Part shown: one piece after another, positions 1 through 64,000 of the stretch
How the letters are laid out: each line of letters opens with the position of its first letter
Numbering within the stretch: the first letter of the stretch is position 1
Assembly: GCF_003236295.1 (NCBI RefSeq)
Contig: NZ_POTW01000030.1
Span: 1-64,000, forward strand
Length of the DNA stretch: 64,000 bases
Direction of reading: 5' to 3'
Origin: Jiangella anatolica
GTDB lineage: Bacteria > Actinomycetota > Actinomycetes > Jiangellales > Jiangellaceae
Position numbers and translations under genes: made by a program
The notes under the pieces: generated by a model
Seen by the model: the letters and a program-made list of their open reading frames with translations, nothing else
Told to the model about the DNA's origin: nothing
The model's database searches: none

Positions 1-127
1 CACAAACGACGAACGCACCGCCGCACTTGCACCCTGGCTCGAGCACTACAACACTGAACGCCGCCACAGCGCACTCGGAGGACGCCCACCGATCAGCCGC
101 CTGCTACCAACCTGATGGCCGGGTACA
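1..127 (+). mobile_element. Right end of an IS481-type insertion sequence (cut by the window start)
   Basis: The first bases hold the 3' end of a transposase gene. Twelve bases after its stop codon the sequence reads GGGTACA, which would end the element in ACA, the complement of the TGT that usually opens IS481-family elements. The left end lies outside the window, so neither the inverted repeat pair nor a target duplication can be checked. The putative IS end is one base from the stop codon of the neighbouring minus-strand SMP-30 gene, so the insertion probably defines that gene's present 3' end. Confidence 0.6.
2..115 (+). CDS. IS481/IS3-type transposase, C-terminal fragment
   Basis: The last 37 codons of a DDE transposase are readable from base 2 to a TGA at 113-115. 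The motif HYNTERRHSALGGRPP, followed by ISRLL, is the typical C-terminal signature of IS481-family integrase-core transposases (rve domain) and follows the last catalytic acidic residue. The enzyme would cut and join IS ends. Everything before residue T of the fragment is outside the window, so it cannot be said whether the gene is intact. Family assignment rests only on this tail; IS3 OrfB tails look similar. Confidence 0.7.
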   Translation, partial: TNDERTAALAPWLEHYNTERRHSALGGRPPISRLLPT

Positions 128-128
128 T

Positions 129-1049
129 CTAGGGCTGCTCGTACGGGCGTCGTGCGAGGAGACGGTGCGGGATGCCGTGCCGCGGGAACGGGGTGTGCGG
201 CTGGCCCTGCACGGGCGTGGTGACGACGAACAGGTCGCCGGCCAGCCGGCCCGCGCGGCCGTCCTGCGGCGCCGCCACGGCCGCCGTCGTGACGTACAGC
301 TCGTTGTGGTGCGGCCCGCCGAACGCGCAGCTGGACACGTTCGGCGTCGGCACCGTGACCGCGCCCAGCAACCGGCCGTCCGGGGTGTAGCGGCGCACCT
401 CGCCGGCGCCCCAGACGGCCAGCCAGAGGCAGCCCTCGGCGTCGACGGTGAGGCCGTCGGGCAGCCCGTCGGCGGCCGGGACCTCGATGAAGGTCTCCGG
501 GTCCGACGGCGTGCCGGTCGCGGCGTCCCAGTGGTACCGGTGGACCGTCTGGGCGAGTGTGTCGACGTGGTAGAACCAGCGGCCGTCCGGGCTCCAGCCC
601 AGGCCGTTGGACATGCCGATGCCGCCGGCCAGCGCCGTCGTGGCGCCGTCGGGGTCGACCCGGAACAGGGTGCCGGTCAGCCGCGGGTCGTGCGCGGCGG
701 TGCCGACGACGAACCGGCCGGCGGGATCGCACTTGCCGTCGTTGCACTGGGTGGCGCGATCGGGTTCCAGGGGCTGCCAGAGCGCAGGGGCGTCGTGCCA
801 GCCAGGCAGCACCAGGATGCCGCTGCGGGCGGCGAGCAGGAACCCGCCGCCCTCGATCAGCGCCACGCTGCCCAGCGGCTCACCGATATCGCGGTACGAG
901 ACCTCGCGGCTGCCGCGGTCCCAGCGCCACAGGCGACCGGCAGGGATGTCGACCCAGTAGAGCGCGGCGGACCCGGGGTCGTAGACGGGGCCCTCGCCGA
1001 CCTCCGCGCGGCAGTGGACCAGCAGGCGCGGCTGAACCGTGGTCACCAT
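129..1049 (-). CDS. SMP-30/gluconolactonase/LRE family protein
   Basis: A 306-residue six-bladed beta-propeller of the SMP-30 (regucalcin/gluconolactonase) family, which hydrolyses sugar lactones using a divalent metal. The N-terminal AEVGEGPVYD holds the conserved metal-binding Glu; NDGKCDPAGRF and SNGLGWSPDG match the family's other metal and substrate loops. It lies 79 bases downstream of an IclR regulator on the same strand, a usual pairing in sugar-acid catabolism. The protein ends about 15 residues beyond the usual end of the fold (the LFVV strand), with the tail HGIPHRLLARRPYEQP. Its stop codon sits one base from a putative IS end, so this tail may be new sequence created by the insertion. 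The exact lactone cannot be predicted. Confidence 0.85.
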   Translation of the reverse strand: MVTTVQPRLLVHCRAEVGEGPVYDPGSAALYWVDIPAGRLWRWDRGSREVSYRDIGEPLGSVALIEGGGFLLAARSGILVLPGWHDAPALWQPLEPDRATQCNDGKCDPAGRFVVGTAAHDPRLTGTLFRVDPDGATTALAGGIGMSNGLGWSPDGRWFYHVDTLAQTVHRYHWDAATGTPSDPETFIEVPAADGLPDGLTVDAEGCLWLAVWGAGEVRRYTPDGRLLGAVTVPTPNVSSCAFGGPHHNELYVTTAAVAAPQDGRAGRLAGDLFVVTTPVQGQPHTPFPRHGIPHRLLARRPYEQP

Positions 1050-1128
1050 CGTCCGTGGCTCGTCCTATCCGTGGGGGCGGCCGGCCGCCGGCCCGGGCCG
1101 CCCGCCCCTGCACCACGGGCGGTCCGGG

Positions 1129-1992
1129 TCAGCCCTCGGTCCGGTGACCGGGATCGCCGGCCAGAAGGGTGGCGACCTCGCCCAGCCGGGCGGCGACCGC
1201 CGGAACGTCGTCCATCGCGAACCGGCTGGACGGCGCGCTGACGCTGAGCGCGGCCGGCAGCCGGGTGCCGAGGATCGCGACCGCGACGCAGCGGCCGTCC
1301 TCCTCGTTCTCCCGGTCGTCGAGCGCGTAGCCCTGGCGCCGGACCTCGGCGAGCTCGGCGAGGAACTGGTCGGAAGAGGTGATCGTGTGGCCGGTGCGTG
1401 GCTTGAGATCGATCTGCTCGAGAAGCTCGGTGACCTGCTCGTCGTCCAGCTGGGCGAGGATGGCCTTGCCCAGCGACGTGCAGTAGAGCGGGTCGCGGGT
1501 GCCGCGGACACTGACCATGCGCACCGGTCGCGGACTCTCCGCGACCTCGACGTAGCGGACGGTGGTGCCGTCGAGCACACCCAGGTTCGTGGTCTCGCCG
1601 GTCTCGTCGCGCAGCCGCTCCAGCCATGGACGAGCGCGGTCCTGCAGCACCTCGAGCTCGCGCGACTGCATGCCGACGAAGCCGAGCCCGAGCCGGTACC
1701 GGCCATCGCCGTCGCGCTCGACATAGCGGTGCTTCTCCAGCGTCCACAGGTAGCGGAACGCGGTGGCCTTGGCCATGCGGATGGAGCGGTGGATCTCGAC
1801 CAGCGACATCGGCTCCGGCGACTCCTGGAGCACGTTGAGCATCGAGACGACGCGCTCGACCGAGCGGTTGTTGTACTGGCGGGCTTGTTCGGGGGTGGCG
1901 GTGGCCGGGTCGGGCGCGCCGTGGATGTCGATGGGCTCGTCGGATTCGTGTTCGACGTTCGGATTACGGCCTGCGGGCCGTCTGCGTGGCAT
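1129..1992 (-). CDS. IclR family transcriptional regulator
   Basis: A 287-residue regulator with an N-terminal winged helix (about residues 42-100, RSVERVVSMLNVL through YRLG) and a C-terminal IclR effector domain (about 115-285, with TSLGKAILA and GYALDDREN). Such proteins bind small carboxylates or sugar acids and usually repress a neighbouring catabolic gene, here the SMP-30 gene directly downstream. I chose the ATG at 1992 because GGAGG lies seven bases upstream; an earlier in-frame ATG at 2088 lacks a ribosome site and would add a non-conserved extension. A 20-bp near-perfect palindrome lies 26 bases upstream of the start, consistent with autoregulation. The N-terminal 40 residues are polar and probably disordered. 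Confidence 0.9.
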   Translation of the reverse strand: MPRRRPAGRNPNVEHESDEPIDIHGAPDPATATPEQARQYNNRSVERVVSMLNVLQESPEPMSLVEIHRSIRMAKATAFRYLWTLEKHRYVERDGDGRYRLGLGFVGMQSRELEVLQDRARPWLERLRDETGETTNLGVLDGTTVRYVEVAESPRPVRMVSVRGTRDPLYCTSLGKAILAQLDDEQVTELLEQIDLKPRTGHTITSSDQFLAELAEVRRQGYALDDRENEEDGRCVAVAILGTRLPAALSVSAPSSRFAMDDVPAVAARLGEVATLLAGDPGHRTEG

Positions 1993-2017
1993 GACGCCAC
2001 CTCCAAGGGTTTCTTGA

Positions 2018-2037
2018 TCTGAACCTGCAGTTTCAGA
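2018..2037. promoter_or_regulatory. Palindromic operator candidate for the IclR regulator
   Basis: TCTGAACCTGCAGTTTCAGA is a 20-bp inverted repeat with a single mismatched pair, centred on CTGCAG and 26 bases upstream of the IclR start codon. IclR proteins commonly bind palindromes of this size that overlap their own promoters. The link to this IclR protein is inferred from position only. Confidence 0.5.
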
Positions 2038-2362
2038 AGATACCGGAATCAAGATCGTTGACCAGGGGCCAGTTTTGCGGGACGTCACCCGACGCCGGCG
2101 CGCTGCTGATCCAACGCCTCGATCCCATCGCAGACTGCCCTGCGAACGGCCCCCTGGGAGTGAGCTCTACGGCGATCGTAGCGTGATTTGCCACGTGGAG
2201 CCTGCGTTTCGGCGAATAAAACCCCCGTCCGTGGCCGTTCGCCTGTCACGCGCGGAGGGCGAGCCGCCGATCCACGATGCCCATCCGGCGTCGCCGCGCT
2301 CGCTGCATTGTGCGCCGGTAGCCGGAATCGCCCCGCCGCGCCAATCGAGCCGGCTTGTGGCA

Positions 2363-2388
2363 GACTTCGAGTCGACAGACTATGAGTA
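2363..2388. promoter_or_regulatory. Paired XRE/C-box-like operator, copy 1
   Basis: Two 11-bp boxes, GACTTCGAGTC (2363-2373) and GACTATGAGTA (2378-2388), are separated by the four bases GACA. The first is symmetric (GACT-N3-AGTC), the second nearly so. Copies 2 to 4 of the 19-base core (2372-2390 here) each precede one of the three nearby XRE genes by 31-32 bases. This copy has no XRE gene beside it; it lies 80 bases upstream of a small plus-strand ORF and the GNAT-like pair. Restriction-modification controller proteins bind boxes of this design, which is the basis for the name. Confidence 0.5.
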
Positions 2389-2403
2389 GCAATATTGCCT
2401 TCT

Positions 2404-2424
2404 GGATACACGCAACGTGTATCC
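2404..2424. promoter_or_regulatory. Perfect inverted repeat near the first XRE box
   Basis: GGATACACG and CGTGTATCC flank the three bases CAA: a perfect 9-bp stem, 15 bases downstream of the first paired XRE box. No T-run follows, so an intrinsic terminator is unlikely; an operator or an mRNA leader hairpin is more plausible. Confidence 0.35.
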
Positions 2425-2467
2425 GCGCAGTGGACGAGTGAGGCGTGAATGCGAGAGGAGGCTCGGG

Positions 2468-2635
2468 TTGCAGATAGTCCGCACCGGAGGACAATGGTTG
2501 ATCGAGGGCAGCAGCCCGCTCGTCCGTCTCCGGCGAGGTGGGCGATGTTTGACGCTGCTCGTGACCCGACCTCTCGGCTGTGACCCCGGCCAGCCGGACT
2601 ACCCGCCTGCGAACCACGTCATGCGAGCGAGGTGA
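2468..2635 (+). CDS. Possible 55-residue small protein upstream of the GNAT-like pair
   Basis: A TTG codon preceded by the strong ribosome site GAGAGGAGG (2453-2461, six bases upstream) opens a 55-residue frame. It begins MQIVRTGGQWLIEG, has a hydrophobic stretch CLTLLVTRPL, and ends eight bases before the ATG of the first GNAT-like gene, so translation could be coupled. I recognise no family. The case rests on the ribosome site and the position. A second short frame with a GGAGG site (ATG 2494 to 2583, 29 residues) overlaps it, and at most one of the two is likely to be real. Confidence 0.3.
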   Translation: MQIVRTGGQWLIEGSSPLVRLRRGGRCLTLLVTRPLGCDPGQPDYPPANHVMRAR

Positions 2636-2642
2636 CCCGGAC

Positions 2643-3293
2643 ATGGCTGACCTTCCCGCGAACCCGATGTCGATCGAGCTGAGCGTGACGCATCGGATGT
2701 TGTGGTGGCAGACGGTCGAGGAGGACGACCTTCCCGAGCACTGGCAGGTCTCCGCCGACGTGTGGAGCCTGGACATGTGCCCGCCCGAGCACCGTCACGT
2801 CGCCGACTTCTCCATCGCGGTCGCCGACCTCAACGGCGACCGCAACCTCCTCGACAGCATCGAGCTGGGGGAGTGGGCGCTGGAGTTCATCGCCGAGACC
2901 GTCATCGACCTCTCGGCGGGCACGCTGCTGCCCGAGCTGGACCAGCAGATCAGCGACGGCCTGCCGCGCATGGTGATCCTGCGCCGGTTCGAGCTGGCGC
3001 CGGCCTGGCGGGGCTTCGGCCTCGCCGGTCCGCTGATCGCGGCGGCGCTGGAACGGTTCGCCACCACGGCGCGGCTCGCGGTGTGCCGGTTCTCGCCGGC
3101 CGACTTCTACGCGGTCAGCGCGGGCCGGGTCGAGGCCGAGCTCACCTGCCTGCGGCTGGGCGCGCTGCTCGAACGCATCGGCTTCTACCTGTGGCGCGGC
3201 GTGTACGTCGTGGACCTGCGCAACCCGACCCTCACCGACGCGAGCTTCGAGCCGCTCGAACGGTGGGGTCCCTACAGCGACCCGAGCCAGTGA
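2643..3293 (+). CDS. GNAT-fold acetyltransferase-like protein, paralogue 1
   Basis: A 216-residue protein with a GNAT-like core: the strand VILRRFELAP (about 111-120) is followed by WRGFGLAGPL, where R-G-x-G-L/A (123-128) matches motif A, the acetyl-CoA pyrophosphate loop of the N-acetyltransferase fold. The N-terminal half (PANPMSIELSVTH, CPPEHRHVADFSIAVADL) matches only the next gene here. It may acetylate a small molecule or protein; nothing in the sequence names the substrate. I chose the ATG at 2643, preceded by GAGGTG; an in-frame ATG 63 bases upstream lacks a ribosome site. The next gene starts in a GTGA overlap with this stop, so the two are co-translated. They sit beside three XRE regulators and share their box motif upstream. 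Confidence 0.7.
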   Translation: MADLPANPMSIELSVTHRMLWWQTVEEDDLPEHWQVSADVWSLDMCPPEHRHVADFSIAVADLNGDRNLLDSIELGEWALEFIAETVIDLSAGTLLPELDQQISDGLPRMVILRRFELAPAWRGFGLAGPLIAAALERFATTARLAVCRFSPADFYAVSAGRVEAELTCLRLGALLERIGFYLWRGVYVVDLRNPTLTDASFEPLERWGPYSDPSQ

Positions 3294-4063
3294 GGGGCGG
3301 CTCCGCGACGGCGCCGAGCGTCCCGCCGGCCAACCCGATGTCCGTCGAGCTGACCGTGCTGCATCGCCGCGCCTGGTGGCAGGGCGACGACGAGCATCGC
3401 CCGGAGGCGTGGGAGGTGACGGCCGACGTGTCCGAGCTGGACGTGTGCCCGCCCGGACTGCGTCGCGTCGCCGAGCTGTCCGTCACCGTCGCCGACCTGC
3501 GCCGCGAGCGGGCCGCGCTGGACGCGGTCGTGCTGGGCGACTGGGCGCCGGCCTTCCTCGACGCGGTGACCGGCGACGACGGCGGGCTCCGGGCCGGCCT
3601 GGAGTGGGTGAGCGACGGGCCGCCGCGGGTGGTCGTCGTCCGCCGGTACGAGCTGATGCCGGAGTGGCGCGGCCACGGGCTCGGCCCCGGGCTGCTGGCC
3701 GGCGCGCTCGCCGCGTTCCAGCCGCAGGCCCGGCTGGCTGCGTTCCGGGTCGCGCCGCCGGCTGGTCTGCTGTCCGGGTCGTGGCCGCCGTCCGTCCGGC
3801 CGGACCTCGGCGGGCGGCACGCGGGAGCTGGACGTCCATCCGGCGGCGCGTGGTCCGGCGCCGGACAGCCGGGTGCGACCGGCCTCGGCAGGGCCGCCCG
3901 CGAGCGGGTGGCCGAGCGGCTGCAGGCGCGGCGGACGGCGGTCCTGGAGCGGCTCGGCTTCCGGCTCGTCGACGGCGTCCACGTCGCCGACCTGCGCGGC
4001 GCCGGGCTGGCCGACGCCCGGCACGGCAGCGTGGACCGCTGGGCCCGGCTGGACTGGCGCTGA
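3290..4063 (+). CDS. GNAT-fold acetyltransferase-like protein, paralogue 2
   Basis: This 257-residue paralogue of the preceding protein starts at a GTG overlapping the upstream stop (GTGA). The frame gives PPANPMSVELTVLH, aligning with the start of paralogue 1, which supports this start over the ATG at 3338. Motif A is kept as WRGHGLGPGL after VVVVRRYELMPEW. Between the core and the shared C-terminal segment LERLGFRLVDGVHVADLR it carries about 45 extra residues rich in Gly, Ala, Pro and Arg, absent from paralogue 1 and probably disordered. The gene ends five bases before the stop of the convergent first XRE gene. Function is unknown; the pair may form a heterodimer or have diverged in substrate. 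Confidence 0.7.
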   Translation: MRGGSATAPSVPPANPMSVELTVLHRRAWWQGDDEHRPEAWEVTADVSELDVCPPGLRRVAELSVTVADLRRERAALDAVVLGDWAPAFLDAVTGDDGGLRAGLEWVSDGPPRVVVVRRYELMPEWRGHGLGPGLLAGALAAFQPQARLAAFRVAPPAGLLSGSWPPSVRPDLGGRHAGAGRPSGGAWSGAGQPGATGLGRAARERVAERLQARRTAVLERLGFRLVDGVHVADLRGAGLADARHGSVDRWARLDWR

Positions 4064-4068
4064 GCGCG

Positions 4069-4311
4069 TCAGCCCTCCGCGAGCAGGTCGCCCGGGTCGA
4101 CCTGCAGCGCCCCGGCCAGCAGGTAGAGGTTGTCCAGCGTCAGGTTGCGGGCGCCGCGTTCGACGCCGCCGGAGAACTTGCCGCGGTAGCCCATGCGAGC
4201 GTCCAGCTGCCGCTGCGTCAGGCCGAGCACGTTGCGCTGGGCGCGCGCCTTCTCGCCGAAGGCCATGAGGAACTCGGCCTTGCGCGCCTTGACGTCGTCG
4301 TGTGCGGGCAT
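4069..4311 (-). CDS. Small XRE-family (Cro/CI-type) regulator 1
   Basis: An 80-residue protein that is almost entirely one helix-turn-helix domain: GEKARAQRNVLGLTQRQLDARMGYRGKFSGGVERGARNL, with the recognition region around residues 28-50, then LYLLAGALQVDPGDLL, a standard XRE ending. Size and layout resemble restriction-modification controller proteins. A copy of the 19-base box motif lies 32 bases upstream of the ATG, so autoregulation is likely. It is convergent with the GNAT-like pair and the first of three similar genes in a row, each with its own box. No effector domain is present, so any signal must act through dimerisation, abundance or a partner. Confidence 0.85.
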   Translation of the reverse strand: MPAHDDVKARKAEFLMAFGEKARAQRNVLGLTQRQLDARMGYRGKFSGGVERGARNLTLDNLYLLAGALQVDPGDLLAEG

Positions 4312-4343
4312 CCCCTCACCGTCGGGGCATGATGATCGTTTCG

Positions 4344-4362
4344 TCGACAGACTATGGATAGC
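4344..4362. promoter_or_regulatory. XRE box, copy 2, upstream of regulator 1
   Basis: TCGACAGACTATGGATAGC, 32 bases upstream of the first XRE start codon. On the minus strand it contains TAGTCT, which fits the actinobacterial -10 pattern TANNNT, so the box may overlap the promoter. The companion left box seen in copies 1 and 4 is poorly preserved. Confidence 0.5.
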
Positions 4363-4371
4363 CCCTCGGCG

Positions 4372-4596
4372 TCACAGCAGATCGCGGGCGGTGACACCGA
4401 GAGCGCGGGCCAGCCGGTGGATGTTCAGCAGGGCCACGTTGCGTTCGCCTCGCTCGATCGAGCCGACGTAGGTGCGATGGAGGTTGGCGCGGTCGGCGAG
4501 GTCCTCCTGGCTGAGTCCCAGCTCACGCCTGAGCTCCCTCACGCGATTGCCGAACGCGCTCAACGCGCGGCGCTCGTCGTCGGGAGGCTGGGGCAC
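4372..4596 (-). CDS. Small XRE-family regulator 2
   Basis: A 74-residue single-domain helix-turn-helix protein: FGNRVRELRRELGLSQEDLA, then HRTYVGSIERGERN, a textbook XRE recognition helix and turn, closing with LARALGVTARDLL. The SQEDLA and RTYVGSIERG segments are very close to controller proteins of restriction-modification systems and to SinR/Cro-like regulators. The box motif lies 31 bases upstream of the ATG. No restriction enzyme or methyltransferase gene is visible nearby, so if it is a controller-type protein it is an orphan. Regulator 3 is its closest relative here in the recognition helix (SYVGMLERAER). Confidence 0.88.
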   Translation of the reverse strand: MPQPPDDERRALSAFGNRVRELRRELGLSQEDLADRANLHRTYVGSIERGERNVALLNIHRLARALGVTARDLL

Positions 4597-4627
4597 CCGT
4601 CTACGCTGCGGGTCGCCCCTCGCAAGA

Positions 4628-4646
4628 TCTACAGACTATGAGTAGC
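4628..4646. promoter_or_regulatory. XRE box, copy 3, upstream of regulator 2
   Basis: TCTACAGACTATGAGTAGC, 31 bases upstream of the second XRE start codon. It differs from copy 1 at a single base of the 19-base core (T for G at position 3). TAGTCT on the minus strand could serve as a -10 element. Confidence 0.5.
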
Positions 4647-4678
4647 ATGATCCGGTTCGCCGGACTCGGGCGCGCCGA

Positions 4679-4948
4679 TCAATCAGGCACTGTGGGCAGA
4701 ACGGGCGGCGGATGATCGGGCAGCAGGTCGCGGGCCGGGCGCCCGAGCGCTCCTGCCAGCAGGTGCACGACGAAGATCGACGGGGTGCGTTCGGCGCGCT
4801 CCAGCATCCCGACGTACGATCGATCCAGCCCGGCGGCGATGGCCAAAGCTTCCTGGCTCAGCTCAGGCACGGCGGCGTCGCGCAGCTCCTGTAGCCGGGC
4901 AGCGAACGCCTCGCGGAGGCCGCGGGCGTACTCCTCGGTCGTCGACAC
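4679..4948 (-). CDS. Small XRE-family regulator 3
   Basis: An 89-residue helix-turn-helix protein: AFAARLQELRDAAVPELSQEALA, then DRSYVGMLERAERTPSIFVVHLLAGALG, ending with a short proline-rich tail (DHPPPVLPTVPD). It is the largest of the three XRE proteins and has two extra residues in the loop before SQEALA. The box motif sits 31 bases upstream of its ATG in a 90-base divergent intergenic region shared with the AlkZ-like gene, so binding there could control both genes. As with the other two there is no ligand domain. Confidence 0.87.
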   Translation of the reverse strand: MSTTEEYARGLREAFAARLQELRDAAVPELSQEALAIAAGLDRSYVGMLERAERTPSIFVVHLLAGALGRPARDLLPDHPPPVLPTVPD

Positions 4949-4970
4949 TCGTCCACGGTCGGGGCCTGGG

Positions 4971-4996
4971 CACTATGGGTCGACAGACTATGGATG
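4971..4996. promoter_or_regulatory. Paired XRE box, copy 4, in a divergent promoter region
   Basis: CACTATGGGTC (4971-4981) and GACTATGGATG (4986-4996) are separated by GACA: near-identical 11-bp boxes at a 15-base pitch, the same layout as copy 1. The element is 31 bases from the XRE regulator 3 start (measured from its core at 4980) and about 40 bases from the AlkZ-like start on the other strand. Confidence 0.5.
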
Positions 4997-5035
4997 GCAT
5001 TCTCGGCTGTCGGTGGTGCGTGGCATGGTGAGGCC

Positions 5036-6130
5036 ATGATCACGCGCGCGCAGGTGCTGGCCTACCGGGCCGCCGTCGGTGGGCTGTCGGCGCCTGGATC
5101 GGTGCTGGTCAGCGGCGTGCAGGATCATCCGACGGGCGTGACGGCGCGGCTCGCGACGGCCTTGCGGCGGGCTGGCCCCGATGCGGCGGCGGGCGTTCTG
5201 GTGCATTCGGCGCGCGCCGCCACACATCTGCATGAACCGTCCGATCTCGGGCTGCTGGCCGCCGCCCTGCGCATCGACGACGGCGCCGACCTCGCCAGGC
5301 AGGCGATCGGCCCGTTCGGCGCCGAGATCGGCGCCGCCTTCGGCGCGTCGCTCGACTCGGTGGCCGCCGTCATGCGCGAGGTGATGGCCGACGGGACGCC
5401 GCGCACCAAGGGCGAGTTGTCCGGTGCGGCGTCGCCGCGGGTGTCGGCCCGGCTGGCGCCGTGGTGCCGTGGTTGCGGTGTTCACCATGTGCAGGACGCG
5501 CTGTTCCGGTACGCGACGCTGCAGGCGGGTCTCGTCATCGAGGTCGAGTCGCCGAAGCTGTTCCGGTTCGTGCGCTCGCCGGGTGCCGCGGCGGCGCCGG
5601 TCTCGCCGGACGAGGCCCGGGCGGAGCTCGTCCGCCGGTTCGTGCACGCCGCCGGTCCGGTGCGGCCGGCGCACCTGGCCACGTGGCTGTCGCTCACCCC
5701 GGCGGCCGCGAAGCGCTGGTGGGCACTCGCGGCGGGCGACCTTGCCGACGTCGAGGTCGACGGCCGCGGTGGCTTCGTCCTCGCCGCCGACGTGCCGTTG
5801 TTCGAGGACCCGCCCGCGCCGGACGAGCTGCGGCTGCTCGGTCCCTACGACCCGCTCACCGAACTCGCCGATCGCGAGTTCCTCCTTCCGGACGCGGGTC
5901 AACGGCGCCAGGTCTGGGCGGCCTCGGCCAACCCCGGCATCGTGCTGTGGGACGGCGAGATCGCCGGCACCTGGCGCCGGCGGCGTGAGCGCGGCCGGCT
6001 CATCCTCACCGCGACGGCGTTCGGCGCACTGCCGCCGGGCTGGACCGAGACCGAGTCCGCCCGCGCCGACGCCGACGTCATTCGGCGCTCCTTCGGGGGA
6101 GAGGAGGTGCGGATCGAGACGACGGGCTAA
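5036..6130 (+). CDS. AlkZ/YcaQ-like winged-helix DNA-binding protein (HTH_42)
   Basis: A 364-residue protein of the winged-helix family that includes the DNA glycosylases AlkZ and YcaQ, which open interstrand crosslinks or remove alkylated bases. The family pattern is visible: VLAYRAAVGGL near the N-terminus, SGVQDHPTG where AlkZ proteins have a catalytic Gln-containing motif, the central winged helix with KGEL and RRFVHAAGPVRPAHLATWLSL, and near the C-terminus LRLLGPYDPLTE and WDGEIAGTWRRRRERG. The Gln-rich catalytic motif is only partly preserved, so glycosylase activity is uncertain. I chose the ATG at 5036, preceded by GTGAGG. It is divergent from XRE regulator 3 across the shared operator. 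Some family members are resistance or repair genes beside biosynthetic clusters; none is seen here. Confidence 0.75.
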   Translation: MITRAQVLAYRAAVGGLSAPGSVLVSGVQDHPTGVTARLATALRRAGPDAAAGVLVHSARAATHLHEPSDLGLLAAALRIDDGADLARQAIGPFGAEIGAAFGASLDSVAAVMREVMADGTPRTKGELSGAASPRVSARLAPWCRGCGVHHVQDALFRYATLQAGLVIEVESPKLFRFVRSPGAAAAPVSPDEARAELVRRFVHAAGPVRPAHLATWLSLTPAAAKRWWALAAGDLADVEVDGRGGFVLAADVPLFEDPPAPDELRLLGPYDPLTELADREFLLPDAGQRRQVWAASANPGIVLWDGEIAGTWRRRRERGRLILTATAFGALPPGWTETESARADADVIRRSFGGEEVRIETTG

Positions 6131-6196
6131 CTGAATACGGGTGATGCTCGACTGGAGGGTTCGGGACGGTTGGAGGATGCCGGACGGCCGGCGACC

Positions 6197-6580
6197 GGAC
6201 GGCGCGGCACCCGGCGACCTGGACGGCGCGGCACCCGGCGACCCGGACGGCGCGGCACCCGGCGACCCGGACGGCGCGGCACCCGGCGACCCGGACGGCG
6301 CGGCACCCGGCGACCCGGACGGCGCGGCACCCGGCGACCCGGACGGCGCGGCACCCGGCGACCTGGACGGCGCGGCACCCGGCGACCTGGACGGCGCGGC
6401 ACCCGGCGACCTGGACGGCGCGGCACCCGGCGACCCGGACGGCGCGGCACCCGGCGACCTGGACGGCGCGGCACCCGGCGACCTGGACGGCGCGGCACCC
6501 GGCGACCTGGACGGCGCGGCACCCGGCGACCTGGACGGCGCGGCACCCGGCGACCTGGACGGCGCGGCACCCGGCGACCT
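6197..6580. repeat. 16-copy 24-bp tandem repeat (minisatellite)
   Basis: Sixteen head-to-tail units, each starting GGACGGCGCGGCACCC and continuing GGCGACC plus T or C. The only variation is that last base, in the order T, five C, three T, C, six T. A partial seventeenth unit follows. Because 24 is divisible by three, several frames stay open; the plus-strand frame reads DGAAPGD followed by L or P, over and over. I see no ribosome site or recognisable flanking protein, so I treat it as non-coding, but a repetitive protein cannot be excluded. Confidence 0.9.
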
Positions 6581-6809
6581 GGACGGCGCGGCGGTGGGCT
6601 CAGCCCTGCCTCGTGCCGGGGCGTCGCGGGACCGAGGTGGGCCTGTCGTTGCCGACGGCGCCGGAGTCGCACCAGGTTCGTGTCCTCGATCGCGTCGCGA
6701 CCGCGACCGAGAGCGCGCCCTCGCCCAGCCGGCCGCGCGTCGAGGCCGGACCTCGGACGCCCCCGTGCTGCCGGGCCTGGTGCAGCGCCTCCCAGTGCGG
6801 AGCCGCGCG

Positions 6810-6853
6810 CCGAAACACGTCGGCGCACGCTCCGAAACACGTCGGCGCACGCT
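6810..6853. repeat. Two perfect tandem copies of a 22-bp repeat
   Basis: The 22-base unit CCGAAACACGTCGGCGCACG plus CT occurs at 6810-6831 and again at 6832-6853. Degenerate versions containing GCCGAGACACGCCG follow at about 6861 and 6891. The segment lies about 175 bases upstream of the DUF3145 start; a regulatory role is possible but not shown. Confidence 0.7.
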
Positions 6854-7028
6854 AAGGCACGCCGAGACACGCCGGCACGCGCTGGGGTGCGCCGAGACAC
6901 GCCGGGCGGGTTGCCGCGGGGCAACGTGGCGACCGAGCGGTTAGTCGTGCACAATGGAGCCGTCGCAGGTTCACCTGCACGGAACGAGGTCGCAGGGGAA
7001 GGCGTCCCTCGAACCGCAGGAGGATCCG

Positions 7029-7523
7029 GTGACGACTCGTGGCGTTCTGTACGTCCACGCCGCTACGTCGGCCTTGTGCCCGCACATCGAGTGGGCAGTG
7101 GCCGGCGCTCTTGGCGTGCGCGTAAAGCTGGAGTGGAGCGCGCAACCCGCAGCGCCCGGCATGTACCGTGCCGAGCTGTCCTGGCAGGGCGCGTCCGGCA
7201 CCGGCGCCAAGATCGCGTCCGCACTGCGCGGCTGGATGCACCTGCGCTTCGAGGTGACCGAGGAGCCCAGCCCCGGCTGCGAAGGCGCCCGCTACTCCTA
7301 CACCCCGGAGCTCGGCGTCTTCCACGCGGTGACCGGCGTCCACGGCGACATCATGATCCCCGAGGACCGCATCAAGGCGGCCGTCGTCAAGGCGGCGCTG
7401 GGCGAGGTCGACCTCGAGGAGGAGCTGCGCCGGCTGCTCGGCGCGCCGTGGGACGAGGAGCTGGAGCCGTTCCGCTATGCGGGCGACGGCGCACCTGTGC
7501 GGTGGCTGCACCAGGTCGTCTGA
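7029..7523 (+). CDS. DUF3145 domain-containing protein
   Basis: A 164-residue actinobacterial protein of the DUF3145 family: TTRGVLYVHAATSALCPHIEWAV at the N-terminus, the central WMHLRFEVTEEPSPGCEGARYSYTP in family position, and LRRLLGAPWDEELEPFRYA near the end. The function is unknown; the family is widespread in actinomycetes and often lies close to fatty-acid synthesis genes, as here. I chose the GTG at 7029, preceded by AGGAGG; an upstream in-frame ATG at 6954 lacks a ribosome site and would add a non-conserved leader. It converges on the accD gene and is separated from it by a strong hairpin. Confidence 0.85.
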   Translation: MTTRGVLYVHAATSALCPHIEWAVAGALGVRVKLEWSAQPAAPGMYRAELSWQGASGTGAKIASALRGWMHLRFEVTEEPSPGCEGARYSYTPELGVFHAVTGVHGDIMIPEDRIKAAVVKAALGEVDLEEELRRLLGAPWDEELEPFRYAGDGAPVRWLHQVV

Positions 7524-7701
7524 GCGGGCCGAACGGGACGTTCGCGGACGATCGGAAAATCATCCGCGACAGGGCCTTCACAAGAGGCCAAGTCCTCGGT
7601 ATGGTCACGGTCTAGTAACACACTTCAAGACGTGGCCGCTCCGGCTCCGGTGGTTGTCCCCGGCCCGGTGACCGGGAAATACAGCGGCCTCACCACGTAG
7701 C

Positions 7702-7731
7702 AGCGCCCCGGACCGACAGGTCCGGGGCGCT
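7702..7731. terminator. Bidirectional hairpin terminator between DUF3145 and accD
   Basis: A perfect 13-bp stem (AGCGCCCCGGACC at 7702-7714 with its complement at 7719-7731) closes on the four-base loop GACA. It lies in the gap between two convergent genes. There is no T-run, as is usual for actinomycete terminators. Confidence 0.8.
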
Positions 7732-7801
7732 CCGTGTGTACGGGGTCCGGACGAGCGAACTCCCGCCCCGCCAGACGGCCCTGGCGAGGCGGGAGTCCGG
7801 G

Positions 7802-9247
7802 CTACAACGGGATGTTCCCGTGCGTGCCGCGACGCTGTGGCGCGGCGGCGATCGCGCGAGCGAGAGCCGTCCGGGTCTGCGACGGCGAGACGATCTCGTC
7901 GACGACGCCGATGTCCTGGGCGCGGTCGAGTCCGCCGGCGATGCGGGCGTGCTCCTCGGCCAACTCGGCCTCGACCTGCGGGCGCACGTCGGGCGCGACG
8001 TCGGCCAGCTTGCGGCGGTGCAGGATGCGGACGGCGGCGACGGCGCCCATGACGGCGACCTCGGCGGTCGGCCATGCGAACACCCGGGTCGCGCCGAGGG
8101 CACGCGAGTTCATCGCGATGTACGCGCCGCCGTAGACCTTGCGGGTCACCAGCGTCACCCTCGGCACGGTCGCCTCGGCGAACGCGTGCAGCAGCTTCGC
8201 ACCCCGCCGCACGACGCCGTCCCACTCCTGGCCGACGCCGGGCAGGTAGCCGGGCACGTCGACCACGACGAGCAGCGGCACCCCGAACGCGTCGCACATG
8301 CGGACGAACCGGGCCGCCTTCTCGGCCGAGGCGGAGTCGAGGCAGCCGCCGAGGCGCAGCGGGTTGTTCGCGACGACGCCGACGGTGCGGCCGCCGAACC
8401 GGCCCAGCGTGGTCGTGATGTTCGGCGCCCACCGCGGATGCAGCTCGACGCCGGTGTCGTCGTCGAGCAGGTCAGTGACGATGGGGTGGACGTCATAGGC
8501 GCGCTTCGCCGACTCCGGCAGATGCGCGCCGAGGTCGCGGTCGGCGACAGCATCAAGAGCCAGCGTGCCCTGCGCACCGAGCAGCGCGGCCAGCGACCGG
8601 GCCCGGTCCAGCGCCTCCCGCTCGGTGCTCGTGACGACGTGGACGACGCCGGAGCGGCGGCCGTGCGGCTCCGGGCCGCCCAGGCGCAGCATGTCGACGT
8701 CCTCGCCGGTGACGGAGCGGACGACCTCGGGGCCGGTCACGAAGACCCGCCCCTCCGGGCCCATGATGACGATGTCGGTGAGCGCCGGCCCGTAGGCGCC
8801 GCCGCCGGCGGCCGGGCCAAGAACAACGGACAGCTGCGGGATCCGGCCCGAAGCGCGGGTCATGACGGCGAAGATCTGGCCGACGGCGTGCAGGGAGAGC
8901 ACGCCTTCGGGCAGCCGGGCGCCGCCGGAGTGCCACAGCCCGATGATCGGCACGCCGTCGGCCAGCGCCCGCTCGTACGCGTCGACGACGACCCGGCAGC
9001 CGTCCGCGCCCATCGCGCCGCCCATGACGGTCGCGTCGGAGCAGAAGGCGACGGCCGGCGTCCCGTGCACCGTGCCGACGGCGGCGAGCATGCCGCTGAG
9101 ATCGTCGGCGCTGATCAGCTCGAGCGAACCGTCGTCGAAGAGAGCGGTGAGCCGGTGCCGAGGGTGCCGCGGGTCCTGATCCCGCGGCACCCGAGCCGCC
9201 GGGCTGGCAGAACTGGACGATGCCGCACGATCTGCCAGAGCCGTCAT
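7802..9247 (-). CDS. accD: Acyl-CoA carboxylase beta (carboxyltransferase) subunit
   Basis: A 481-residue carboxyltransferase of the AccD/PccB type. It moves CO2 from biotin on a separate alpha subunit to acetyl- or propionyl-CoA, making the malonyl-CoA that the upstream fab genes use. Both crotonase-like halves are present: the N-terminal half with LWHSGGARLPEG and GPAAGGGAYGPALTD, and the C-terminal half with ITTTLGRFGGRTVGVVANNP, DVPGYLPG and RKVYGGAYIAMNSRALG. It is the last gene of the operon; its ATG overlaps the fabF stop by one base (TGATG). Position and sequence match the Streptomyces and mycobacterial carboxylase that ends the fatty-acid cluster. No biotin-carboxylase alpha subunit lies in the window. 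Confidence 0.93.
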   Translation of the reverse strand: MTALADRAASSSSASPAARVPRDQDPRHPRHRLTALFDDGSLELISADDLSGMLAAVGTVHGTPAVAFCSDATVMGGAMGADGCRVVVDAYERALADGVPIIGLWHSGGARLPEGVLSLHAVGQIFAVMTRASGRIPQLSVVLGPAAGGGAYGPALTDIVIMGPEGRVFVTGPEVVRSVTGEDVDMLRLGGPEPHGRRSGVVHVVTSTEREALDRARSLAALLGAQGTLALDAVADRDLGAHLPESAKRAYDVHPIVTDLLDDDTGVELHPRWAPNITTTLGRFGGRTVGVVANNPLRLGGCLDSASAEKAARFVRMCDAFGVPLLVVVDVPGYLPGVGQEWDGVVRRGAKLLHAFAEATVPRVTLVTRKVYGGAYIAMNSRALGATRVFAWPTAEVAVMGAVAAVRILHRRKLADVAPDVRPQVEAELAEEHARIAGGLDRAQDIGVVDEIVSPSQTRTALARAIAAAPQRRGTHGNIPL

Positions 9248-10506
9248 CAGGTCCTCCTGAAGGCGAGGACGACGTTGTGGCCGCCGAACCCGAACGAGTC
9301 GTTCAGCGCGGCCAGCGGACCGTCGTCGAGCTTCCTCGGGGTGGTGCGGACGATGTCGAGGTTGATGTCGTCGTCGACGTCGTCGACGTTCGCCGTGGGC
9401 GGGACCAGGCCGTGGTGCAGCGTGAGCACCGTGGCCAGCGACTCGACGGCGCCGGCGCCGCCGAGCAGGTGCCCGATCATCGACTTCGGCGCGGTCACCG
9501 GGATGGACGGCGTCCGGTCGCCGAAGACGGCGTTCAACGCCACCGACTCGGCGATGTCGCCGGCCGGGGTCGAGGTCGCGTGGCAGTTCACGTGCGCGAT
9601 GTCGTCCGGCGTGAGATCGGCGTCGGCGAGCGCCTTGCGGATCGCCGTCACGACGCCGCGGCCGGTCGGCTCTGGCTGGGCGATGTGGTGGGCGTCGGCG
9701 CTCATGCCGGCGCCGGCGATCTCCGCGTACACCCGCGCCCCGCGGGCCTCGGCGTGCTCGGCGGACTCCAGCACCATCAGCGCGCCGCCCTCACCGAGGA
9801 CGAACCCGTCGCGGTTCTTGTCGAACGGCCGGCTGACGGCGGTGGGGTCGTCGGAGCGCTTGGACAACGCCATCATGTTCGCGAACGCGGCGATCGGCAG
9901 CGGCGAGATGACCGCCTCGGTGCCGCCTGCGACGACGACGTCGGCCCGGCCGAGCCGGATCATGTCGACGGCGTAGGCGAGCGCCTCGGCGCCGGACGAG
10001 CACGCGCTGACGGGCGTGTGCGCGCCGGCCTGCGCCTGCAGCTCGATGCTGACGTTCGCCGACGGGCTGTTCGGCATCAGCATGGGGATCGCCAGCGGCG
10101 ACACCCGGCGCGGGCCGGAGTCGCGCAGCAGGTCGTAGTTGGACAGCAGGGTGGTGAGCCCGCCGATCCCGGACGCGCACACGACGCCGACGCGCTCCGG
10201 GTCCAGCCCCGCCTCGCTCGCCTTGCCGGAGAACCCGGCGTCGGCCCACGCCTCGCGGGCGCAGATGATGGCGAACTGGGCCGAGCGGTCCAGCCGCCGC
10301 GCCTCGACGCGGGGGAGGACCTCGGAGGGGTCGACGGCGGCCGGCGCACCGATCTGCACCGGCAGGTCCGCGACCCACTCCTGGGTCAGCTTGCGTACGC
10401 CGGAACGCCCGGCGAGCAGGGACTCCCAGGTCGACGCAACGTCGCCCCCGACGGGCGTGGTGGCGCCGAGCCCGGTGACGACAACTCGTGCCTGGGAACG
10501 TGTCAT
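9247..10506 (-). CDS. fabF: Beta-ketoacyl-ACP synthase II
   Basis: A 419-residue condensing enzyme that extends acyl-ACP with malonyl-ACP in type II fatty-acid synthesis. The Cys-His-His triad is visible: the active-site Cys in VSACSSGAEA, His in VNCHATSTPAGD, and the second His in KSMIGHLLGGAG. The C-terminal FGFGGHN is the usual glycine-rich FabF end. It starts four bases after the acpP stop and shares one base with the accD start, so the three genes are tightly coupled. In Streptomyces the same gene ends the fabD-fabH-acpP-fabF unit. Confidence 0.96.
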   Translation of the reverse strand: MTRSQARVVVTGLGATTPVGGDVASTWESLLAGRSGVRKLTQEWVADLPVQIGAPAAVDPSEVLPRVEARRLDRSAQFAIICAREAWADAGFSGKASEAGLDPERVGVVCASGIGGLTTLLSNYDLLRDSGPRRVSPLAIPMLMPNSPSANVSIELQAQAGAHTPVSACSSGAEALAYAVDMIRLGRADVVVAGGTEAVISPLPIAAFANMMALSKRSDDPTAVSRPFDKNRDGFVLGEGGALMVLESAEHAEARGARVYAEIAGAGMSADAHHIAQPEPTGRGVVTAIRKALADADLTPDDIAHVNCHATSTPAGDIAESVALNAVFGDRTPSIPVTAPKSMIGHLLGGAGAVESLATVLTLHHGLVPPTANVDDVDDDINLDIVRTTPRKLDDGPLAALNDSFGFGGHNVVLAFRRT

Positions 10507-10510
10507 GAGT

Positions 10511-10756
10511 TCAGGACCCTGCCTTCTCGATGAACGTGACGGCGTCGCCGACGGTGGCCAGGTTCTTGACCTCCTCGTCGGGGATCTTCACGCCGAACTT
10601 CTCCTCGGCGGCGACGACCACCTCGACCATCGACAGCGAGTCGATGTCGAGGTCGTCGGTGAAGGACTTGTCGAGCTGCACGTCCTCGGCGGGAACGCCG
10701 GTGATCTCGTTGACGATCTCGGCAAGACCCTCGCGGATCTCCTCGGTGCTGGCCAT
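10511..10756 (-). CDS. acpP: Acyl carrier protein
   Basis: An 81-residue acidic acyl carrier protein. The phosphopantetheine serine is in DSLSMVEVV (the DSL motif), inside the usual FTDDLDIDSL helix-loop; VPAEDVQLDKS and GVKIPDEEV are also typical. It carries the growing acyl chain between FabD, FabH and FabF, whose genes flank it. A 103-base gap separates it from fabH, the largest in the operon, and could hold an internal promoter, which ACP genes often need for higher expression. Confidence 0.97.
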   Translation of the reverse strand: MASTEEIREGLAEIVNEITGVPAEDVQLDKSFTDDLDIDSLSMVEVVVAAEEKFGVKIPDEEVKNLATVGDAVTFIEKAGS

Positions 10757-10859
10757 GTCTGTCGTTCTCCTCGTTGGATGGGATGGTGCTCGTGACCGAT
10801 TCGTGGTCGGTGACGATCGTAGGTGGCCGCACGGCGTCGGGCGGGCACGTGGGGCTGCG

Positions 10860-11879
10860 TCAGGGGATCCGGATCACCTGGCCGGCGTAGACCAGCCCGG
10901 CGCCGAAGCCGATGATGAGGGCGAGGTCGCCGCTCTGCGCCTCGCCGGTCTCGAGCATCCGCTCGATGGCCAGCGGGATCGACGCCGCCGACGTGTTGCC
11001 CTGGGTGGCGATGTCGCGGCCGATGGCGACCCGCTCGGGCAGCTTGAGCTGACGGGCCATCGCGTCGGTGATGCGCATGTTGGCCTGGTGCGGCACGAAC
11101 ACGTCCAGGTCGTCGACGGTGACGCCGGCGGCGTCCAGCGCCTCCTGCGCCACCTTCGCCATCTCGTACGACGCCCACCGGAACACCGGATTGCCCTGCA
11201 TGACCAGGTGCGGCATCTCCGGACCGGTCTCGCTGTACAGGGCGTCGCGCCAGTTCTCCTTCTGCTTGATGTGGTCCAGGTGCTGGCCGTCGGAGCCCCA
11301 CACCACCGGGCCGATGCCGGCCTCGGCGGCACCGCCGGCCGGCCCGACGACGGCCGCGCCGGCGCCGTCGGCGAACAGGAACGCCGTCGACCGGTCCGTC
11401 TTGTCGGTGAGGTCGGACAGCCGCTCGACGCCGATGACGACGACGTGGCCGGCGGTGCCGACGCGGACCATGTCAGAGGCCAGCGACAGGCCGTAGCAGA
11501 ACCCGGCGCAGGCGGCGGAGATGTCGAATGCGGCGGCCCGGTTGGTGCCCAGCTTGTGTGCGATCTCGGCGGCCGCGGACGGCGTCTGGTAGAGGTGCGT
11601 GACGGTGGAGACGATGACGCAGTCGACCTGCTCGGGCTGGACGCCGGCGTCGGCCAGCGCCTTCTGCGCCGCGGCGACGCTCATCGAGATGACGGTCTCG
11701 TCGTCGTTGGCCCAGCGCCGGCTCTCGATGCCGGAGCGGGTGCGGATCCACTCGTCGGAGGAGTCGATGTTCTCGATGATCTCGGCGTTCGTGACCACTC
11801 GGCTGGGCCGGTAGCCGCCGATGCCGAGAATCCGCGACGCGCGCGGCTGCCGCTCTGCCTGGATCGTGACACCGCTCAT
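10860..11879 (-). CDS. fabH: Beta-ketoacyl-ACP synthase III
   Basis: A 339-residue initiating condensing enzyme that joins an acyl-CoA primer to malonyl-ACP and so helps set straight or branched chain type. Catalytic residues are readable: Cys in DISAACAGFCYGL, His in VPHQANMRI, Asn in TQGNTSAASIP. The start at 11879 (MSGVTIQAERQPRASRILG) lies two bases after the fabD stop; an in-frame ATG 78 bases further upstream would overlap fabD. Primer preference cannot be read reliably, although actinomycete enzymes usually accept branched primers. Confidence 0.96.
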   Translation of the reverse strand: MSGVTIQAERQPRASRILGIGGYRPSRVVTNAEIIENIDSSDEWIRTRSGIESRRWANDDETVISMSVAAAQKALADAGVQPEQVDCVIVSTVTHLYQTPSAAAEIAHKLGTNRAAAFDISAACAGFCYGLSLASDMVRVGTAGHVVVIGVERLSDLTDKTDRSTAFLFADGAGAAVVGPAGGAAEAGIGPVVWGSDGQHLDHIKQKENWRDALYSETGPEMPHLVMQGNPVFRWASYEMAKVAQEALDAAGVTVDDLDVFVPHQANMRITDAMARQLKLPERVAIGRDIATQGNTSAASIPLAIERMLETGEAQSGDLALIIGFGAGLVYAGQVIRIP

Positions 11880-11881
11880 GC

Positions 11882-13054
11882 TCACGCCACCGCCTCGGGA
11901 TGCAGCCGGACCAACGGCTGGCCGGGTGCGACCGGGTCGCCGTCCTCGACCAGCCATTCGATGATGGTGCCGCCGTGCCCGGCCGTGACCTGCACGGAGT
12001 CGCGCAGCGAGCTGACTGTGCCGACGGCGTCGCCGGCGGCCAGCCGGTCACCCGACGTCGCAACCGCGAACGTACCCTTGATCGGCGCGACGATGAGCCG
12101 CCAGGTCGGGTTCGTGGGCAGCGGGTTGGTGTGCACGCCGTGCTTCTCGACGAACGCGCGGGCGTCGTCGAGCTGGTCAGGCGTCTTCAGCGCGAACGTC
12201 TCGACGCCGGGCAGCGCGCGCTTGGCCAGGCCCGTCAGCGTGCCGGCCGGCGGCACCTCCAGCAGCCCGGTGACGCCGAGGTCGGCCATCGTCTGCATGC
12301 ACAGGTCCCAGCGGACCGGGCTGGACACCTGGTCGACCAGCCGGTCCAGCACCTGGCGGCCGTCATGGACGACCTGGCCGTCGCGGTTGGACAGCAGCAC
12401 TGTGCGCGGGTCGTGCGTGCTGATCGACTGCGCGTAGTGCCGCAGCCGCTTCACCGCGCCGGCCATGTGCGTCGTGTGGAACGCGCCGGCGACGGAGAGC
12501 GCGCGGAGCCGGGCCCCCTGCGGCGGGTCGCCGGCCAGCGCCTCGAGCTGGGCGACGGTGCCGGCGGCGACGACCTGACCGGCGCCGTTGACGTTGGCCG
12601 GGGTGAGGCCGTGCCGTTCCAGCGTGGCCAGGACGTCGTCGGGGTCGCCGCCGAGGACGGCGGTCATACCGGTGGACTCCTTCGCGGCAGCCTCGGCCAT
12701 GCCCCGGCCGCGCTCGCGGACGAACACCATGGCCTGCTCGGCGGTGATGACGCGGACGGCGGCCGCCGCGGTGATCTCACCGACGCTGTGCCCGGCCGCC
12801 GCGCCCACCGTCGCGAACCCGTCGGCCGGGTGCGGGAACAGCGCGAGCGCCGCGACCAGGCCGGACGCGACCAGCAGCGGCTGGGCGATGGCGGTGTCGC
12901 GGATCGTGTCGGCGTCGGCCTCGGTGCCGTAGTGGGCGAGGTCCAGCCCGGCGACGGCCGACAGCCAGTCGATTCGGGCGGCGAACGACGGCTCCTCCAG
13001 CCATGGCGTGAGGAAACCGGGCGTCTGGGACCCCTGACCGGGGGCGACGATCAC
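11882..13054 (-). CDS. fabD: Malonyl-CoA:ACP transacylase with a C-terminal biotinyl-like domain
   Basis: A 390-residue protein. Residues 1 to about 300 are FabD, which loads malonate onto ACP: APGQGSQTPG at the N-terminus, the nucleophile Ser90 in AGHSVGEITA, and the catalytic His in AGAFHTTHM. Residues 318-390 form an added domain resembling a biotinyl/lipoyl carrier: IVAPIKGTF, then GGTIIEWLVEDGDPV and APGQPLVRL, the classic two halves of that barrel. Where carriers have A-M-K-M this one has S-L-R-D, so the modified Lys is missing and biotinylation is not expected. I chose the GTG at 13054, preceded by GAGGAG. It is the first gene of the fab operon, downstream of the PucR regulator. Confidence 0.93.
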   Translation of the reverse strand: MIVAPGQGSQTPGFLTPWLEEPSFAARIDWLSAVAGLDLAHYGTEADADTIRDTAIAQPLLVASGLVAALALFPHPADGFATVGAAAGHSVGEITAAAAVRVITAEQAMVFVRERGRGMAEAAAKESTGMTAVLGGDPDDVLATLERHGLTPANVNGAGQVVAAGTVAQLEALAGDPPQGARLRALSVAGAFHTTHMAGAVKRLRHYAQSISTHDPRTVLLSNRDGQVVHDGRQVLDRLVDQVSSPVRWDLCMQTMADLGVTGLLEVPPAGTLTGLAKRALPGVETFALKTPDQLDDARAFVEKHGVHTNPLPTNPTWRLIVAPIKGTFAVATSGDRLAAGDAVGTVSSLRDSVQVTAGHGGTIIEWLVEDGDPVAPGQPLVRLHPEAVA

Positions 13055-13147
13055 AAGCACTCCTCTAGCCTCGTGGCTACCCGGCCGTAGAAGGGGTCGG
13101 CCGCAGTCACAAGGTCGTCCCACTAACTTTGGCCGTTCCCCACAACA

Positions 13148-14347
13148 TCACTCCATCGCAGGCGGATTCATCCGGCCCAGTGACAGCGCCAGCCGCAGCG
13201 TGTAGGAGTCGCGCGGGTCGGTGGGCGTCAGGCCGACGACGTCGGAGACCCGCCGCAGCCGGTACCGGACCGTGTTCGGGTGGACGAACAGCAGCCGGGC
13301 CGCCGCCTCGACCGAGGCGCCGGTCTCCAGGTACGCGGCCAGCGTCTCCAGGATGACGGGGCCGGCCTCGGCGATCGGCACGTACAGCTCGGCGACGAGC
13401 TCGTTGAGCGCCTCCTGGTCGCCGGACAGCGCCCGCTCCGGCAGCAGCGCTCCGGCCGACACCGGACGGGGCGCGTCGGGCCAGCCGGCCGCCGCCAGCA
13501 GCCCCGTCACGGCGGGCCGCGCCGACGTCGCCGCGGACACCAGGTCCGGGACCAGCGGGCCGACGACGACCGGGCCGGGGCCGAAGTGCGTGACGATGGC
13601 CGACGCCGCCTGCAGCGGGTCCTCGACCCGGCCGAGCACGGCGACCAGCCGGTCGCCCTGGCCGCCGGTGAGCACGTCGTATCCGGCGTGCCGGGCCGAG
13701 CGGCGGATCTCGTCGGCGGACGTGCCGTCGTCGGGCCGCGGCCGGCCGATGATGACGGCGACGCCGCTGGCCGCGGTCCAGCCCAGCGCCGACGCCCGGG
13801 ACCGGACGTCCTCGTCGACCTCGCCGCGCAGCAGCGAGTCGACCACCGTCGCCTCCAGCCGGGCGTCCCACGAGCCGCGCGCCTCGGCGTAGCGCGCGTA
13901 GACGTGCGCGGCGGAGAAGGCGACCTCGCGGGAGTAGCGCAGCACCCCCTCGCGGACGTCGCGCACCTCGTCGGGCCCGACGACGTCCTCGACGTTGTCC
14001 TCGACGACCTCGATCGCGACGCGCACCACCTCGACCGTCTGCTGCAGGCTGATCGAGCGGATCAGGTCGCGCGGCGCGGTGCCGAACACGTCCGCCGTCG
14101 GCGTCGGCCGGGACTCGTCGGAGTTGCGGTACCAGTCGACGAACGCGGCGATGCCTGCCTGGATCACCAGGCCGACCCAGGACCGCTGTTCCGCCGGCAT
14201 CGCGCGGTACCAGCTGAGGGTCTCCTCCATCCGGGCGATCGCCGCGCTCGCGAGCCGGCCGGTGGCGCGCTCCAGCAGGTGCACGGAGCGCTCGTGGCCG
14301 CCGGTGCCGTAGGCGCCGGGCAGCTCGGCGTCGGAGGATGGCCGCAT
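13148..14347 (-). CDS. fasR: PucR-family regulator, FasR-type activator of the fab operon
   Basis: A 399-residue regulator with a central GGDEF-like CdaR/PucR region and a C-terminal PucR helix-turn-helix: TLAAYLETGASVEAAARLLFVHPNTVRYRLRRV near residues 340-372, then TDPRDSYTLRLALSLGR. It lies directly upstream of fabD on the same strand, the position of FasR in Streptomyces, where it activates fabD-fabH-acpP-fabF. The 93 bases between this stop and fabD probably hold the operon promoter, though I cannot pick a binding site by eye. The ATG at 14347 gives a protein of family size; an ATG at 14416 would add an Arg/Pro-rich leader. Confidence 0.9.
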   Translation of the reverse strand: MRPSSDAELPGAYGTGGHERSVHLLERATGRLASAAIARMEETLSWYRAMPAEQRSWVGLVIQAGIAAFVDWYRNSDESRPTPTADVFGTAPRDLIRSISLQQTVEVVRVAIEVVEDNVEDVVGPDEVRDVREGVLRYSREVAFSAAHVYARYAEARGSWDARLEATVVDSLLRGEVDEDVRSRASALGWTAASGVAVIIGRPRPDDGTSADEIRRSARHAGYDVLTGGQGDRLVAVLGRVEDPLQAASAIVTHFGPGPVVVGPLVPDLVSAATSARPAVTGLLAAAGWPDAPRPVSAGALLPERALSGDQEALNELVAELYVPIAEAGPVILETLAAYLETGASVEAAARLLFVHPNTVRYRLRRVSDVVGLTPTDPRDSYTLRLALSLGRMNPPAME

Positions 14348-14472
14348 GCCCGGCAGCGTACGCGGCCGGGGCCGGCCGGCGGTGGACCAGGGCCGTGGTC
14401 GTTGTGGTGAACGCACAATCCGCGCCGGGTCCGGGCGATCGGCCGCCGGCGCCGGGCACTAGGCTGCGGTCC

Positions 14473-14955
14473 ATGTCGACCCCCACATCGCCCGGCAGCG
14501 GCGCGCCCACCGACGACCTGGGCCGGGCCCTGCGGTTGGTGAGTTTCGCCATGCTGAGCGGCGTCGTGCTGATCGCGGCGGTGACGGTGTTCACCGTCGG
14601 CGACGAGCCCGGATCGCTGGCCGACGCGCTCGGCTCGATCGCGATGAGCGTCGCCCTGCTGGCCGCGGCGTTCCTCGTCCCGGGCCGGGTGATCCGGCCG
14701 TGGCCGGCCGGCTCCGCGCCGGACCCGGTGAAGGCGTCGGGCCAGCTGCGCAGCGCGGCGTTCCTGAGCCTGGTGTTCGCCGAGCTGCCGGCGCTGGTCG
14801 GGCTGGCCGGCTCGTTCGCCCGCGGGGTGTGGCTGCCGGTGGCGATCGGCGCGCTGTTCAGCGTCGTCGGGCTGCTGCTGGTGGCGCCGACGGCGACCCG
14901 GATGCGGGAGTGGCTGGCCCGGTTGGAGTCGGCCGGCGCGCACACCGGGCTGTGA
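14473..14955 (+). CDS. Small four-helix membrane protein
   Basis: A 160-residue protein with four hydrophobic segments at about residues 24-42 (SFAMLSGVVLIAAVTVFTV), 53-70 (SIAMSVALLAAAFLVPG), 95-112 and 120-138, and short charged termini. I do not recognise the family. It is divergent from the PucR gene and its stop overlaps the GTG of the pirin gene (GTGA), so the two are translationally coupled. I chose the ATG at 14473 because it opens the conserved-looking frame; an upstream GTG-type frame start would place Arg/Pro-rich sequence before the first helix. Confidence 0.7.
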   Translation: MSTPTSPGSGAPTDDLGRALRLVSFAMLSGVVLIAAVTVFTVGDEPGSLADALGSIAMSVALLAAAFLVPGRVIRPWPAGSAPDPVKASGQLRSAAFLSLVFAELPALVGLAGSFARGVWLPVAIGALFSVVGLLLVAPTATRMREWLARLESAGAHTGL

Positions 14956-15680
14956 GCGTCGAGGTCCGGCGGGCCGGCGACCGGTTCACCACCCCCGGCG
15001 ACGGCGTGCTGTCGCGGCACTCGTTCTCGTTCGGGCCGCACTACGACCCCGGCAACGTCGGGTTCGGGCTGCTCGTCGTGGCCAACGACGACGTCGCCTC
15101 ACCCCGTGGCGGGTACCCGACGCACCCGCACCGCGACGTCGAGATCGTCACGTGGGTGCTGTCCGGCGCGCTGGTCCACCAGGACACGGCCGGTCACGGC
15201 GGTTCGCTGGAGCCGGGCGTCGTGCAGCGGATGAGCGCCGGCCGCGGCGTCCGTCACTCCGAGTTGGCCGCGGCGGCGGGCGCGCGGTTCGTGCAGATGT
15301 GGCTGCCGCCCGGCGCACCCGGCGCCGACCCGTCATACGGTCAGGCCGACGTGACGGCGAACCTGGCAGGTGGAGGGCTGATCCCGGTGGTCAGCGGGCT
15401 GCGGCGGCACGCCGGCTCGGTCGCCGTCGGGCTCGGCCAGCCGGCCGCCGCCCTGCATGTCGCCCGGCTGCGCCCCGGCGACGTGGTGACGCTGCCGTCG
15501 GCGCCGTTCGTGCACGTCTACGTCGCCCGCGGTGGCATCGTCGACGTCGAGACCGCGGGGACGCTGGGGGAGGGCGACGCCGTCCGCGTCACCGACGAGG
15601 GCGGCCGGACGGTGACCGCCCGCGGCGACGCGGAGCTCCTCGTGTGGGAGATGCACGCCGCCGCGGACCTGGTTCGATAG
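14952..15680 (+). CDS. Pirin family protein (cupin)
   Basis: A 242-residue bicupin of the pirin family. The metal-binding segment is intact: HSFSFGPHYDPGNVGFGLL, then HPHRDVEIVTWVLSGALVHQDTAGHGG, supplying His and Glu ligands, then VVQRMSAGRGVRHSE. Pirins bind Fe and may act as quercetin 2,3-dioxygenases or as regulatory partners; in some bacteria they bind pyruvate dehydrogenase, of interest because aceE lies 1.4 kb away on the other strand. It starts at a GTG overlapping the stop of the membrane-protein gene and ends five bases before the next ATG, so the three genes form one unit. Confidence 0.9.
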   Translation: MSVEVRRAGDRFTTPGDGVLSRHSFSFGPHYDPGNVGFGLLVVANDDVASPRGGYPTHPHRDVEIVTWVLSGALVHQDTAGHGGSLEPGVVQRMSAGRGVRHSELAAAAGARFVQMWLPPGAPGADPSYGQADVTANLAGGGLIPVVSGLRRHAGSVAVGLGQPAAALHVARLRPGDVVTLPSAPFVHVYVARGGIVDVETAGTLGEGDAVRVTDEGGRTVTARGDAELLVWEMHAAADLVR

Positions 15681-15684
15681 GGAC

Positions 15685-16035
15685 ATGGCCGTCCCGATCG
15701 CCGACTTCCTCGCCATCGTCGACCGGCTGCCCGAGGCCGGCGGCACCGACTCGGCGAACTGGACGACGTTCCGGGTGCGCGGCAAGACGTTCGGCTACCT
15801 CTGGCCGCGCACCTCCACCGTCGGGCTGAAGCAGACCATCGCCGAGCAGCTCGCGCTGGTGGCCGAGCGCCCGGACGTGTTCGAGATCCAGTTCACCGCC
15901 GGCGGGTTCGGCTGGGTCGTCGTGTACCTCGACCGCATCGAGCTGGACGAGCTGGTGGAGCTGACGTTCGAGGCGTGGCGGCTGACCGCCCCCGCCGACC
16001 TCGTCGACCAGCAGGGCGACCGGCTGCCGCGCTAG
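15685..16035 (+). CDS. MmcQ/YjbR family protein
   Basis: A 116-residue protein of the MmcQ/YjbR fold: [29 protein letters not shown] near the N-terminal third, then [34 protein letters not shown], the family's closing strand and helix with the WR pair. The fold resembles the CyaY/frataxin and Cyan-box type of small alpha/beta proteins; some members are DNA-binding, but no biochemical role is established. It is the third gene of the membrane protein-pirin-YjbR unit and converges on the collagen-like gene 22 bases away. Confidence 0.85.
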
Positions 16036-16057
16036 GACTCGCCGCCGGCCGACCCAG

Positions 16058-16492
16058 TCAGGGAACGAGCGTCTCGGCGACGCACTCGCCGATCGTCACC
16101 TCCGGCAGGCCGCTCCAGCACGAGCTCACCAGGGCGGAGCCGGTGAGGTTGCCGCCCGGCGTACCCGGTTCCCCCTGGGGTCCGGGCTCGCCCTGCGGAC
16201 CGGCCGGCCCGGGCTCACCCTGCGGTCCGGCGGGTCCCGCGGGCCCGGCGGGTCCGGTCGCGCCGGCCGGCCCGGCCGGGCCCTGCCGGTTCCAGCTGAT
16301 CGGGTCCTCGGTGCGCCGGCAGCCGTCCGGCCCGTCGACGATGCGGACGTCACCGGCGCCCAGACCGAGCAGGCCGCGGCTCACGCACGCGTGGATCACG
16401 TCGTCGGACGTGGTCGCGGCCATGACCGCGACCGTGCCGCCGCTGACGATCACCGCGGTCGTCGCGACCACGGCGAGCAGGCGGCGGTTCAT
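16058..16492 (-). CDS. Secreted collagen-like protein
   Basis: A 144-residue exported protein. Residues 1 to about 25 are a signal peptide ([24 protein letters not shown]). A short Cys-containing head follows ([16 protein letters not shown], then EDPISWNRQ), an arrangement I know from other actinobacterial collagen-like proteins. Next come 14 uninterrupted Gly-X-Y triplets from GPAGPAGAT to GTP, rich in GEP and GPQ, and a C-terminal Cys pair (SSCWSG and [10 protein letters not shown]). Triplet runs of this kind form trimeric collagen helices, so a short rod with disulfide-linked ends is likely. Its ATG overlaps the stop of the tail-tube-like gene upstream (ATGA), so the two are co-translated and probably act together outside the cell. 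Confidence 0.85.
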
Positions 16493-16995
16493 GGGAGCCG
16501 CTCCACGTGGTCGGCGACGATCGTGACGACCTCGAGCAGCAGGCCGCTGCCGTCGCCGGCGTCGACGTAGGTGAGCTCGCTCGGCCAGGCCTTCTCGTAG
16601 GCGAACCCGGTGATCGGCTCGCCGGCCGTGTCGTACAAGGTGAGAGTGACGTCCTTGCGGGCGTCGGGCGCCCCGGCGAGCAGCAGCTGCTGCCACGCCA
16701 CGAGCGTGTCGTCGTCGGTGACCACCCGGGTGCACACGAGCTCGTGGTCACGGCGCTCGCCGGGCAGCTTGATCGTCGTGATCTGGCCGTCCGGGCCCGT
16801 CACCCGCTGCTCGACGACCTCGGTGGCCGTGCCGAGCCCGACGCACTGCTGCAGGCGCAACCCGGCGCCGTCGAGGCTGAGCTGGTAGCTGACGGCGCTC
16901 GGCGTCGACTGGGCGACGCTGGGCGTGGACGCGCTCAGGACCAAGGCCGTCGCGGCGGCGACGGCGGCCCAGGCGACCGGTGTGACCTTTCGCAT
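16489..16995 (-). CDS. Secreted phage tail-tube-like (T4 gp19-fold) protein
   Basis: A 168-residue protein with a clear signal peptide (residues 1 to about 29, ending SVAQS). The mature part follows the T4 gp19/Hcp-like tail-tube pattern along its whole length: [10 protein letters not shown], then TEVVEQR with a G-rich turn, [48 protein letters not shown], and [16 protein letters not shown]. In cytoplasmic tail-tube proteins these match the W-x-W/I, L-L-D-E-x-G, N-A-W-P and E-x-x-x-x-H-E-G-L-E-R segments. Those proteins are not exported; this one is, and it has two Cys residues (QQCVG, ELVCT) that could form a disulfide. The next gene, a collagen-like protein, overlaps in ATGA. No sheath, baseplate or spike gene is nearby, so a contractile system is unlikely. 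Confidence 0.7.
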
Positions 16996-17109
16996 GGCGA
17001 ACCCCCTCTGGGTGAACCGGTGCTCCGCCGGCGGTCGCGGCGGATCGGCGGATCCAGCAAAGCGGGTCGATCTTGCGAAGGTGAGGGGTTCGCCGGAATT
17101 CGGACGGCT

Positions 17110-19857
<2,748 letters not shown>

Positions 19858-20094
19858 GACTGTCCCTTCGTGATGGTCACTGGTTCCTATCCTGCTCGCT
19901 CGGCGGCCGTACGTCACATTCGCATGCGCGGACGTCTTTCCAAGCGCGCTGGGCAGGGGCACCATAGGCCCGTTCGGGTGAGCGTGTCAGGCTTGGTCTG
20001 GCGGGTTCACTTGCGCGAGAGCGCGTCCTTGGGTGGACTACAGCAAACGCGGTACGCAGGGGGCGGGCCGCGACGACTGCGAGGAGGACGATCG

Positions 20095-20529
20095 GTGGGC
20101 CAGATCGCGGGCCACTCGGACCAGAACGACGGGCCGGCCGCCAAGCTCGGCTTCCGGCCCGACCAAGTGGTCCTGGAGCTCGGCTGGGACGAGGACTGCG
20201 ATGACGATCTGCGTATCGACATCGAGGAAGTCACCGGCAACGAGCTGCTCGACGGCGAGTCCGGCGAGGTCGCTGACGTGGTGCTGCAGTGGTGGCGTGA
20301 CGACGACGGCGATCTCGCCGACGCCCTGGTCGACGCGACCACGGACCTCGCTCCCGGCGGTGTGGTGTGGCTGCTGACGCCGAAGGTGGGCCGCGACGGC
20401 GCCGTCGAGGCCAGCGACATCGCCGACGCCGCGCTGACCGCCGGCCTGTCCACGACGTCCACCGTGTCGGCGGCCGAGGAGTGGTCCGGCACCAAGCTGG
20501 TCGCACCCAAGGGGTCGGCCCGCAAGTGA
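20095..20529 (+). CDS. DUF3052 domain-containing protein
   Basis: A 144-residue acidic protein of the actinobacterial DUF3052 family: LGFRPDQVVLELGWDEDCDDDLRIDIEEVTG, then VVLQWWRDDDGDLADALVDA and GGVVWLLTPK, close to family consensus. The function is unknown. It starts at a GTG with GAGGAGG seven bases upstream, and its stop overlaps the GTG of the peroxiredoxin gene (GTGA). The conserved placement between aceE and ahpE suggests a role in central metabolism or redox defence, but this is only positional. The dense Asp/Glu content would suit metal or basic-protein binding. Confidence 0.88.
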   Translation: MGQIAGHSDQNDGPAAKLGFRPDQVVLELGWDEDCDDDLRIDIEEVTGNELLDGESGEVADVVLQWWRDDDGDLADALVDATTDLAPGGVVWLLTPKVGRDGAVEASDIADAALTAGLSTTSTVSAAEEWSGTKLVAPKGSARK

Positions 20530-20987
20530 GCCTGGTCGGTGCCCCGGCACCGGACTTCGAACTGCCGGACCAGCACGGTTCGGCAGTCCGGCTCTCCTCG
20601 CTGCGCGGCCGTCCGGTCGTGCTGGCGTTCTTCCCGTTCGCGTTCACCGGAGTGTGCACCGGCGAGCTGACCGCGATCCGCGACACCCTGATCCCGGCCG
20701 TCGGCGAGACGGCGCACGTCCTGGCCGTCTCGTGCGACTCCATGTTCTCCCAGCGCGTCTTCGCCGAGACGGCCGGGCTGGACTTTCCGCTGTTGTCGGA
20801 CTTCTGGCCACATGGGGCGGTTGCGTCGGCGTACGGTGTCTTCGATCACGACCGCGGCTGCGCCGTACGAGGTACCTTCGTAGTGGACGCAGGGGGGACC
20901 GTCCGCTGGGACGTCGTCAACGCGCTTCCCGATGCCCGGGAAGTCGACGACTACCGGCGCGTGCTGAGCTCGCTCGGCGCGGCCTGA
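20526..20987 (+). CDS. AhpE-type peroxiredoxin
   Basis: A 153-residue thioredoxin-fold peroxidase that reduces organic peroxides and peroxynitrite. The peroxidatic Cys44 sits in AFTGVCTGEL, with the family Thr three residues before it; FFPFAFTG and LLSDFWPHGAVASAYGVFD are typical of the AhpE subgroup. Two more Cys residues occur (AVSCDS, RGCAVRG), neither in the standard resolving position, so mycothiol or mycoredoxin probably recycles it as in mycobacterial AhpE. It is co-translated with the DUF3052 gene through a GTGA overlap. Confidence 0.92.
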   Translation: MSLVGAPAPDFELPDQHGSAVRLSSLRGRPVVLAFFPFAFTGVCTGELTAIRDTLIPAVGETAHVLAVSCDSMFSQRVFAETAGLDFPLLSDFWPHGAVASAYGVFDHDRGCAVRGTFVVDAGGTVRWDVVNALPDAREVDDYRRVLSSLGAA

Positions 20988-21046
20988 CGGTCCGGGCGAC
21001 CTCCGGCGTCCGCAGGTCATGTACAGAGCAGGAAGGGAGCTCGACC

Positions 21047-21508
21047 GTGCCGTGCTACCGCTGTGGCGCCCGCCAGTCCGACCCGGCCCGGGGGACGAAC
21101 CTGTGGGTGCGCGGGGTCCGCGCCGATGAGCAGGTGCTGATCTGCCCCGACTGCCAGCAGAACAAGGGCTGGTCGGCCGACCTCGACCACTGCTCGGTCT
21201 GCGGCGCCACCACGCTGGTGCGCCGGCTCGGGCACACCGTCTGCCGCTCCTGCGAGGCGTCGGCCACGGCCGAGTTCCTCGCCGTCGAGACGACGATGGA
21301 CCGCGGCTTCGCGATCCGGATGCCCGGCCCCGGCCGGCACCGCCGCACCGACAGCCGCGACCTCTCCGCCGACGTCGCCAGCGCCATCGACCGAGTCCTC
21401 GGCCGCGCGCCGGCCCGGCCCACGCAGTCGGCCATCGCCGACGCGCTGGCCACGCCCACGGTGACCACCCAGGAACAGGAGAAGGTCCAGTCCGAAGGCG
21501 CCGGCTGA
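21047..21508 (+). CDS. Zinc-ribbon protein with four CxxC knuckles
   Basis: A 153-residue protein. The first 75 residues hold four CxxC pairs (CYRCGA, CPDCQQ, CSVCGA, CRSCEA), which should bind two zinc ions. The remainder is polar, with LSADVASAIDRVLGR as the only obvious helix and an acidic tail. I know similar proteins from other actinomycetes as uncharacterised zinc ribbons; nucleic-acid or protein binding is the usual guess. The GTG start has GGAAGGGAG upstream. It lies 59 bases after the peroxiredoxin gene and 55 bases before tRNA-Val. Confidence 0.8.
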   Translation: MPCYRCGARQSDPARGTNLWVRGVRADEQVLICPDCQQNKGWSADLDHCSVCGATTLVRRLGHTVCRSCEASATAEFLAVETTMDRGFAIRMPGPGRHRRTDSRDLSADVASAIDRVLGRAPARPTQSAIADALATPTVTTQEQEKVQSEGAG

Positions 21509-21563
21509 GCCGATTTCGGCGTCCCGCCGTCTCCCCGATACCCTGACCCTTCGCACGTCGACG

Positions 21564-21635
21564 GGGCGCATAGCTCAGCGGTAGAGCACTGGTCTTACAA
21601 ACCAGGGGTCGCAGGTTCGAACCCTGCTGCGCCCA
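21564..21635 (+). tRNA. tRNA-Val (anticodon TAC)
   Basis: A complete 72-base cloverleaf. The acceptor stem GGGCGCA pairs with TGCGCCC; the D arm is GCTC-AGCGGTA-GAGC; the anticodon stem CTGGT/ACCAG encloses CTTACAA, giving anticodon TAC for the GTA codon; the T arm is GCAGG-TTCGAAC-CCTGC. The discriminator is A and no full CCA is encoded. The 3' 33 bases recur with two mismatches at 39049-39081 and partly at 21724-21742, marking this gene as a probable integration site. Confidence 0.97.
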
Positions 21636-21723
21636 CCCGATTGACCTGCATCGATCCTTCCTGTACACAGCGAGATCGTCACATGTGTCACTCTGGTTGA
21701 CTCCATCTCGCACCACGCTGGAC

Positions 21724-21742
21724 CCAGGGGTCGAGAGTTCGA
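21724..21742. repeat. Partial copy of the tRNA-Val 3' region (att remnant candidate)
   Basis: CCAGGGGTCGAGAGTTCGA matches the tRNA-Val sequence CCAGGGGTCGCAGGTTCGA at 16 of 19 positions, about 120 bases downstream. It lacks the acceptor-stem part. It may be a scar of an earlier integration or loss event at the tRNA; chance similarity cannot be excluded for so short a match. Confidence 0.35.
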
Positions 21743-21868
21743 CATGGGATGTCAGCGAGGAGGCCGACGGTGACAGACCGACGTCGGCCCTGTGAACGGC
21801 ACCGATCCGTGTCCGCGGCAGGCGTCCGGTTGTCATGCTGATGCTCAGTAGGACGGTGGTGGACCTGC

Positions 21869-22324
21869 TCAGTCGTCCTCGAGAATCAAGTGGATCTCGG
21901 TGTCGTCTCGGCTGAGGTGGAAGTCGTCGTCGGTCCGGTCGAACCTGGGCCGGGACGTCAGGAACGATGTCAGCCACCGGTCCTGCTCCTCGAGGGCGTC
22001 GTCGCATGCCTGGAGGGTGGAGGCCAGTTGGTCGAGGACCAGCTCGTGGTCGTCGATGGATGCCCTCCCCCGCAAGGTGTTGCAGCCGGCGTCGACGCTG
22101 ACCGAGTCGGTGGTGAACGACATCGTGATCCGTGATCCTGGGACGATGTCCCGATCGGGGTCGACGATCCGGTCCGCCGCCAGGGTGCGACCGTCGAGGT
22201 CGCCCAGGTCGGGGACCACGGAAAGGCCGTATTCGACGTCGCGGCCGGTGCCATCCACGCACGAGGCGAGCAGCAGCACTGTCGACAGTCCGGCGGCGGT
22301 CAGCGCGCGCGAGATGATCGGCAT
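21869..22324 (-). CDS. META-domain lipoprotein
   Basis: A 151-residue lipoprotein: N-terminal hydrophobic stretch and lipobox LLLASC, then a single META domain (HslJ-like) from about residue 55 to the end. Its signature is readable as GCNTLRGRASIDDHELVLDQLASTLQACDDALEEQDRWLTSFL. META domains in Gram-positive lipoproteins are surface proteins of unknown role, sometimes linked to motility or antibiotic stress. Its ATG is one base after the arcA stop, so it is the last gene of the nhaC-arcD-arcA operon, an unusual partner for arginine deiminase. It is the first gene inside the proposed tRNA-bounded island. Confidence 0.8.
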   Translation of the reverse strand: MPIISRALTAAGLSTVLLLASCVDGTGRDVEYGLSVVPDLGDLDGRTLAADRIVDPDRDIVPGSRITMSFTTDSVSVDAGCNTLRGRASIDDHELVLDQLASTLQACDDALEEQDRWLTSFLTSRPRFDRTDDDFHLSRDDTEIHLILEDD

Positions 22325-22325
22325 G

Positions 22326-23582
22326 TCAGAACTCCACCGGCTCGCGAATGATCGGACAGGTCATGCAATGGCCGCCGCCGCGGCCGCGGCCGAGTTCGGC
22401 GCCGACAATGGTGACGACCTCCACGCCGGCCTTGCGCAACAGGGTGTTGGTCCGCGTGTTGCGGTCGTAGGTGAAGACCACGCCCGGTTCCACGGCGACG
22501 GCGTTGTTGCCGCTGTCCCACTGCTGGCGCTCGGACTCGTAGACGTCACCCCCGGTGGCGATCACCCGCAGCTCGGGCAGCCCGAGTGCCCCGGCCACCA
22601 CGTCGACGAACGACCGGGTGCCCTCGTCGGTGACCTCTACCCCCGGGGTGGTGTCGCTCGGCCGGAGAGAGAACGCGTGGACCCGGTCCATGATGGTCGG
22701 GTGGAGCGTGACGATGTCGCGGTCGACGAAGGTGAACACGGTGTCGAGGTGCATCGCCGACCGTAGTTTCGGCATGCCGGCGACCACCACACGCTCGGCC
22801 ACGCCGCGGGCGAAGAGTGTGGCGGCGACCTGGGTGATCGCCTGGCGTGAGGTCCGTTCGCTCATGCCCATCAGCACCACGCCGTTGCCGACAGGCATGA
22901 TGTCGCCGCCTTCGAACGTGGACCGGCCCCAGCTCTGTTCGGGGTCGCCCCACCACACGGTGGAGCCGGCGAAGTCCGGATGGAAGGTGTAGATCGCCTT
23001 CATCAGCAGGGTCTCGTCGTGTCGGGCCGGCCAGTACAACGGGTTCAACGTCATCCCTCCGTAGAGCCAGCACGTGGTGTCCCGCGTATACAGGGTGTTC
23101 GGCAGCGGCGGCATCAGGTACTCGCGGACACCGGTCGACTCCCGGGCAAGAGCGACGTAGCCGGGCCGGAAGTCCGCGGGCAGGTCCGACGTTGCCAATC
23201 CGCCGATCAGGAACTCCGCGAGCTGTCGCGGTGCGAGCGACTCCAGGAAGGCGACGGTGTCGTCGACGAGACCGAGGCCGACGTCGTTGGCGACGATCTT
23301 GCGGTCGAGCAGCCAGGACCGCGCCTCCGGGATCGCCATCGTCTGGGCCAGCAGGTCGTGCAGCTCGACGACCTCGACGCCGCGGACGGTCAGCTTGTTC
23401 ACGAAGTCGGCGTGGTCGCGCTGAGCGTTCTCGACCCACATGACGTCGTCGAACAGCAGGTCGTCGGCGTTGGTCGGCGTCAGCCGGCGGTGCGCGAGCC
23501 CGGGTGCGCAGACGAGCACCTTGTGCAGCCGACCGACCTCGGAGTGCACCCCGTATTTCTCGCTCTGGTTCTGGGTGGTCAT
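22326..23582 (-). CDS. arcA: Arginine deiminase
   Basis: A 418-residue enzyme that hydrolyses L-arginine to L-citrulline and ammonia. The nucleophile is Cys406 in [10 protein letters not shown], the same length and position as the well-studied Pseudomonas enzyme. The substrate-binding motifs [21 protein letters not shown] and [13 protein letters not shown] are intact. The ATG at 23582 has GGGAG just upstream. It lies downstream of an APC-type antiporter and a NhaC-type transporter. No ornithine carbamoyltransferase (arcB) or carbamate kinase (arcC) gene is present, so this operon alone would export or store citrulline and release ammonia rather than make ATP. A urea or pH role is more likely than fermentation. 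Confidence 0.96.
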
Positions 23583-23631
23583 GGGTCTCCCTTTCTCGGC
23601 GGCCTGCGGTGTGGCATCGCGTCGCCGCCGT

Positions 23632-25071
23632 TCAGATGGTGATGGCGCCGGTGGCGAGGGCGACGACGCCGGCGACGGCGCCGCAGATCGAGATGGCGAG
23701 GATGACGAGCTCGACAGGCGCGAACATCCGCCGGCCCTGTTCGCGGCGGGCCATGACGAACAGGATCGTCGCGGGCGCGTAGATGATGAACGACAGCAGG
23801 ATGAACTTGGGGCCCGCCGCATAGAGCAGGAACGCGGTGTAGAGGGTGGCGACGGCGCCGACGATCAGTTCGCGGCCGTGCCCGCGAGGATTCTCGACGT
23901 ACGTCTCCCGGGTCAGAGCCAGTTTGAGCGCGTACCCGGCGGCGAACAGGAACGGGATGAGGGTCAACGCGCTGGTGAGGTCGAGGGCGAAGTTGAACGC
24001 GTCCGCGGAGAACATGGTGACGACGAGCATGACCTGGACGAGGATCGTCGACATCAGCAGCGCCGGGCCGGGGACGTCGACGTCACTGATCTTGTTCAGG
24101 AACCGCGGCATGTCGTCGTCTTTCGCCGCGACGTACAGCACCTCCGCGGCCATCAGCGTCCATGCCAGGTAGGCGCCCAGCACCGAGACGATCAACCCGA
24201 CGCTGACGAAGACCGCGCCCCACTCGCCGACCGCCGCCTGGAGCACACCGCCCATGGACGGCTGCCGCAGATCCGCTATCTCGTTGTACGGCAGGATGCC
24301 GTACGACACGATGGTGACGGACGCGAAGACGCTGAAGACCGCAAGGAAGCCGAGCACGGTCGCCCGGCCGACGTCCTTGCGTCGCTTCGCGTGGCGGGAG
24401 TAGACGCTCGCGCCCTCGACGCCGAGGAACACGAACACGGTGACCAGCATCGTGCCGGTGACCTGGTCGTAGAGCGATCCCACATCGCTGTCGCCGCTCC
24501 AGTTGTCGGCGAAGACCTCGGGATCGAGCGCGAACAGCGCCAGGACGACGAACACGAGGATGGGGATGACCTTGGCGACGGTGACGATCCGGTTGATCGC
24601 CGCCGCGTCCTTCACACCGCGCCGGATCAGCAGGTAGAACAGCCACACCCCCGCCGTTGAGAGCGCGAGCGAGAGCAGGGTGTCGCCGTCGCCGAGGGCC
24701 GGGACGACGGCGCCCACCGTCGACATGATCAGGATCCAGTACGTGACGTTGCCGGCGCAGGCGCTGGCCCAGTATCCGAAGGCGGAGAAGAAGCCGATGT
24801 ATTCACCGAATCCGGCCTTGGCATAGGCGTAGACACCGGCATCGAGGTCCGGCTTGCGGACGGCGAGGGTCTGGAAGACGAAGGCGAGCATCAACATGCC
24901 CGTGCCGGCGATGACCCACGCGATCAGGGCTCCGGCGATGCCGGTCTCCTGGGCGAACCGAGACGGCAGCGAGAAGACTCCAGCACCCACCATCGAGCCG
25001 ACGACCATCGCGGTGATGGTGACGAACGTCAGCTGTTGCGCCGACGGCTTCGCTATCTCGGTGCCGGCCAT
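23632..25071 (-). CDS. arcD: APC-superfamily arginine antiporter (ArcD/YdgF type)
   Basis: A 479-residue amino-acid/polyamine antiporter with about 12-13 membrane segments. [22 protein letters not shown] in the first helix is the unwound glycine motif that binds the amino-acid backbone; [30 protein letters not shown] and [19 protein letters not shown] are typical of the arginine/ornithine antiporter branch. It lies 49 bases upstream of arcA. Without arcB here, exchange of arginine for citrulline is as plausible as exchange for ornithine. In the same operon as nhaC. Confidence 0.9.
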
Positions 25072-25102
25072 GGGTCCTCCATCCGTTCGACGTCACGCCA
25101 CG

Positions 25103-26590
25103 TCAGGCCGCCGGCTGGTCGGCAGGCGGGTCGGTGACCGGCGGGACATGCTCGATCTTGAATCCGGTGAACCCGTACACCACGCTCAGCACGGGACTAG
25201 CCAGGTTGAAGATGCAGAAGGGCAGATACAGCAGCGTGGACACGCCCAGCACGGCTGACATGAAGGCGCCGCACGAGTTCCACGGCACCAGCGGGGACGT
25301 GACGGTTCCGCTGTCGGCCGCCAGGCGTGACAGGTTGGCTGGGGCCAGCCCGCGCTTGGCGAACTCGGCCCGGAAGACCCGCGTGGGCAGCACCAGCGCG
25401 ATGTACTGGTCCCCGGCGACCACGTTGAGGCCGAACGCGCACGCGAAGACGCTCAGGAACAGTCGGCCCGTGCTCGTGGCCGCCCTGATCAGGGGATCGA
25501 TCAGCCGGGAGATCAGGCCGAACTCCTCGAGCAGCGCCCCGAACGTGACCGCACCGATGATCAGCCACAGCGTGGGAAGCATGCTGTCCATGCCGCCGCG
25601 CGACAGCAGCTGGTCGATCTCGGACAGGCCGGAGTCGATCGTGAAGCCGTTCGCCATGGCGCTCCAGACGCCCTTGATCGACCCGACGACGGCGTTTTCA
25701 GCATCGCCGACGAAGTCGCGCATGACCTCGGGCTGCAGGAACGCGCCGAGGACTCCGGCGAACAGCGCCGAGAACGCGAGCGCGAGCGACGCCGGCACCT
25801 TCCGGATCGACAGGACCGCGAGGAGCACGAGCGGCAGCAGGTTCAACGGGGTGATCCAGTACACCTGGTCCAGCGAGTTCAGCTCGATGGAGGTCGGGAC
25901 GGCGTCTTCGCCGGGGCTGCCCGTCGCGACGCCGAGGACGAGGAAGACCGCGACCGCGATGGCGAAGGCGGGTAGCGACGTCCACACCTGGCGCTTGATG
26001 TGCTCGTAGATGTCGACCTTGACCATCTGCGCGGCCAGGACGGTGGTCTCCGAGAGTGGTGAGGTCTTGTCGCCGAGATACGCGCCCGAGATGACCGCCC
26101 CGGCCGTGATCTCCGGCGAGACGCCGAGCATGGTGGCGATCGCGACCAGGCCGACGCCGATCGTCCCCGCCGTGGTCCACGAGCTGCCGATGCTCAGTGC
26201 CACGACACCGCAGATGATGGCCGCGGCGGCGTAGTACCACCCGGGCGTGAGGACCTGGATCCCGTAGTAGACGAGCGTCGGGATCGTTCCCGACAGATTC
26301 CAGACACCGATGAGGGCGCCGACCGCCAGGAGGATGAAGATCGCACTCGTGACCGAGGCCAGGGCGCCCTGGCCGGCGCTCTGGACCTCCTCCCAGCGGT
26401 GTCCGTTCTTGACGGCGATGAGCGCCGCGACCATGCAGCACAGGACCAGGGCGACCTGGACGGGGCCGTCGAGCGCGTCGAGGCCGAACATCGCGAGCGC
26501 AGCGGCGATGAGGCAGGCGAGCACGGCCAGCGGGATGATGGCGTCGGCGAGTGACGGCGCCCGTACCGGTGATCGCCCAGTCTCCGCCAC
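25103..26590 (-). CDS. nhaC: NhaC-family Na+/H+ antiporter or related exchanger
   Basis: A 495-residue integral membrane protein of the NhaC branch. Visible family segments include SSWTTAGTIGVGLVAIATMLGVSPEITAGAVISGAYLGDKTSPLSETT and, near the C-terminus, DSGTVTSPLVPWNSCGAFM, both close to the NhaC consensus with its acidic and Ser/Thr ion-binding residues. GTG start, AGGAGGG four bases upstream. It heads the operon that continues with arcD and arcA. NhaC members exchange Na+ for H+ or, in the MleN branch, malate for lactate with ion movement. Together with deiminase ammonia production this suggests pH or sodium balance, though amino-acid exchange is also possible. Confidence 0.88.
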   Translation of the reverse strand: MAETGRSPVRAPSLADAIIPLAVLACLIAAALAMFGLDALDGPVQVALVLCCMVAALIAVKNGHRWEEVQSAGQGALASVTSAIFILLAVGALIGVWNLSGTIPTLVYYGIQVLTPGWYYAAAAIICGVVALSIGSSWTTAGTIGVGLVAIATMLGVSPEITAGAVISGAYLGDKTSPLSETTVLAAQMVKVDIYEHIKRQVWTSLPAFAIAVAVFLVLGVATGSPGEDAVPTSIELNSLDQVYWITPLNLLPLVLLAVLSIRKVPASLALAFSALFAGVLGAFLQPEVMRDFVGDAENAVVGSIKGVWSAMANGFTIDSGLSEIDQLLSRGGMDSMLPTLWLIIGAVTFGALLEEFGLISRLIDPLIRAATSTGRLFLSVFACAFGLNVVAGDQYIALVLPTRVFRAEFAKRGLAPANLSRLAADSGTVTSPLVPWNSCGAFMSAVLGVSTLLYLPFCIFNLASPVLSVVYGFTGFKIEHVPPVTDPPADQPAA

Positions 26591-27161
26591 GGCGCCCTCC
26601 TAGCCCGCTCCAGGGCCCTCGCGACGGCGAGACGGTTCGGCGGCTCTGCGTGCTCGATCAGGAAACGCACCGCGATCGGCGGGCAGAGCCGGGTGTCTCA
26701 GGGTGCAGATAAGCGCATCGGACACCGAGACGTGCTCCATGGCACGGGATCCCTCCCTTTCCGTCCACGATCGCCGCCACGATCCGGGTTGGACAGAGAT
26801 ACCTCAACGGAGGTTACCGCGCGATGATCGTCGGCGCGGCGAATTGGCCGAATTGGCCCCTCCGCGGCCCACCGGTGGAAGACCGTGGGACGGAGCACGG
26901 CGTATCGAGGTGACGGTGGTGGATCACCACGTGCCCGGCACGATCCGGCCGCTGGCTGCACCGGAGTCATCGGCGACGTTGGCGTCGAGGGTGGGACCAT
27001 GGCGCCGTGGTCCGGTCGGCCTGGCGGAGGTTGCGGTGAGCGAGGCTGAACGCTCTCACATGCCGCGGACCGGTCCGCAGCTCATAGGCTCGATGACCCG
27101 CATCGACAGCGCGGGTCGGCGTCACGCTGACGTCTGCGTGCGCGAGGGGCCCACCGGGACG
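26591..27161. other. Divergent intergenic region between nhaC and the LacI gene
   Basis: About 570 bases that should hold the promoters for the nhaC operon (leftward) and the lacI gene (rightward). A plus-strand frame of 153 codons at 26703-27164 lacks a ribosome site and family resemblance, so I do not call it. I see no repeat, terminator or RNA gene. Confidence 0.5.
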
Positions 27162-27174
27162 TGACGTTACGTCG
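27162..27174. promoter_or_regulatory. LacI operator candidate at the regulator's own start
   Basis: TGACGTTACGTCG is an inverted repeat (TGACG, three bases, CGTCG) ending five bases before the lacI ATG. The same design, TGACG-N3-CGTCA, recurs at 28259-28271 in front of the next operon, suggesting both bind this regulator. Confidence 0.45.
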
Positions 27175-27179
27175 ATACC

Positions 27180-28217
27180 ATGACGCGCATGGGTACACAG
27201 AAGGAGATCGCACGCCGAGCCGGGGTCTCGGTCTCCGTCGTGTCCGCCGTCGTCAACGGCACCACGCACACGCGAATGAGCGACGAGACGCGTGCTCGCG
27301 TCGAGGCCGTCATCGAGGAACTGGGGTACGTCCCGAACGACGCCGCACGGGCCCTGCGCCGGCAGCGCTCGGGGACGATCGCCGTTGTCGTCGAGAAGAT
27401 CGAGAATCCGATCTACCGCGACATGTTCCACGGCATCTACGACGCCGCGGAGGCGCGCGGATGGGCGGTCGTGCTGGGGGACGCGCGCTGGATGCGCTCC
27501 GGCAGCCACTTCCTCGCGCGCCTGCTGGGGCACGGTTCGATCGACGGCATCATCCTGCGCAGCGAGGGCCTCATCGACGACGAGGTGCTCGCCCACCTGC
27601 GAGCCCGGCCCACCCCGGTGATCCTGGTCGAGGGACGGCACGGCCCGGACGGCCGATGGCTCGCGATCGACGATGCCGCGGCAGGTCGCGTGGCGACGCA
27701 GCACCTGCTCGACCTCGGTCACCAGGACATCGAGTTCGTGGGCGGCGAGCGGTGGGTCCCGACGCTGGAACGGCACCGGGGCTACGCCGACGCGATGCTC
27801 GACGCCGGGCTCGAGGCGCGCGACGCGATCCGGACCGGCTACGGGTCCCGGGCGGGCGCCGCGGCCCTCCAGGAGGTCATCGACTCCGGCCGCCGGCCGA
27901 CGGCGCTCGTGGTCGACAACGTGCTCTCGGGCATCGGCATCCACGCGGCGGCTCACGAGGCGGGCATCTCGATCCCGGGTGACCTGTCCGTGATCGCGAT
28001 CCACGACGCGGACATCGCCGGTGACGTCCGCCCCGCGCTGACGACCGTGCGCATGCCGATGGCTGAGCTCGGAGCGCGCGCCGTCGAGGCGATCGCGGCG
28101 ATCCTGAACGACTCGCCGACGCGGTTCGGCCTCGTCGACGAGCCCGCACCTGTGCTGATCACCCGCGCGAGCACGGCACCGTTGCAGGTTTCGCCGCGAC
28201 CCTGGTCACCGTCCTGA
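27180..28217 (+). CDS. LacI-family transcriptional regulator (lyase operon)
   Basis: A 345-residue repressor. The N-terminal helix-turn-helix is QKEIARRAGVSVSVVSAVVNG (about residues 7-27), followed by the hinge ELGYVPNDAARALRR. The C-terminal periplasmic-binding-protein-like domain shows FVGGERWVPTLERHRGYADAM and DLSVIAIHDADIAGDVRPALTTVRMPMAELGARAVEAI, typical of sugar-binding LacI proteins. It precedes a plus-strand operon with a sugar importer and two heparinase-type lyases and probably senses an unsaturated or short oligosaccharide made by them. Operator candidates lie at its own start and upstream of the operon. The first ATG (27180) and an ATG at 27189 are both possible starts. Confidence 0.92.
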   Translation: MTRMGTQKEIARRAGVSVSVVSAVVNGTTHTRMSDETRARVEAVIEELGYVPNDAARALRRQRSGTIAVVVEKIENPIYRDMFHGIYDAAEARGWAVVLGDARWMRSGSHFLARLLGHGSIDGIILRSEGLIDDEVLAHLRARPTPVILVEGRHGPDGRWLAIDDAAAGRVATQHLLDLGHQDIEFVGGERWVPTLERHRGYADAMLDAGLEARDAIRTGYGSRAGAAALQEVIDSGRRPTALVVDNVLSGIGIHAAAHEAGISIPGDLSVIAIHDADIAGDVRPALTTVRMPMAELGARAVEAIAAILNDSPTRFGLVDEPAPVLITRASTAPLQVSPRPWSPS

Positions 28218-28243
28218 CGCATTCGTACCCGTCACGATGAGGT

Positions 28244-28306
28244 AACGAACCGTTGACGTGACGATGCGTCAGTCGTTACGTTGACGCAACGAAACGTCAC
28301 TGACGT
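28244..28306. promoter_or_regulatory. Cluster of inverted repeats upstream of the lyase operon
   Basis: Within 63 bases there are AACGAACCGTT (28244-28254), TGACGATGCGTCA (28259-28271), CGTTGACGCAACG (28279-28291) and ACGTCACTGACGT (28294-28306, a perfect 6+1+6 palindrome). The second matches the operator candidate at the lacI start. The cluster lies 57 bases upstream of the first operon start codon, so several repressor dimers could bind there. Confidence 0.5.
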
Positions 28307-28362
28307 CCGGCGAGGGACGCCGCGGGATCGCGGTGCGGACGCCGCGCTACGGAAGGACACCG

Positions 28363-29679
28363 TTGACCTCCAGCACAGCCACGCCCCGCTCCGTGCTCCT
28401 GCGCTCGTCGTGGGCGAACGTGAACATCGGCGACGTCGCACACTCGCCCGGCCTCATCACCGCCCTGCTCGACGCCGAGCCCGATGCCCGCATCACGCTG
28501 TGGCCGATGCGCCTCGGCGAGCGCGAGGAGGCGATGATCCGCCGGGCGATCCCGACCGTCACGATCGTGCGGGGCGCCCTTGACGAGGCCGGAGTGCCGA
28601 CGACGCCGGAGCTCGCCGCGGCGTGGGACAGCGCGGACGTCTTCGTGCACGGCTCGGCGGCGAGCGCCTCGCTCGTGCCGGAGCTGGCAGCCTGGCGTGA
28701 GCGGTCCGACCGCCCGTACGGCTACGGCGGCGTGACGGAGGACCCGCTCTGCCCGCCCGCCTGGGGCTCGCTCGAACGGTTGCGTGTCATGACGCAGGAC
28801 CTGCCGGCGACGTTCCTCGAGGACGACGCCCGCGCGATCATCGATGGCGCCGAGTTCCTGTTCGCGCGGGACTCGATCAGCCTCGAGTACCTGCGCTCCC
28901 AGGGGGCTCGCCCCGGGGTGCTCGAGTTCGGCCCCGATGGCACGTTCGCCTATCGCTACCGCGACGATGCCGCGGCCGATGCCTTCCTGGCCGCGCTGGG
29001 TCTCACGGCCGGGGAGTTCGGATGCTTCGTGCCCCGGCTGCGCTACACGCCGTACCCGGACATCTACGGAACGGAGCGCACCCGGGAGTTCGACCGCCGG
29101 TACGCGATCAACGCCGGCACCGTCGGCCTCGACCTCGACACTCTCGCCGCCGCGATCGCCACCTGGGTCCGCTCCACGGGCCAGCGGGCCGTCGTCGTGC
29201 CCGAGATGAGCTACGAGGTGGAGCTGGCACAGGACGAGCTGCTGCCACGCGTCCCGGACGACGTCGTCGACCAGGTCACCGTCCTCGACCGGTACTGGCC
29301 GCTCGAGGAGGCGAACGCCGTCTACGCCCGCGCCCGCGCCGTCGTCAGCATGGAGTGCCACTCGCCGATCCTCGCGTCCGTCCATGGCACGCCCACGCTC
29401 TATGTGCGTCAGCCCACTGACACCGTCAAGGGTGAGATGTACGCCGACCTCGGCGGGACGGACGTCGTCGTCGAGATCGAGCCGGACGGCCCGGAGGGCG
29501 CGGCCGCGGCCGTCAAGGCGCTCCTGGAGGACGAGGCGGCATCCAGGGCGACGTCGTCGGCGATGAACGCCGCGGCCGTCGGCCGCCTGCGGGACGTCGC
29601 CCGCACGATCCTGTTCGGCGAGGGGGCATCCGAGTTCACCCGAGGGGGCCGGGAGGCAGACCTTGTCCCAACTCGCTGA
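28363..29679 (+). CDS. Polysaccharide pyruvyl transferase family protein
   Basis: A 438-residue protein of the PSPT family, whose members transfer pyruvate from phosphoenolpyruvate to sugars or act as related GT-B-like enzymes. Visible features: NVNIGDVAHSPGLITALL at the N-terminus (the family has an N-x-G-D start), FARDSISLEYLRSQGARPGVLEFGPDG, and ARAVVSMECHSPILASVHGTPTLYVRQPTD with KGEMYADLGG. The usual R-L-H at the catalytic loop reads E-C-H here. I chose the TTG at 28363, five bases after GGAAGGA, over an upstream GTG. It is the first gene of a catabolic operon, odd for an enzyme normally found in polysaccharide synthesis. It may instead act on an unsaturated or phosphorylated sugar acid. 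Confidence 0.75.
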   Translation: MTSSTATPRSVLLRSSWANVNIGDVAHSPGLITALLDAEPDARITLWPMRLGEREEAMIRRAIPTVTIVRGALDEAGVPTTPELAAAWDSADVFVHGSAASASLVPELAAWRERSDRPYGYGGVTEDPLCPPAWGSLERLRVMTQDLPATFLEDDARAIIDGAEFLFARDSISLEYLRSQGARPGVLEFGPDGTFAYRYRDDAAADAFLAALGLTAGEFGCFVPRLRYTPYPDIYGTERTREFDRRYAINAGTVGLDLDTLAAAIATWVRSTGQRAVVVPEMSYEVELAQDELLPRVPDDVVDQVTVLDRYWPLEEANAVYARARAVVSMECHSPILASVHGTPTLYVRQPTDTVKGEMYADLGGTDVVVEIEPDGPEGAAAAVKALLEDEAASRATSSAMNAAAVGRLRDVARTILFGEGASEFTRGGREADLVPTR

Positions 29680-30658
29680 ACGGCCGCCTCGGAAGTCCGT
29701 GCGGAAGGGCTCGTCGTCGTCGGCGACCACCCGCCCGGCGCGACGCCCCGGCCAGACCCTCGCCCGCTGGCGACGGGACCGGCTTCTGCTGCTGCTGGCC
29801 GCCCCGGGCCTGCTGGTGGTGCTGTTGTTCCACTACCTCCCCTTGCTGGGCAACGTGATCGCGTTCAAGGGGTATCTGCCGTTCTTGACGATCGCGGAGA
29901 GTCCCTGGGTCGGCTGGGACAACTTCCAGGTGATCTTCTCGGGTGACCCACTGTTCGTGAACGCGTTGACGAACACGTTGATCATCACGCTGATCCAGGT
30001 TCTGTTCGTGTTCCCGCTGCCGCTCGTGCTCGCCCTTCTCCTCAACGAGGTCATCTCCGAGCGGCTCAAGCGGATCGTGCAGTCCGTCCTCTACCTGCCG
30101 CACTTCCTGTCCTGGGTGATCGTGGTCGCGTTGTTCCAGCACATCCTCGGGAACGCGGGCATGGTGAACACGCTCCTGCGGGAGCACGACATGACGACGT
30201 TCTCCATCATCGGCGTGCCGGAGCTGTTCGAGGTCCTCATCACCAGCCAGGTGATCTGGAAGGACACCGGGTGGGGCACGATCATCTTCCTGGCCGCCAT
30301 CTCGCGGGTCGACACCTCGCTGTACGAGGCGGCGGCGATGGACGGCGCCGGCGCACTGCGGCGCATGTGGCATGTCACGCTGCCGGCGATCCGGTCGGTG
30401 TTCGTCCTGCTGCTGATCCTGCGGCTCGGGGACGCCCTCACGGTCGGCTTCGAGCAGATCATCCTGCAGCAGGGCGCGGTCGGCGCGACGGCGAGCGAGG
30501 TCCTCGACACCTACGTCTACAACCACGGGATCGTCGGCGGCAACTGGGGCCAGGCAGCCGCCGTCGGCCTCACGAAGGGTGTCATCTCAGTGCTCCTGGT
30601 GCTGGGAGCGAACAAGCTCGCGCACAAGTTCGGTGAGCGGGGGGTGTACCACAAGTGA
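29663..30658 (+). CDS. Sugar ABC transporter permease, LplB type
   Basis: A 331-residue permease with a basic N-terminal tail and about six membrane helices (LLLLLAAPGLLVVLLFHYLPLLG is the first). The EAA loop reads EAAAMDGAGALRRMWHVTLPAI, the site that docks an ATPase. It belongs to the LplB/YteP branch, which imports oligosaccharides such as uronic-acid disaccharides or glycans. The TTG start has GGGAGG upstream and overlaps the end of the pyruvyltransferase gene by 17 bases; the next permease begins at a GTGA overlap. No ATPase gene is present, so a shared MsiK-like ATPase encoded elsewhere is expected. Confidence 0.92.
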   Translation: MSQLAERPPRKSVRKGSSSSATTRPARRPGQTLARWRRDRLLLLLAAPGLLVVLLFHYLPLLGNVIAFKGYLPFLTIAESPWVGWDNFQVIFSGDPLFVNALTNTLIITLIQVLFVFPLPLVLALLLNEVISERLKRIVQSVLYLPHFLSWVIVVALFQHILGNAGMVNTLLREHDMTTFSIIGVPELFEVLITSQVIWKDTGWGTIIFLAAISRVDTSLYEAAAMDGAGALRRMWHVTLPAIRSVFVLLLILRLGDALTVGFEQIILQQGAVGATASEVLDTYVYNHGIVGGNWGQAAAVGLTKGVISVLLVLGANKLAHKFGERGVYHK

Positions 30659-31605
30659 CCACGACCTCTCCGCTGGGGCTCACGGCCAAGCCACGAAAGG
30701 CGAGGCCGTCGACGTCCACCGGGCGCCCGGTCTGGATGGGCCCTCCGAACCGGGTGCTGACAGCCTTGCGCGGTCTCATCCTGACGATCGGTTGTGCCGT
30801 CGTCATCGTCCCTTTCCTCGCTGTGGTCTCGACCTCGCTCGCCACGCAGGAGGAGGTGACCGAGAACGGCGGTTTCGTGCTGCTCGTCCGTGACCCGACC
30901 CTCGCCTCCTACCAGGCGATCCTGTCCGGCGGCGTGGTCACCCGCGCACTGGTCATCAGCATCCTCGTGACCATCGCCGGCACGCTGCTGTCGTTGGCAT
31001 GCACGATCGGGCTCGCCTACGCACTGTCACGGCCCGGATCGCTCGGCTCACGCCCGATCTTGCTGGCGGTGCTCTTCACGATGCTGTTCAGCCCCGGCAT
31101 GATCCCGATGTATCTGGTGGTCAAACAGCTCGGCCTGCTCGACAACCTGCTCGCGTTGATCCTCCCGGTGCTCATCAACGCCTTCAACGTCATCGTCATG
31201 CGGGAGTTCTTTCTCGACATCCCGGGCGAGCTCATGGAGAGCGCCCGCATCGACGGCGCGAACGACCTCACGATCCTCGCGCGCATCGTGTTGCCGCTGT
31301 CCAAGGCCGTGATCTCCGTCATCGGGCTGTTCTACGCCGTCGGCTACTGGAATGCGTTCTTCAACGCCCTGCTGTACATCAGCTCGCCCGAGAAGTGGCC
31401 CCTGCAGCTGGTCCTGCGGACCTACGTCGTCAACGAGACCCCGATGGGTGTCGATCAGGTCTCCGCCGGCTCCGAGAGCCTGCCTCCGCAACTGTCCATC
31501 CAGATGGCGATCCTCGTCATCTCGATCATCCCCATCCTCCTCGTCTACCCGTTCCTCCAGAAGCACTTCACCAAGGGGCTCATGATCGGCGCCGTCAAGG
31601 GCTGA
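30655..31605 (+). CDS. Sugar ABC transporter permease, YtcP/AraQ type
   Basis: A 316-residue permease with six membrane helices, partner of the preceding one. FLAVVSTSLATQEEVTENGGF marks the N-terminal periplasmic part; the EAA loop is MESARIDGANDLTILARIVLPLSKAV. The C-terminal VYPFLQKHFTKGLMIGAVKG is the standard YtcP/AraQ ending. Starts at a GTG inside the GTGA overlap with the previous gene and is followed 44 bases later by the substrate-binding lipoprotein. Confidence 0.94.
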   Translation: MTTTSPLGLTAKPRKARPSTSTGRPVWMGPPNRVLTALRGLILTIGCAVVIVPFLAVVSTSLATQEEVTENGGFVLLVRDPTLASYQAILSGGVVTRALVISILVTIAGTLLSLACTIGLAYALSRPGSLGSRPILLAVLFTMLFSPGMIPMYLVVKQLGLLDNLLALILPVLINAFNVIVMREFFLDIPGELMESARIDGANDLTILARIVLPLSKAVISVIGLFYAVGYWNAFFNALLYISSPEKWPLQLVLRTYVVNETPMGVDQVSAGSESLPPQLSIQMAILVISIIPILLVYPFLQKHFTKGLMIGAVKG

Positions 31606-31649
31606 CCACCTGTTCTTCATCCCGTCCTCGATGTAGCGGAAGGAATCCC

Positions 31650-33290
31650 ATGTCCGGCACGATCTCTCGTCGTAGATTCCTGGGCACCACCGGCGCTTTC
31701 GCCGCGATAGGCCTGCTGGGTGCCTGCTCAGGCTCGCCGCGCAGTCAGTCGCCGAGTGGGGGATCCACCGGTGGCGGTGGCGCCGGTGACGGACTGCTGC
31801 CGACGTACCAGCCATTCGACACGTTCCCGCCCGACCTCGCCTCGAGCAACCCGGATGTGTCCCCCGGCTACTTCACCTACCCGGATCCACCCACGACGGT
31901 GACCAGCGGGGTTCCGGCGTCCGGCGATCCGATTCGGGCGCTGACCTTCACGTTCGATCCGGTCGCTCCCGAGCTTGCGAACAACGCGCTGTGGCAGAGC
32001 ATCAACGAGGCGCTCGGCACCGAACTGGACCTGGAGTACACCCCTGCGGCGGAGTACGCTGCCCGCTTCGCGACCACGATCGCCGGCAACGACCTGCCCG
32101 ACCTCGTGGCGATCAGGGGTCAGCAGCAGCAGATGCCGGCGATGCTGGCCGCGAAGTTCACCGACCTCACCGAGCACCTCTCCGGTGACGCCGTGCTGGA
32201 CTACCCGAACCTCGCGGCGCTGCCGACGCCATCGTGGCTGAGCACCGTGTACGACGGCAGGATCTGGGGTGTCCCGGTGCCCCGCTCGCTGATCGGCTCC
32301 GTGCTGTACACGCGTGCGGACATCCTCGAGCGGGCGGGCCTGTCCCTGCAGCCGGAGTCGCTCGAGGAGTTCACCGAGATGGCGCAGGCCCTCACCAACG
32401 ATCGGGAGGGTCGCTGGGCGTTCGGGCAGACGCCCCTGTCGGTGCTGCTCGAGACGAACGGCATCGCGAACCTCTGGTCGGTCGACGAGAGCGGCGCCTT
32501 CACCTTCAACGCCACGCTGCCGGGATACGAGCAGGCCCTGGCCGACGCGGTCGCCCTCAACGACCTGGGGGTCGTGCACCCGGACGGCAATGCCGTTCAG
32601 AACACCCAGCGCAACGAATGGATGGTGGCGGGCACGACCGCGTTCCAGATCGGTCTCTACGCGGGATGGCCCAAGTTCTACGTGCAGGGAGCCGACATCG
32701 AGGGATTCCGCCTGACGGGCATGCTCTCCCCAGCACGCGAGGCCGGCGGGGAGATGGTACGCACTGCCGGCCCCTCGGTCTCGCACTTCTCGGCCATCGC
32801 CCAGCAGGACGACCCGGAGCGCGTCGCCGAGATCCTGCGGGTGCTCGACTGGCTGGCCGCGCCGTTCGGCAGCACCGAGTACATCACCCGTCGGTTCGGC
32901 AAGGAGGGTGAGACCTTCACCTTCGACGGTCCGGATCCGGTGCTCACCTCCGAGGGCGTCAACCAGGCGACGCTGCCGGTGCGGTACATCACGGAGAACA
33001 CGCCGGTGATCTTCGAGTCGCGCAACGAGCAAGCCGTCCGGGACCAGTTCGACCACCAAGAGGCGGGTCTGCAGTACACCGTGCCCAACCCGACGGAGGG
33101 GCTCTACTCCGAGACCGCCGTCAGCGAGGGCGCGAGCGCGCAGCAGGCGCTGACCGCGACCGAGCTCGAGATCGTCCTGGGAAACCGGCCGGTTGCGGAT
33201 TGGGCCGCCGCGGTCGAGAGCTACATGTCCGCCGTCGGCAACAAGATCAAGTCCGAGTACGAGGAGGCGTGGGCTCAGCTCAACGGCTGA
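31650..33290 (+). CDS. Extracellular sugar-binding lipoprotein of the lyase operon
   Basis: A 546-residue ABC receptor with a twin-arginine motif (SRRRFLGTTG) and a lipobox ending at Cys26 (IGLLGAC), so it is probably folded before export and lipid-anchored. A Gly/Ser linker follows. The large cluster-type binding domain shows ATTIAGNDLPDLVAIRG and WDSVLYT-like segments (RSLIGSVLYTRADILERAG), typical of LplA-like receptors of about 500-550 residues that bind oligosaccharides. It lies between the two permeases and the first lyase. The likely ligand is an unsaturated oligosaccharide released by the lyases. Confidence 0.92.
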   Translation: MSGTISRRRFLGTTGAFAAIGLLGACSGSPRSQSPSGGSTGGGGAGDGLLPTYQPFDTFPPDLASSNPDVSPGYFTYPDPPTTVTSGVPASGDPIRALTFTFDPVAPELANNALWQSINEALGTELDLEYTPAAEYAARFATTIAGNDLPDLVAIRGQQQQMPAMLAAKFTDLTEHLSGDAVLDYPNLAALPTPSWLSTVYDGRIWGVPVPRSLIGSVLYTRADILERAGLSLQPESLEEFTEMAQALTNDREGRWAFGQTPLSVLLETNGIANLWSVDESGAFTFNATLPGYEQALADAVALNDLGVVHPDGNAVQNTQRNEWMVAGTTAFQIGLYAGWPKFYVQGADIEGFRLTGMLSPAREAGGEMVRTAGPSVSHFSAIAQQDDPERVAEILRVLDWLAAPFGSTEYITRRFGKEGETFTFDGPDPVLTSEGVNQATLPVRYITENTPVIFESRNEQAVRDQFDHQEAGLQYTVPNPTEGLYSETAVSEGASAQQALTATELEIVLGNRPVADWAAAVESYMSAVGNKIKSEYEEAWAQLNG

Positions 33291-33361
33291 CGCCGGTTGC
33301 TTGGTCGCGGGGTGCTGGTGAAGCACCGGGTGGACACCTTCACAGCAAAGGAGTCACGGAG

Positions 33362-36300
33362 ATGCAACGAAGCACTTCCCGGCGGAGCGCTCGCCGTCGT
33401 GTCCATGCGATCGCCGGCGCGGCAGTCACGCTGGCCGTGGTGGGGACGGGTCTGTCGTCGGTGCCGGCCGCTGCGTCCGACATGTCGGATCTCGGCGAGC
33501 TGCTCGACCTGACGCGTCCTGAGCTCGCCGAGGTCGCGGCGGAAATCGCGGCCGGTGATGAGGCGGGCGCCGCCGACGAGCTCAAGGTCTACTACGCCGG
33601 CCGCATGGGGATCGGGTTCCCGACGCCGGGAGCGGCGGGAGTCGGCGACGCGACCGCCGACGAGCTCGCCGCCGGGATCTTCCGGTTCGGCGCCGAGACC
33701 CGCGACTTCTACGACGACGCCGAGCAGAGGATCGACGTCGACTGGCAGGACACCTGGGGTGGGACGGAGACCGCCCCCGGCGGCGCACAGGTCCTGATGA
33801 GCGACTTCGCGTTCATGCCGACGCTGGCGAGCGCCTACCTGAACGAGAGCGACCCGCAGCAGCGTGCGGCGTATGCGAAGGCGTGGATGGAGATCTCACT
33901 GGACTTCTTCGCCGACAACCCGAGCTGGCCGCAGGTCCGCAATCTGTCGGCCGGCAAGCGGCTGACCCAGCTCGTCAGCGCGTTCTCCGTGTTCCGGACG
34001 GAGCCGGCCACAGACGCGGGCGACCTGGTGACGTACCTGTCCGGCGTGCACGAGACGACCGACTTCCTCACGCAGGTTCTGCAGATACATGTCGGAAACA
34101 ACATGTATATGTCGATGGCCCGCTCGATCTACTCCGCGGCGGTGTACCTGCCCGAGTTCACGGCATCCCTCGGCTGGGAGTCGTTCGCGGTGCGGTCGGT
34201 CGAGCGGTTTCTGCGCGCGTACATGCAGAGCGACGGCGTGTATCGCGAGCCGACATTCAACTACCAGGCCTACGTGGCGGACCTGATCAACACCATGATC
34301 CGCGTCGCGGATGCCAACGGGCGGAAACTTCCCGACGCGATCGTCCAGTCGGCGGACTGGATCGCGGACGTGCTGTTCGCGACCCGGAAGCCGGATCTCG
34401 AGGCCGCGCTGATCGGCGACACACCGAACACCGACGCGGGCAGGAGCGCCATTCGGGCGACCGGTGAACGCAACTCGTGGTCCGATTTCACCTGGGTCGC
34501 CTCCGGTCGAACCGAGGGGACGACACCGACACTGGGGTCCACGCTGTATCCGATCAGCTACGCCGTTCAGCGCTCGGGGTGGGACGCCGATGCGCAGTAC
34601 ATGCTGATCAACAATCACAACTCCAGTTACACCGCCTCGCACCGGCATCCGGACGACCTCAGCCTGGTGATGTCGGCGTACGGGCGTCCGCTGATCGTCG
34701 ACCCCGGAGTGGGCGACTACAGCGCGACCCCGACGAACGACTGGATGCGCAGAACGACTGAGGCGCACAACACGATCGAGGTCGACGGAAAGCCGCAGGC
34801 CGCCGGCGTCACCCGAGCGATGTCGCTCTGGCGATCGAGTGCGGGTCTCGACGTCTACCGCGGTCATGCGATGGGCTACCAGCCGATCGCGCACGATCGG
34901 GTCGTCTACTTCGTCAAGCCCGGCTTCTGGGTCGTCTCCGACGACCTCACCGGTGACACCGCCGCGCACGACTACCGGCAGCTCTGGCACTTCCCCGGTG
35001 ATCCGGTCACCGTCGACCCGGCCACGAACGTCGCCACGGTCGGGTTCGACACCGTGCCCGGCGCCGCGCCGGTCGCCGGGGTGCGACTCGTTCCCGTGAC
35101 CCCGGCCGGCGTCGAGGTCGCGCCGAGCGTCCACGAGGATGGCGCCGTGCGCGTGGGCGAGGACGTGCTCACGGACGTCGACTACCTGTCCTACGACTGG
35201 TCCGCCACCGGCGCCACCGGACTGGACACCATCGTGTTTCCCGGCAAGGCCGGCACGGCGCCCTCGGTGAGGGCGACCCGCATCGAGCTGCCTGGGGTGG
35301 ATCACTCCGTGGCGACCGCGATGGAGATCGACCTGCCGCACGCGACCGGCCGCTTCTACCTCTCGCGCGAGGCGACGCCCGCGTCGCGGGAGTTCGGGAA
35401 CGCCACGACCGACGCCGAGACCGCGTATCTCGAACGTACCGTGCACGGCAGGCTCACGCGGTACGCGCTGACCCGTGGGTCGTCGCTGGTCGACGACGGG
35501 GACACCGTGGTCGACGCGTCCGGAGTGGTGTCCGACGTCAGTGTGGAGCTGCGGGGCGGGACCGCCCGGATCTCGCTCGGGGACCCGTTCACCGGCACAC
35601 TCACGATCAACGCGCCGAATGCGAGAGCGGTGAAGGTGAACGACATCCCGACCGCATTCACTCGTACCGGCGACCTCGTCACCGTGTCGGTCGAGCCGGC
35701 CTTCGCGCCGGCGCCGGTGCTCGACGAGGAGTTCGAGGACGCGAGCCTGGACCGCACCGTCCACGGCTTCGACAGCGGATTCGAGGGCTGGACGCCGGTG
35801 CAGGGCACCTGGGAGCTGGGCGGCGATCCATCGAACACCGAGCTGGCGCAGACCTCGAGCGCGGACATGCAGTCGTTCGCCATGCTGCAGGACGTGCCGG
35901 ACGACGTGATCGTGTCCGCGGACATCGATCCCGGCGCCGCTCACCAGACGACCGCCCGGACCGGCCTGGCGTTCCGTTACCACGATTCTCGCAACTACTA
36001 CCGGGCCAACGTTCTCAGCACACCGGCGAGCACGAAGCTGCAACTCGTGAAGGTCTACAACGGGACGTCCACGCTCCTTGCGGAGACCGACGTGGAGCTG
36101 AACGCCGACGCCGAGCACACGCTGACCGTCTCCGCGGTCGGGCGTCACTTGGTCGCCACGGTCGGCGAGACATCGATCTCCGCAAACGACAGCCAACTGC
36201 CGACCGGCGGAGTCGCGGCCTACACGCAGGGGCGGACCGCGACCTTCGACGACATCACGATCACCGAGGCACTCGATCAGGCGACGTGGCGCGGAATCGG

Positions 36301-36802
36301 GGGCCAGGTGTCCGTCGGCTCGGGTCAGCTGACCCTCACGCCGGTCGATGGCCGAGCGCACGTGCTCGCCGAATCGACACTGCCGGCGCGGTTCTCCCAG
36401 CAGTGCGACTATGTCGCGGAGACCACGGTCACGATCCACGGCGTCGGCACTGCCGGCATCTCACTGCGCGACACCACGGACTCCTACGGCTACCGGATCC
36501 ACATCGGCAGGACGAGCAGCGGTACCCGATACGCGAGCATCATCCGCGAGGCCCACCGGTCAGGCCCGGTCACGGTGGCCACGGTCTCCCTCAGTGACCC
36601 GCTCGACGGTCCCGTTCGGCTCGGCGCCGCCGTTCACGGCGACCGCATCACCGCGACGTTGAACGGCGTACAGATCCTGGAGGGTCGCGACACCGTGGTG
36701 CGAAGCGGCGGCCTCGGGCTCTACGCAACCACGCAGAGCACGTTCGACGACCTCACGGTCGCCCAGTCCTGCGCGCAGGTGCGCGCCCATCCACACCAGT
36801 GA
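33362..36802 (+). CDS. Large secreted heparinase II/III-type polysaccharide lyase
   Basis: A 1,146-residue exoenzyme. Residues 1-39 are a signal peptide (ending PAAASD). About 60-400 form an alpha/alpha toroid with HVGNNMYMSMARSIYSAAVYLPEF. About 410-640 is the heparinase II/III beta-sandwich, marked by NNHNSSYTASHRHPDDLSLVM and RPLIVDPGVGDYSATPTNDWMRRTTEAHNTIEVDG. After a second sandwich come two concanavalin-like domains (about 790-955 and 965-1140; FDSGFEGWTPVQGTWEL and ATWRGIGGQVSVGSGQLTL), probably glycan-binding. Such lyases cut uronic-acid polysaccharides by beta-elimination using Tyr/His. AAGGAG eight bases upstream fixes the ATG at 33362. It has no lipobox and no sortase signal, so it is probably released. 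Its substrate could be an alginate-, heparin- or ulvan-like polymer. Confidence 0.88.
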   Translation: MQRSTSRRSARRRVHAIAGAAVTLAVVGTGLSSVPAAASDMSDLGELLDLTRPELAEVAAEIAAGDEAGAADELKVYYAGRMGIGFPTPGAAGVGDATADELAAGIFRFGAETRDFYDDAEQRIDVDWQDTWGGTETAPGGAQVLMSDFAFMPTLASAYLNESDPQQRAAYAKAWMEISLDFFADNPSWPQVRNLSAGKRLTQLVSAFSVFRTEPATDAGDLVTYLSGVHETTDFLTQVLQIHVGNNMYMSMARSIYSAAVYLPEFTASLGWESFAVRSVERFLRAYMQSDGVYREPTFNYQAYVADLINTMIRVADANGRKLPDAIVQSADWIADVLFATRKPDLEAALIGDTPNTDAGRSAIRATGERNSWSDFTWVASGRTEGTTPTLGSTLYPISYAVQRSGWDADAQYMLINNHNSSYTASHRHPDDLSLVMSAYGRPLIVDPGVGDYSATPTNDWMRRTTEAHNTIEVDGKPQAAGVTRAMSLWRSSAGLDVYRGHAMGYQPIAHDRVVYFVKPGFWVVSDDLTGDTAAHDYRQLWHFPGDPVTVDPATNVATVGFDTVPGAAPVAGVRLVPVTPAGVEVAPSVHEDGAVRVGEDVLTDVDYLSYDWSATGATGLDTIVFPGKAGTAPSVRATRIELPGVDHSVATAMEIDLPHATGRFYLSREATPASREFGNATTDAETAYLERTVHGRLTRYALTRGSSLVDDGDTVVDASGVVSDVSVELRGGTARISLGDPFTGTLTINAPNARAVKVNDIPTAFTRTGDLVTVSVEPAFAPAPVLDEEFEDASLDRTVHGFDSGFEGWTPVQGTWELGGDPSNTELAQTSSADMQSFAMLQDVPDDVIVSADIDPGAAHQTTARTGLAFRYHDSRNYYRANVLSTPASTKLQLVKVYNGTSTLLAETDVELNADAEHTLTVSAVGRHLVATVGETSISANDSQLPTGGVAAYTQGRTATFDDITITEALDQATWRGIGGQVSVGSGQLTLTPVDGRAHVLAESTLPARFSQQCDYVAETTVTIHGVGTAGISLRDTTDSYGYRIHIGRTSSGTRYASIIREAHRSGPVTVATVSLSDPLDGPVRLGAAVHGDRITATLNGVQILEGRDTVVRSGGLGLYATTQSTFDDLTVAQSCAQVRAHPHQ

Positions 36803-36843
36803 CCGCCCACCGATCCAGAACCGTCAACTCGATCGGAGGACGG

Positions 36844-38799
36844 ATGTCCGTTCTGACACCGCCTGCGGACATAGCGGCGCTCATCAGGCCGGGCCACCCC
36901 CGCCTGATGGTCGACGACGCGGCGCTCGCCGGGATCGCCGAGCGCATCGCGTGCGACGACCTCACCGCGCAGTTGTACGACGACCTGATCGCGCAGGCAG
37001 ACGCGCTGCTCACCGCGCCGGCATCCGAGTACGAGTTCCCCGACGGGCGCACGTTACTCATCGTCACCCGCGAGGTCCAGTGCCGCCTCTACGCGCTGGC
37101 GATGGCGTATCGGCTCACGCAGGACGAGCGGTACGCGGCGCGCGCGTACGAGGAGATGGCCGCCGTAGCCGCGTTCCCGGACTGGAATCCGGAGAGTTTC
37201 CTGTCCGTCGCGGAACTCATGCACGCGTTCGCGGTGGGCTACGACTGGCTGTACGGGTACCTCGACGAGGCGCAGCGCCAGGTCGTGCGCGACGCGATCG
37301 TCAGGTTCGGGCTGGAGCCCGCGATCGCACAGCACGAGTCAGGGGCGTCGTGGACCACGAGGACGAACAACTGGAACATCGTGTGCAACGGCGGGATGAT
37401 CATGGCTGCGCTCGCCATCGGCGTCGAGGAGCCGGAGCTCGCGAACGAGGCGATGCACCTCGCGTTCGGCGCGCTGCCCGTGGCGCTCGCGCAGTACGGG
37501 CCCGACGGCGGGTTCCCCGAGGGCCTCACGTATTGGGGCTACGCCACGCGGTTCCTCGTGCCGATCATGGCGTCGCTCGAGACGGCGGTCGGTGACGACT
37601 TCGGCATCACGGAGACCGCGGGGCTCGACCGCACGGTTGACTTCGGGATCTACATGACCGGTCCGGCGGGCCAGCCGTTCAACTACTACGACGCCTCCAG
37701 CAGTCACCGCCCCGGGCGGACCGCCGCGCACTGGCTCGCCGCGCATTACGGCGAGCCGGCCTACGCGTGGTGGGCCGAGCAAGGAGCCGTGCAGTCGCGT
37801 CCGCTGCCCCCGCTGCACCTGATGTGGCAGGGGCTGATCGATGGCGTGCCGCCGAACGAGGCCGGCCTGCCGCTGGACCGCGAGTTCGAGGCCATCTCCA
37901 CCTTCCTCTCGCGCAGCGCGTGGAACAGCACGACCGCGAACTTCTTCGGGTTCAAGGCGGGGGACAACGCGTCGAGCCACGGCGACCTCGATCTGGGCAC
38001 GTTCGTGCTCGACGCGCTCGGCACGCGTTGGGCCACGGAGCTGGGACCGGAGAGCTACGCCCTGCCCGGGTACTGGTCGGCCGGTCCCGAGGGCCGGCGC
38101 TGGACCTACTACCGCAAGCGTCCCGAGGGACAGAACACGCTCGTCATCAACCCCGACGCGACGCCCGGTCAGGCCGTCGACGCGAGGGGGACGCTCGTGG
38201 CGACCGGCTCCAGCCCGGACGCGAGCTTCGCCGTCGCCGACCTGTCGGAGGCGTACACGGCTCAAGGCGTGACGAGCTGGCAACGCGGCATGGCGCTGAT
38301 CGACGGCCGGAGCCGCTTCGTCGTGCAGGACGAGGTCACGGCGTCCTCTCCGGTCGAGGCGTGGTGGTTCATGCACACGTCCGCCGACATCGACGTCGCG
38401 GCTGACGGCCGGTCCGCCATGCTCACCCTCGACGGCCGGCGGCTGCGAGCCGTCCTGCTCGATGCCCCCGACGGCGCCCGGTTCTCGGTCATGGACGCCG
38501 TGCCGCTGCCGACGTCGCCGAACCCGGGCGGCCAGACGCCGAACGCCGGTGTCCGCAAGCTCGTCATCACGGGGCCGGCGGCGGCGCGGTTCCGCCTCAG
38601 CGTGCTCCTCGAGCCGCTGCCCACGGGCGTGTACGGGCCGGAGCCCGCCGTGACGGATCTCGCGGACTGGGCGGTGGCGCCCGCTCCCGATGTCGCCCCG
38701 GCGGACCCGCGCGTCCACGGCGAGCCGGTGGCCGGCGTCTCCGCCACGAGCCACAGCGACGTCGTCGACCGGCCGCCAGCGCCGCGCCCCCGGTCGTGA
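36844..38799 (+). CDS. Second heparinase II/III-type lyase, apparently cytoplasmic
   Basis: A 651-residue protein without signal peptide. The N-terminal toroid includes REVQCRLYALAMAYRLTQDERYA, AVGYDWLYGYL and the diagnostic TRTNNWNIVCNGGMIMAAL at about residue 170. The C-terminal sandwich has FFGFKAGDNASSHGDLDLGTFVLDALGTRWATELG (the active-site His segment) and WQRGMALIDGRSRFVVQDEV. Enzymes of this type degrade imported unsaturated oligosaccharides to monomers, so it is the natural partner of the secreted lyase. GGAGGA lies just before the ATG at 36844; a GTG at 36799 overlapping the previous stop is an alternative start. The C-terminal 40 residues are Pro/Ala-rich and run into degenerate DNA. 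Confidence 0.85.
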   Translation: MSVLTPPADIAALIRPGHPRLMVDDAALAGIAERIACDDLTAQLYDDLIAQADALLTAPASEYEFPDGRTLLIVTREVQCRLYALAMAYRLTQDERYAARAYEEMAAVAAFPDWNPESFLSVAELMHAFAVGYDWLYGYLDEAQRQVVRDAIVRFGLEPAIAQHESGASWTTRTNNWNIVCNGGMIMAALAIGVEEPELANEAMHLAFGALPVALAQYGPDGGFPEGLTYWGYATRFLVPIMASLETAVGDDFGITETAGLDRTVDFGIYMTGPAGQPFNYYDASSSHRPGRTAAHWLAAHYGEPAYAWWAEQGAVQSRPLPPLHLMWQGLIDGVPPNEAGLPLDREFEAISTFLSRSAWNSTTANFFGFKAGDNASSHGDLDLGTFVLDALGTRWATELGPESYALPGYWSAGPEGRRWTYYRKRPEGQNTLVINPDATPGQAVDARGTLVATGSSPDASFAVADLSEAYTAQGVTSWQRGMALIDGRSRFVVQDEVTASSPVEAWWFMHTSADIDVAADGRSAMLTLDGRRLRAVLLDAPDGARFSVMDAVPLPTSPNPGGQTPNAGVRKLVITGPAAARFRLSVLLEPLPTGVYGPEPAVTDLADWAVAPAPDVAPADPRVHGEPVAGVSATSHSDVVDRPPAPRPRS

Positions 38800-39048
38800 C
38801 CGCGGACGGGGCCGACTGCCCGGCGCAGCCGTCGTGTGCGTGGAGGCCGACGACGTCGTGGCTGCCGACGTGCGCCTCGACGGACCGCTGACGTGGTCGG
38901 GCAACGCCGTCGAGCCCCGGCGCTTCCGGCTCCACGCCGCCGACGGCGGGGGCCCGCCTGGCTCGCCCGACCAGGAGGACCTCGCCCGGCGCGCGGCGCG
39001 CCTCACTGGGCGCTGCATCGTCTCACCGTGGGAGTTGCGCTTCCCCGA
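38800..39048. other. Degenerate stretch between the second lyase and the tRNA fragment
   Basis: One plus-strand frame reads VVCVEADDVVAADVRLDGPLTWSG, then NAVEPRRFRLHAADG, which looks like genuine beta-rich protein sequence but has no start or ribosome site and runs into the tRNA-derived repeat. It may be the tail of a gene truncated at the island junction, or a frameshifted end of the lyase. I cannot assign a family. Confidence 0.3.
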
Positions 39049-39081
39049 CAGGGGTCGCAGGTTCGAACCGTGCTGCGTCCA
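39049..39081. repeat. 33-bp copy of the tRNA-Val 3' end (attR-like)
   Basis: CAGGGGTCGCAGGTTCGAAC, continuing C-G-TGCTGCG-T-CCA, matches tRNA-Val positions 21603-21635 with two mismatches. The rest of a tRNA is absent and the mismatch breaks the T stem, so it is not a functional tRNA. With the intact tRNA it forms a direct repeat in the same orientation around a 17.4-kb segment, the classic footprint of integration at a tRNA gene. Confidence 0.75.
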
Positions 39082-39275
39082 GGCTGTGATGTCTCAAGAC
39101 ATCGGCGACAGTCGAACCCTCGGTTGTGGGTTCGGCTGTTGTCATTTCGGGGTGGGCTCCTGGCCGTGAGTCCTCAGCCACGCCGCGCGCTCGCTGAGCG
39201 CCCTGCCGGGCGCCCTCGATACCCAGCACCTCGACGGCCGGCAGGTGCCATCCCGGCACAGGCATCAGTGGACCG
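39082..39275. other. Intergenic, no gene seen
   Basis: About 190 bases between the tRNA fragment and the end of the GH127 gene. A small minus-strand frame crosses it but has no family resemblance. I see no terminator. Confidence 0.5.
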
Positions 39276-41168
39276 TCAGCTCACAGGAGGCACGCTGTCC
39301 CGATCACTGGGTCCGATAGGCCGACCTGCTGGTAGCCAGATCCGCATGGTCGTCGGCCCGCGTTCGGCCCACTGGTGGTACGGCACCAGGACCACGTCGG
39401 TTCCGTCGGTGGTCCGCACGGTGACTCGGTGGCCGGCCAGCTGGGCCGGCGGCACGGACGGGTCGATCTCCAGGTCGTCCATCGTCGTGCCGGCCGGCAG
39501 GTCGACGGACTCCGCGCACAGCACCAGCGGCCCGCGTTCGACGGCGACGCAGCCGCGGACGGCGTCGATGCGGCGGTCGGGCCAGGTGAACCGGGGCGTC
39601 GTCGGCAGGACGAGCCGGATCTCCTCGCCCGGCACGAGAGGCCGGTCGACGACGGCGAAGCCGGGCGTGACGGCCCGGGTGCGGCCGCCTTCGCTGAGCA
39701 CCGCACCGCCGGCCCACGACGGCACGCGCAGCCGCAGCGCCACGGCGTGGGCGGGGGCTTCGGCGACGCGGATCGTCACGGTTCCGTCGGCCGGGTAGGC
39801 GGTGTCGACGTCGATCGCCAGTGCGCCGCCGTCGTCCAGTGTGGTCGTGACGCGGGCCGGGGCGTACTGCAGCAGGGTCAGCTCGCGCGGCCCGGCCGAG
39901 GCCGCGTACGCCTGCCACGACGCGAGCGTGCGGGCCACGTTCGTCGGGCAGCAGGAGACGTCGAACCAGGCGGCCCGGGTGCCGCTCTCGGCGCGCGGGC
40001 TGACGGCGTCGTCGTCGCTCACGCCGCCGGGGGTGCGCTGGTGCAGCGGGTTGGCGTAGAAGAACGCGCGGCCGTCGGAGCGCGGCGAGGTGGCGACGAC
40101 GTTGTAGAAGGTGCGCTCGATCAGGTCGGCGTACTTCACGTCGCCGATGGCGAGGTACAGCCGCCACGACACCATGATCGACGCGACGCCGGCGCAGGAC
40201 TCGCAGTAGGCACGGTCGGCCGGCAGCTCCCAGTCCTCGCCGAAGCCCTCGTCCTGGTGCCGCGAGCCCATCCCGCCGGTGAGGTAGGTGCGCCGTTCGA
40301 CGGTGTGGTCCCACTGCCGGGCGACGGCGCCGACCAGCGCGTCGTCGCCGAACTCGACCCCGACGTCGACCGCGGCGGCGGACAGGTAGAGCGCGCGGAC
40401 GGCGTGGCCGCGGAAGGCGGTCGCCTCGCGAACCGGCACATCGTCCTGGAAGTAGGCGCGACCGAGCGGGATGTCGCGCAGCGTGCCGTGGCCGCGCCGG
40501 TCCAGGAACAGCCGGGCCTGCTCGACGTAGCGGGGCACACCGAGCGCCCGGCCGAGCTCGGCCAGGCCCACCTCGATCTCCGGGTGCCCGCACAGTCCGG
40601 CGGTCCCGAACGTCGCGCAGACGTGGTCGGCGGCGCGGCGGGCGACGTCGACCAGCTCGTCCGGGCCGGTGGTGCGCAGCCGCGCGACGGCGGCCTGCAG
40701 GAGGTGCCCGGTGTTGTACAGCTCGTGGCCGGTCTCCAGGTCGCTGTACCTCGGCGGCCGCCCACGGTGTCCGTAGCAGGTGTTGAGGTAGCCGTCGGCG
40801 TCCTGCGCCGGCGCGATGCGGGCGGTGAGCCGGCGCACCATCGCGTCGGCGGCGGCGTCGCCGGTGCGCCCGAACTCCCACGCGGCGGCCTCGATGAGCT
40901 TGTACACCTCCGAGTCGGAGAACGACCAGCCCGGCCGGTCCGACCCGGACGTGCCGGCGGCGACGCGGTCGAAGTTGGCCAGCCAGCCCAGCCGCTCCAT
41001 CCACGACTCGCAGTGCTCCAGCGTCGCGCAGGCGTTGGTGGCCTGCAGCCCGGCCCAGAAACCGCCCGTCACGCGGACCTCGGCCTGGCCGAGCGGCCGT
41101 TGCGCACCCCGGACCGGCACGACCGGCCGCCCACTCGCGCGGTCCACGCCGGTGGTCGGCGCGGTCAC
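39276..41168 (-). CDS. GH127 beta-L-arabinofuranosidase-like enzyme
   Basis: A 630-residue (alpha/alpha)6 glycosidase of the GH127 family (DUF1680). The cysteine-glycosidase signature is complete: Glu323 and Cys325 in AYCESCAGVAS, and Cys406-Cys407 in FDVSCCPTN, matching the zinc-bound Glu, Cys and Cys-Cys of characterised beta-L-arabinofuranosidases. It has no signal peptide and should act in the cytoplasm on imported arabinosides. It starts at a GTG overlapping the GH31 stop (GTGA) and is the last gene of the LacI-SBP-permease-permease-GH31-GH127 operon. Family members prefer beta-L-arabinofuranosides of plant cell-wall proteins, but GH127 also includes related pentosidases. Confidence 0.92.
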   Translation of the reverse strand: MTAPTTGVDRASGRPVVPVRGAQRPLGQAEVRVTGGFWAGLQATNACATLEHCESWMERLGWLANFDRVAAGTSGSDRPGWSFSDSEVYKLIEAAAWEFGRTGDAAADAMVRRLTARIAPAQDADGYLNTCYGHRGRPPRYSDLETGHELYNTGHLLQAAVARLRTTGPDELVDVARRAADHVCATFGTAGLCGHPEIEVGLAELGRALGVPRYVEQARLFLDRRGHGTLRDIPLGRAYFQDDVPVREATAFRGHAVRALYLSAAAVDVGVEFGDDALVGAVARQWDHTVERRTYLTGGMGSRHQDEGFGEDWELPADRAYCESCAGVASIMVSWRLYLAIGDVKYADLIERTFYNVVATSPRSDGRAFFYANPLHQRTPGGVSDDDAVSPRAESGTRAAWFDVSCCPTNVARTLASWQAYAASAGPRELTLLQYAPARVTTTLDDGGALAIDVDTAYPADGTVTIRVAEAPAHAVALRLRVPSWAGGAVLSEGGRTRAVTPGFAVVDRPLVPGEEIRLVLPTTPRFTWPDRRIDAVRGCVAVERGPLVLCAESVDLPAGTTMDDLEIDPSVPPAQLAGHRVTVRTTDGTDVVLVPYHQWAERGPTTMRIWLPAGRPIGPSDRDSVPPVS

Positions 41169-43180
41169 TCGGTTCCCTCGGGCCGGAGCGGGACGTCGCT
41201 GCCCTCGCGGGTGAACACCGGGATCCGCTCCAGCGGCGCGGCCGCGGTCACCGTCGTCCCGCCCTCGACGACGACGCCAATGGCTGCGTCGACCCACGAC
41301 GTCCCGGCGGGCAGGTACACCTCGCGCGAGCGCGCGCCCGGCGACGTGACCGGCGCGACGAGGATGTCGGGACCGAACTGGAACTCGTCCTCGATCTCCC
41401 ATGCGCGTGGATCGCCGGGATGGTCCACGAACAGCGGACGCATCGGGGGCAGCCCGGTCTCCGCGGCCACCCGCATCTGCTCGTGGATGTACGGGCGCAG
41501 CCGCTCGCGCAGGTGCAGCAGCCCGGAGATGATCTCGTAGGCCTGTTCGCCGTACGACCAGACCTCGTTGGGGCCGCCGGTCTGCGCGTACGACGTCGGC
41601 GTGCGCGGCTCACGGTCGCCGTGCAGGCGGAACAGCGGGCAGAAGACGCCGAACTGGAACCAGCGGACCATCAGCTCGCGGTACGCCGGGTCGCGGGCGT
41701 CGCCGCCGTGGAAGCCGCCGATGTCGGTGGTCCACCAAGGGATGCCGGACATCGCGATCGACAGCCCGGCCCGCACCTGCACGCGCAGCGACTCCCACGT
41801 CGCCGGGATGTCGCCGGACCAGACGGCGGCGCCGTAGCGCTGCGCGCCCGCCCAGGCCGAGCGCGACAGCAGCACCGTCGGCTCCGCGCCCGCGGCCGCC
41901 ATGCCGTCGGCGAACAGCCGGGCGTTGTCGCGCGGGTAGATCGGCGCGACCTCCGCGCCGGGGCCGGCGTGCAGCGTGAGGTTCGCGGGGTGCGGCGGGT
42001 TCAGCTCGGGCTCGGACGCGTCGAGCCAGAACACCCGGATCCCGAGGTCGAGGTAGTTGCGCCGCACCAGGTCCCAGACGTACTCGCGGGTGGCCGGGTT
42101 CGTCGGGTCGTAGAACGTCACCGGCATCGGCGTCGCCATGCCCTTGTCCTGGATCGTCTGGTGCGCCTCGACGCCCTGGTCGGCGCCGACCAGCAGGCCG
42201 CGGTCCCGGAACTCGGCGAAGTTCTCCGACAGCGGCGACACCGTCGGCCAGATCGACACCATCAGCTCGACGCCGAGGTCGCGCAACTCGGCCACCATGG
42301 CCGCCGGGTCGGGCCACTCGTCCGGGTCGAACCGGTAGTCGCCCATCGCGGACCAGTGGAAGTAGTCGGCGACGATGACCGAGAGCGGCAGCCCCCGTCG
42401 GCGGTGCTCGCGGGCGACGGCGAGCAGCTCGTCCTGGGTTCGGTAGCGCAGCTTGGACTGCCAGAACCCGCTGGCCCACCCCGGCAGCTCGGGCACGTGG
42501 CCGGTGGCGTCGGCGTAGCGGGCGAGGATCTGCGCCGGCGTCGGCGCCGCCGTGACCCAGTAGTCGATCTCGCGCGCCTGCCCCGCCTGCCAGCGGGTCG
42601 CGTTGTCGGCGAACTCGACCCGGCCCACAGCGGGGACGTTCCACAGCAGGCCGTAGCCGCGGTCGGAGAGCACGAAAGGGATCGACACCTCGCCGTTGCG
42701 CTGCACGAGGTCAAGGGCCAGGCCCTTGAGGTCGAGCCGGCCGTGGGTGCGCTGGCCCAGGCCGAACAGCTTCTCGCCGGGGTAGGCGGCGAACCGCTGG
42801 TGGATCTCGTAGGCGCCGCTGCGGTTGCCGCGGAAGTACCGGGCGCCGGGCATCCAGAAGTGCTCCCGGACCTCGGCCAGCAGCTCCGTGCCGGTGCTGG
42901 TGCGGGTGAACGTCAGCAGCGGCTCGGGATACGCGGCGGACCGGTCGAACCGGACGTCGACGGTGAGCTCGCCGTGCACGAGCCGGGCGCCGTCGCCGCC
43001 GGCCGTGATCACCGGGGGGTCGGCCTTGGGCGGCTCGTCGAGCGCGCCGTGGCTCTCGGCCGGGATGCGATACTGCGCCGCGCGCACGCGCACGCTGTCG
43101 CGGCCCCACGCCTCGATCGTCAGCACCTCGTGGCGGTGCCGGATCTCCAGCATGGTGGGGGACGGGTGGAAGGTCACCAT
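41165..43180 (-). CDS. GH31 alpha-xylosidase or alpha-glucosidase
   Basis: A 671-residue retaining glycosidase of GH31. The nucleophile is Asp387 in FWLDASEPE and the acid/base Asp457 in VWSGDIPATWESL; the N-terminal sandwich contains EKLFGLGQRTHGRLDLKG. Other family landmarks are PELPGWASGFWQSKLRY and GIPWWTTDIGGFHG. The latter and the overall length are closest to the YicI-type alpha-xylosidase branch. No signal peptide. Together with the GH127 gene it overlaps, it suggests breakdown of an imported oligosaccharide holding xylose and arabinose, for example from xyloglucan or arabinoxylan. Confidence 0.92.
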   Translation of the reverse strand: MVTFHPSPTMLEIRHRHEVLTIEAWGRDSVRVRAAQYRIPAESHGALDEPPKADPPVITAGGDGARLVHGELTVDVRFDRSAAYPEPLLTFTRTSTGTELLAEVREHFWMPGARYFRGNRSGAYEIHQRFAAYPGEKLFGLGQRTHGRLDLKGLALDLVQRNGEVSIPFVLSDRGYGLLWNVPAVGRVEFADNATRWQAGQAREIDYWVTAAPTPAQILARYADATGHVPELPGWASGFWQSKLRYRTQDELLAVAREHRRRGLPLSVIVADYFHWSAMGDYRFDPDEWPDPAAMVAELRDLGVELMVSIWPTVSPLSENFAEFRDRGLLVGADQGVEAHQTIQDKGMATPMPVTFYDPTNPATREYVWDLVRRNYLDLGIRVFWLDASEPELNPPHPANLTLHAGPGAEVAPIYPRDNARLFADGMAAAGAEPTVLLSRSAWAGAQRYGAAVWSGDIPATWESLRVQVRAGLSIAMSGIPWWTTDIGGFHGGDARDPAYRELMVRWFQFGVFCPLFRLHGDREPRTPTSYAQTGGPNEVWSYGEQAYEIISGLLHLRERLRPYIHEQMRVAAETGLPPMRPLFVDHPGDPRAWEIEDEFQFGPDILVAPVTSPGARSREVYLPAGTSWVDAAIGVVVEGGTTVTAAAPLERIPVFTREGSDVPLRPEGTE

Positions 43181-43198
43181 GGATGTGCGTCCTCGGAT

Positions 43199-44017
43199 TC
43201 AGTCCTTGACGGCGCCGGCCGTCACGCCGCCGGCCACGTAGCGCTGCGCGACGACGAGCAGCACCGCGGCCGGAACGGAGGCGACCACGGCGGTCGCCAT
43301 GATGGAGTTCCACTGAGTGGTGTTGTTGCCGATGTAGGCGTAGATGCCCAGCGTGATCGGGATCTGGTCGCCGTTGCGGTCCAGCGTGGAGGCGAAGATG
43401 AAGTCCGACCACGCCCACAGGAACGCGAACAGCGACACCGTGAGCACCGAGTTGCGGCTCACCGGCAACACGACCGACCGGAACGTCCGCCAGGTGCCGG
43501 CGCCGTCGACCTTGGCCGCCTGCGTGAGCTCGCGCGGGATGCCGGCCATGAACGCGGTGAAGAGCAGGACGCCGAACGGCACCGCGATGGTGGAGTCGGC
43601 GATGATCAGGCCCCAGACCGTGTTCAGCCAGCCCAGCCGCACGTAGATCGCGTAGAAGCCCATCGCCATGACGACGCTCGGGATCATCTGCGCGACCAGC
43701 AGCAGGAAGCCGAGGGCGCCCGCTCCGCGCGGCCGGAGCTGCGCGAGGGCGAACCCGGCGGGCGCCGAGATCAGCAGCGTCAGGGCGACGCAGCCCAGCC
43801 CGACGAGGATGCTGGTGCCCAGCGCGGGGAGCTGGTCGCTGAACACGTCGGCGTAGCCCTCGAACGTCGGCGCCCACGGGAACCAGTGCGGCGGGTCGGC
43901 CCGCATGTCGCCGGTCCTCGTCAGCGACACGTTGATCATCCAGTAGACCGGGAAGAGCATGATCGCGGTCAGGACGAGGCCGACTGCGGTCTTCCACCAG
44001 GTGCGGCGTGGCTTCAT
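43199..44017 (-). CDS. Carbohydrate ABC transporter permease, MalG type
   Basis: A 272-residue permease with six membrane helices. The EAA loop reads TQAAKVDGAGTWRTFRSVVLPVSRNSV and the start MKPRRTWWKTAVGLVLTAIMLFPVYWMINVSL is typical for MalG/LacG proteins. Its ATG overlaps the stop of the MalF-type partner (ATGA), and the GH31 gene follows 18 bases later. The operon has no ATPase gene, so it must use a shared MsiK-like ATPase. Confidence 0.94.
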   Translation of the reverse strand: MKPRRTWWKTAVGLVLTAIMLFPVYWMINVSLTRTGDMRADPPHWFPWAPTFEGYADVFSDQLPALGTSILVGLGCVALTLLISAPAGFALAQLRPRGAGALGFLLLVAQMIPSVVMAMGFYAIYVRLGWLNTVWGLIIADSTIAVPFGVLLFTAFMAGIPRELTQAAKVDGAGTWRTFRSVVLPVSRNSVLTVSLFAFLWAWSDFIFASTLDRNGDQIPITLGIYAYIGNNTTQWNSIMATAVVASVPAAVLLVVAQRYVAGGVTAGAVKD

Positions 44018-44982
44018 GACCGCTCCTCCCGGCGCTGGAGGTACAGGTAGACGAAGCCCGCGGCCAGCGCGATGACGATGAGCAGGTTGCCCACGGCCGC
44101 GGCGGGGGAGAAGTCCGGTTGCCCGGTCCCGAACGCCTCGCGGTACGACCACACGGCCAGCGTGAGCGAGGCGTGTCCGGGCCCGCCGGTGGTCATGATC
44201 CAGATGACGTCGACCACTTTGAGCGTGTAGATCAGGCCCAGCAGCAGCGTGATCGCCGACACCGGCCGCAGCAGCGGGAAGGTCACCCGCCAGAACCGCT
44301 GCCACGCGTTGGCGCCGTCCAGCGCCGCCGCCTCGTAGAGGTCGCCGGAGATGTTCTGCAGCCCGGCGTAGAGGATCACCAGGTTGAACGGGATGCCCAG
44401 CCAGATGTTGGCGACGATCACCGACCACAGGGCCGAGTCCGGCGACGTCAGCCAGTTGATCTGGCCGATGCCGAACGCCTCCAGCACCGAGTTGACGATG
44501 CCGTTCTCGCTGTTGAGCATCCACGACCAGGTCGAGGCGGAGACGATCAGCGGCAGCAGCCACGGCACCAGGAACATCGCCCGCAGCAGGCCCGACAGCC
44601 GGAAGTGGTGGTGGAAGAACACGGCCAGCGCCAGCCCGATCGCGTACTGCGCCACGATCGACACCAGGGTGAACAGGGCCGTGTTGCGCAGCGCCGGGCC
44701 GAACGTGCTCGACGCGATGACGTCGGCGTAGTTGGCCAGGCCGAGGAACTCGGCGTTGCCCTGGACGAACGCCCGCGGGGTGTAGTCGTGCAGGCTGAGC
44801 TCGACGTTCCGGTACAGCGGGTAGGCGTAGAAGATCGCCAGGTAGGCCAGCAGCGGCGCCAGGAACGCCAGCGCCGCCCACCGGGTGGAGGACATCCGCC
44901 GCCGGCGTGGCGGAGCGCTCCTGGTGGTGGCGGGTGCCGCGGCCCCCACCACCACCGGGGCGCCGTTCACGGTCGAAGGCAT
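44014..44982 (-). CDS. Carbohydrate ABC transporter permease, MalF type
   Basis: A 322-residue permease with an N-terminal cytoplasmic extension of about 30 residues rich in Ala and Arg and six membrane helices beginning WAALAFLAPLLAYLAIFYAYPLY. The EAA loop is YEAAALDGANAWQRFWRVTFPLL. It starts four bases after the binding-protein gene and overlaps the MalG-type partner by ATGA, so receptor and channel subunits are made together. Confidence 0.94.
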   Translation of the reverse strand: MPSTVNGAPVVVGAAAPATTRSAPPRRRRMSSTRWAALAFLAPLLAYLAIFYAYPLYRNVELSLHDYTPRAFVQGNAEFLGLANYADVIASSTFGPALRNTALFTLVSIVAQYAIGLALAVFFHHHFRLSGLLRAMFLVPWLLPLIVSASTWSWMLNSENGIVNSVLEAFGIGQINWLTSPDSALWSVIVANIWLGIPFNLVILYAGLQNISGDLYEAAALDGANAWQRFWRVTFPLLRPVSAITLLLGLIYTLKVVDVIWIMTTGGPGHASLTLAVWSYREAFGTGQPDFSPAAAVGNLLIVIALAAGFVYLYLQRREERS

Positions 44983-44986
44983 GACG

Positions 44987-46264
44987 TCACTCGGTCGCCG
45001 ACTCCGCGTTCGCCTGCGCCTCGGCGAGCGCGTCCTCCGGGCTCATCGAGCCGCTCAACGCGTTCTGGACCGCCGTCCAGAGCGCCTCGGAGATCAGCGG
45101 GTAGTCGGTGCCGAGGTCGTCGCTGGTGCGACCCTTCGCGGTGCGGACGGCGTCGACCCACGGCTGCAGGCTCTCGTTCTCCGCCAGCAGCGCGTCCTGG
45201 CCCTCCGCCGTCGGCGGGATGTAGTAGGCGAACGTGTTCGCCGTCTCGACCAGGCCTTCGGGGGTGGTCATGCACTCGACGATCTGCGTGGTGACGTCGT
45301 AGCGGGCCTCGTCGTCCTGGACCGGGGCGGTGATGAACTCGCCGCCGGTCGGCGTGGGCGCCGCGCCGCCGCCGACGCCCGGGATCTGGACGATGCCGGT
45401 CGGGAACCCGGCCTCGGCCGCGCTGTTGACCTGCCAGGTGCCGTTCACCGCGAACGCGAACTCGCCGGTCAGGAACTCCTCCCAGGTGGTGTTCTGCGAG
45501 TTGGTGATCACCGAGTTCGGCGCGTACCCGGCCTCCAGCCAGCCGGTCCACAGCCCCAGCGCCTCGACGGCCTCGGCCGAGTCCAGGTCGCGCAGGTCGG
45601 CGCCGGCGCCCCAGAACCACGGCAGGAACTGGAAGGAGCCCTCCTCCGTGCCGATGGCGGCGAACGTGATGCCCTTGTGGCCCGCGCCGGTCACCTGCTG
45701 CAGCGCCGCGGTGAGCGAGGCCCAGTCGGTGATCGAGGCGGGGTCGACGCCGGCGGCGTCGAGGACCTGCTGGTTGTAGTAGATGGCCAGCGTGTTGGCA
45801 CCGATCGGGATGCCGTAGGCGTCGCCGTCGACGACGCCGGCGGCCAGCAGGTTCTCGTCGATCGCGGAGGTGTCGAAGCCGAACTCCTCCATCGTCGTGA
45901 GCATGCCCGTGTCGGCCAGCGTCGAGACGGCCGGGTTGTCGAGCAGGATGATGTCCGGCGCGGTGCCCTCCTGCGCGGACAGCAGCGCCTGGTTGGTCAG
46001 TGCCGTCGTGTCGTAGGCGGTGCGCTCGATGGTGACGCCGGCCTCGTCGCCGCAGGCCGCGACCCGCTGCGCCCAGTCGGAGGCGTCGTCGTGCTGGGGG
46101 TACGGATCCCACCAGGTGTAGGTGTCGTTCGACGCCTCGGTGTTGTCGCCGCCGTCGTCGTCGGACGACGAGCAGGCCGCCAGGGCGGTGACGATGACGA
46201 TGGCGGACCCGGCCGCGCCCCATCGGATCAACTGGGCGCGGGCCGGCTTCGGTAGACGCTTCAC
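44987..46264 (-). CDS. Sugar-binding lipoprotein (ABC receptor)
   Basis: A 425-residue extracellular receptor. The signal peptide ends in the lipobox TALAAC (Cys31), followed by a Ser/Asp linker. The mature domain has ALLSAQEGTAPDIILLDNPAVSTLADTGML and the hinge segment GIPIGANTLAIYYNQQVLDAAG, typical of cluster-B carbohydrate receptors. GTG start with AAGGAGG seven bases upstream. It lies 25 bases after the LacI gene and heads the importer. The ligand is probably a xylose- or arabinose-containing oligosaccharide, judged only by the enzymes downstream. Confidence 0.93.
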   Translation of the reverse strand: MKRLPKPARAQLIRWGAAGSAIVIVTALAACSSSDDDGGDNTEASNDTYTWWDPYPQHDDASDWAQRVAACGDEAGVTIERTAYDTTALTNQALLSAQEGTAPDIILLDNPAVSTLADTGMLTTMEEFGFDTSAIDENLLAAGVVDGDAYGIPIGANTLAIYYNQQVLDAAGVDPASITDWASLTAALQQVTGAGHKGITFAAIGTEEGSFQFLPWFWGAGADLRDLDSAEAVEALGLWTGWLEAGYAPNSVITNSQNTTWEEFLTGEFAFAVNGTWQVNSAAEAGFPTGIVQIPGVGGGAAPTPTGGEFITAPVQDDEARYDVTTQIVECMTTPEGLVETANTFAYYIPPTAEGQDALLAENESLQPWVDAVRTAKGRTSDDLGTDYPLISEALWTAVQNALSGSMSPEDALAEAQANAESATE

Positions 46265-46289
46265 TGCGTTTCCTCCTTGGATCGATGCA

Positions 46290-47309
46290 TCACGTTCTGG
46301 GGGCGGCCGTGCTCTTACGGTCGACGAGCTCCGGTGCGACGAAGCGGACGACGTAGGGCTCGGCCCGGCCGGTCTCGGACTCGATGCGGCGCACCAGCTG
46401 GCGCACGGCCATCCGCCCGAGCCGGTCCGGCGCGCTCTCGATCGACGAGTACGGCAGGGAGAAGACCCGGGCGAACTCGTCGGAGTACCGGCCGATGACG
46501 GACAGGTCGTCCGGCGCGGTGAGGCCGCGCTCGTGCAGGACGGTGGGGAGCGCCGCGGCGGCGGCCTCGTTGTTGAGCAGCAGCCCGGTCGCGTCCGGGT
46601 AGGTGTCCAGCAGGCCGTGCAGCGAGCGGCCGACGGCGGGCTGCCGCGACTCGCCGAACACCGCGTGCAGGGTGACGCCGCGCAGCCGGGCCTGCTGGAG
46701 GGCGGCGTCCTGGAGCCGCCAGACGTAGGCGCCGCCGCGCTCGACGACGTGCTCGGGCTGGGAGACGAGGATGAGCTCGCGGTGGCCCAGCCGGTGCATG
46801 TGGTCGACCATCATCCGGCCGGCCTCCTCGAAGTCCAGGTCGAACACGTCCAGCCCGGAGCAGTCGCCGGGCAGCCCGACCAGCGCGCCCGGCTGGGGTG
46901 CGGCGCGCAGCACGGGTAGGCGGACGTCGTCCTGAGCCACGTTGAGCAGCACCAGCCCGTCGACCATGCGCGAGTCGGTGATGCGCCGCAGCGCGCTGGC
47001 GCCGTCGCCGTCGGTGACCAGCAGGGTGTCGTAGCCGAGCTCGCGCGCGGTGTCGGAGACGCCGAGCATGTACTCCAACATCGCCGGCGCGAACTCGTCC
47101 TCGAGGAACTGGGCCAGCAGCCCGATCACCATCGTCTGCGACGTCGCCAGCGCGCGGGCGCCGGCGTTCGGCGTGTAGCCGAGCCGGAGCACGGCGTCGT
47201 TGACCCGCTGCCGGACCTCGGCGGAGATCGCCCGCTTGCCGGACAGGGCGTACGAGGCCGTGCTGCGGGAGACCCCGGCCGCCCGCGCGACGTCGCCGAT
47301 CGTGACCAC
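46290..47309 (-). CDS. LacI-family regulator (arabinoside/xyloside operon)
   Basis: A 339-residue repressor. The helix-turn-helix reads TIGDVARAAGVSRSTASYALSG, with the recognition helix SRSTASYAL, followed by RLGYTPNAGARAL. The sensing domain contains RLGHRELILVSQPEHVVERGGAY and TAPDDLSVIGRYSDEFARVFSLPYSSIESAPDRLGRMAV. GTG start with GGAGG upstream. The palindrome CGAACCGGTTCG lies 31 bases upstream of its own start and again upstream of the large secreted glycosidase gene. It is the first gene of its operon, so the repressor controls its own synthesis together with the importer and glycosidases. Confidence 0.93.
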   Translation of the reverse strand: MVTIGDVARAAGVSRSTASYALSGKRAISAEVRQRVNDAVLRLGYTPNAGARALATSQTMVIGLLAQFLEDEFAPAMLEYMLGVSDTARELGYDTLLVTDGDGASALRRITDSRMVDGLVLLNVAQDDVRLPVLRAAPQPGALVGLPGDCSGLDVFDLDFEEAGRMMVDHMHRLGHRELILVSQPEHVVERGGAYVWRLQDAALQQARLRGVTLHAVFGESRQPAVGRSLHGLLDTYPDATGLLLNNEAAAAALPTVLHERGLTAPDDLSVIGRYSDEFARVFSLPYSSIESAPDRLGRMAVRQLVRRIESETGRAEPYVVRFVAPELVDRKSTAAPRT

Positions 47310-47339
47310 GTGTTCCTCCTACTGTGCCATCAGATTGGG

Positions 47340-47351
47340 CGAACCGGTTCG
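47340..47351. promoter_or_regulatory. LacI operator, copy 1
   Basis: CGAACCGGTTCG is a perfect 12-bp palindrome with the central CG step typical of LacI operators, 31 bases upstream of the lacI start codon. An extended copy (GTCGAACCGGTTCGAC) occurs at 51188-51203. Confidence 0.7.
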
Positions 47352-47430
47352 ACGATTCTCCTGGTTCGACAGCGGGCGGCCGGGCTCGGCGCGCCGGCCG
47401 CCCGCGTCGTTCAGTCGGCCGTCATCGCGC

Positions 47431-50400
47431 TCACCGCAGCCGGGTTCCGTTGAGCGGTGCGACCGTGATCTTGTCGATCACCGGGGCGTACTGCGAACGC
47501 AGCAGGATGCCCGGCCAGGTGTCGGACGCGTAGGTCACGCCGTCGAAGTTCGGCTGTTCCTCCGACGCGAACGTGATCGTGTTGTCCCCCTTCCGCAACT
47601 CCACCTGCACGGTGAGGTCCCAGAAGTTGTTCTGGTGGAACGAGTGCGGGAACAGCGCGCTGCCCGCGTCCTGCCCGTTGATCGTGAGATCGGCGCGGCG
47701 GGCGAGCGGGTCGGGGTTGTAGTGCGAGGCGACCGACTGCTCCGGGTTGGAGTAGCGCACCCGCATCGCGTACGTGCCGGCGGCGGGCGCCGTCACCTCG
47801 AACGTCAGCGTGTTGCCGTTGCCCGGGGCGCCGCCGACGCCGGTGACGGCGACGCCGCCGCTGGCCAGCGAGAACTCCGCCGCTTCGGCGGCGCCGGCGG
47901 TCGTCGCGTCCTCGGCCTCGTAGACCTGCTCCGCGAGCGTGCCGGTCGCCTGGACGACCTCGAGCCGGTCGACGAGCGCGGCACCGGTGACGCCGGTGAC
48001 GGTGATCTTGTTGATCCCGCCGGACAGTGAGACGGCGACGGCGGACGTCGCCGGCCCGACGCGCAGCACGTCGCGGCCGTTGACCGCCAGGTCGGCGACC
48101 CCGCCGCCCAGTGTGTGCAGCCGCAGGGTGGCCTCGGCGTCGCCGGCCGAGTAGACCCAGAAGGTCGCGGTGTCGCCGGGCTGGATCTCGGCGCCGCCGG
48201 CCCCGGACGCGCCGCGCCGTTCCAGCCGCGGGTCGTCGTAGACGGTGCTCGCCCCGTCGAGGTCGGCCAGCTCGGCCTCATAGGAGTCGCTGGTCGCGTC
48301 GGGGTTGGGGAGCGAGAGGTGGATGCGGTCGACGATCGCGTCGCCCTTCGTCGCGCCGGCGCCGGCGCCGTCCAGGCTCCGCGCGGCCAGCGTGATCGTG
48401 TGCGTGCCGGCGGTCAGCTCCACCGTCGTGTCGGCGTGGTCCCAGACGACCCACTTGTAGCCCAGCGGCAGGAAGAGCTCCTGCTCGGCGGCGCCGTCGA
48501 CCCGCAGGAACACGTTCGTCGGCCCTTGCTCCTCCACGGCCGCGTAGGTGTTCAGCGAGTTGGCGAAGACGCCGAGGTCGTAGGTGCCGTCCTGCGGGAC
48601 GTCGACGGTGAAGTCCAGCGTGACGTCCGAGCCGGTCCGCAGGCCGCCGACGTCGTACCCGCCGGAGGTGTAGAACTTCGACACGTCCGACGGCGACCCT
48701 TCCGGGCCGTTGCGGCTGTAGCCGGAGCCGGTGTGCGCGGCGTCCTCGGCTTCGTAGGTCTGCTCCCAGAGGTTCGGCGTGACGGCGGTCGGCTCGCCGT
48801 CGCCGGCCGGGGTGAGCACGATCTCGTAGGCCGACGACTCCGCCAGCTCCGGCAGGTCGCCGCCGAAGTCGAAGGCGACGGTGCCGTCGTCGCTCACCTC
48901 CACGACTCGCTCGTCGACGATCCGCGGCTGCGCGGAGTCACCGATCTGACCGGTCCACGGGATCTCCCGGATCCAGGCGTGCACGCTGTCGCCGAGGTCG
49001 TCCGGCACGTTCCGGAACTCGATGAACCCGCTGCCGTCGGAGCCGCCGAACAGCGCCCTGGCCTGCGACTTCTCCTCGTCCAGGGTGGCCACGCCCTGCA
49101 GGGTGTAGTTCTGGCCGGGGAACGGCGGCCGGACCTCGACCGTGTGGCCCGTCATCGCGGCGTAGGCGTTGAACAGCCACCACTGGCCGTTCGCCCGGTT
49201 GGCCTGGACGGCGGAGTCGGACAGGTTGCCGTCGATGTTCCAGTAGGCGACGTCGGCGTCGACCTTGGACTCCTCGATGGCCGAGATCCACTGGATCATC
49301 TGGCCCGGCACCGACGTGTGGTAGTTGAACGCGTACTCGTTGACGTTGATCGGCAGCTCGGTGCCCTCGTACTGCGTCCCGGCGAAGAACTCCCGCTCCC
49401 ACTGGCGGTAGCGGGCGACGCTGGTGCGCACCTGCTCCGGGTGGCTGAGCTCGTGCCAGGTGACGACGTCGGGGACGGTGCCGGCCTCGATGGTGTGCTC
49501 CATGAAGCCGATGACCTCGTTGTACAGCACGCTGGTGTTGGGACCGGCGATGCGCGCGTCGGGCAGCTTGCCTTTGATCAGCCGGTGGATCTCGTCCCAG
49601 GCGGCGAAGTAGTGCGTCGGGTCGGTGCGCCAGCTGACCCGGTTGTAGCTCCACTGGCCGGTGCCGAACATGTTGCCCTCGGGCTCGTTGAACGGCACGA
49701 AGACGATGTTGTCCTGGTACTCCTCGGGGAGCTGGAGCACCTGGTCGACCTGCTTCTCGATCTTCTCGACGTACAGGTCCAGCTTCTGCTCGGGGGTGCT
49801 GCCGGGCCACTCGTAGGGGAAGCCCCGGTGGATGTCGGTCATGTAGATGTACACGTCGCCGTCGGTGCTGTCGGCCAGCGGCTTCACGACCTCCAGTGCG
49901 TCGGCGCCGGGGTGCTGCGGGCCGTCCTGCGCCTTGGTCGAGACGGTGCGCAGCTTCATGCCCTCGATCAGGTTGTTCGTCGGGACGTCCTGGCCGTAGA
50001 GCCCGTAGAGCGTGCCGGAGGCGCCGCCGTGGAACGGGCCGGTGTCCTCGGCGAGGTCGATGATCAGCTCGCCCTCGCGGACGACGGTGACGGTGGCGGT
50101 GACCGTCCACGTGCCGGCGGTGCCGGTGACGGTGAACGTGCCGCGCTGGGCGTAGTCGGCCGGATCGACGTCGGCCCAGGTCACCGGGATCGCGCGGGAG
50201 TAGCCGTCGGTGAACGTCGCCGGGACGGTCCGCGGCAGGCTCGGCGCCGTGCCGATCGTGGTGCGCAGGTCGAACGACTCCTGCGCGATGCCGGTCGGCG
50301 TGGGCAGCGTGCCGCCGAAGTCCGCGGCGACCTGCTCAGGGGTGAGTGCCGCGCGGTAGACGCGGAAGTCGTCGACGGCGCCGTCGAACAGCGGGTCCTG

Positions 50401-51096
50401 ATAGAACGAGCGGCCGATGAAGCCCGCCGAGGTCGCGCTCGCGGCCAGCAGATCGCCGGCGCCGATGGTCGTGGTCGCGGAGCCGACCGCGACCCCGTCG
50501 AGGTAGGTGGTGACCCGGTCCGCCGCGGTGTCGAGCGTGACCGTCAGGGTCTTCCAGGCGTTGGCCGGCAGTGCGGCGGAGCCCGTGACCTGCGCCTCCG
50601 CGCCGCCACCGCCGGTGGTCACGGCGGTGCGCAGGCGGCCATCGCCGTTGTACGGCGTGCTGAACAGGTACCGGGTGGTGTTCGTGCCGAGCGCGTAGAT
50701 CCACTGCCAGGACGACGGCGTGCCGTCCCACCGGATCCGCGTCGACACCGTGAGGTCGGTGGCGCCGTCGAGAAGCTGCCGGGGCAGCCGGACGTACGCG
50801 CCGGTCGAGGTGGGCGCCCCGCCGGGAAGATCGATCGCGGCGCTGCCGTCGGCCCCGTCGACCAGCGACGCGCTGGCGCCGTTCACCAGCGCCGCGTCCA
50901 GGCCATTGCCGCTGGAATCGGTGACGACGCCGCTGGTCACGTCGTCGGCGTCGAACTCGTAGTGGGCCAGGGGCGCCGGAAGCTCGGCGGCCGCCGCCGG
51001 CCCCGCGAAGCCGCCCGCGGTGAGACCGGCGCCCAGTGTCGCGAGCGCGGCCGATGCCGCGGCGGCGCGCACTCGGGTGGATCTGGAAAGCACCAT
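47431..51096 (-). CDS. Large secreted multidomain glycoside hydrolase
   Basis: A 1,221-residue exoenzyme. Signal peptide about 1-37 (GPAAAAELP). A LamG-type domain spans about 44-262, then a bacterial Ig-like domain to about 342. The catalytic clan-A-like barrel (about 348-700) has the acid/base Glu471 in FVPFNEPEGN and the nucleophile Glu587 in INVNEYAF, a pattern shared with GH39-type xylosidases. Three carbohydrate-binding modules of the CBM6/CBM35 type follow, at about 781-930 (YEAEDAAHTG), 938-1050 and 1059-1221 (YEAEDATTAG). No anchor is visible. A strong operator copy 92 bases upstream puts it in the same LacI regulon as the importer operon, so it probably makes the oligosaccharides that operon takes up. 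Family number uncertain. Confidence 0.85.
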   Translation of the reverse strand: MVLSRSTRVRAAAASAALATLGAGLTAGGFAGPAAAAELPAPLAHYEFDADDVTSGVVTDSSGNGLDAALVNGASASLVDGADGSAAIDLPGGAPTSTGAYVRLPRQLLDGATDLTVSTRIRWDGTPSSWQWIYALGTNTTRYLFSTPYNGDGRLRTAVTTGGGGAEAQVTGSAALPANAWKTLTVTLDTAADRVTTYLDGVAVGSATTTIGAGDLLAASATSAGFIGRSFYQDPLFDGAVDDFRVYRAALTPEQVAADFGGTLPTPTGIAQESFDLRTTIGTAPSLPRTVPATFTDGYSRAIPVTWADVDPADYAQRGTFTVTGTAGTWTVTATVTVVREGELIIDLAEDTGPFHGGASGTLYGLYGQDVPTNNLIEGMKLRTVSTKAQDGPQHPGADALEVVKPLADSTDGDVYIYMTDIHRGFPYEWPGSTPEQKLDLYVEKIEKQVDQVLQLPEEYQDNIVFVPFNEPEGNMFGTGQWSYNRVSWRTDPTHYFAAWDEIHRLIKGKLPDARIAGPNTSVLYNEVIGFMEHTIEAGTVPDVVTWHELSHPEQVRTSVARYRQWEREFFAGTQYEGTELPINVNEYAFNYHTSVPGQMIQWISAIEESKVDADVAYWNIDGNLSDSAVQANRANGQWWLFNAYAAMTGHTVEVRPPFPGQNYTLQGVATLDEEKSQARALFGGSDGSGFIEFRNVPDDLGDSVHAWIREIPWTGQIGDSAQPRIVDERVVEVSDDGTVAFDFGGDLPELAESSAYEIVLTPAGDGEPTAVTPNLWEQTYEAEDAAHTGSGYSRNGPEGSPSDVSKFYTSGGYDVGGLRTGSDVTLDFTVDVPQDGTYDLGVFANSLNTYAAVEEQGPTNVFLRVDGAAEQELFLPLGYKWVVWDHADTTVELTAGTHTITLAARSLDGAGAGATKGDAIVDRIHLSLPNPDATSDSYEAELADLDGASTVYDDPRLERRGASGAGGAEIQPGDTATFWVYSAGDAEATLRLHTLGGGVADLAVNGRDVLRVGPATSAVAVSLSGGINKITVTGVTGAALVDRLEVVQATGTLAEQVYEAEDATTAGAAEAAEFSLASGGVAVTGVGGAPGNGNTLTFEVTAPAAGTYAMRVRYSNPEQSVASHYNPDPLARRADLTINGQDAGSALFPHSFHQNNFWDLTVQVELRKGDNTITFASEEQPNFDGVTYASDTWPGILLRSQYAPVIDKITVAPLNGTRLR

Positions 51097-51187
51097 CGTT
51101 GCTGCTCCTGACTCGTCGCGTGCATTGATGCCGATGGGTCCCTCGGGGTGCTGGCTGCCCTCCTCGCCGCCGTGCGGGCTTCAGATC

Positions 51188-51203
51188 GTCGAACCGGTTC
51201 GAC
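51188..51203. promoter_or_regulatory. LacI operator, copy 2
   Basis: GTCGAACCGGTTCGAC is a perfect 16-bp palindrome 92 bases upstream of the secreted glycosidase start. Its core is identical to copy 1 at 47340-47351, linking the secreted enzyme and the importer operon in one regulon. Confidence 0.75.
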
Positions 51204-51274
51204 AATGCTGAGCCGGAACGGCTGAGTATCGAGATGTGTGAAGTTGACCCGGATCCGGGCTACGGCGACCCATT

Positions 51275-51288
51275 GTGAACGCTCACAG
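51275..51288. promoter_or_regulatory. lac-operator-like palindrome
   Basis: TGTGAACGCTCACA is a 14-bp inverted repeat with one mismatched central pair. It is nearly identical to the ideal E. coli lac operator core (TGTGAGCGCTCACA). It lies 180 bases upstream of the secreted glycosidase and 660 bases upstream of the next lacI gene, so which regulator binds it is unclear. Confidence 0.45.
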
Positions 51289-51920
51289 CGGAGCGGTCAA
51301 GGGGTGGTACAGGCGTGAGGGGCCCGACGGAACTCCCGATCGACGTCTCCCGCAGTCCGGCGCCGCCGGCCTGTATCCAGGTGGCCACGGCCGGCCGCGA
51401 GCAGTTCGCCACGTAGCGGATGAAGGCGAGCGTCCGGGCGCTTCACTGCGGCGATCGCTCGCGTGTGCTGCGAAGTCGGCCAGGTGTTTGGCTGTGCTCG
51501 TCGAGTATTGCCTAGATGGCGATGAGGGCCGTCTTCGAGAGGTCTGAGGAACTCGGGCCGGCGCCAGGTTCTCTTCGATCCGGTCCTGATAGATCGGCCG
51601 TTTATCCGGCCGGATTCGGCCGCAGAATTTCCACGATGACGATCACGCTCATGGCGCCGGCGATACCACTGTTCACCACGATAACTCCGTCGCGTTCGCC
51701 GAGAAAATGAGGCGACTCGGCGGGCATGATCCGGATCGGTCGACAACGAGCCCTGACGGGTAGGGGACCGCTACCGGGGCCGCCGCCGCTCGTCTGCGCG
51801 GGGGAGCCTGGCCGTGATCTGCGACATCGCGCGATTCCTGCGTGTGGAGGTCTCCGATCGACGCCACGAAGCCCTTGACGGCCCAGGAAATCCGTGCGTA
51901 ACATCTCCGTCCAACCTGGT
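51289..51920. other. Divergent intergenic region, no gene seen
   Basis: About 630 bases between the secreted glycosidase and the third lacI gene. Frames of 90 and 149 codons cross it on opposite strands, but neither has a ribosome site or family resemblance. Local AT content is higher than in the neighbours (for example 51480-51720), compatible with promoters or a decayed gene. Confidence 0.45.
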
Positions 51921-51932
51921 CGATACGTATCG
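51921..51932. promoter_or_regulatory. Operator candidate for the sialidase-operon LacI
   Basis: CGATACGTATCG is a perfect 12-bp palindrome with a central CG step, 19 bases upstream of the TTG start of the third lacI gene. Position and symmetry fit an autoregulatory LacI operator that would also control the whole downstream operon. Confidence 0.55.
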
Positions 51933-51951
51933 GGGTGACGGAGGAGGGGCC

Positions 51952-53025
51952 TTGGCAGCGCAGCGACGGCGACCGACGCAGATGGACATCGCTCGTCGGG
52001 CAGGTGTGTCGCAGTCCACCGTCTCGGTGGTCATCAACGGCGCACCGGCGATCGCGGACGTGGCCGAGGAGAAGCGCCGAGCGGTGCTCGAGGCGGCCGC
52101 CGAGCTCGGCTACTCGGTGAACGCCTCGGCGCGCAATCTCAAGGGCGGGCGCAATCGGATGCTCGGTGTCTTCACCTTCGAGCCGGTCTTCCCCGTGAAT
52201 CAGCGCGATTTCTACTTCCCCTTCCTCCTCGGCATCGAAGAATCGACCGCCGAGTGCGGCTATAACCTGCTGCTGTTCAGTGCTGTGACGGCGGGAGCCG
52301 AGCGCCGGGTTTTCGCCGATGGCGTCAACCAGCTCAAGCTGGCGGATGGCTGCGTCCTTCTCGGACGTCATCTGCGCGAGGACGACTTGGCGGCACTTCT
52401 CCGCGAAGACTTTCCGTTCGTGTTCATCGGCCGACGCGACGTGCCCGGCGAGGAGTTCTCCTACGTCGCGGCCGATTACGTGGGTGCGACCCGCGAGGTG
52501 GTGCTGTCGCTGGCGGAGCTCGGGCACCGCCGGATCGCCTATCTGAAGGCGGCCGACGACAAGGAGTGGACCCAGGACCGCGAGACCGGCTTCCGCCAGG
52601 GTCTCGACGAGGCCGGCATCGCTGACGATCAGATCCTCTTCCACGTGATCGGCGAGGACGCCAGGCTCACCGGTGCTGATCTCCGGCGCTGGCGGGCGGA
52701 GGGGGTCACCGCCGTACTGGTGGAGCCCAGCCAGGACGACAGCGCGATCGCCGCCGTGGAGCTCGCGTCCACGGAGGCGGGCATCGATATCCCGGGCGAC
52801 CTCTCGGTGGTGCTGCTGGGGGACCCGCCCCTGGTCCACGCCACGGAGCGCGACTGGACGAGGTTCACCATCCCGCGCGAGCAGATGGGCCGGGAAGCCG
52901 TCCGTCTGCTGCTGGAACTCCTCGACGACGAGGACGGCGCCAAGCGGCACCTGTACCTGGACTGCGTTCCGGTCCCGGGCGACTCGGTGGCGGCGCCCCG
53001 CGGTGACGCGGAAGGGCCGACATGA
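51952..53025 (+). CDS. LacI-family regulator (sialidase operon)
   Basis: A 357-residue repressor. The helix-turn-helix is TQMDIARRAGVSQSTVSVVING, followed by ELGYSVNASARNLKGG. The sensing domain has FPFLLGIEESTAECGYNLLLF, LAELGHRRIAYLKAADDKEW and IPGDLSVVLLGDPP. I chose the TTG at 51952 because GGAGGAGGGG lies just upstream; an ATG at 51814 would add a non-conserved leader across the operator. It heads a plus-strand operon running at least to 63248. Its stop overlaps the sialidase ATG (ATGA). The inducer is unknown. Confidence 0.9.
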   Translation: MAAQRRRPTQMDIARRAGVSQSTVSVVINGAPAIADVAEEKRRAVLEAAAELGYSVNASARNLKGGRNRMLGVFTFEPVFPVNQRDFYFPFLLGIEESTAECGYNLLLFSAVTAGAERRVFADGVNQLKLADGCVLLGRHLREDDLAALLREDFPFVFIGRRDVPGEEFSYVAADYVGATREVVLSLAELGHRRIAYLKAADDKEWTQDRETGFRQGLDEAGIADDQILFHVIGEDARLTGADLRRWRAEGVTAVLVEPSQDDSAIAAVELASTEAGIDIPGDLSVVLLGDPPLVHATERDWTRFTIPREQMGREAVRLLLELLDDEDGAKRHLYLDCVPVPGDSVAAPRGDAEGPT

Positions 53026-54668
53026 CCGCGCGCTCGGCCACACCGATGCCGATCACCAGGCGCCACGCGATCGGCGCCGGGCTCGGCGCGGCCGTCGCCC
53101 TGGTGACGGCGACCGCACCGGCCGCCGCCCGCCCGGTCCGTGCGGCCGGCGCCGGCGGCGGGCTCGAGCCGACGACGTTGTGGTCGCGTGGCGAGAACGG
53201 CTGGGTCGACTTCCGCGTCCACGCCGTGGACGTGACACCGGCCGGGACGGTGCTGGCCCTCAGCGAGGCGCGGGTCGGGACGAGCGCCGACGACGGGCCG
53301 AAGGACCTGGTCCTGCGCCGCAGCACCGACGGCGGCCGGACCTGGGGGCCCACGACGTTCATCGAGGATCACCACGGCGGGGCGTGGGCGAACCCGACGC
53401 CCGTTGTCGACCTGCGCACCGGCCGGATCACCGTCTTCTACGCCCTGAACGCGGCGGGCCGATCCTCGCGGGTGTTCCGGCGCGCGTCGGCCGACGACGG
53501 CCGCAGCTGGAGCGACCCGATCGAGGTCACGGACCTGTTCGAGGGGAACGAGCGCGGGTGGACGTTCCACCTGCCCGGGCCGGGCCGCGGCATCCAGCTC
53601 GCCGACGGCCGCCTCCTGGTCGAGGTCTGGCACCGCCGGTCGATCGACCTGCCCGCCGCCGACCGCGACTACAGCGTGAGCGTCGTCTACAGCGACGACG
53701 GAGGCCGGACCTGGGCCTGGGGCGGCATCGTGCCCGACCCCGCGGGCCTGGGGCTGGACGAGGCGCGGATCGCCCAGCTCGCCACGGGCGAGGTGATCGT
53801 GAACTCGAGGCTCGCGAGCGGCGTGAGCAACACCAGCCGTGCCGTCGCGCGAAGCCGCGACGGCGGCCGCACGTTCACCGATGCCGCGGTCGAGACGAAC
53901 ATCGCTCCGCATGCGGGCATCGCCGCCGGCCTGGCCACCCGGGTGGACCGCAACGGCGTCGAGCGCGTCGTGTACACCAGCCCGGTCAGGGGCACCGGGC
54001 GGGACACGTTGTACGCGCGGCTCAGCCACGACGGCGCGGAGTCGTGGTCGTGGGGCCGTGTGATCGACGACGCCCGGGCCGGCTACTCCGATGTCGTCTG
54101 GCTCGACGACGACATGTTGCTCGTCCTCTACAGCAGGCTCGGCGGGTCCGGAGTGGAGACGCTCGACGTCGTCGCGGCTCGGTTCGACCTCGCCTGGCTC
54201 ACCCAAGGTCGCGACGACGTGGATGGCGGACCTGTCGGCTTCCTTCATACGTACCAGGTGGAAGGTCTCCGTGCGGAGACCACCGTCCCGCGGGCGCCGA
54301 TGATCATCGAGCCGGCCGCCGGCGGCTCGGCCGTGACACATGTCCCCGCCGACGCACCGGACGACGCCCACGCCGTGACCATCGTCCCGGCGGCCTCCCG
54401 TCCCCACCTCCTCCGCTGCCGCTTCCGCAGGCCGGACGCGACACCAGGCGGCGCCGACGTGGTGGTCGAGGTCGACGGGCGGCCGCGTGGCGGCGTCGTG
54501 GCCACCTCGGGCGCCGACCCGTTCCTCGATGTCGATCTCGGGATCATCCCGGTCCGCGCGGGCCGGCCGGTGCGTGTCGCGTTCCGCGCGGCCGGGCCGG
54601 GTCCCGACGGCGACTCGCATGCCTTCCAGATCGACGCGATCTCGCTCGTCCCGCGGAGCAGCGCCTGA
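53022..54668 (+). CDS. Exo-sialidase (GH33-type) with Tat signal
   Basis: A 548-residue secreted six-bladed propeller. The twin-arginine signal is TRRHAIGAGLGAAVALVTA. The first strand DFRVHAVDVTPAGTVLALSEAR is a variant of the FRIP motif that supplies the first catalytic-site arginine. Four Asp boxes are readable: STDGGRTWG, SADDGRSWS, SDDGGRTWA and SRDGGRTFT. A C-terminal beta domain (about 415-548) follows. The enzyme would remove terminal sialic acid or a related nonulosonic acid. FRVH in place of FRIP and the absence of sialic-acid catabolic genes nearby leave the substrate open. Overlaps the LacI gene by ATGA. Confidence 0.82.
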   Translation: MTARSATPMPITRRHAIGAGLGAAVALVTATAPAAARPVRAAGAGGGLEPTTLWSRGENGWVDFRVHAVDVTPAGTVLALSEARVGTSADDGPKDLVLRRSTDGGRTWGPTTFIEDHHGGAWANPTPVVDLRTGRITVFYALNAAGRSSRVFRRASADDGRSWSDPIEVTDLFEGNERGWTFHLPGPGRGIQLADGRLLVEVWHRRSIDLPAADRDYSVSVVYSDDGGRTWAWGGIVPDPAGLGLDEARIAQLATGEVIVNSRLASGVSNTSRAVARSRDGGRTFTDAAVETNIAPHAGIAAGLATRVDRNGVERVVYTSPVRGTGRDTLYARLSHDGAESWSWGRVIDDARAGYSDVVWLDDDMLLVLYSRLGGSGVETLDVVAARFDLAWLTQGRDDVDGGPVGFLHTYQVEGLRAETTVPRAPMIIEPAAGGSAVTHVPADAPDDAHAVTIVPAASRPHLLRCRFRRPDATPGGADVVVEVDGRPRGGVVATSGADPFLDVDLGIIPVRAGRPVRVAFRAAGPGPDGDSHAFQIDAISLVPRSSA

Positions 54669-54720
54669 CCGCGCCCGATCCATGAACCCGCGAAACCATC
54701 ACTACCGCCACGGAGGCACG

Positions 54721-55653
54721 GTGCAGAAGGTCATTCACTACGAGCGCGGCCTGGAGAAGTACAAGCCGTTGCGCAACGTCGTCACGTACGACGACTTCGA
54801 TCGTGGCTTCAACGGCTGGCTGGACCTGACGCCGAACTTCGTCAACGACGACTACCGGCACTACCCGTCCGAGGTGGACCTCGCCAGCTGGGCACCCTCG
54901 ATGATCAGCGCGGCGCCGATGCGCTTCGCCGCCACCCACGGGTCGATGGAGGGCACCTACTCGCTGAAGCTGAACACCAAGCCGGTCGCCAACCGCTACG
55001 AGGAGAAGCCGGCCGACGGGAGCATGGGGGTCGCGCTGAAGCGTCTCTCCAACTTCGACCCGAACATGCGCTACATCCAGATCGAGGCGTTCTACGCCTA
55101 CACCCCGCAGCAGGACCGGCTGGGATTCGGTGAGGAGGATCTGCGGGCGTTCGGCTTCTACTTCGACCTGCAGGACCACGAGTACCGCTGGATGCCCGGC
55201 GTGCGCTACGTGAACTCCGTCAACGGCGAGCTCACCAAGAAGTGGCAGTACTGGAAGGTCGCCGACGGAGTGACCAAGAAGGACTGGTGCTACGGGCGTG
55301 AGGACGGCTGGCAGCGCCCCGGGGTCGACAACCTCTGGTACGGCCGCCGCCATGCCGACGGCTCGGCCGACGCCTTCCAGTGGGTACCCGACGGCGAGCA
55401 GGACCTGCTCTACAACGAGAGCCCGGACAAGCTCAACTGGCTGTACTTCCGTCTGCTCATCGACTTCCAGCGTCGCGAGTACGTCGAGTTGCAGAGCATG
55501 GACCGGACGTTCGATCTGCGCGGTCTGACGCCGACGCTCGTCACGCCGTACAAGAGCATCACGAACCTGATCAACCCGATCTTCTTCGTCGAGACCGACA
55601 CGAATCGCAGCGTGAATCTCTTCCTCGATTCCGTCGTGTACTCGACGGAATGA
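54721..55653 (+). CDS. Uncharacterised protein of a sialidase operon
   Basis: A 310-residue soluble protein that I do not recognise. It has no signal peptide and no membrane segment. Aromatic content is high: DDFDRGFNGWLDLTPNF, YRHYPSEVDLASWAPSM, QDHEYRWMPGVRYVNS and YFRLLIDFQRREYVELQSMDR, a pattern of long beta strands like a concanavalin-type jelly roll. Together with the next small protein it may bind or process the imported glycan. I chose the GTG at 54721, after GGAGG; the ATG at 54682 adds a His/Arg-rich leader. Confidence 0.65.
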   Translation: MQKVIHYERGLEKYKPLRNVVTYDDFDRGFNGWLDLTPNFVNDDYRHYPSEVDLASWAPSMISAAPMRFAATHGSMEGTYSLKLNTKPVANRYEEKPADGSMGVALKRLSNFDPNMRYIQIEAFYAYTPQQDRLGFGEEDLRAFGFYFDLQDHEYRWMPGVRYVNSVNGELTKKWQYWKVADGVTKKDWCYGREDGWQRPGVDNLWYGRRHADGSADAFQWVPDGEQDLLYNESPDKLNWLYFRLLIDFQRREYVELQSMDRTFDLRGLTPTLVTPYKSITNLINPIFFVETDTNRSVNLFLDSVVYSTE

Positions 55654-55692
55654 CCACAGCCCACCGTAGATCGACTCGGAAGGCCCTGCTCA

Positions 55693-56019
55693 GTGCGCAC
55701 CTTTGCCACCTCTGTCATCGAACGTCGTCTCGAGATCACCGCCGGCCACACCACCCACCCGTACGAGGCGGGCTGGGCCGGGGAGGCGGTCTTCTTCGTC
55801 CAGGTCGAAGGAGACCACCCGGACCTGTCGGTCCAGGCGCAGATCTCGCCTGACGGACTGCACTGGGTCGACCGCGGCCGTCCCTCCGTGGTGGCGGCGG
55901 ACGAGCAGATCGTCGCCATCGACCTGGCGAACTTCGGTGGCTGGCTCCGGCTGGCCTTCGCCGGCGCGACGCCGGAACGGCCGGCCACCGTGCTCGTTCA
56001 CCTCGCCCTCAAGGGCTGA
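55693..56019 (+). CDS. Small beta-rich protein, uncharacterised
   Basis: A 108-residue protein without signal peptide: FATSVIERRLEITAG, then EAVFFVQVEGDHPDLSVQAQISPDGLHWVDRG and GWLRLAFAG with RPATVLVHLALKG. It looks like a single Ig-like or jelly-roll beta sandwich; the DGLHWVDRG turn resembles structural proteins of phage heads and carbohydrate modules. GTG start with GGAAGG upstream. It lies between the unknown 310-residue protein and the transporter genes, so a partner role for one of these is likely. Confidence 0.6.
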   Translation: MRTFATSVIERRLEITAGHTTHPYEAGWAGEAVFFVQVEGDHPDLSVQAQISPDGLHWVDRGRPSVVAADEQIVAIDLANFGGWLRLAFAGATPERPATVLVHLALKG

Positions 56020-56065
56020 CGACACCAGAAGGATCGCCTCGATCGAGAGAGGAGGGACCGCAGCG

Positions 56066-56995
56066 ATGCTGCCGCAACTCATCCGCCGGCTCGGCCTCAT
56101 GATCTTCACCGTGTGGGGAGCCGTGAGCCTCACGTTCGTGATCCTGCGGCTCGCACCCGGCGACCAGGCCACCGTGCAGCTCGGGCCGGATGCGACCGCG
56201 GCCGACGTGTCCGCGTTGCGCGAGGAGCTCGGACTCAACCGGCCGATGCTGGTGCAGTACCTGGACTACCTGGGCTCGGCGCTCACCGGCGACTTCGGCG
56301 AGTCGTACCGCTTCCGCGACTCGGCGACGACGGTCATCCTCGATCGATTCCCCGCGACCGTCCTGCTCGCGGGCACCGCGACCGTGGTGGCGCTGACGAT
56401 CGGTCTGCTCCTGGGGATCCTGGCCGGTCGTGCGCCGGGAAAGCTCGCCGACCGCGCGATCTCCGGCATCACCCTGGTCATGCAGGCGATCCCGTCGTTC
56501 TGGTCGGGCATCATGCTGATCCTGCTGATGGCGCTGACACTGCGGCTCCTGCCGAGCGCGGGGTCCGGCGACCTTCAACATCTGGTGCTGCCGGCGGTCA
56601 CCCTCGCGATCCCGTTCACGGCGCTGGTCGCCCGGATCACGCGCAGCAGCGTCGCGGAGGTGACCGCGGAGCCGTACATCATGACGGCACGGTCGAAGGG
56701 GCTGCCCGAGCGGCTCGTGCTGAGCCGGCACGCCCTGCGCAACTCGGTGATCCCCGTGGTGGCCATCGTGTCCTTGCACATCGGCACCTTGATGGGCGGC
56801 GCGGTGATCGTCGAGCAGGTCTTCGCGTGGGAAGGGGTGGGGTCGCTCCTCGTCGGCGCGGTCGGCAACCGCGACTACGCCATCGTCCAAGGCACGACCG
56901 TGCTCCTGGCGATCGTCGTGGTGACGATGAACCTGCTCGCCGACGTCCTCAACGCCCGGCTGGATCCGCGCATCCGAGCGGGGGTGGCGTCATGA
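56066..56995 (+). CDS. Peptide-type ABC transporter permease, DppB type
   Basis: A 309-residue permease with six membrane helices. FTVWGAVSLTFVILRLAPGDQA is the typical DppB/OppB N-terminus; the EAA loop reads RSKGLPERLVLSRHALRNSVIPVV; GGAVIVEQVFAWEGVGSLL is the C-terminal signature. GAGGAGG precedes the ATG. Although named for peptides, this transporter class also carries sialic acid (the SatABCD system) and plant or nickel ligands, and the operon context favours a glycan here. The stop overlaps the ATG of the partner permease (ATGA). Confidence 0.95.
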   Translation: MLPQLIRRLGLMIFTVWGAVSLTFVILRLAPGDQATVQLGPDATAADVSALREELGLNRPMLVQYLDYLGSALTGDFGESYRFRDSATTVILDRFPATVLLAGTATVVALTIGLLLGILAGRAPGKLADRAISGITLVMQAIPSFWSGIMLILLMALTLRLLPSAGSGDLQHLVLPAVTLAIPFTALVARITRSSVAEVTAEPYIMTARSKGLPERLVLSRHALRNSVIPVVAIVSLHIGTLMGGAVIVEQVFAWEGVGSLLVGAVGNRDYAIVQGTTVLLAIVVVTMNLLADVLNARLDPRIRAGVAS

Positions 56996-57885
56996 CGACG
57001 ATGGGGCTGGTGCAGAACCCGGCGCCGCCGGCGCCGCTGGCGCCGGCGCGGGCCCGCCGCACCAGGGTGCGCCGCGTGGTCGCCGCCCTCCCGATCGTGG
57101 TCTTCGGCCTGTACGTCGTCGCGGCGATCATCGGCCCGCTGTTCATCGACTACTCCCCGGTTGGCGGAGAGCTCGACGACCGGCTCCTGCCGCCCGGCTC
57201 GGTGCTCAGCGACGGCGGCACGGCCCTGTTCGGCACCGACGCACTCGGCCGCGACCTGTTCGGCCAGGTCGTCTACGGCGCCCGCACGTCGGTGTTCATC
57301 GGCACGCTCGTGGTCCTGATCAGCGCTTTGGTCGGGCTGGCGGTCGGTACGGTCGCGGGGTATCGGGGCGGCACGACCGACCTCGTGGCGTCACGCGTCA
57401 TCGACGTCCTGCTCGCCTTCCCCGGCATCCTGCTGGCCATCGTCATCGCCGGTGTGTTCGACCGAAGCCTCGCCATCGTCGTCATCGCGCTGAGCGTGAC
57501 CAACTGGATCGGCTTCGCCCGTCTCTCGCGGTCGATGGCCATGTCTCTGCGGGAGCGCGACTGGGTCAAGTCGGCGACGGTGATGGGCGTGCGGCGCCGA
57601 CGCATCATCGCGCGGCACATCCTGCCGTTCATCGCCGGGCCCACGTTCGCCCTGGCGACCACCGAGTTCGCCGGCGCCATTCTGGCTGAAGCTTCGCTGA
57701 GCTTCCTCGGGCTCGGCCTGCCGTCGGCGTCGGTGTCCTGGGGGCAGACCATCGCCGCCGGAAAGGAGTACCTCGCCAGCGCTTGGTGGATCTCCGCCAT
57801 CCCTGGAATCGCGCTCGCGCTGCTCGTCATCTGCGTGGGCTTCACCGGAGATCGACTCACCCGTTACTTCGGCCGAAGGCGATGA
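56992..57885 (+). CDS. Peptide-type ABC transporter permease, DppC type
   Basis: A 297-residue permease. LFGTDALGRDLFGQVVYGARTS is the DppC/OppC family motif after the first helix; the EAA loop is SATVMGVRRRRIIARHILPFI and the C-terminal part has ILAEASLSFLGLGLPSASVSWGQ. It overlaps the DppB-type gene by ATGA. The receptor gene follows after 60 bases. Confidence 0.95.
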   Translation: MTTMGLVQNPAPPAPLAPARARRTRVRRVVAALPIVVFGLYVVAAIIGPLFIDYSPVGGELDDRLLPPGSVLSDGGTALFGTDALGRDLFGQVVYGARTSVFIGTLVVLISALVGLAVGTVAGYRGGTTDLVASRVIDVLLAFPGILLAIVIAGVFDRSLAIVVIALSVTNWIGFARLSRSMAMSLRERDWVKSATVMGVRRRRIIARHILPFIAGPTFALATTEFAGAILAEASLSFLGLGLPSASVSWGQTIAAGKEYLASAWWISAIPGIALALLVICVGFTGDRLTRYFGRRR

Positions 57886-57945
57886 CGAGACGTCAGCAGG
57901 TGCATCACACACACAGTCGAACGCAGCTCAGTGAGGAGCAAGGCA

Positions 57946-59460
57946 ATGAGATCCCTACGACACTCCGCCATGATGGCGACCGCACTTCTCGGTCTGCTCG
58001 CAGCCGCGGCCTGCGGCGGCGACGACGACTCCACCGAAGGCGGTGGTGGTGAAGCAGGTGGTGGCGAGATCGCCGTCGCCGGTCAGTTCCCCACCGAGTC
58101 CATCGACCCGAACGGGCCCCTGGCCATCGACGGCGGCACCCGTGTCGCGTCGATCCAGCTGTACAGCCCGCTGCTGCAGACGATCGGACCGGGCGAGTTC
58201 GACCCGGCCGCCGCGGAGAGCTGGGAGATCAACGACACCGCGACGGAGTTCACCTTCACGTTGCGCGAGGGGATCACCTTCTCCGACGGCTCGCCGATCA
58301 CGGGGCAGGACGTGGCCGCGTCGTTCGAGCGCACCGTCGCGTCCGACAGCCCGTTCTCCGCGAACTTCGTCAACGTCAGCGTCGCGGCGACCGACACCAC
58401 GGTGACGTTCACGACGGCCGAGCCCGACCCGGCTCTTCCGGCCAAGCTGACCGGACTCATGATCACCCCGGCCAGCGCCACCGAAGACAGCTACCTGGGC
58501 ACACCGGTCACCTCCGGCCCGTTCAAGGTGGAGTCGTTCACGCCTGGTGGCGACCTCGTCATGGTCCCCAACGAGAACTACTGGGGGGAGCAACCGAGCG
58601 TCGACCAGCTCACCATCCGGTCGATCCCCGAGGTCGCGGCGAGGGTCACCGCCCTGGAGACCGGCGAGCTCGACGTGATCTGGGGCATCTCCGACGACCA
58701 GGTGGCGCAGCTGGGCGGCAACACGGAGGTCGAGGTCGTCTCCGCGGTCGGTTCCGGCGTCCTCACGATGTGGATGAACGCCTCCACGCCGGCGCTGGAG
58801 AAGGCCGAGGTGCGGCGGGCGCTGTGGCAGGCCGTCGACTTCGACAAGAAGATCGACGCCCTCTATCCGGAGAGCGGCGAGCCCGCGGACTCCGTCATCG
58901 CCCCCACGGTGTTCGGCTACGCGCCGCAGGAGCCGGTGGTCTACGACCCCGAGGCGGCGAGGCAGGCGCTGATCGACGCCGGGTTCGACTTCGACACAAC
59001 GTTGCGCTTCCACTTCTCCCAGACGCAGTTCCGGCAATGGGTGGACTCGGTCGTGTCCGATCTGGCCGCGATCGGTGTCAAGGTCGAGGCGCTGGAGAAG
59101 GAGCAGGCCGTCTACACCGAGGACCTGCTGGCCCTGAACTGGGACATCAACATCCAGCAGGTCGGCACGCTCGGGTTGGACGCCTCGTACAACCTCGGCC
59201 GGCTCTACACCTGCGCCGCGGAGCGGACCGGCTACTGCAACCCGGAGCTGGACGAGATGCTGCGGCGGGCCGGTACCTCCGTCGATCCTGCCGAGCGGGA
59301 GGCCGCCTACGCCGAGGCGACGGAACTGATCTGGACCGAGGCCGTGGGCATGTACCCGATGTTCGTGAAGAACCTCTTCGCCACTCGGACGTCGGTGTCC
59401 GGCTTCGAACCCGACGGTGAGGGGTTGCCGCGATTCGACACGGTCTCGGTTGATGAGTGA
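57946..59460 (+). CDS. Peptide-type ABC receptor lipoprotein
   Basis: A 504-residue cluster-C (DppA/OppA-like) binding protein. The signal peptide ends in the lipobox LAAAAC (Cys23) and an acidic Gly-rich linker follows. Family landmarks are YSPLLQTIGPGEFDPAAAESWEI, FTLREGITFSDGSPITGQDVAASFERT, GPFKVESF and NENYWGEQPSVDQLTIR. The C-terminal half has VRRALWQAVDFDKKIDALYP. GAGGAGCAAGG precedes the ATG at 57946. The preceding sialidase and following lyases suggest an oligosaccharide or sugar-acid ligand rather than a peptide, but this is inference. Confidence 0.94.
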   Translation: MRSLRHSAMMATALLGLLAAAACGGDDDSTEGGGGEAGGGEIAVAGQFPTESIDPNGPLAIDGGTRVASIQLYSPLLQTIGPGEFDPAAAESWEINDTATEFTFTLREGITFSDGSPITGQDVAASFERTVASDSPFSANFVNVSVAATDTTVTFTTAEPDPALPAKLTGLMITPASATEDSYLGTPVTSGPFKVESFTPGGDLVMVPNENYWGEQPSVDQLTIRSIPEVAARVTALETGELDVIWGISDDQVAQLGGNTEVEVVSAVGSGVLTMWMNASTPALEKAEVRRALWQAVDFDKKIDALYPESGEPADSVIAPTVFGYAPQEPVVYDPEAARQALIDAGFDFDTTLRFHFSQTQFRQWVDSVVSDLAAIGVKVEALEKEQAVYTEDLLALNWDINIQQVGTLGLDASYNLGRLYTCAAERTGYCNPELDEMLRRAGTSVDPAEREAAYAEATELIWTEAVGMYPMFVKNLFATRTSVSGFEPDGEGLPRFDTVSVDE

Positions 59461-60517
59461 CAGGCACCCCGGGTCGACGAGCACGACGGCAGTGATGTCC
59501 GGCCGTGTCCCGGCGGGGTCCCGGTCCGCCGGGACCCTCCGGGTCAGGGAGCTGAGGATCACGCTGCCCGGCCCGCGGGGCATGGCCGACGTCGTCGACG
59601 GCGTCTCCTTCGACATGGTGGAAGGGCGCACGACCGGCCTGATCGGCGAGTCCGGCAGCGGCAAGTCGCTGACGGCGATGGCTATGGTCGGCCTGGTCCC
59701 GGAGACGGCTGTGGTCAGCGGGCAGGTGCTCCTGGGCGACGAGGACCTGCTCACGGCCGGCCGCGCGCGGATCAGGCAGGTCAGGGGGACCGAGATCTCG
59801 GTCGTGTTCCAGGACCCGTCGACCGCGCTCAACCCGACGATGACCATCGGTGACCAGGTCGGCGAGATCCTGCGGAGCCGAGGGCTGTCCAGGAGCCAGG
59901 CGCGGGAGCGAGCCGCGGACCTCCTCGAGCATGTCGGAATTCCGGACGCCGCAAATCGCGTGCGCGCCTACCCGCACGAGTTCTCCGGCGGGATGCGTCA
60001 GCGCGCGATGATCGCCCTGGCGCTCGCCGGCGGGCCGAGGTTCATCCTGGCCGACGAACCGACGACGGCGCTCGACGTCACCGTGCAAGCCCGGATCCTC
60101 GACCTGCTGGGCCGCCTCCGCGACGAGGACCACCTGTCCATGTTGCTGGTCAGCCACGACCTGCGGGTGATGTCGCACGTCGCCGACGACCTCGTCGTCA
60201 TGTACGCGGGCCGGGTCTGCGAGCGCGGCGGTGCCAAGGCGGTCCTCAACCGGCCGCTGCATCCCTACACCGACGCCCTGGTGCGCAGCGTTCCATCGGT
60301 GCACGTCGAGTCGGCGATCGCCGACCCGCTGCCGGGCAGCCCGGCCAATCCGTTCGACCGCCCGGCCGGGTGTCCGTTCAATCCGCGCTGTCCGCGCGCG
60401 GAGGACCGATGCCGGACCGAGGTGCCTGCGCTGCGCGAGATCGCCCCGGGCCGTCTCAGCGCCTGCCACTTCGCGGAGCTTGCGGAGCGAACATCAGACA
60501 CAGTGCCGAGGAACTGA
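59453..60517 (+). CDS. Peptide-type ABC transporter ATPase, DppD type
   Basis: A 354-residue ATPase. Walker A is GESGSGKS, the signature motif FSGGMRQRAMIALALAG, Walker B FILADEPTTALD, and the H-loop LLVSHDLRVMSH. The C-terminal segment has the oligopeptide-transporter Cys cluster (AGCPFNPRCPRAEDRCR), which in DppD-type proteins binds an iron-sulfur cluster. The ATG at 59453 overlaps the receptor gene by eight bases; an internal ATG at 59495 is the alternative. Confidence 0.95.
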   Translation: MSDRHPGSTSTTAVMSGRVPAGSRSAGTLRVRELRITLPGPRGMADVVDGVSFDMVEGRTTGLIGESGSGKSLTAMAMVGLVPETAVVSGQVLLGDEDLLTAGRARIRQVRGTEISVVFQDPSTALNPTMTIGDQVGEILRSRGLSRSQARERAADLLEHVGIPDAANRVRAYPHEFSGGMRQRAMIALALAGGPRFILADEPTTALDVTVQARILDLLGRLRDEDHLSMLLVSHDLRVMSHVADDLVVMYAGRVCERGGAKAVLNRPLHPYTDALVRSVPSVHVESAIADPLPGSPANPFDRPAGCPFNPRCPRAEDRCRTEVPALREIAPGRLSACHFAELAERTSDTVPRN

Positions 60518-60518
60518 C

Positions 60519-61343
60519 ATGACGGATGCTGCCGGCCTGCGCATCACGGACCTCACCGTGACCTACCCCGGGCCTCGCGCCGCCGGCCTCGTCGGCCGGC
60601 GAACGCCCATCACGGCGGTCGACGCCGTCAGCCTCGACGTCGCGCCGGACGAGACCGTCGCCCTCGTCGGAGAGTCGGGGTCCGGCAAGTCGACGATCGC
60701 GCGCGCGGTGGTGGGGCTCGTCGCTCCGTCGGCCGGCTCCATCGAGTTCGACGGGGCATCGCTGTTGAATCTGCGTCCACGGGACCAGTGGGCGCGGCGG
60801 AACATCGCGATGATCTTCCAGGATCCCCGGTCCGCGCTGAACCCGCGCCTGTCGGCAGCGGCCTCCATCAGCGAGGCCTGGGAGGCACACCCCGACGTCG
60901 CTCCGGAGGGCGTTCGCCGTGATCAGCGACGGCGACGGGCAGCGGTCGTCGACCTGCTGGCCCAGGTCGGGCTGGATCCCGACGTCGCGGGAAAGCGCCC
61001 GACGGCGCTGTCCGGCGGGCAGTGCCAGCGGGTCAGCATCGCGCGAGCGCTGGCACTGAGCCCACGGCTGCTCATCTGTGATGAGGCGGTGTCCGCACTC
61101 GACGTATCGGTCCAGGCCCAGGTGCTGAAGCTGCTGGTGAGCGTGCGTGAGGCGCGCTCGCTCTCGATGCTCTTCATCACGCACGACCTCGGGGTGGTGC
61201 GTCAGGTCGCCGACCGCGTCGCGGTCATGCGTCACGGCGAGCTGGTCGAGAGCGCCGACGTCCACACGCTCTTCACGGCACCGCAGCACGACTACACCCG
61301 GGAACTCCTCTCCGCCGCCGTCGACCTCGACGTGAGGAGCTGA
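60519..61343 (+). CDS. Peptide-type ABC transporter ATPase, DppF type
   Basis: A 274-residue ATPase, partner of the previous one. Walker A is GESGSGKST, signature SGGQCQRVSIARALAL, Walker B LLICDEAVSALD, H-loop LFITHDLGVV. It is shorter than most DppF proteins and lacks their C-terminal oligopeptide/iron-sulfur extension, ending at LLSAAVDLDVRS. The last codons and the trailer of this gene (from about 61320) are repeated after the first lyase gene at 63251-63281, marking the edge of a tandem duplication. Confidence 0.94.
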   Translation: MTDAAGLRITDLTVTYPGPRAAGLVGRRTPITAVDAVSLDVAPDETVALVGESGSGKSTIARAVVGLVAPSAGSIEFDGASLLNLRPRDQWARRNIAMIFQDPRSALNPRLSAAASISEAWEAHPDVAPEGVRRDQRRRRAAVVDLLAQVGLDPDVAGKRPTALSGGQCQRVSIARALALSPRLLICDEAVSALDVSVQAQVLKLLVSVREARSLSMLFITHDLGVVRQVADRVAVMRHGELVESADVHTLFTAPQHDYTRELLSAAVDLDVRS

Positions 61344-61397
61344 CCACCGCACGGCACGTCCTCGTCCGCAGTGAGAGCACCCCAAGGAGAAGGACAG

Positions 61398-63248
61398 ATG
61401 ACCGATCGCATCAACCGACGCACGATGATCCGTTCCGCCGCCGGCGCAGGTGTGGTCGGCGTCGGCGGGCTCGCACTCAGCGGGACCGCCCACGCCGAGA
61501 CGGCGCCGCCGAGTCTCGTCGAGGCCGACGGCTCCCCGGTCCTGACGCCGCAGCAGTTCGGCGCCGTCGGTGACGGCGTGGCCGACGACACCGCCGCGAT
61601 CCAGGCCGCGATCAACGCCGCCCGGTCGCAGCTGAACAAGATCGTCGTCGTCCCGCCCGGGCAGTACAAGGTCACCTCGACGATCGTCGTCGGTGACCAC
61701 GAGTACGAGACGCCCGGCGAGCACCTGAACCGGTTCGTCCTGCGCGGCTACGGAATGTTCAGCGAGGAGCCCTCGAAGTTCATCTTCCACCACGACGGTG
61801 TGGGCATCCGGTGGGAGGCGTCGCTCGGCGGCATCCACGGCATGGCGTTCGATGCCCCGGTCAAGACGGCGAACAACGTCGGCATTCACGTCGCCCGGAC
61901 CGCGAACACCGACGACACCGACGTCACGATCGTCGAGTGTTCGTTCCTGCGCTTCAACCGCGCGGTCGAGAGCGTCGGCCGCGGCTTCACCTTCACCAAG
62001 AACAAGGTCGCCGTCTGCACGACAGGCGTCACGATCTCCTGGCCCACAGAGGGCGTGCAGGGCGACGGTGTCCACGTCCTCCCGTACGGTCTGCGCAAGT
62101 GGCTGATCACCGACAACCACTTCCACTCTGACTTCGACGCGATCGTGTTCAACGGCGCCCCGGACGGAAACTTCCGCGGCGCGGTGATCAGCAACAACCT
62201 GCTCGACATCGGCCGCCGGCTCTTCAAGGGCAGCCTGACGAACTCGACGATCAGCGGCAACGTCGTCGAGAACGGCACCGGCAACGCGATCATTCAGATC
62301 GATGCCGGCGGCCACAACCTCACCATCACCGGCAACGTGATCGGCGGGTTCGACACGACGCCGGGAGCATGGGACCCGCCCCGGTACGCGATCCACTTCA
62401 CGAGCGGGGTGTCGGCGAAGAACGTCACGATCTCGGCGAACACGTTCAACTGGATCAACGGCTCCGGCATCCGGTTCGATCAGTCCGCCGAGAAGGTCAG
62501 CATCACGGACAACTCCTTCGATCACTGGAACCTGAGCAACTCGTCGAGCCACGCCGCCGTGCTCGTGAACGCCGACGCCACGCGGTTCGCGATCCTCGGC
62601 AATGTCATCTCGGCCAACCCGAAGCCGGACGCGCTGCCGATCCGGGTGACCGGCACGTTGAGCGCATCCAACGCGGTCGGCAACGCGTTCGAGCAGAAGG
62701 GGCTGGTCGCTGCCGGGTCGATCAGCGCCGACTCGTTCGTCGAGTCCGAACCCGGCCGGTTCACCAGGCTCCAGCTGGCCGCCGTGAAGGACGCCGCCGT
62801 GCGCGTCCTCAGCACGGCCACGACCGGCATCGCGACGAACGACACCTACGGCGGCTACGTGGTCGAGAGCGCGCTGGCGGACGGACCCGGCCCCGGTGTC
62901 AAGGGCGGGGTCGAGGTGGTCGCGGTCAACGCGTCCGGCTCGGCCGCCACGAACCTGCTCTGCTCGACGGACTCCACGAACGAGGTGGTGGCCTTCCAGG
63001 CCAGCGTCGCGGGCCTGATCCCACCGACGGACAACGCCCGCGACATCGGCAGCGCGGACGCGAGCATCCGCACGGTGTACGCCCACGCCACCCGGCTGCA
63101 TCCCTACACGGTCGCCACCATCCCGCCGGCCGCGGACATGCCGGGTTCGCTCATCCAGGTCGCCGACGGTCGCGCCGGCGGACCATGCCTGGCCATGTCC
63201 GACGGCACGTCGTGGCGCACCGTGCCGCTGGGAACCCCCGTCCGATAG
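61398..63248 (+). CDS. Secreted pectate-lyase-fold protein, copy 1
   Basis: A 616-residue protein. The Tat signal is INRRTMIRSAAGAGVVGVGG with a cleavage site near AHAETA. Residues about 55-460 are a right-handed beta-helix of the pectate-lyase-3 type: QQFGAVGDGVADDTAAIQAAI at the N-terminus, then regular repeats such as ISNNLLDIG, ISGNVVENG, ITGNVIGGF, ISANTFNWI and ITDNSFDHW. The C-terminal part contains PPTDNARDIGSADASIRTVYAHATRL, similar to the trimer-forming ends of phage tailspikes. It would bind or cut a polysaccharide outside the cell. It follows the transporter genes in the same operon. GGAGAAGG precedes the ATG at 61398. Confidence 0.85.
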   Translation: MTDRINRRTMIRSAAGAGVVGVGGLALSGTAHAETAPPSLVEADGSPVLTPQQFGAVGDGVADDTAAIQAAINAARSQLNKIVVVPPGQYKVTSTIVVGDHEYETPGEHLNRFVLRGYGMFSEEPSKFIFHHDGVGIRWEASLGGIHGMAFDAPVKTANNVGIHVARTANTDDTDVTIVECSFLRFNRAVESVGRGFTFTKNKVAVCTTGVTISWPTEGVQGDGVHVLPYGLRKWLITDNHFHSDFDAIVFNGAPDGNFRGAVISNNLLDIGRRLFKGSLTNSTISGNVVENGTGNAIIQIDAGGHNLTITGNVIGGFDTTPGAWDPPRYAIHFTSGVSAKNVTISANTFNWINGSGIRFDQSAEKVSITDNSFDHWNLSNSSSHAAVLVNADATRFAILGNVISANPKPDALPIRVTGTLSASNAVGNAFEQKGLVAAGSISADSFVESEPGRFTRLQLAAVKDAAVRVLSTATTGIATNDTYGGYVVESALADGPGPGVKGGVEVVAVNASGSAATNLLCSTDSTNEVVAFQASVAGLIPPTDNARDIGSADASIRTVYAHATRLHPYTVATIPPAADMPGSLIQVADGRAGGPCLAMSDGTSWRTVPLGTPVR

Positions 63249-63295
63249 CCGTCGACCTGACGTGAAGAGCTGACCACCGCAAGGGAGAAGGACAC

Positions 63296-64000
63296 ATGAC
63301 CGATCGAATCAACCGACGCATGATGATCCGTTCCGCCGCCGGTGCAGGTGTCGCGGGGGTCGGCGGGCTCGCGCTGGGCGGAACCGCCCGTGCCGAGACG
63401 GTGCAGCCGAGCCCGGTCGCTGCCGACGGCTCCCCGGTCCTGACGCCGCAGCAGTTCGGCGCCGTCGGTGACGGCGTGGCCGACGACACCGCCGCGATCC
63501 AGGCCGCGATCAACGCCGCCCGGTCGCAGCTGAACAAGATCGTCGTCCTTCCGCCCGGGCAGTACAAGGTCACCTCGACGATCGTCGTCGGTGACCACGA
63601 GTACGAGACGCCCGGCGAGCACCTGAACCGGTTCGTCCTGCGCGGCTACGGAATGTTCGGCGAGGAGTCTTCGAAGATCACCTTCCACCACGACGGCGTC
63701 GGCATCAGGTGGGAGGCGTCACTGGGCGGCATCCACGGCATCGCGTTCGACGCCCCCGTGAAGACGGGGAACAACGTCGGCATCCACGTCGCCCGCAACT
63801 CGGCGAACACCGACGACACCGACGTGACCATCGTCGAGTGCTCTTTCCTCCGCTTCCAGAGCGCCATCGAGAGTGTCGGTCGCGGCTTCCTGTTCACCAA
63901 GAACAAGGTCGCCGTCTGCACCACGGGCATCACGGTCTCGTGGCCGACGGGTGAGATCCCGGGCGGCGAAGTCCACAAGCTGCCGTACGGTCTGCGCAAG
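63296..64000 (+). CDS. Secreted pectate-lyase-fold protein, copy 2 (cut by the window end)
   Basis: The first 235 codons of a close paralogue of copy 1. The Tat signal differs at a few places (INRRMMIRSAAGAGVAG), and the mature start QQFGAVGDGVADDTAAIQAA is identical. Differences accumulate after about residue 130, for example NSANTDDTDV with one extra residue, and CTTGITVSWPTGEIPGGEV in place of VQGDGV. GGGAGAAGG precedes the ATG at 63296. The 5' flank also matches that of copy 1, so a block including the end of the DppF gene was duplicated. The 3' part is outside the window. Confidence 0.9.
   Translation, partial: MTDRINRRMMIRSAAGAGVAGVGGLALGGTARAETVQPSPVAADGSPVLTPQQFGAVGDGVADDTAAIQAAINAARSQLNKIVVLPPGQYKVTSTIVVGDHEYETPGEHLNRFVLRGYGMFGEESSKITFHHDGVGIRWEASLGGIHGIAFDAPVKTGNNVGIHVARNSANTDDTDVTIVECSFLRFQSAIESVGRGFLFTKNKVAVCTTGITVSWPTGEIPGGEVHKLPYGLRK

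Follow-up and report, generated by a model that had tools for sequence, protein, structure and literature searches.

The window analysed here, a stretch of 64,000 nucleotides from Jiangella anatolica, carries two overlapping genes on its minus strand at positions 16058-16995, a span that an earlier sequence-only reading had delimited correctly. One encodes a protein of the gp19 tail-tube type, the other a collagen-like protein, and both products begin with a signal-like N-terminus. The locus raises the question of why a tube subunit typical of phage tails and contractile weapons should apparently be exported along with a collagen-like partner. The explanation that we favour, to which we give about an even chance, is that the tail-tube fold has been exapted as part of an exported stalk-and-head structure formed with the collagen-like protein.

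The first gene (16489-16995, minus strand) is an open reading frame for a gp19-fold protein of 168 amino acids. In its N-terminal 30 residues, a charged n-region is followed by a hydrophobic stretch of 12 amino acids with a mean Kyte-Doolittle value of 2.1, and an S-V-A cleavage motif ends the predicted Sec signal (16912-16995, residues 1-28, with probable cleavage after SVA), in agreement with the signal peptide proposed earlier. Signal sequences in all the proteins discussed here were judged by simple criteria. The mature domain (16492-16911) matches PF06841 (Phage_T4_gp19) in a profile search with an E-value of 2.2e-15 and 57.1 bits, above the cut-off of 28.2, residues 35-160 being aligned with positions 3-129 of the 134 in the profile. 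The match takes in nearly all of the profile, in line with the gp19 pattern claimed earlier for the mature part, and both motifs that had been read in it, LYDTAGEP and a second one of 12 residues, are present. Among solved structures, those related in sequence are CIS tubes, the best match being All3324 of Anabaena (1.3e-8). The score against TIGR02241 (phage tail region protein) is 54.1, below the cut-off of 62.4, those against the CIS1 and CIS5 equivalogs are 18.1 of 220 and 25.6 of 260, and the PF05638 (Hcp) profile does not match the protein even at an E-value of 10.

An AlphaFold (AF2) model of the mature protein, computed from a five-row alignment comprising the window protein, L049 and viral-contig loci, has a pLDDT of 75 and a pTM of 0.66. 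With this model, Foldseek retrieved the Streptomyces CIS tube 9gts at an E-value of 2.3e-9 and gave TM values of 0.6-0.69 for several other CIS tubes. VIA-align gave Z 11.9 for Hcp1 of F. johnsoniae and Z 11.7 for the PVC and Afp tube proteins, the matches at Z 11-12 extending over 116-134 residues at 3.1-3.8 Å. The structural comparison suggested by the sequence-only reading came out in its favour: the assignment of the mature protein to the tail-tube fold is well supported, with a model that is itself of middling confidence.

The second gene (16058-16492, minus strand) encodes a collagen-like protein of 144 amino acids. By the same simple criteria, its residues 1-25 form a predicted Sec signal (16418-16492), followed by an N-terminal domain with two cysteines (16283-16417; pattern ACV..G.VRIV....C...E....WN), which has no Pfam or NCBIfam name and is present on many actinomycete collagen-like proteins. 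The collagen-like repeat (16154-16282) comprises exactly the 14 Gly-X-Y triplets counted previously, about 42 residues at positions 71-112, and matches PF01391 (Collagen) with an E-value of 1.4e-7 and 31.5 bits, above the cut-off of 27.2. With a signal and a Gly-X-Y repeat above the Pfam cut-off, the product qualifies as a bacterial collagen-like protein. A C-terminal tail with two further cysteines, starting with SSCW, closes the protein (16058-16153, stop codon included). The cysteines, at positions 36, 58, 125 and 137, lie at both ends of the protein, as noted before. This tail, its last ten residues included, contains no LPXTG sorting signal; because no such surface anchor is seen, the product of the pair may be freely secreted.

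The stop and start codons of the two genes overlap at 16489-16492 in the ATGA reported by the sequence-only reading, which is replaced by GTGA in three orthologues. Orthologues of the gp19 gene were found in four of 12 Jiangella genomes, that of the window included, with 64-80% identity. In all four carriers the pair occupies a single syntenic site beside aceE, and the collagen-like gene follows the gp19 gene, always with the 4-base overlap; among the 12 genomes, a collagen N-domain like that of the window protein is restricted to these four as well. The three congeneric orthologues retain the signal sequences, the overlap, the cysteines and the collagen partner, a joint retention far beyond what would be expected by chance. 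Of the eight non-carriers, at least six have an empty site, aceE being directly followed by a pirin-like gene, and the aceE tree of carriers and non-carriers implies three changes for the pair, on a topology that is poorly supported. Within Jiangella, the expectation that the two genes would be conserved together holds. In the genome samples searched, all of Actinomycetota, the exact pair was seen in no other genus, and this apparent confinement to one genus counts against the stalk-and-head explanation. A scan for promoters and terminators around the pair returned nothing and is uninformative in such high-GC DNA.

Independent backing for a functional link between the gp19-fold and collagen-like proteins comes from collagen-Hcp fusions, one of them encoded at a second locus of the same genome. 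By searching the genome with the two-Cys N-domain, we found a gene outside the window, on contig C22 (L087:1498-2199, P0006), which encodes in one chain a signal, a related two-Cys N-domain, a collagen repeat and an Hcp domain; the latter matches PF05638 above the cut-off (5.2e-12) and a PDB Hcp structure at 1.7e-5. No other gene of this genome exceeds the PF05638 cut-off. Across the class, 15 PF05638 genes were found in 14 of 394 genomes, and five of the 15 carry the N-domain and collagen: that of the own genome, one each in G071 and G077, and two in G109, of which one fell just under the cut-off on re-scanning. Since N-domain collagen proteins are otherwise infrequent among genes (67 in 297 genomes), the association of Hcp with the N-domain is far above chance, the probability of five in 15 being about 1e-18 if 4,500 genes per genome are assumed and 1e-13 under harsher assumptions. 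Taken together, the collagen-Hcp fusions and the gp19-collagen pair therefore show two distinct tail-tube families linked to one stalk type, Hcp in cis and gp19 in trans.

These fusions also weigh on the most serious alternative, according to which a secreted gp19 binding protein or inhibitor and a collagen-like matrix component are merely co-expressed and act independently. We regard it as unlikely, yet as the strongest of the competing explanations. N-domain collagen proteins are common without a tail-tube partner, and their stalks elsewhere bear C-terminal modules such as trypsin/HtrA-like domains (recognised by eye) and unnamed domains; judging from these architectures, the N-domain collagen stalk is generic and tells little about the role of its head. 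Signal-bearing tail-tube proteins also occur without collagen. One genome (G604) encodes a gp19 protein (L077:9977-10597, minus strand; PF06841 1.8e-13) with a Tat-type signal (SRRDALKAVGG), and Hcp proteins (L106, L107, L114) carry a Sec-type signal in G357 and Tat-type signals in G040 and G073. Independence of the two proteins is, however, difficult to reconcile with the retention of the 4-base overlap in four species and with the recurrence of single-chain fusions, one of them in the own genome. The same signal-bearing proteins contradict the general statement of the sequence-only reading that gp19-type proteins are cytoplasmic machine parts, as gp19 and Hcp members of other Actinomycetota have predicted Sec or Tat signals. 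The G604 gp19 gene stands alone and belongs to an actinobacterial family other than that of the window genome. At two further loci (L152 and L159), the two-Cys N-domain is combined with apparent trypsin/HtrA-like protease domains and with little or no collagen repeat.

In the stalk-and-head structure that we propose, both products would leave the cell via the Sec route, as their signal sequences suggest. The collagen-like protein would form a short trimeric stalk of about 42 helical residues, capped by the two-Cys N-domain and the two-Cys C-terminal tail, and the gp19 protein would form a globular head stabilised by a Cys51-Cys88 disulfide. The head could be a ring, a half-ring or a pseudo-hexamer built through tail-tube interfaces, and would join the collagen stalk after export through a physical interaction. 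VgrG/gp27 trimers sit on hexameric tubes, and the symmetries of a hexameric tube domain and a trimeric collagen would likewise be compatible. Stalk and head, on the cell surface or released, may act as a small fibre or adhesin touching other cells, hosts or substrates, the gp19-collagen pair being a split-gene version of the collagen-Hcp fusions found in its own genome and in other actinomycetes.

A stronger form of this idea, already put forward in the sequence-only reading, is that the exported gp19 protein polymerises outside the cell to give a genuine hollow tube or nanotube, for which the collagen protein would provide the fibre. The tail-tube fold is complete and includes motifs conserved in assembling tubes, but no sheath, baseplate or terminator partner lies nearby, and the Hcp domains of the fusions bear a collagen arm and are in several cases partial, their match starting only at PF05638 positions 30-46, which is more like a head than a stacking tube unit. 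We consider such a tube improbable.

It is more improbable still that the exported subunit caps, jams or decoys CIS particles, whether own or foreign. Cytosolic CIS-type gp19 genes, devoid of signals, do exist elsewhere in three congeners (G001, G007, G010), but the pair does not track them, G001 being the only genome with both. In its own genome, of 7.0 Mb, PF06841 is represented by the window gene alone, so that a CIS tube of the same family that its product could serve would be lacking; from this single gene it can also be argued that sheath and baseplate genes are probably absent elsewhere in the genome. Streptomyces CIS, moreover, remain cytoplasmic, within a complete contractile particle (PMC10066040). 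They share with the window protein the use of a gp19-family tube by an actinomycete, whereas the window protein has a predicted export signal and stands alone. Nearly all other sampled gp19 homologues lack a signal-like N-terminus. A scan of a genome collection with the single sequence found nothing, and the same scan with an alignment found only J. ureilytica (KC603). Among phages, tblastn with the gp19-fold protein gave no match; among plasmids, only remote matches were obtained, and the two Deinococcus plasmid matches examined sit in CIS clusters. An isolated gp19 gene in G028 (29%) was considered as an exported relative and rejected, its N-terminus (MPAGLGPNQ...) being no signal.

The two extra cysteines of the mature gp19 domain are in line with the oxidising location suggested for them. 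Cys51 and Cys88 are invariant in all four exported Jiangella forms, and the two do not occur jointly in any of about 60 other sampled homologues, in which the corresponding columns mostly hold V/I and L/V, with a cysteine in five at the first column and in none at the second. This pattern is the one expected of a disulfide replacing a buried core contact (V/L). In pairwise comparisons among carriers, mature gp19 shows dN of 0.14-0.30 and dN/dS of 0.66-1.24, against 0.01-0.05 and 0.13-0.22 for the neighbouring aceE, dS being similar; the stalk N-domain is constrained, with dN/dS of 0.10-0.36. A third-position GC of 0.93-1.0 biases these ratios, so that weight should be put on the difference between genes rather than on the values. 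The fast change of mature gp19 is expected of an exposed contact surface, and relaxed constraint would fit it too. The high ratio of gp19 and the patchy presence of the pair across Jiangella would also suit a decaying CIS or prophage remnant whose 5' end happened to become joined to a signal sequence, an explanation that is largely refuted by reading frames that are intact in all four carrier species, by invariant fold motifs, a conserved signal and cysteine pair, a conserved partner with a constrained N-domain, and the lack of adjoining tail genes.

Compared with known systems, the window protein shares its fold over the whole mature domain, as well as its motifs, with the CIS inner tubes (Afp1, PVC1, Cis1, AlgoCIS; PF06841). 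In contrast to these, it has a signal, a cysteine pair and a collagen partner, lacks sheath and baseplate neighbours, and stays well short of the CIS1 and CIS5 cut-offs. Hcp/TssD (PF05638), the tube protein of the T6SS, is structurally close to it, and in the own genome it is an Hcp domain that a stalk of this kind carries in one chain, whereas the window protein is of the gp19 type by sequence. Scl/SclA and BclA are collagen-like proteins of bacterial surfaces that carry their heads at the C-terminus. The window pair resembles them in its signal, short Gly-X-Y stalk and additional domains, and differs in its two-Cys N-domain, in the absence of LPXTG, and in having a tail-tube head encoded by a separate, overlapping gene. 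Bacterial collagen stalks with C-terminal heads and tail-tube folds are each already known; the open literature searched contained no case of the two combined in exported proteins. Nothing on point was found in open-access literature for exported gp19, collagen-Hcp or Jiangella collagen, an absence that carries little weight.

With somewhat less confidence than for the locus itself, at a level short of even, we suggest that, in Actinomycetota, tail-tube folds of the gp19 and Hcp types have repeatedly been recruited by exaptation to form the heads of exported collagen-like stalks, giving extracellular fibres in which three- and six-fold symmetries match and which work outside every known injection machine. 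The Jiangella pair might then be the first instance to be described of a more widespread exaptation of tail-tube folds. If so, a central component of phage tails and of contractile weapons would have been put to use as a structural unit outside the cell, in bacteria that need not possess such a machine, and the automatic labels "phage tail protein" and "type VI secretion tube protein Hcp" would mislead in these genomes. It would also add a type of collagen-like fibre with a ring-forming head, open to testing and engineering.

The neighbours of the pair, namely FabD-like, PucR, YjbR, aceE and peroxiredoxin genes, are of the housekeeping kind, and among those checked there is no sheath, baseplate, second tube paralogue or other tail gene, as the sequence-only reading had stated. 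A long open reading frame antisense to aceE (16507-20529, plus strand) was rejected as a high-GC artefact. The YjbR gene beside the pair (15685-16035, plus strand) is missing from this position in the other three carriers, and G011 has a YjbR copy about 10 kb from the pair. The FabD-like acyltransferase (11882-13123, minus strand) has a C-terminal biotin/lipoyl-like domain, seemingly without the usual modified-lysine motif.
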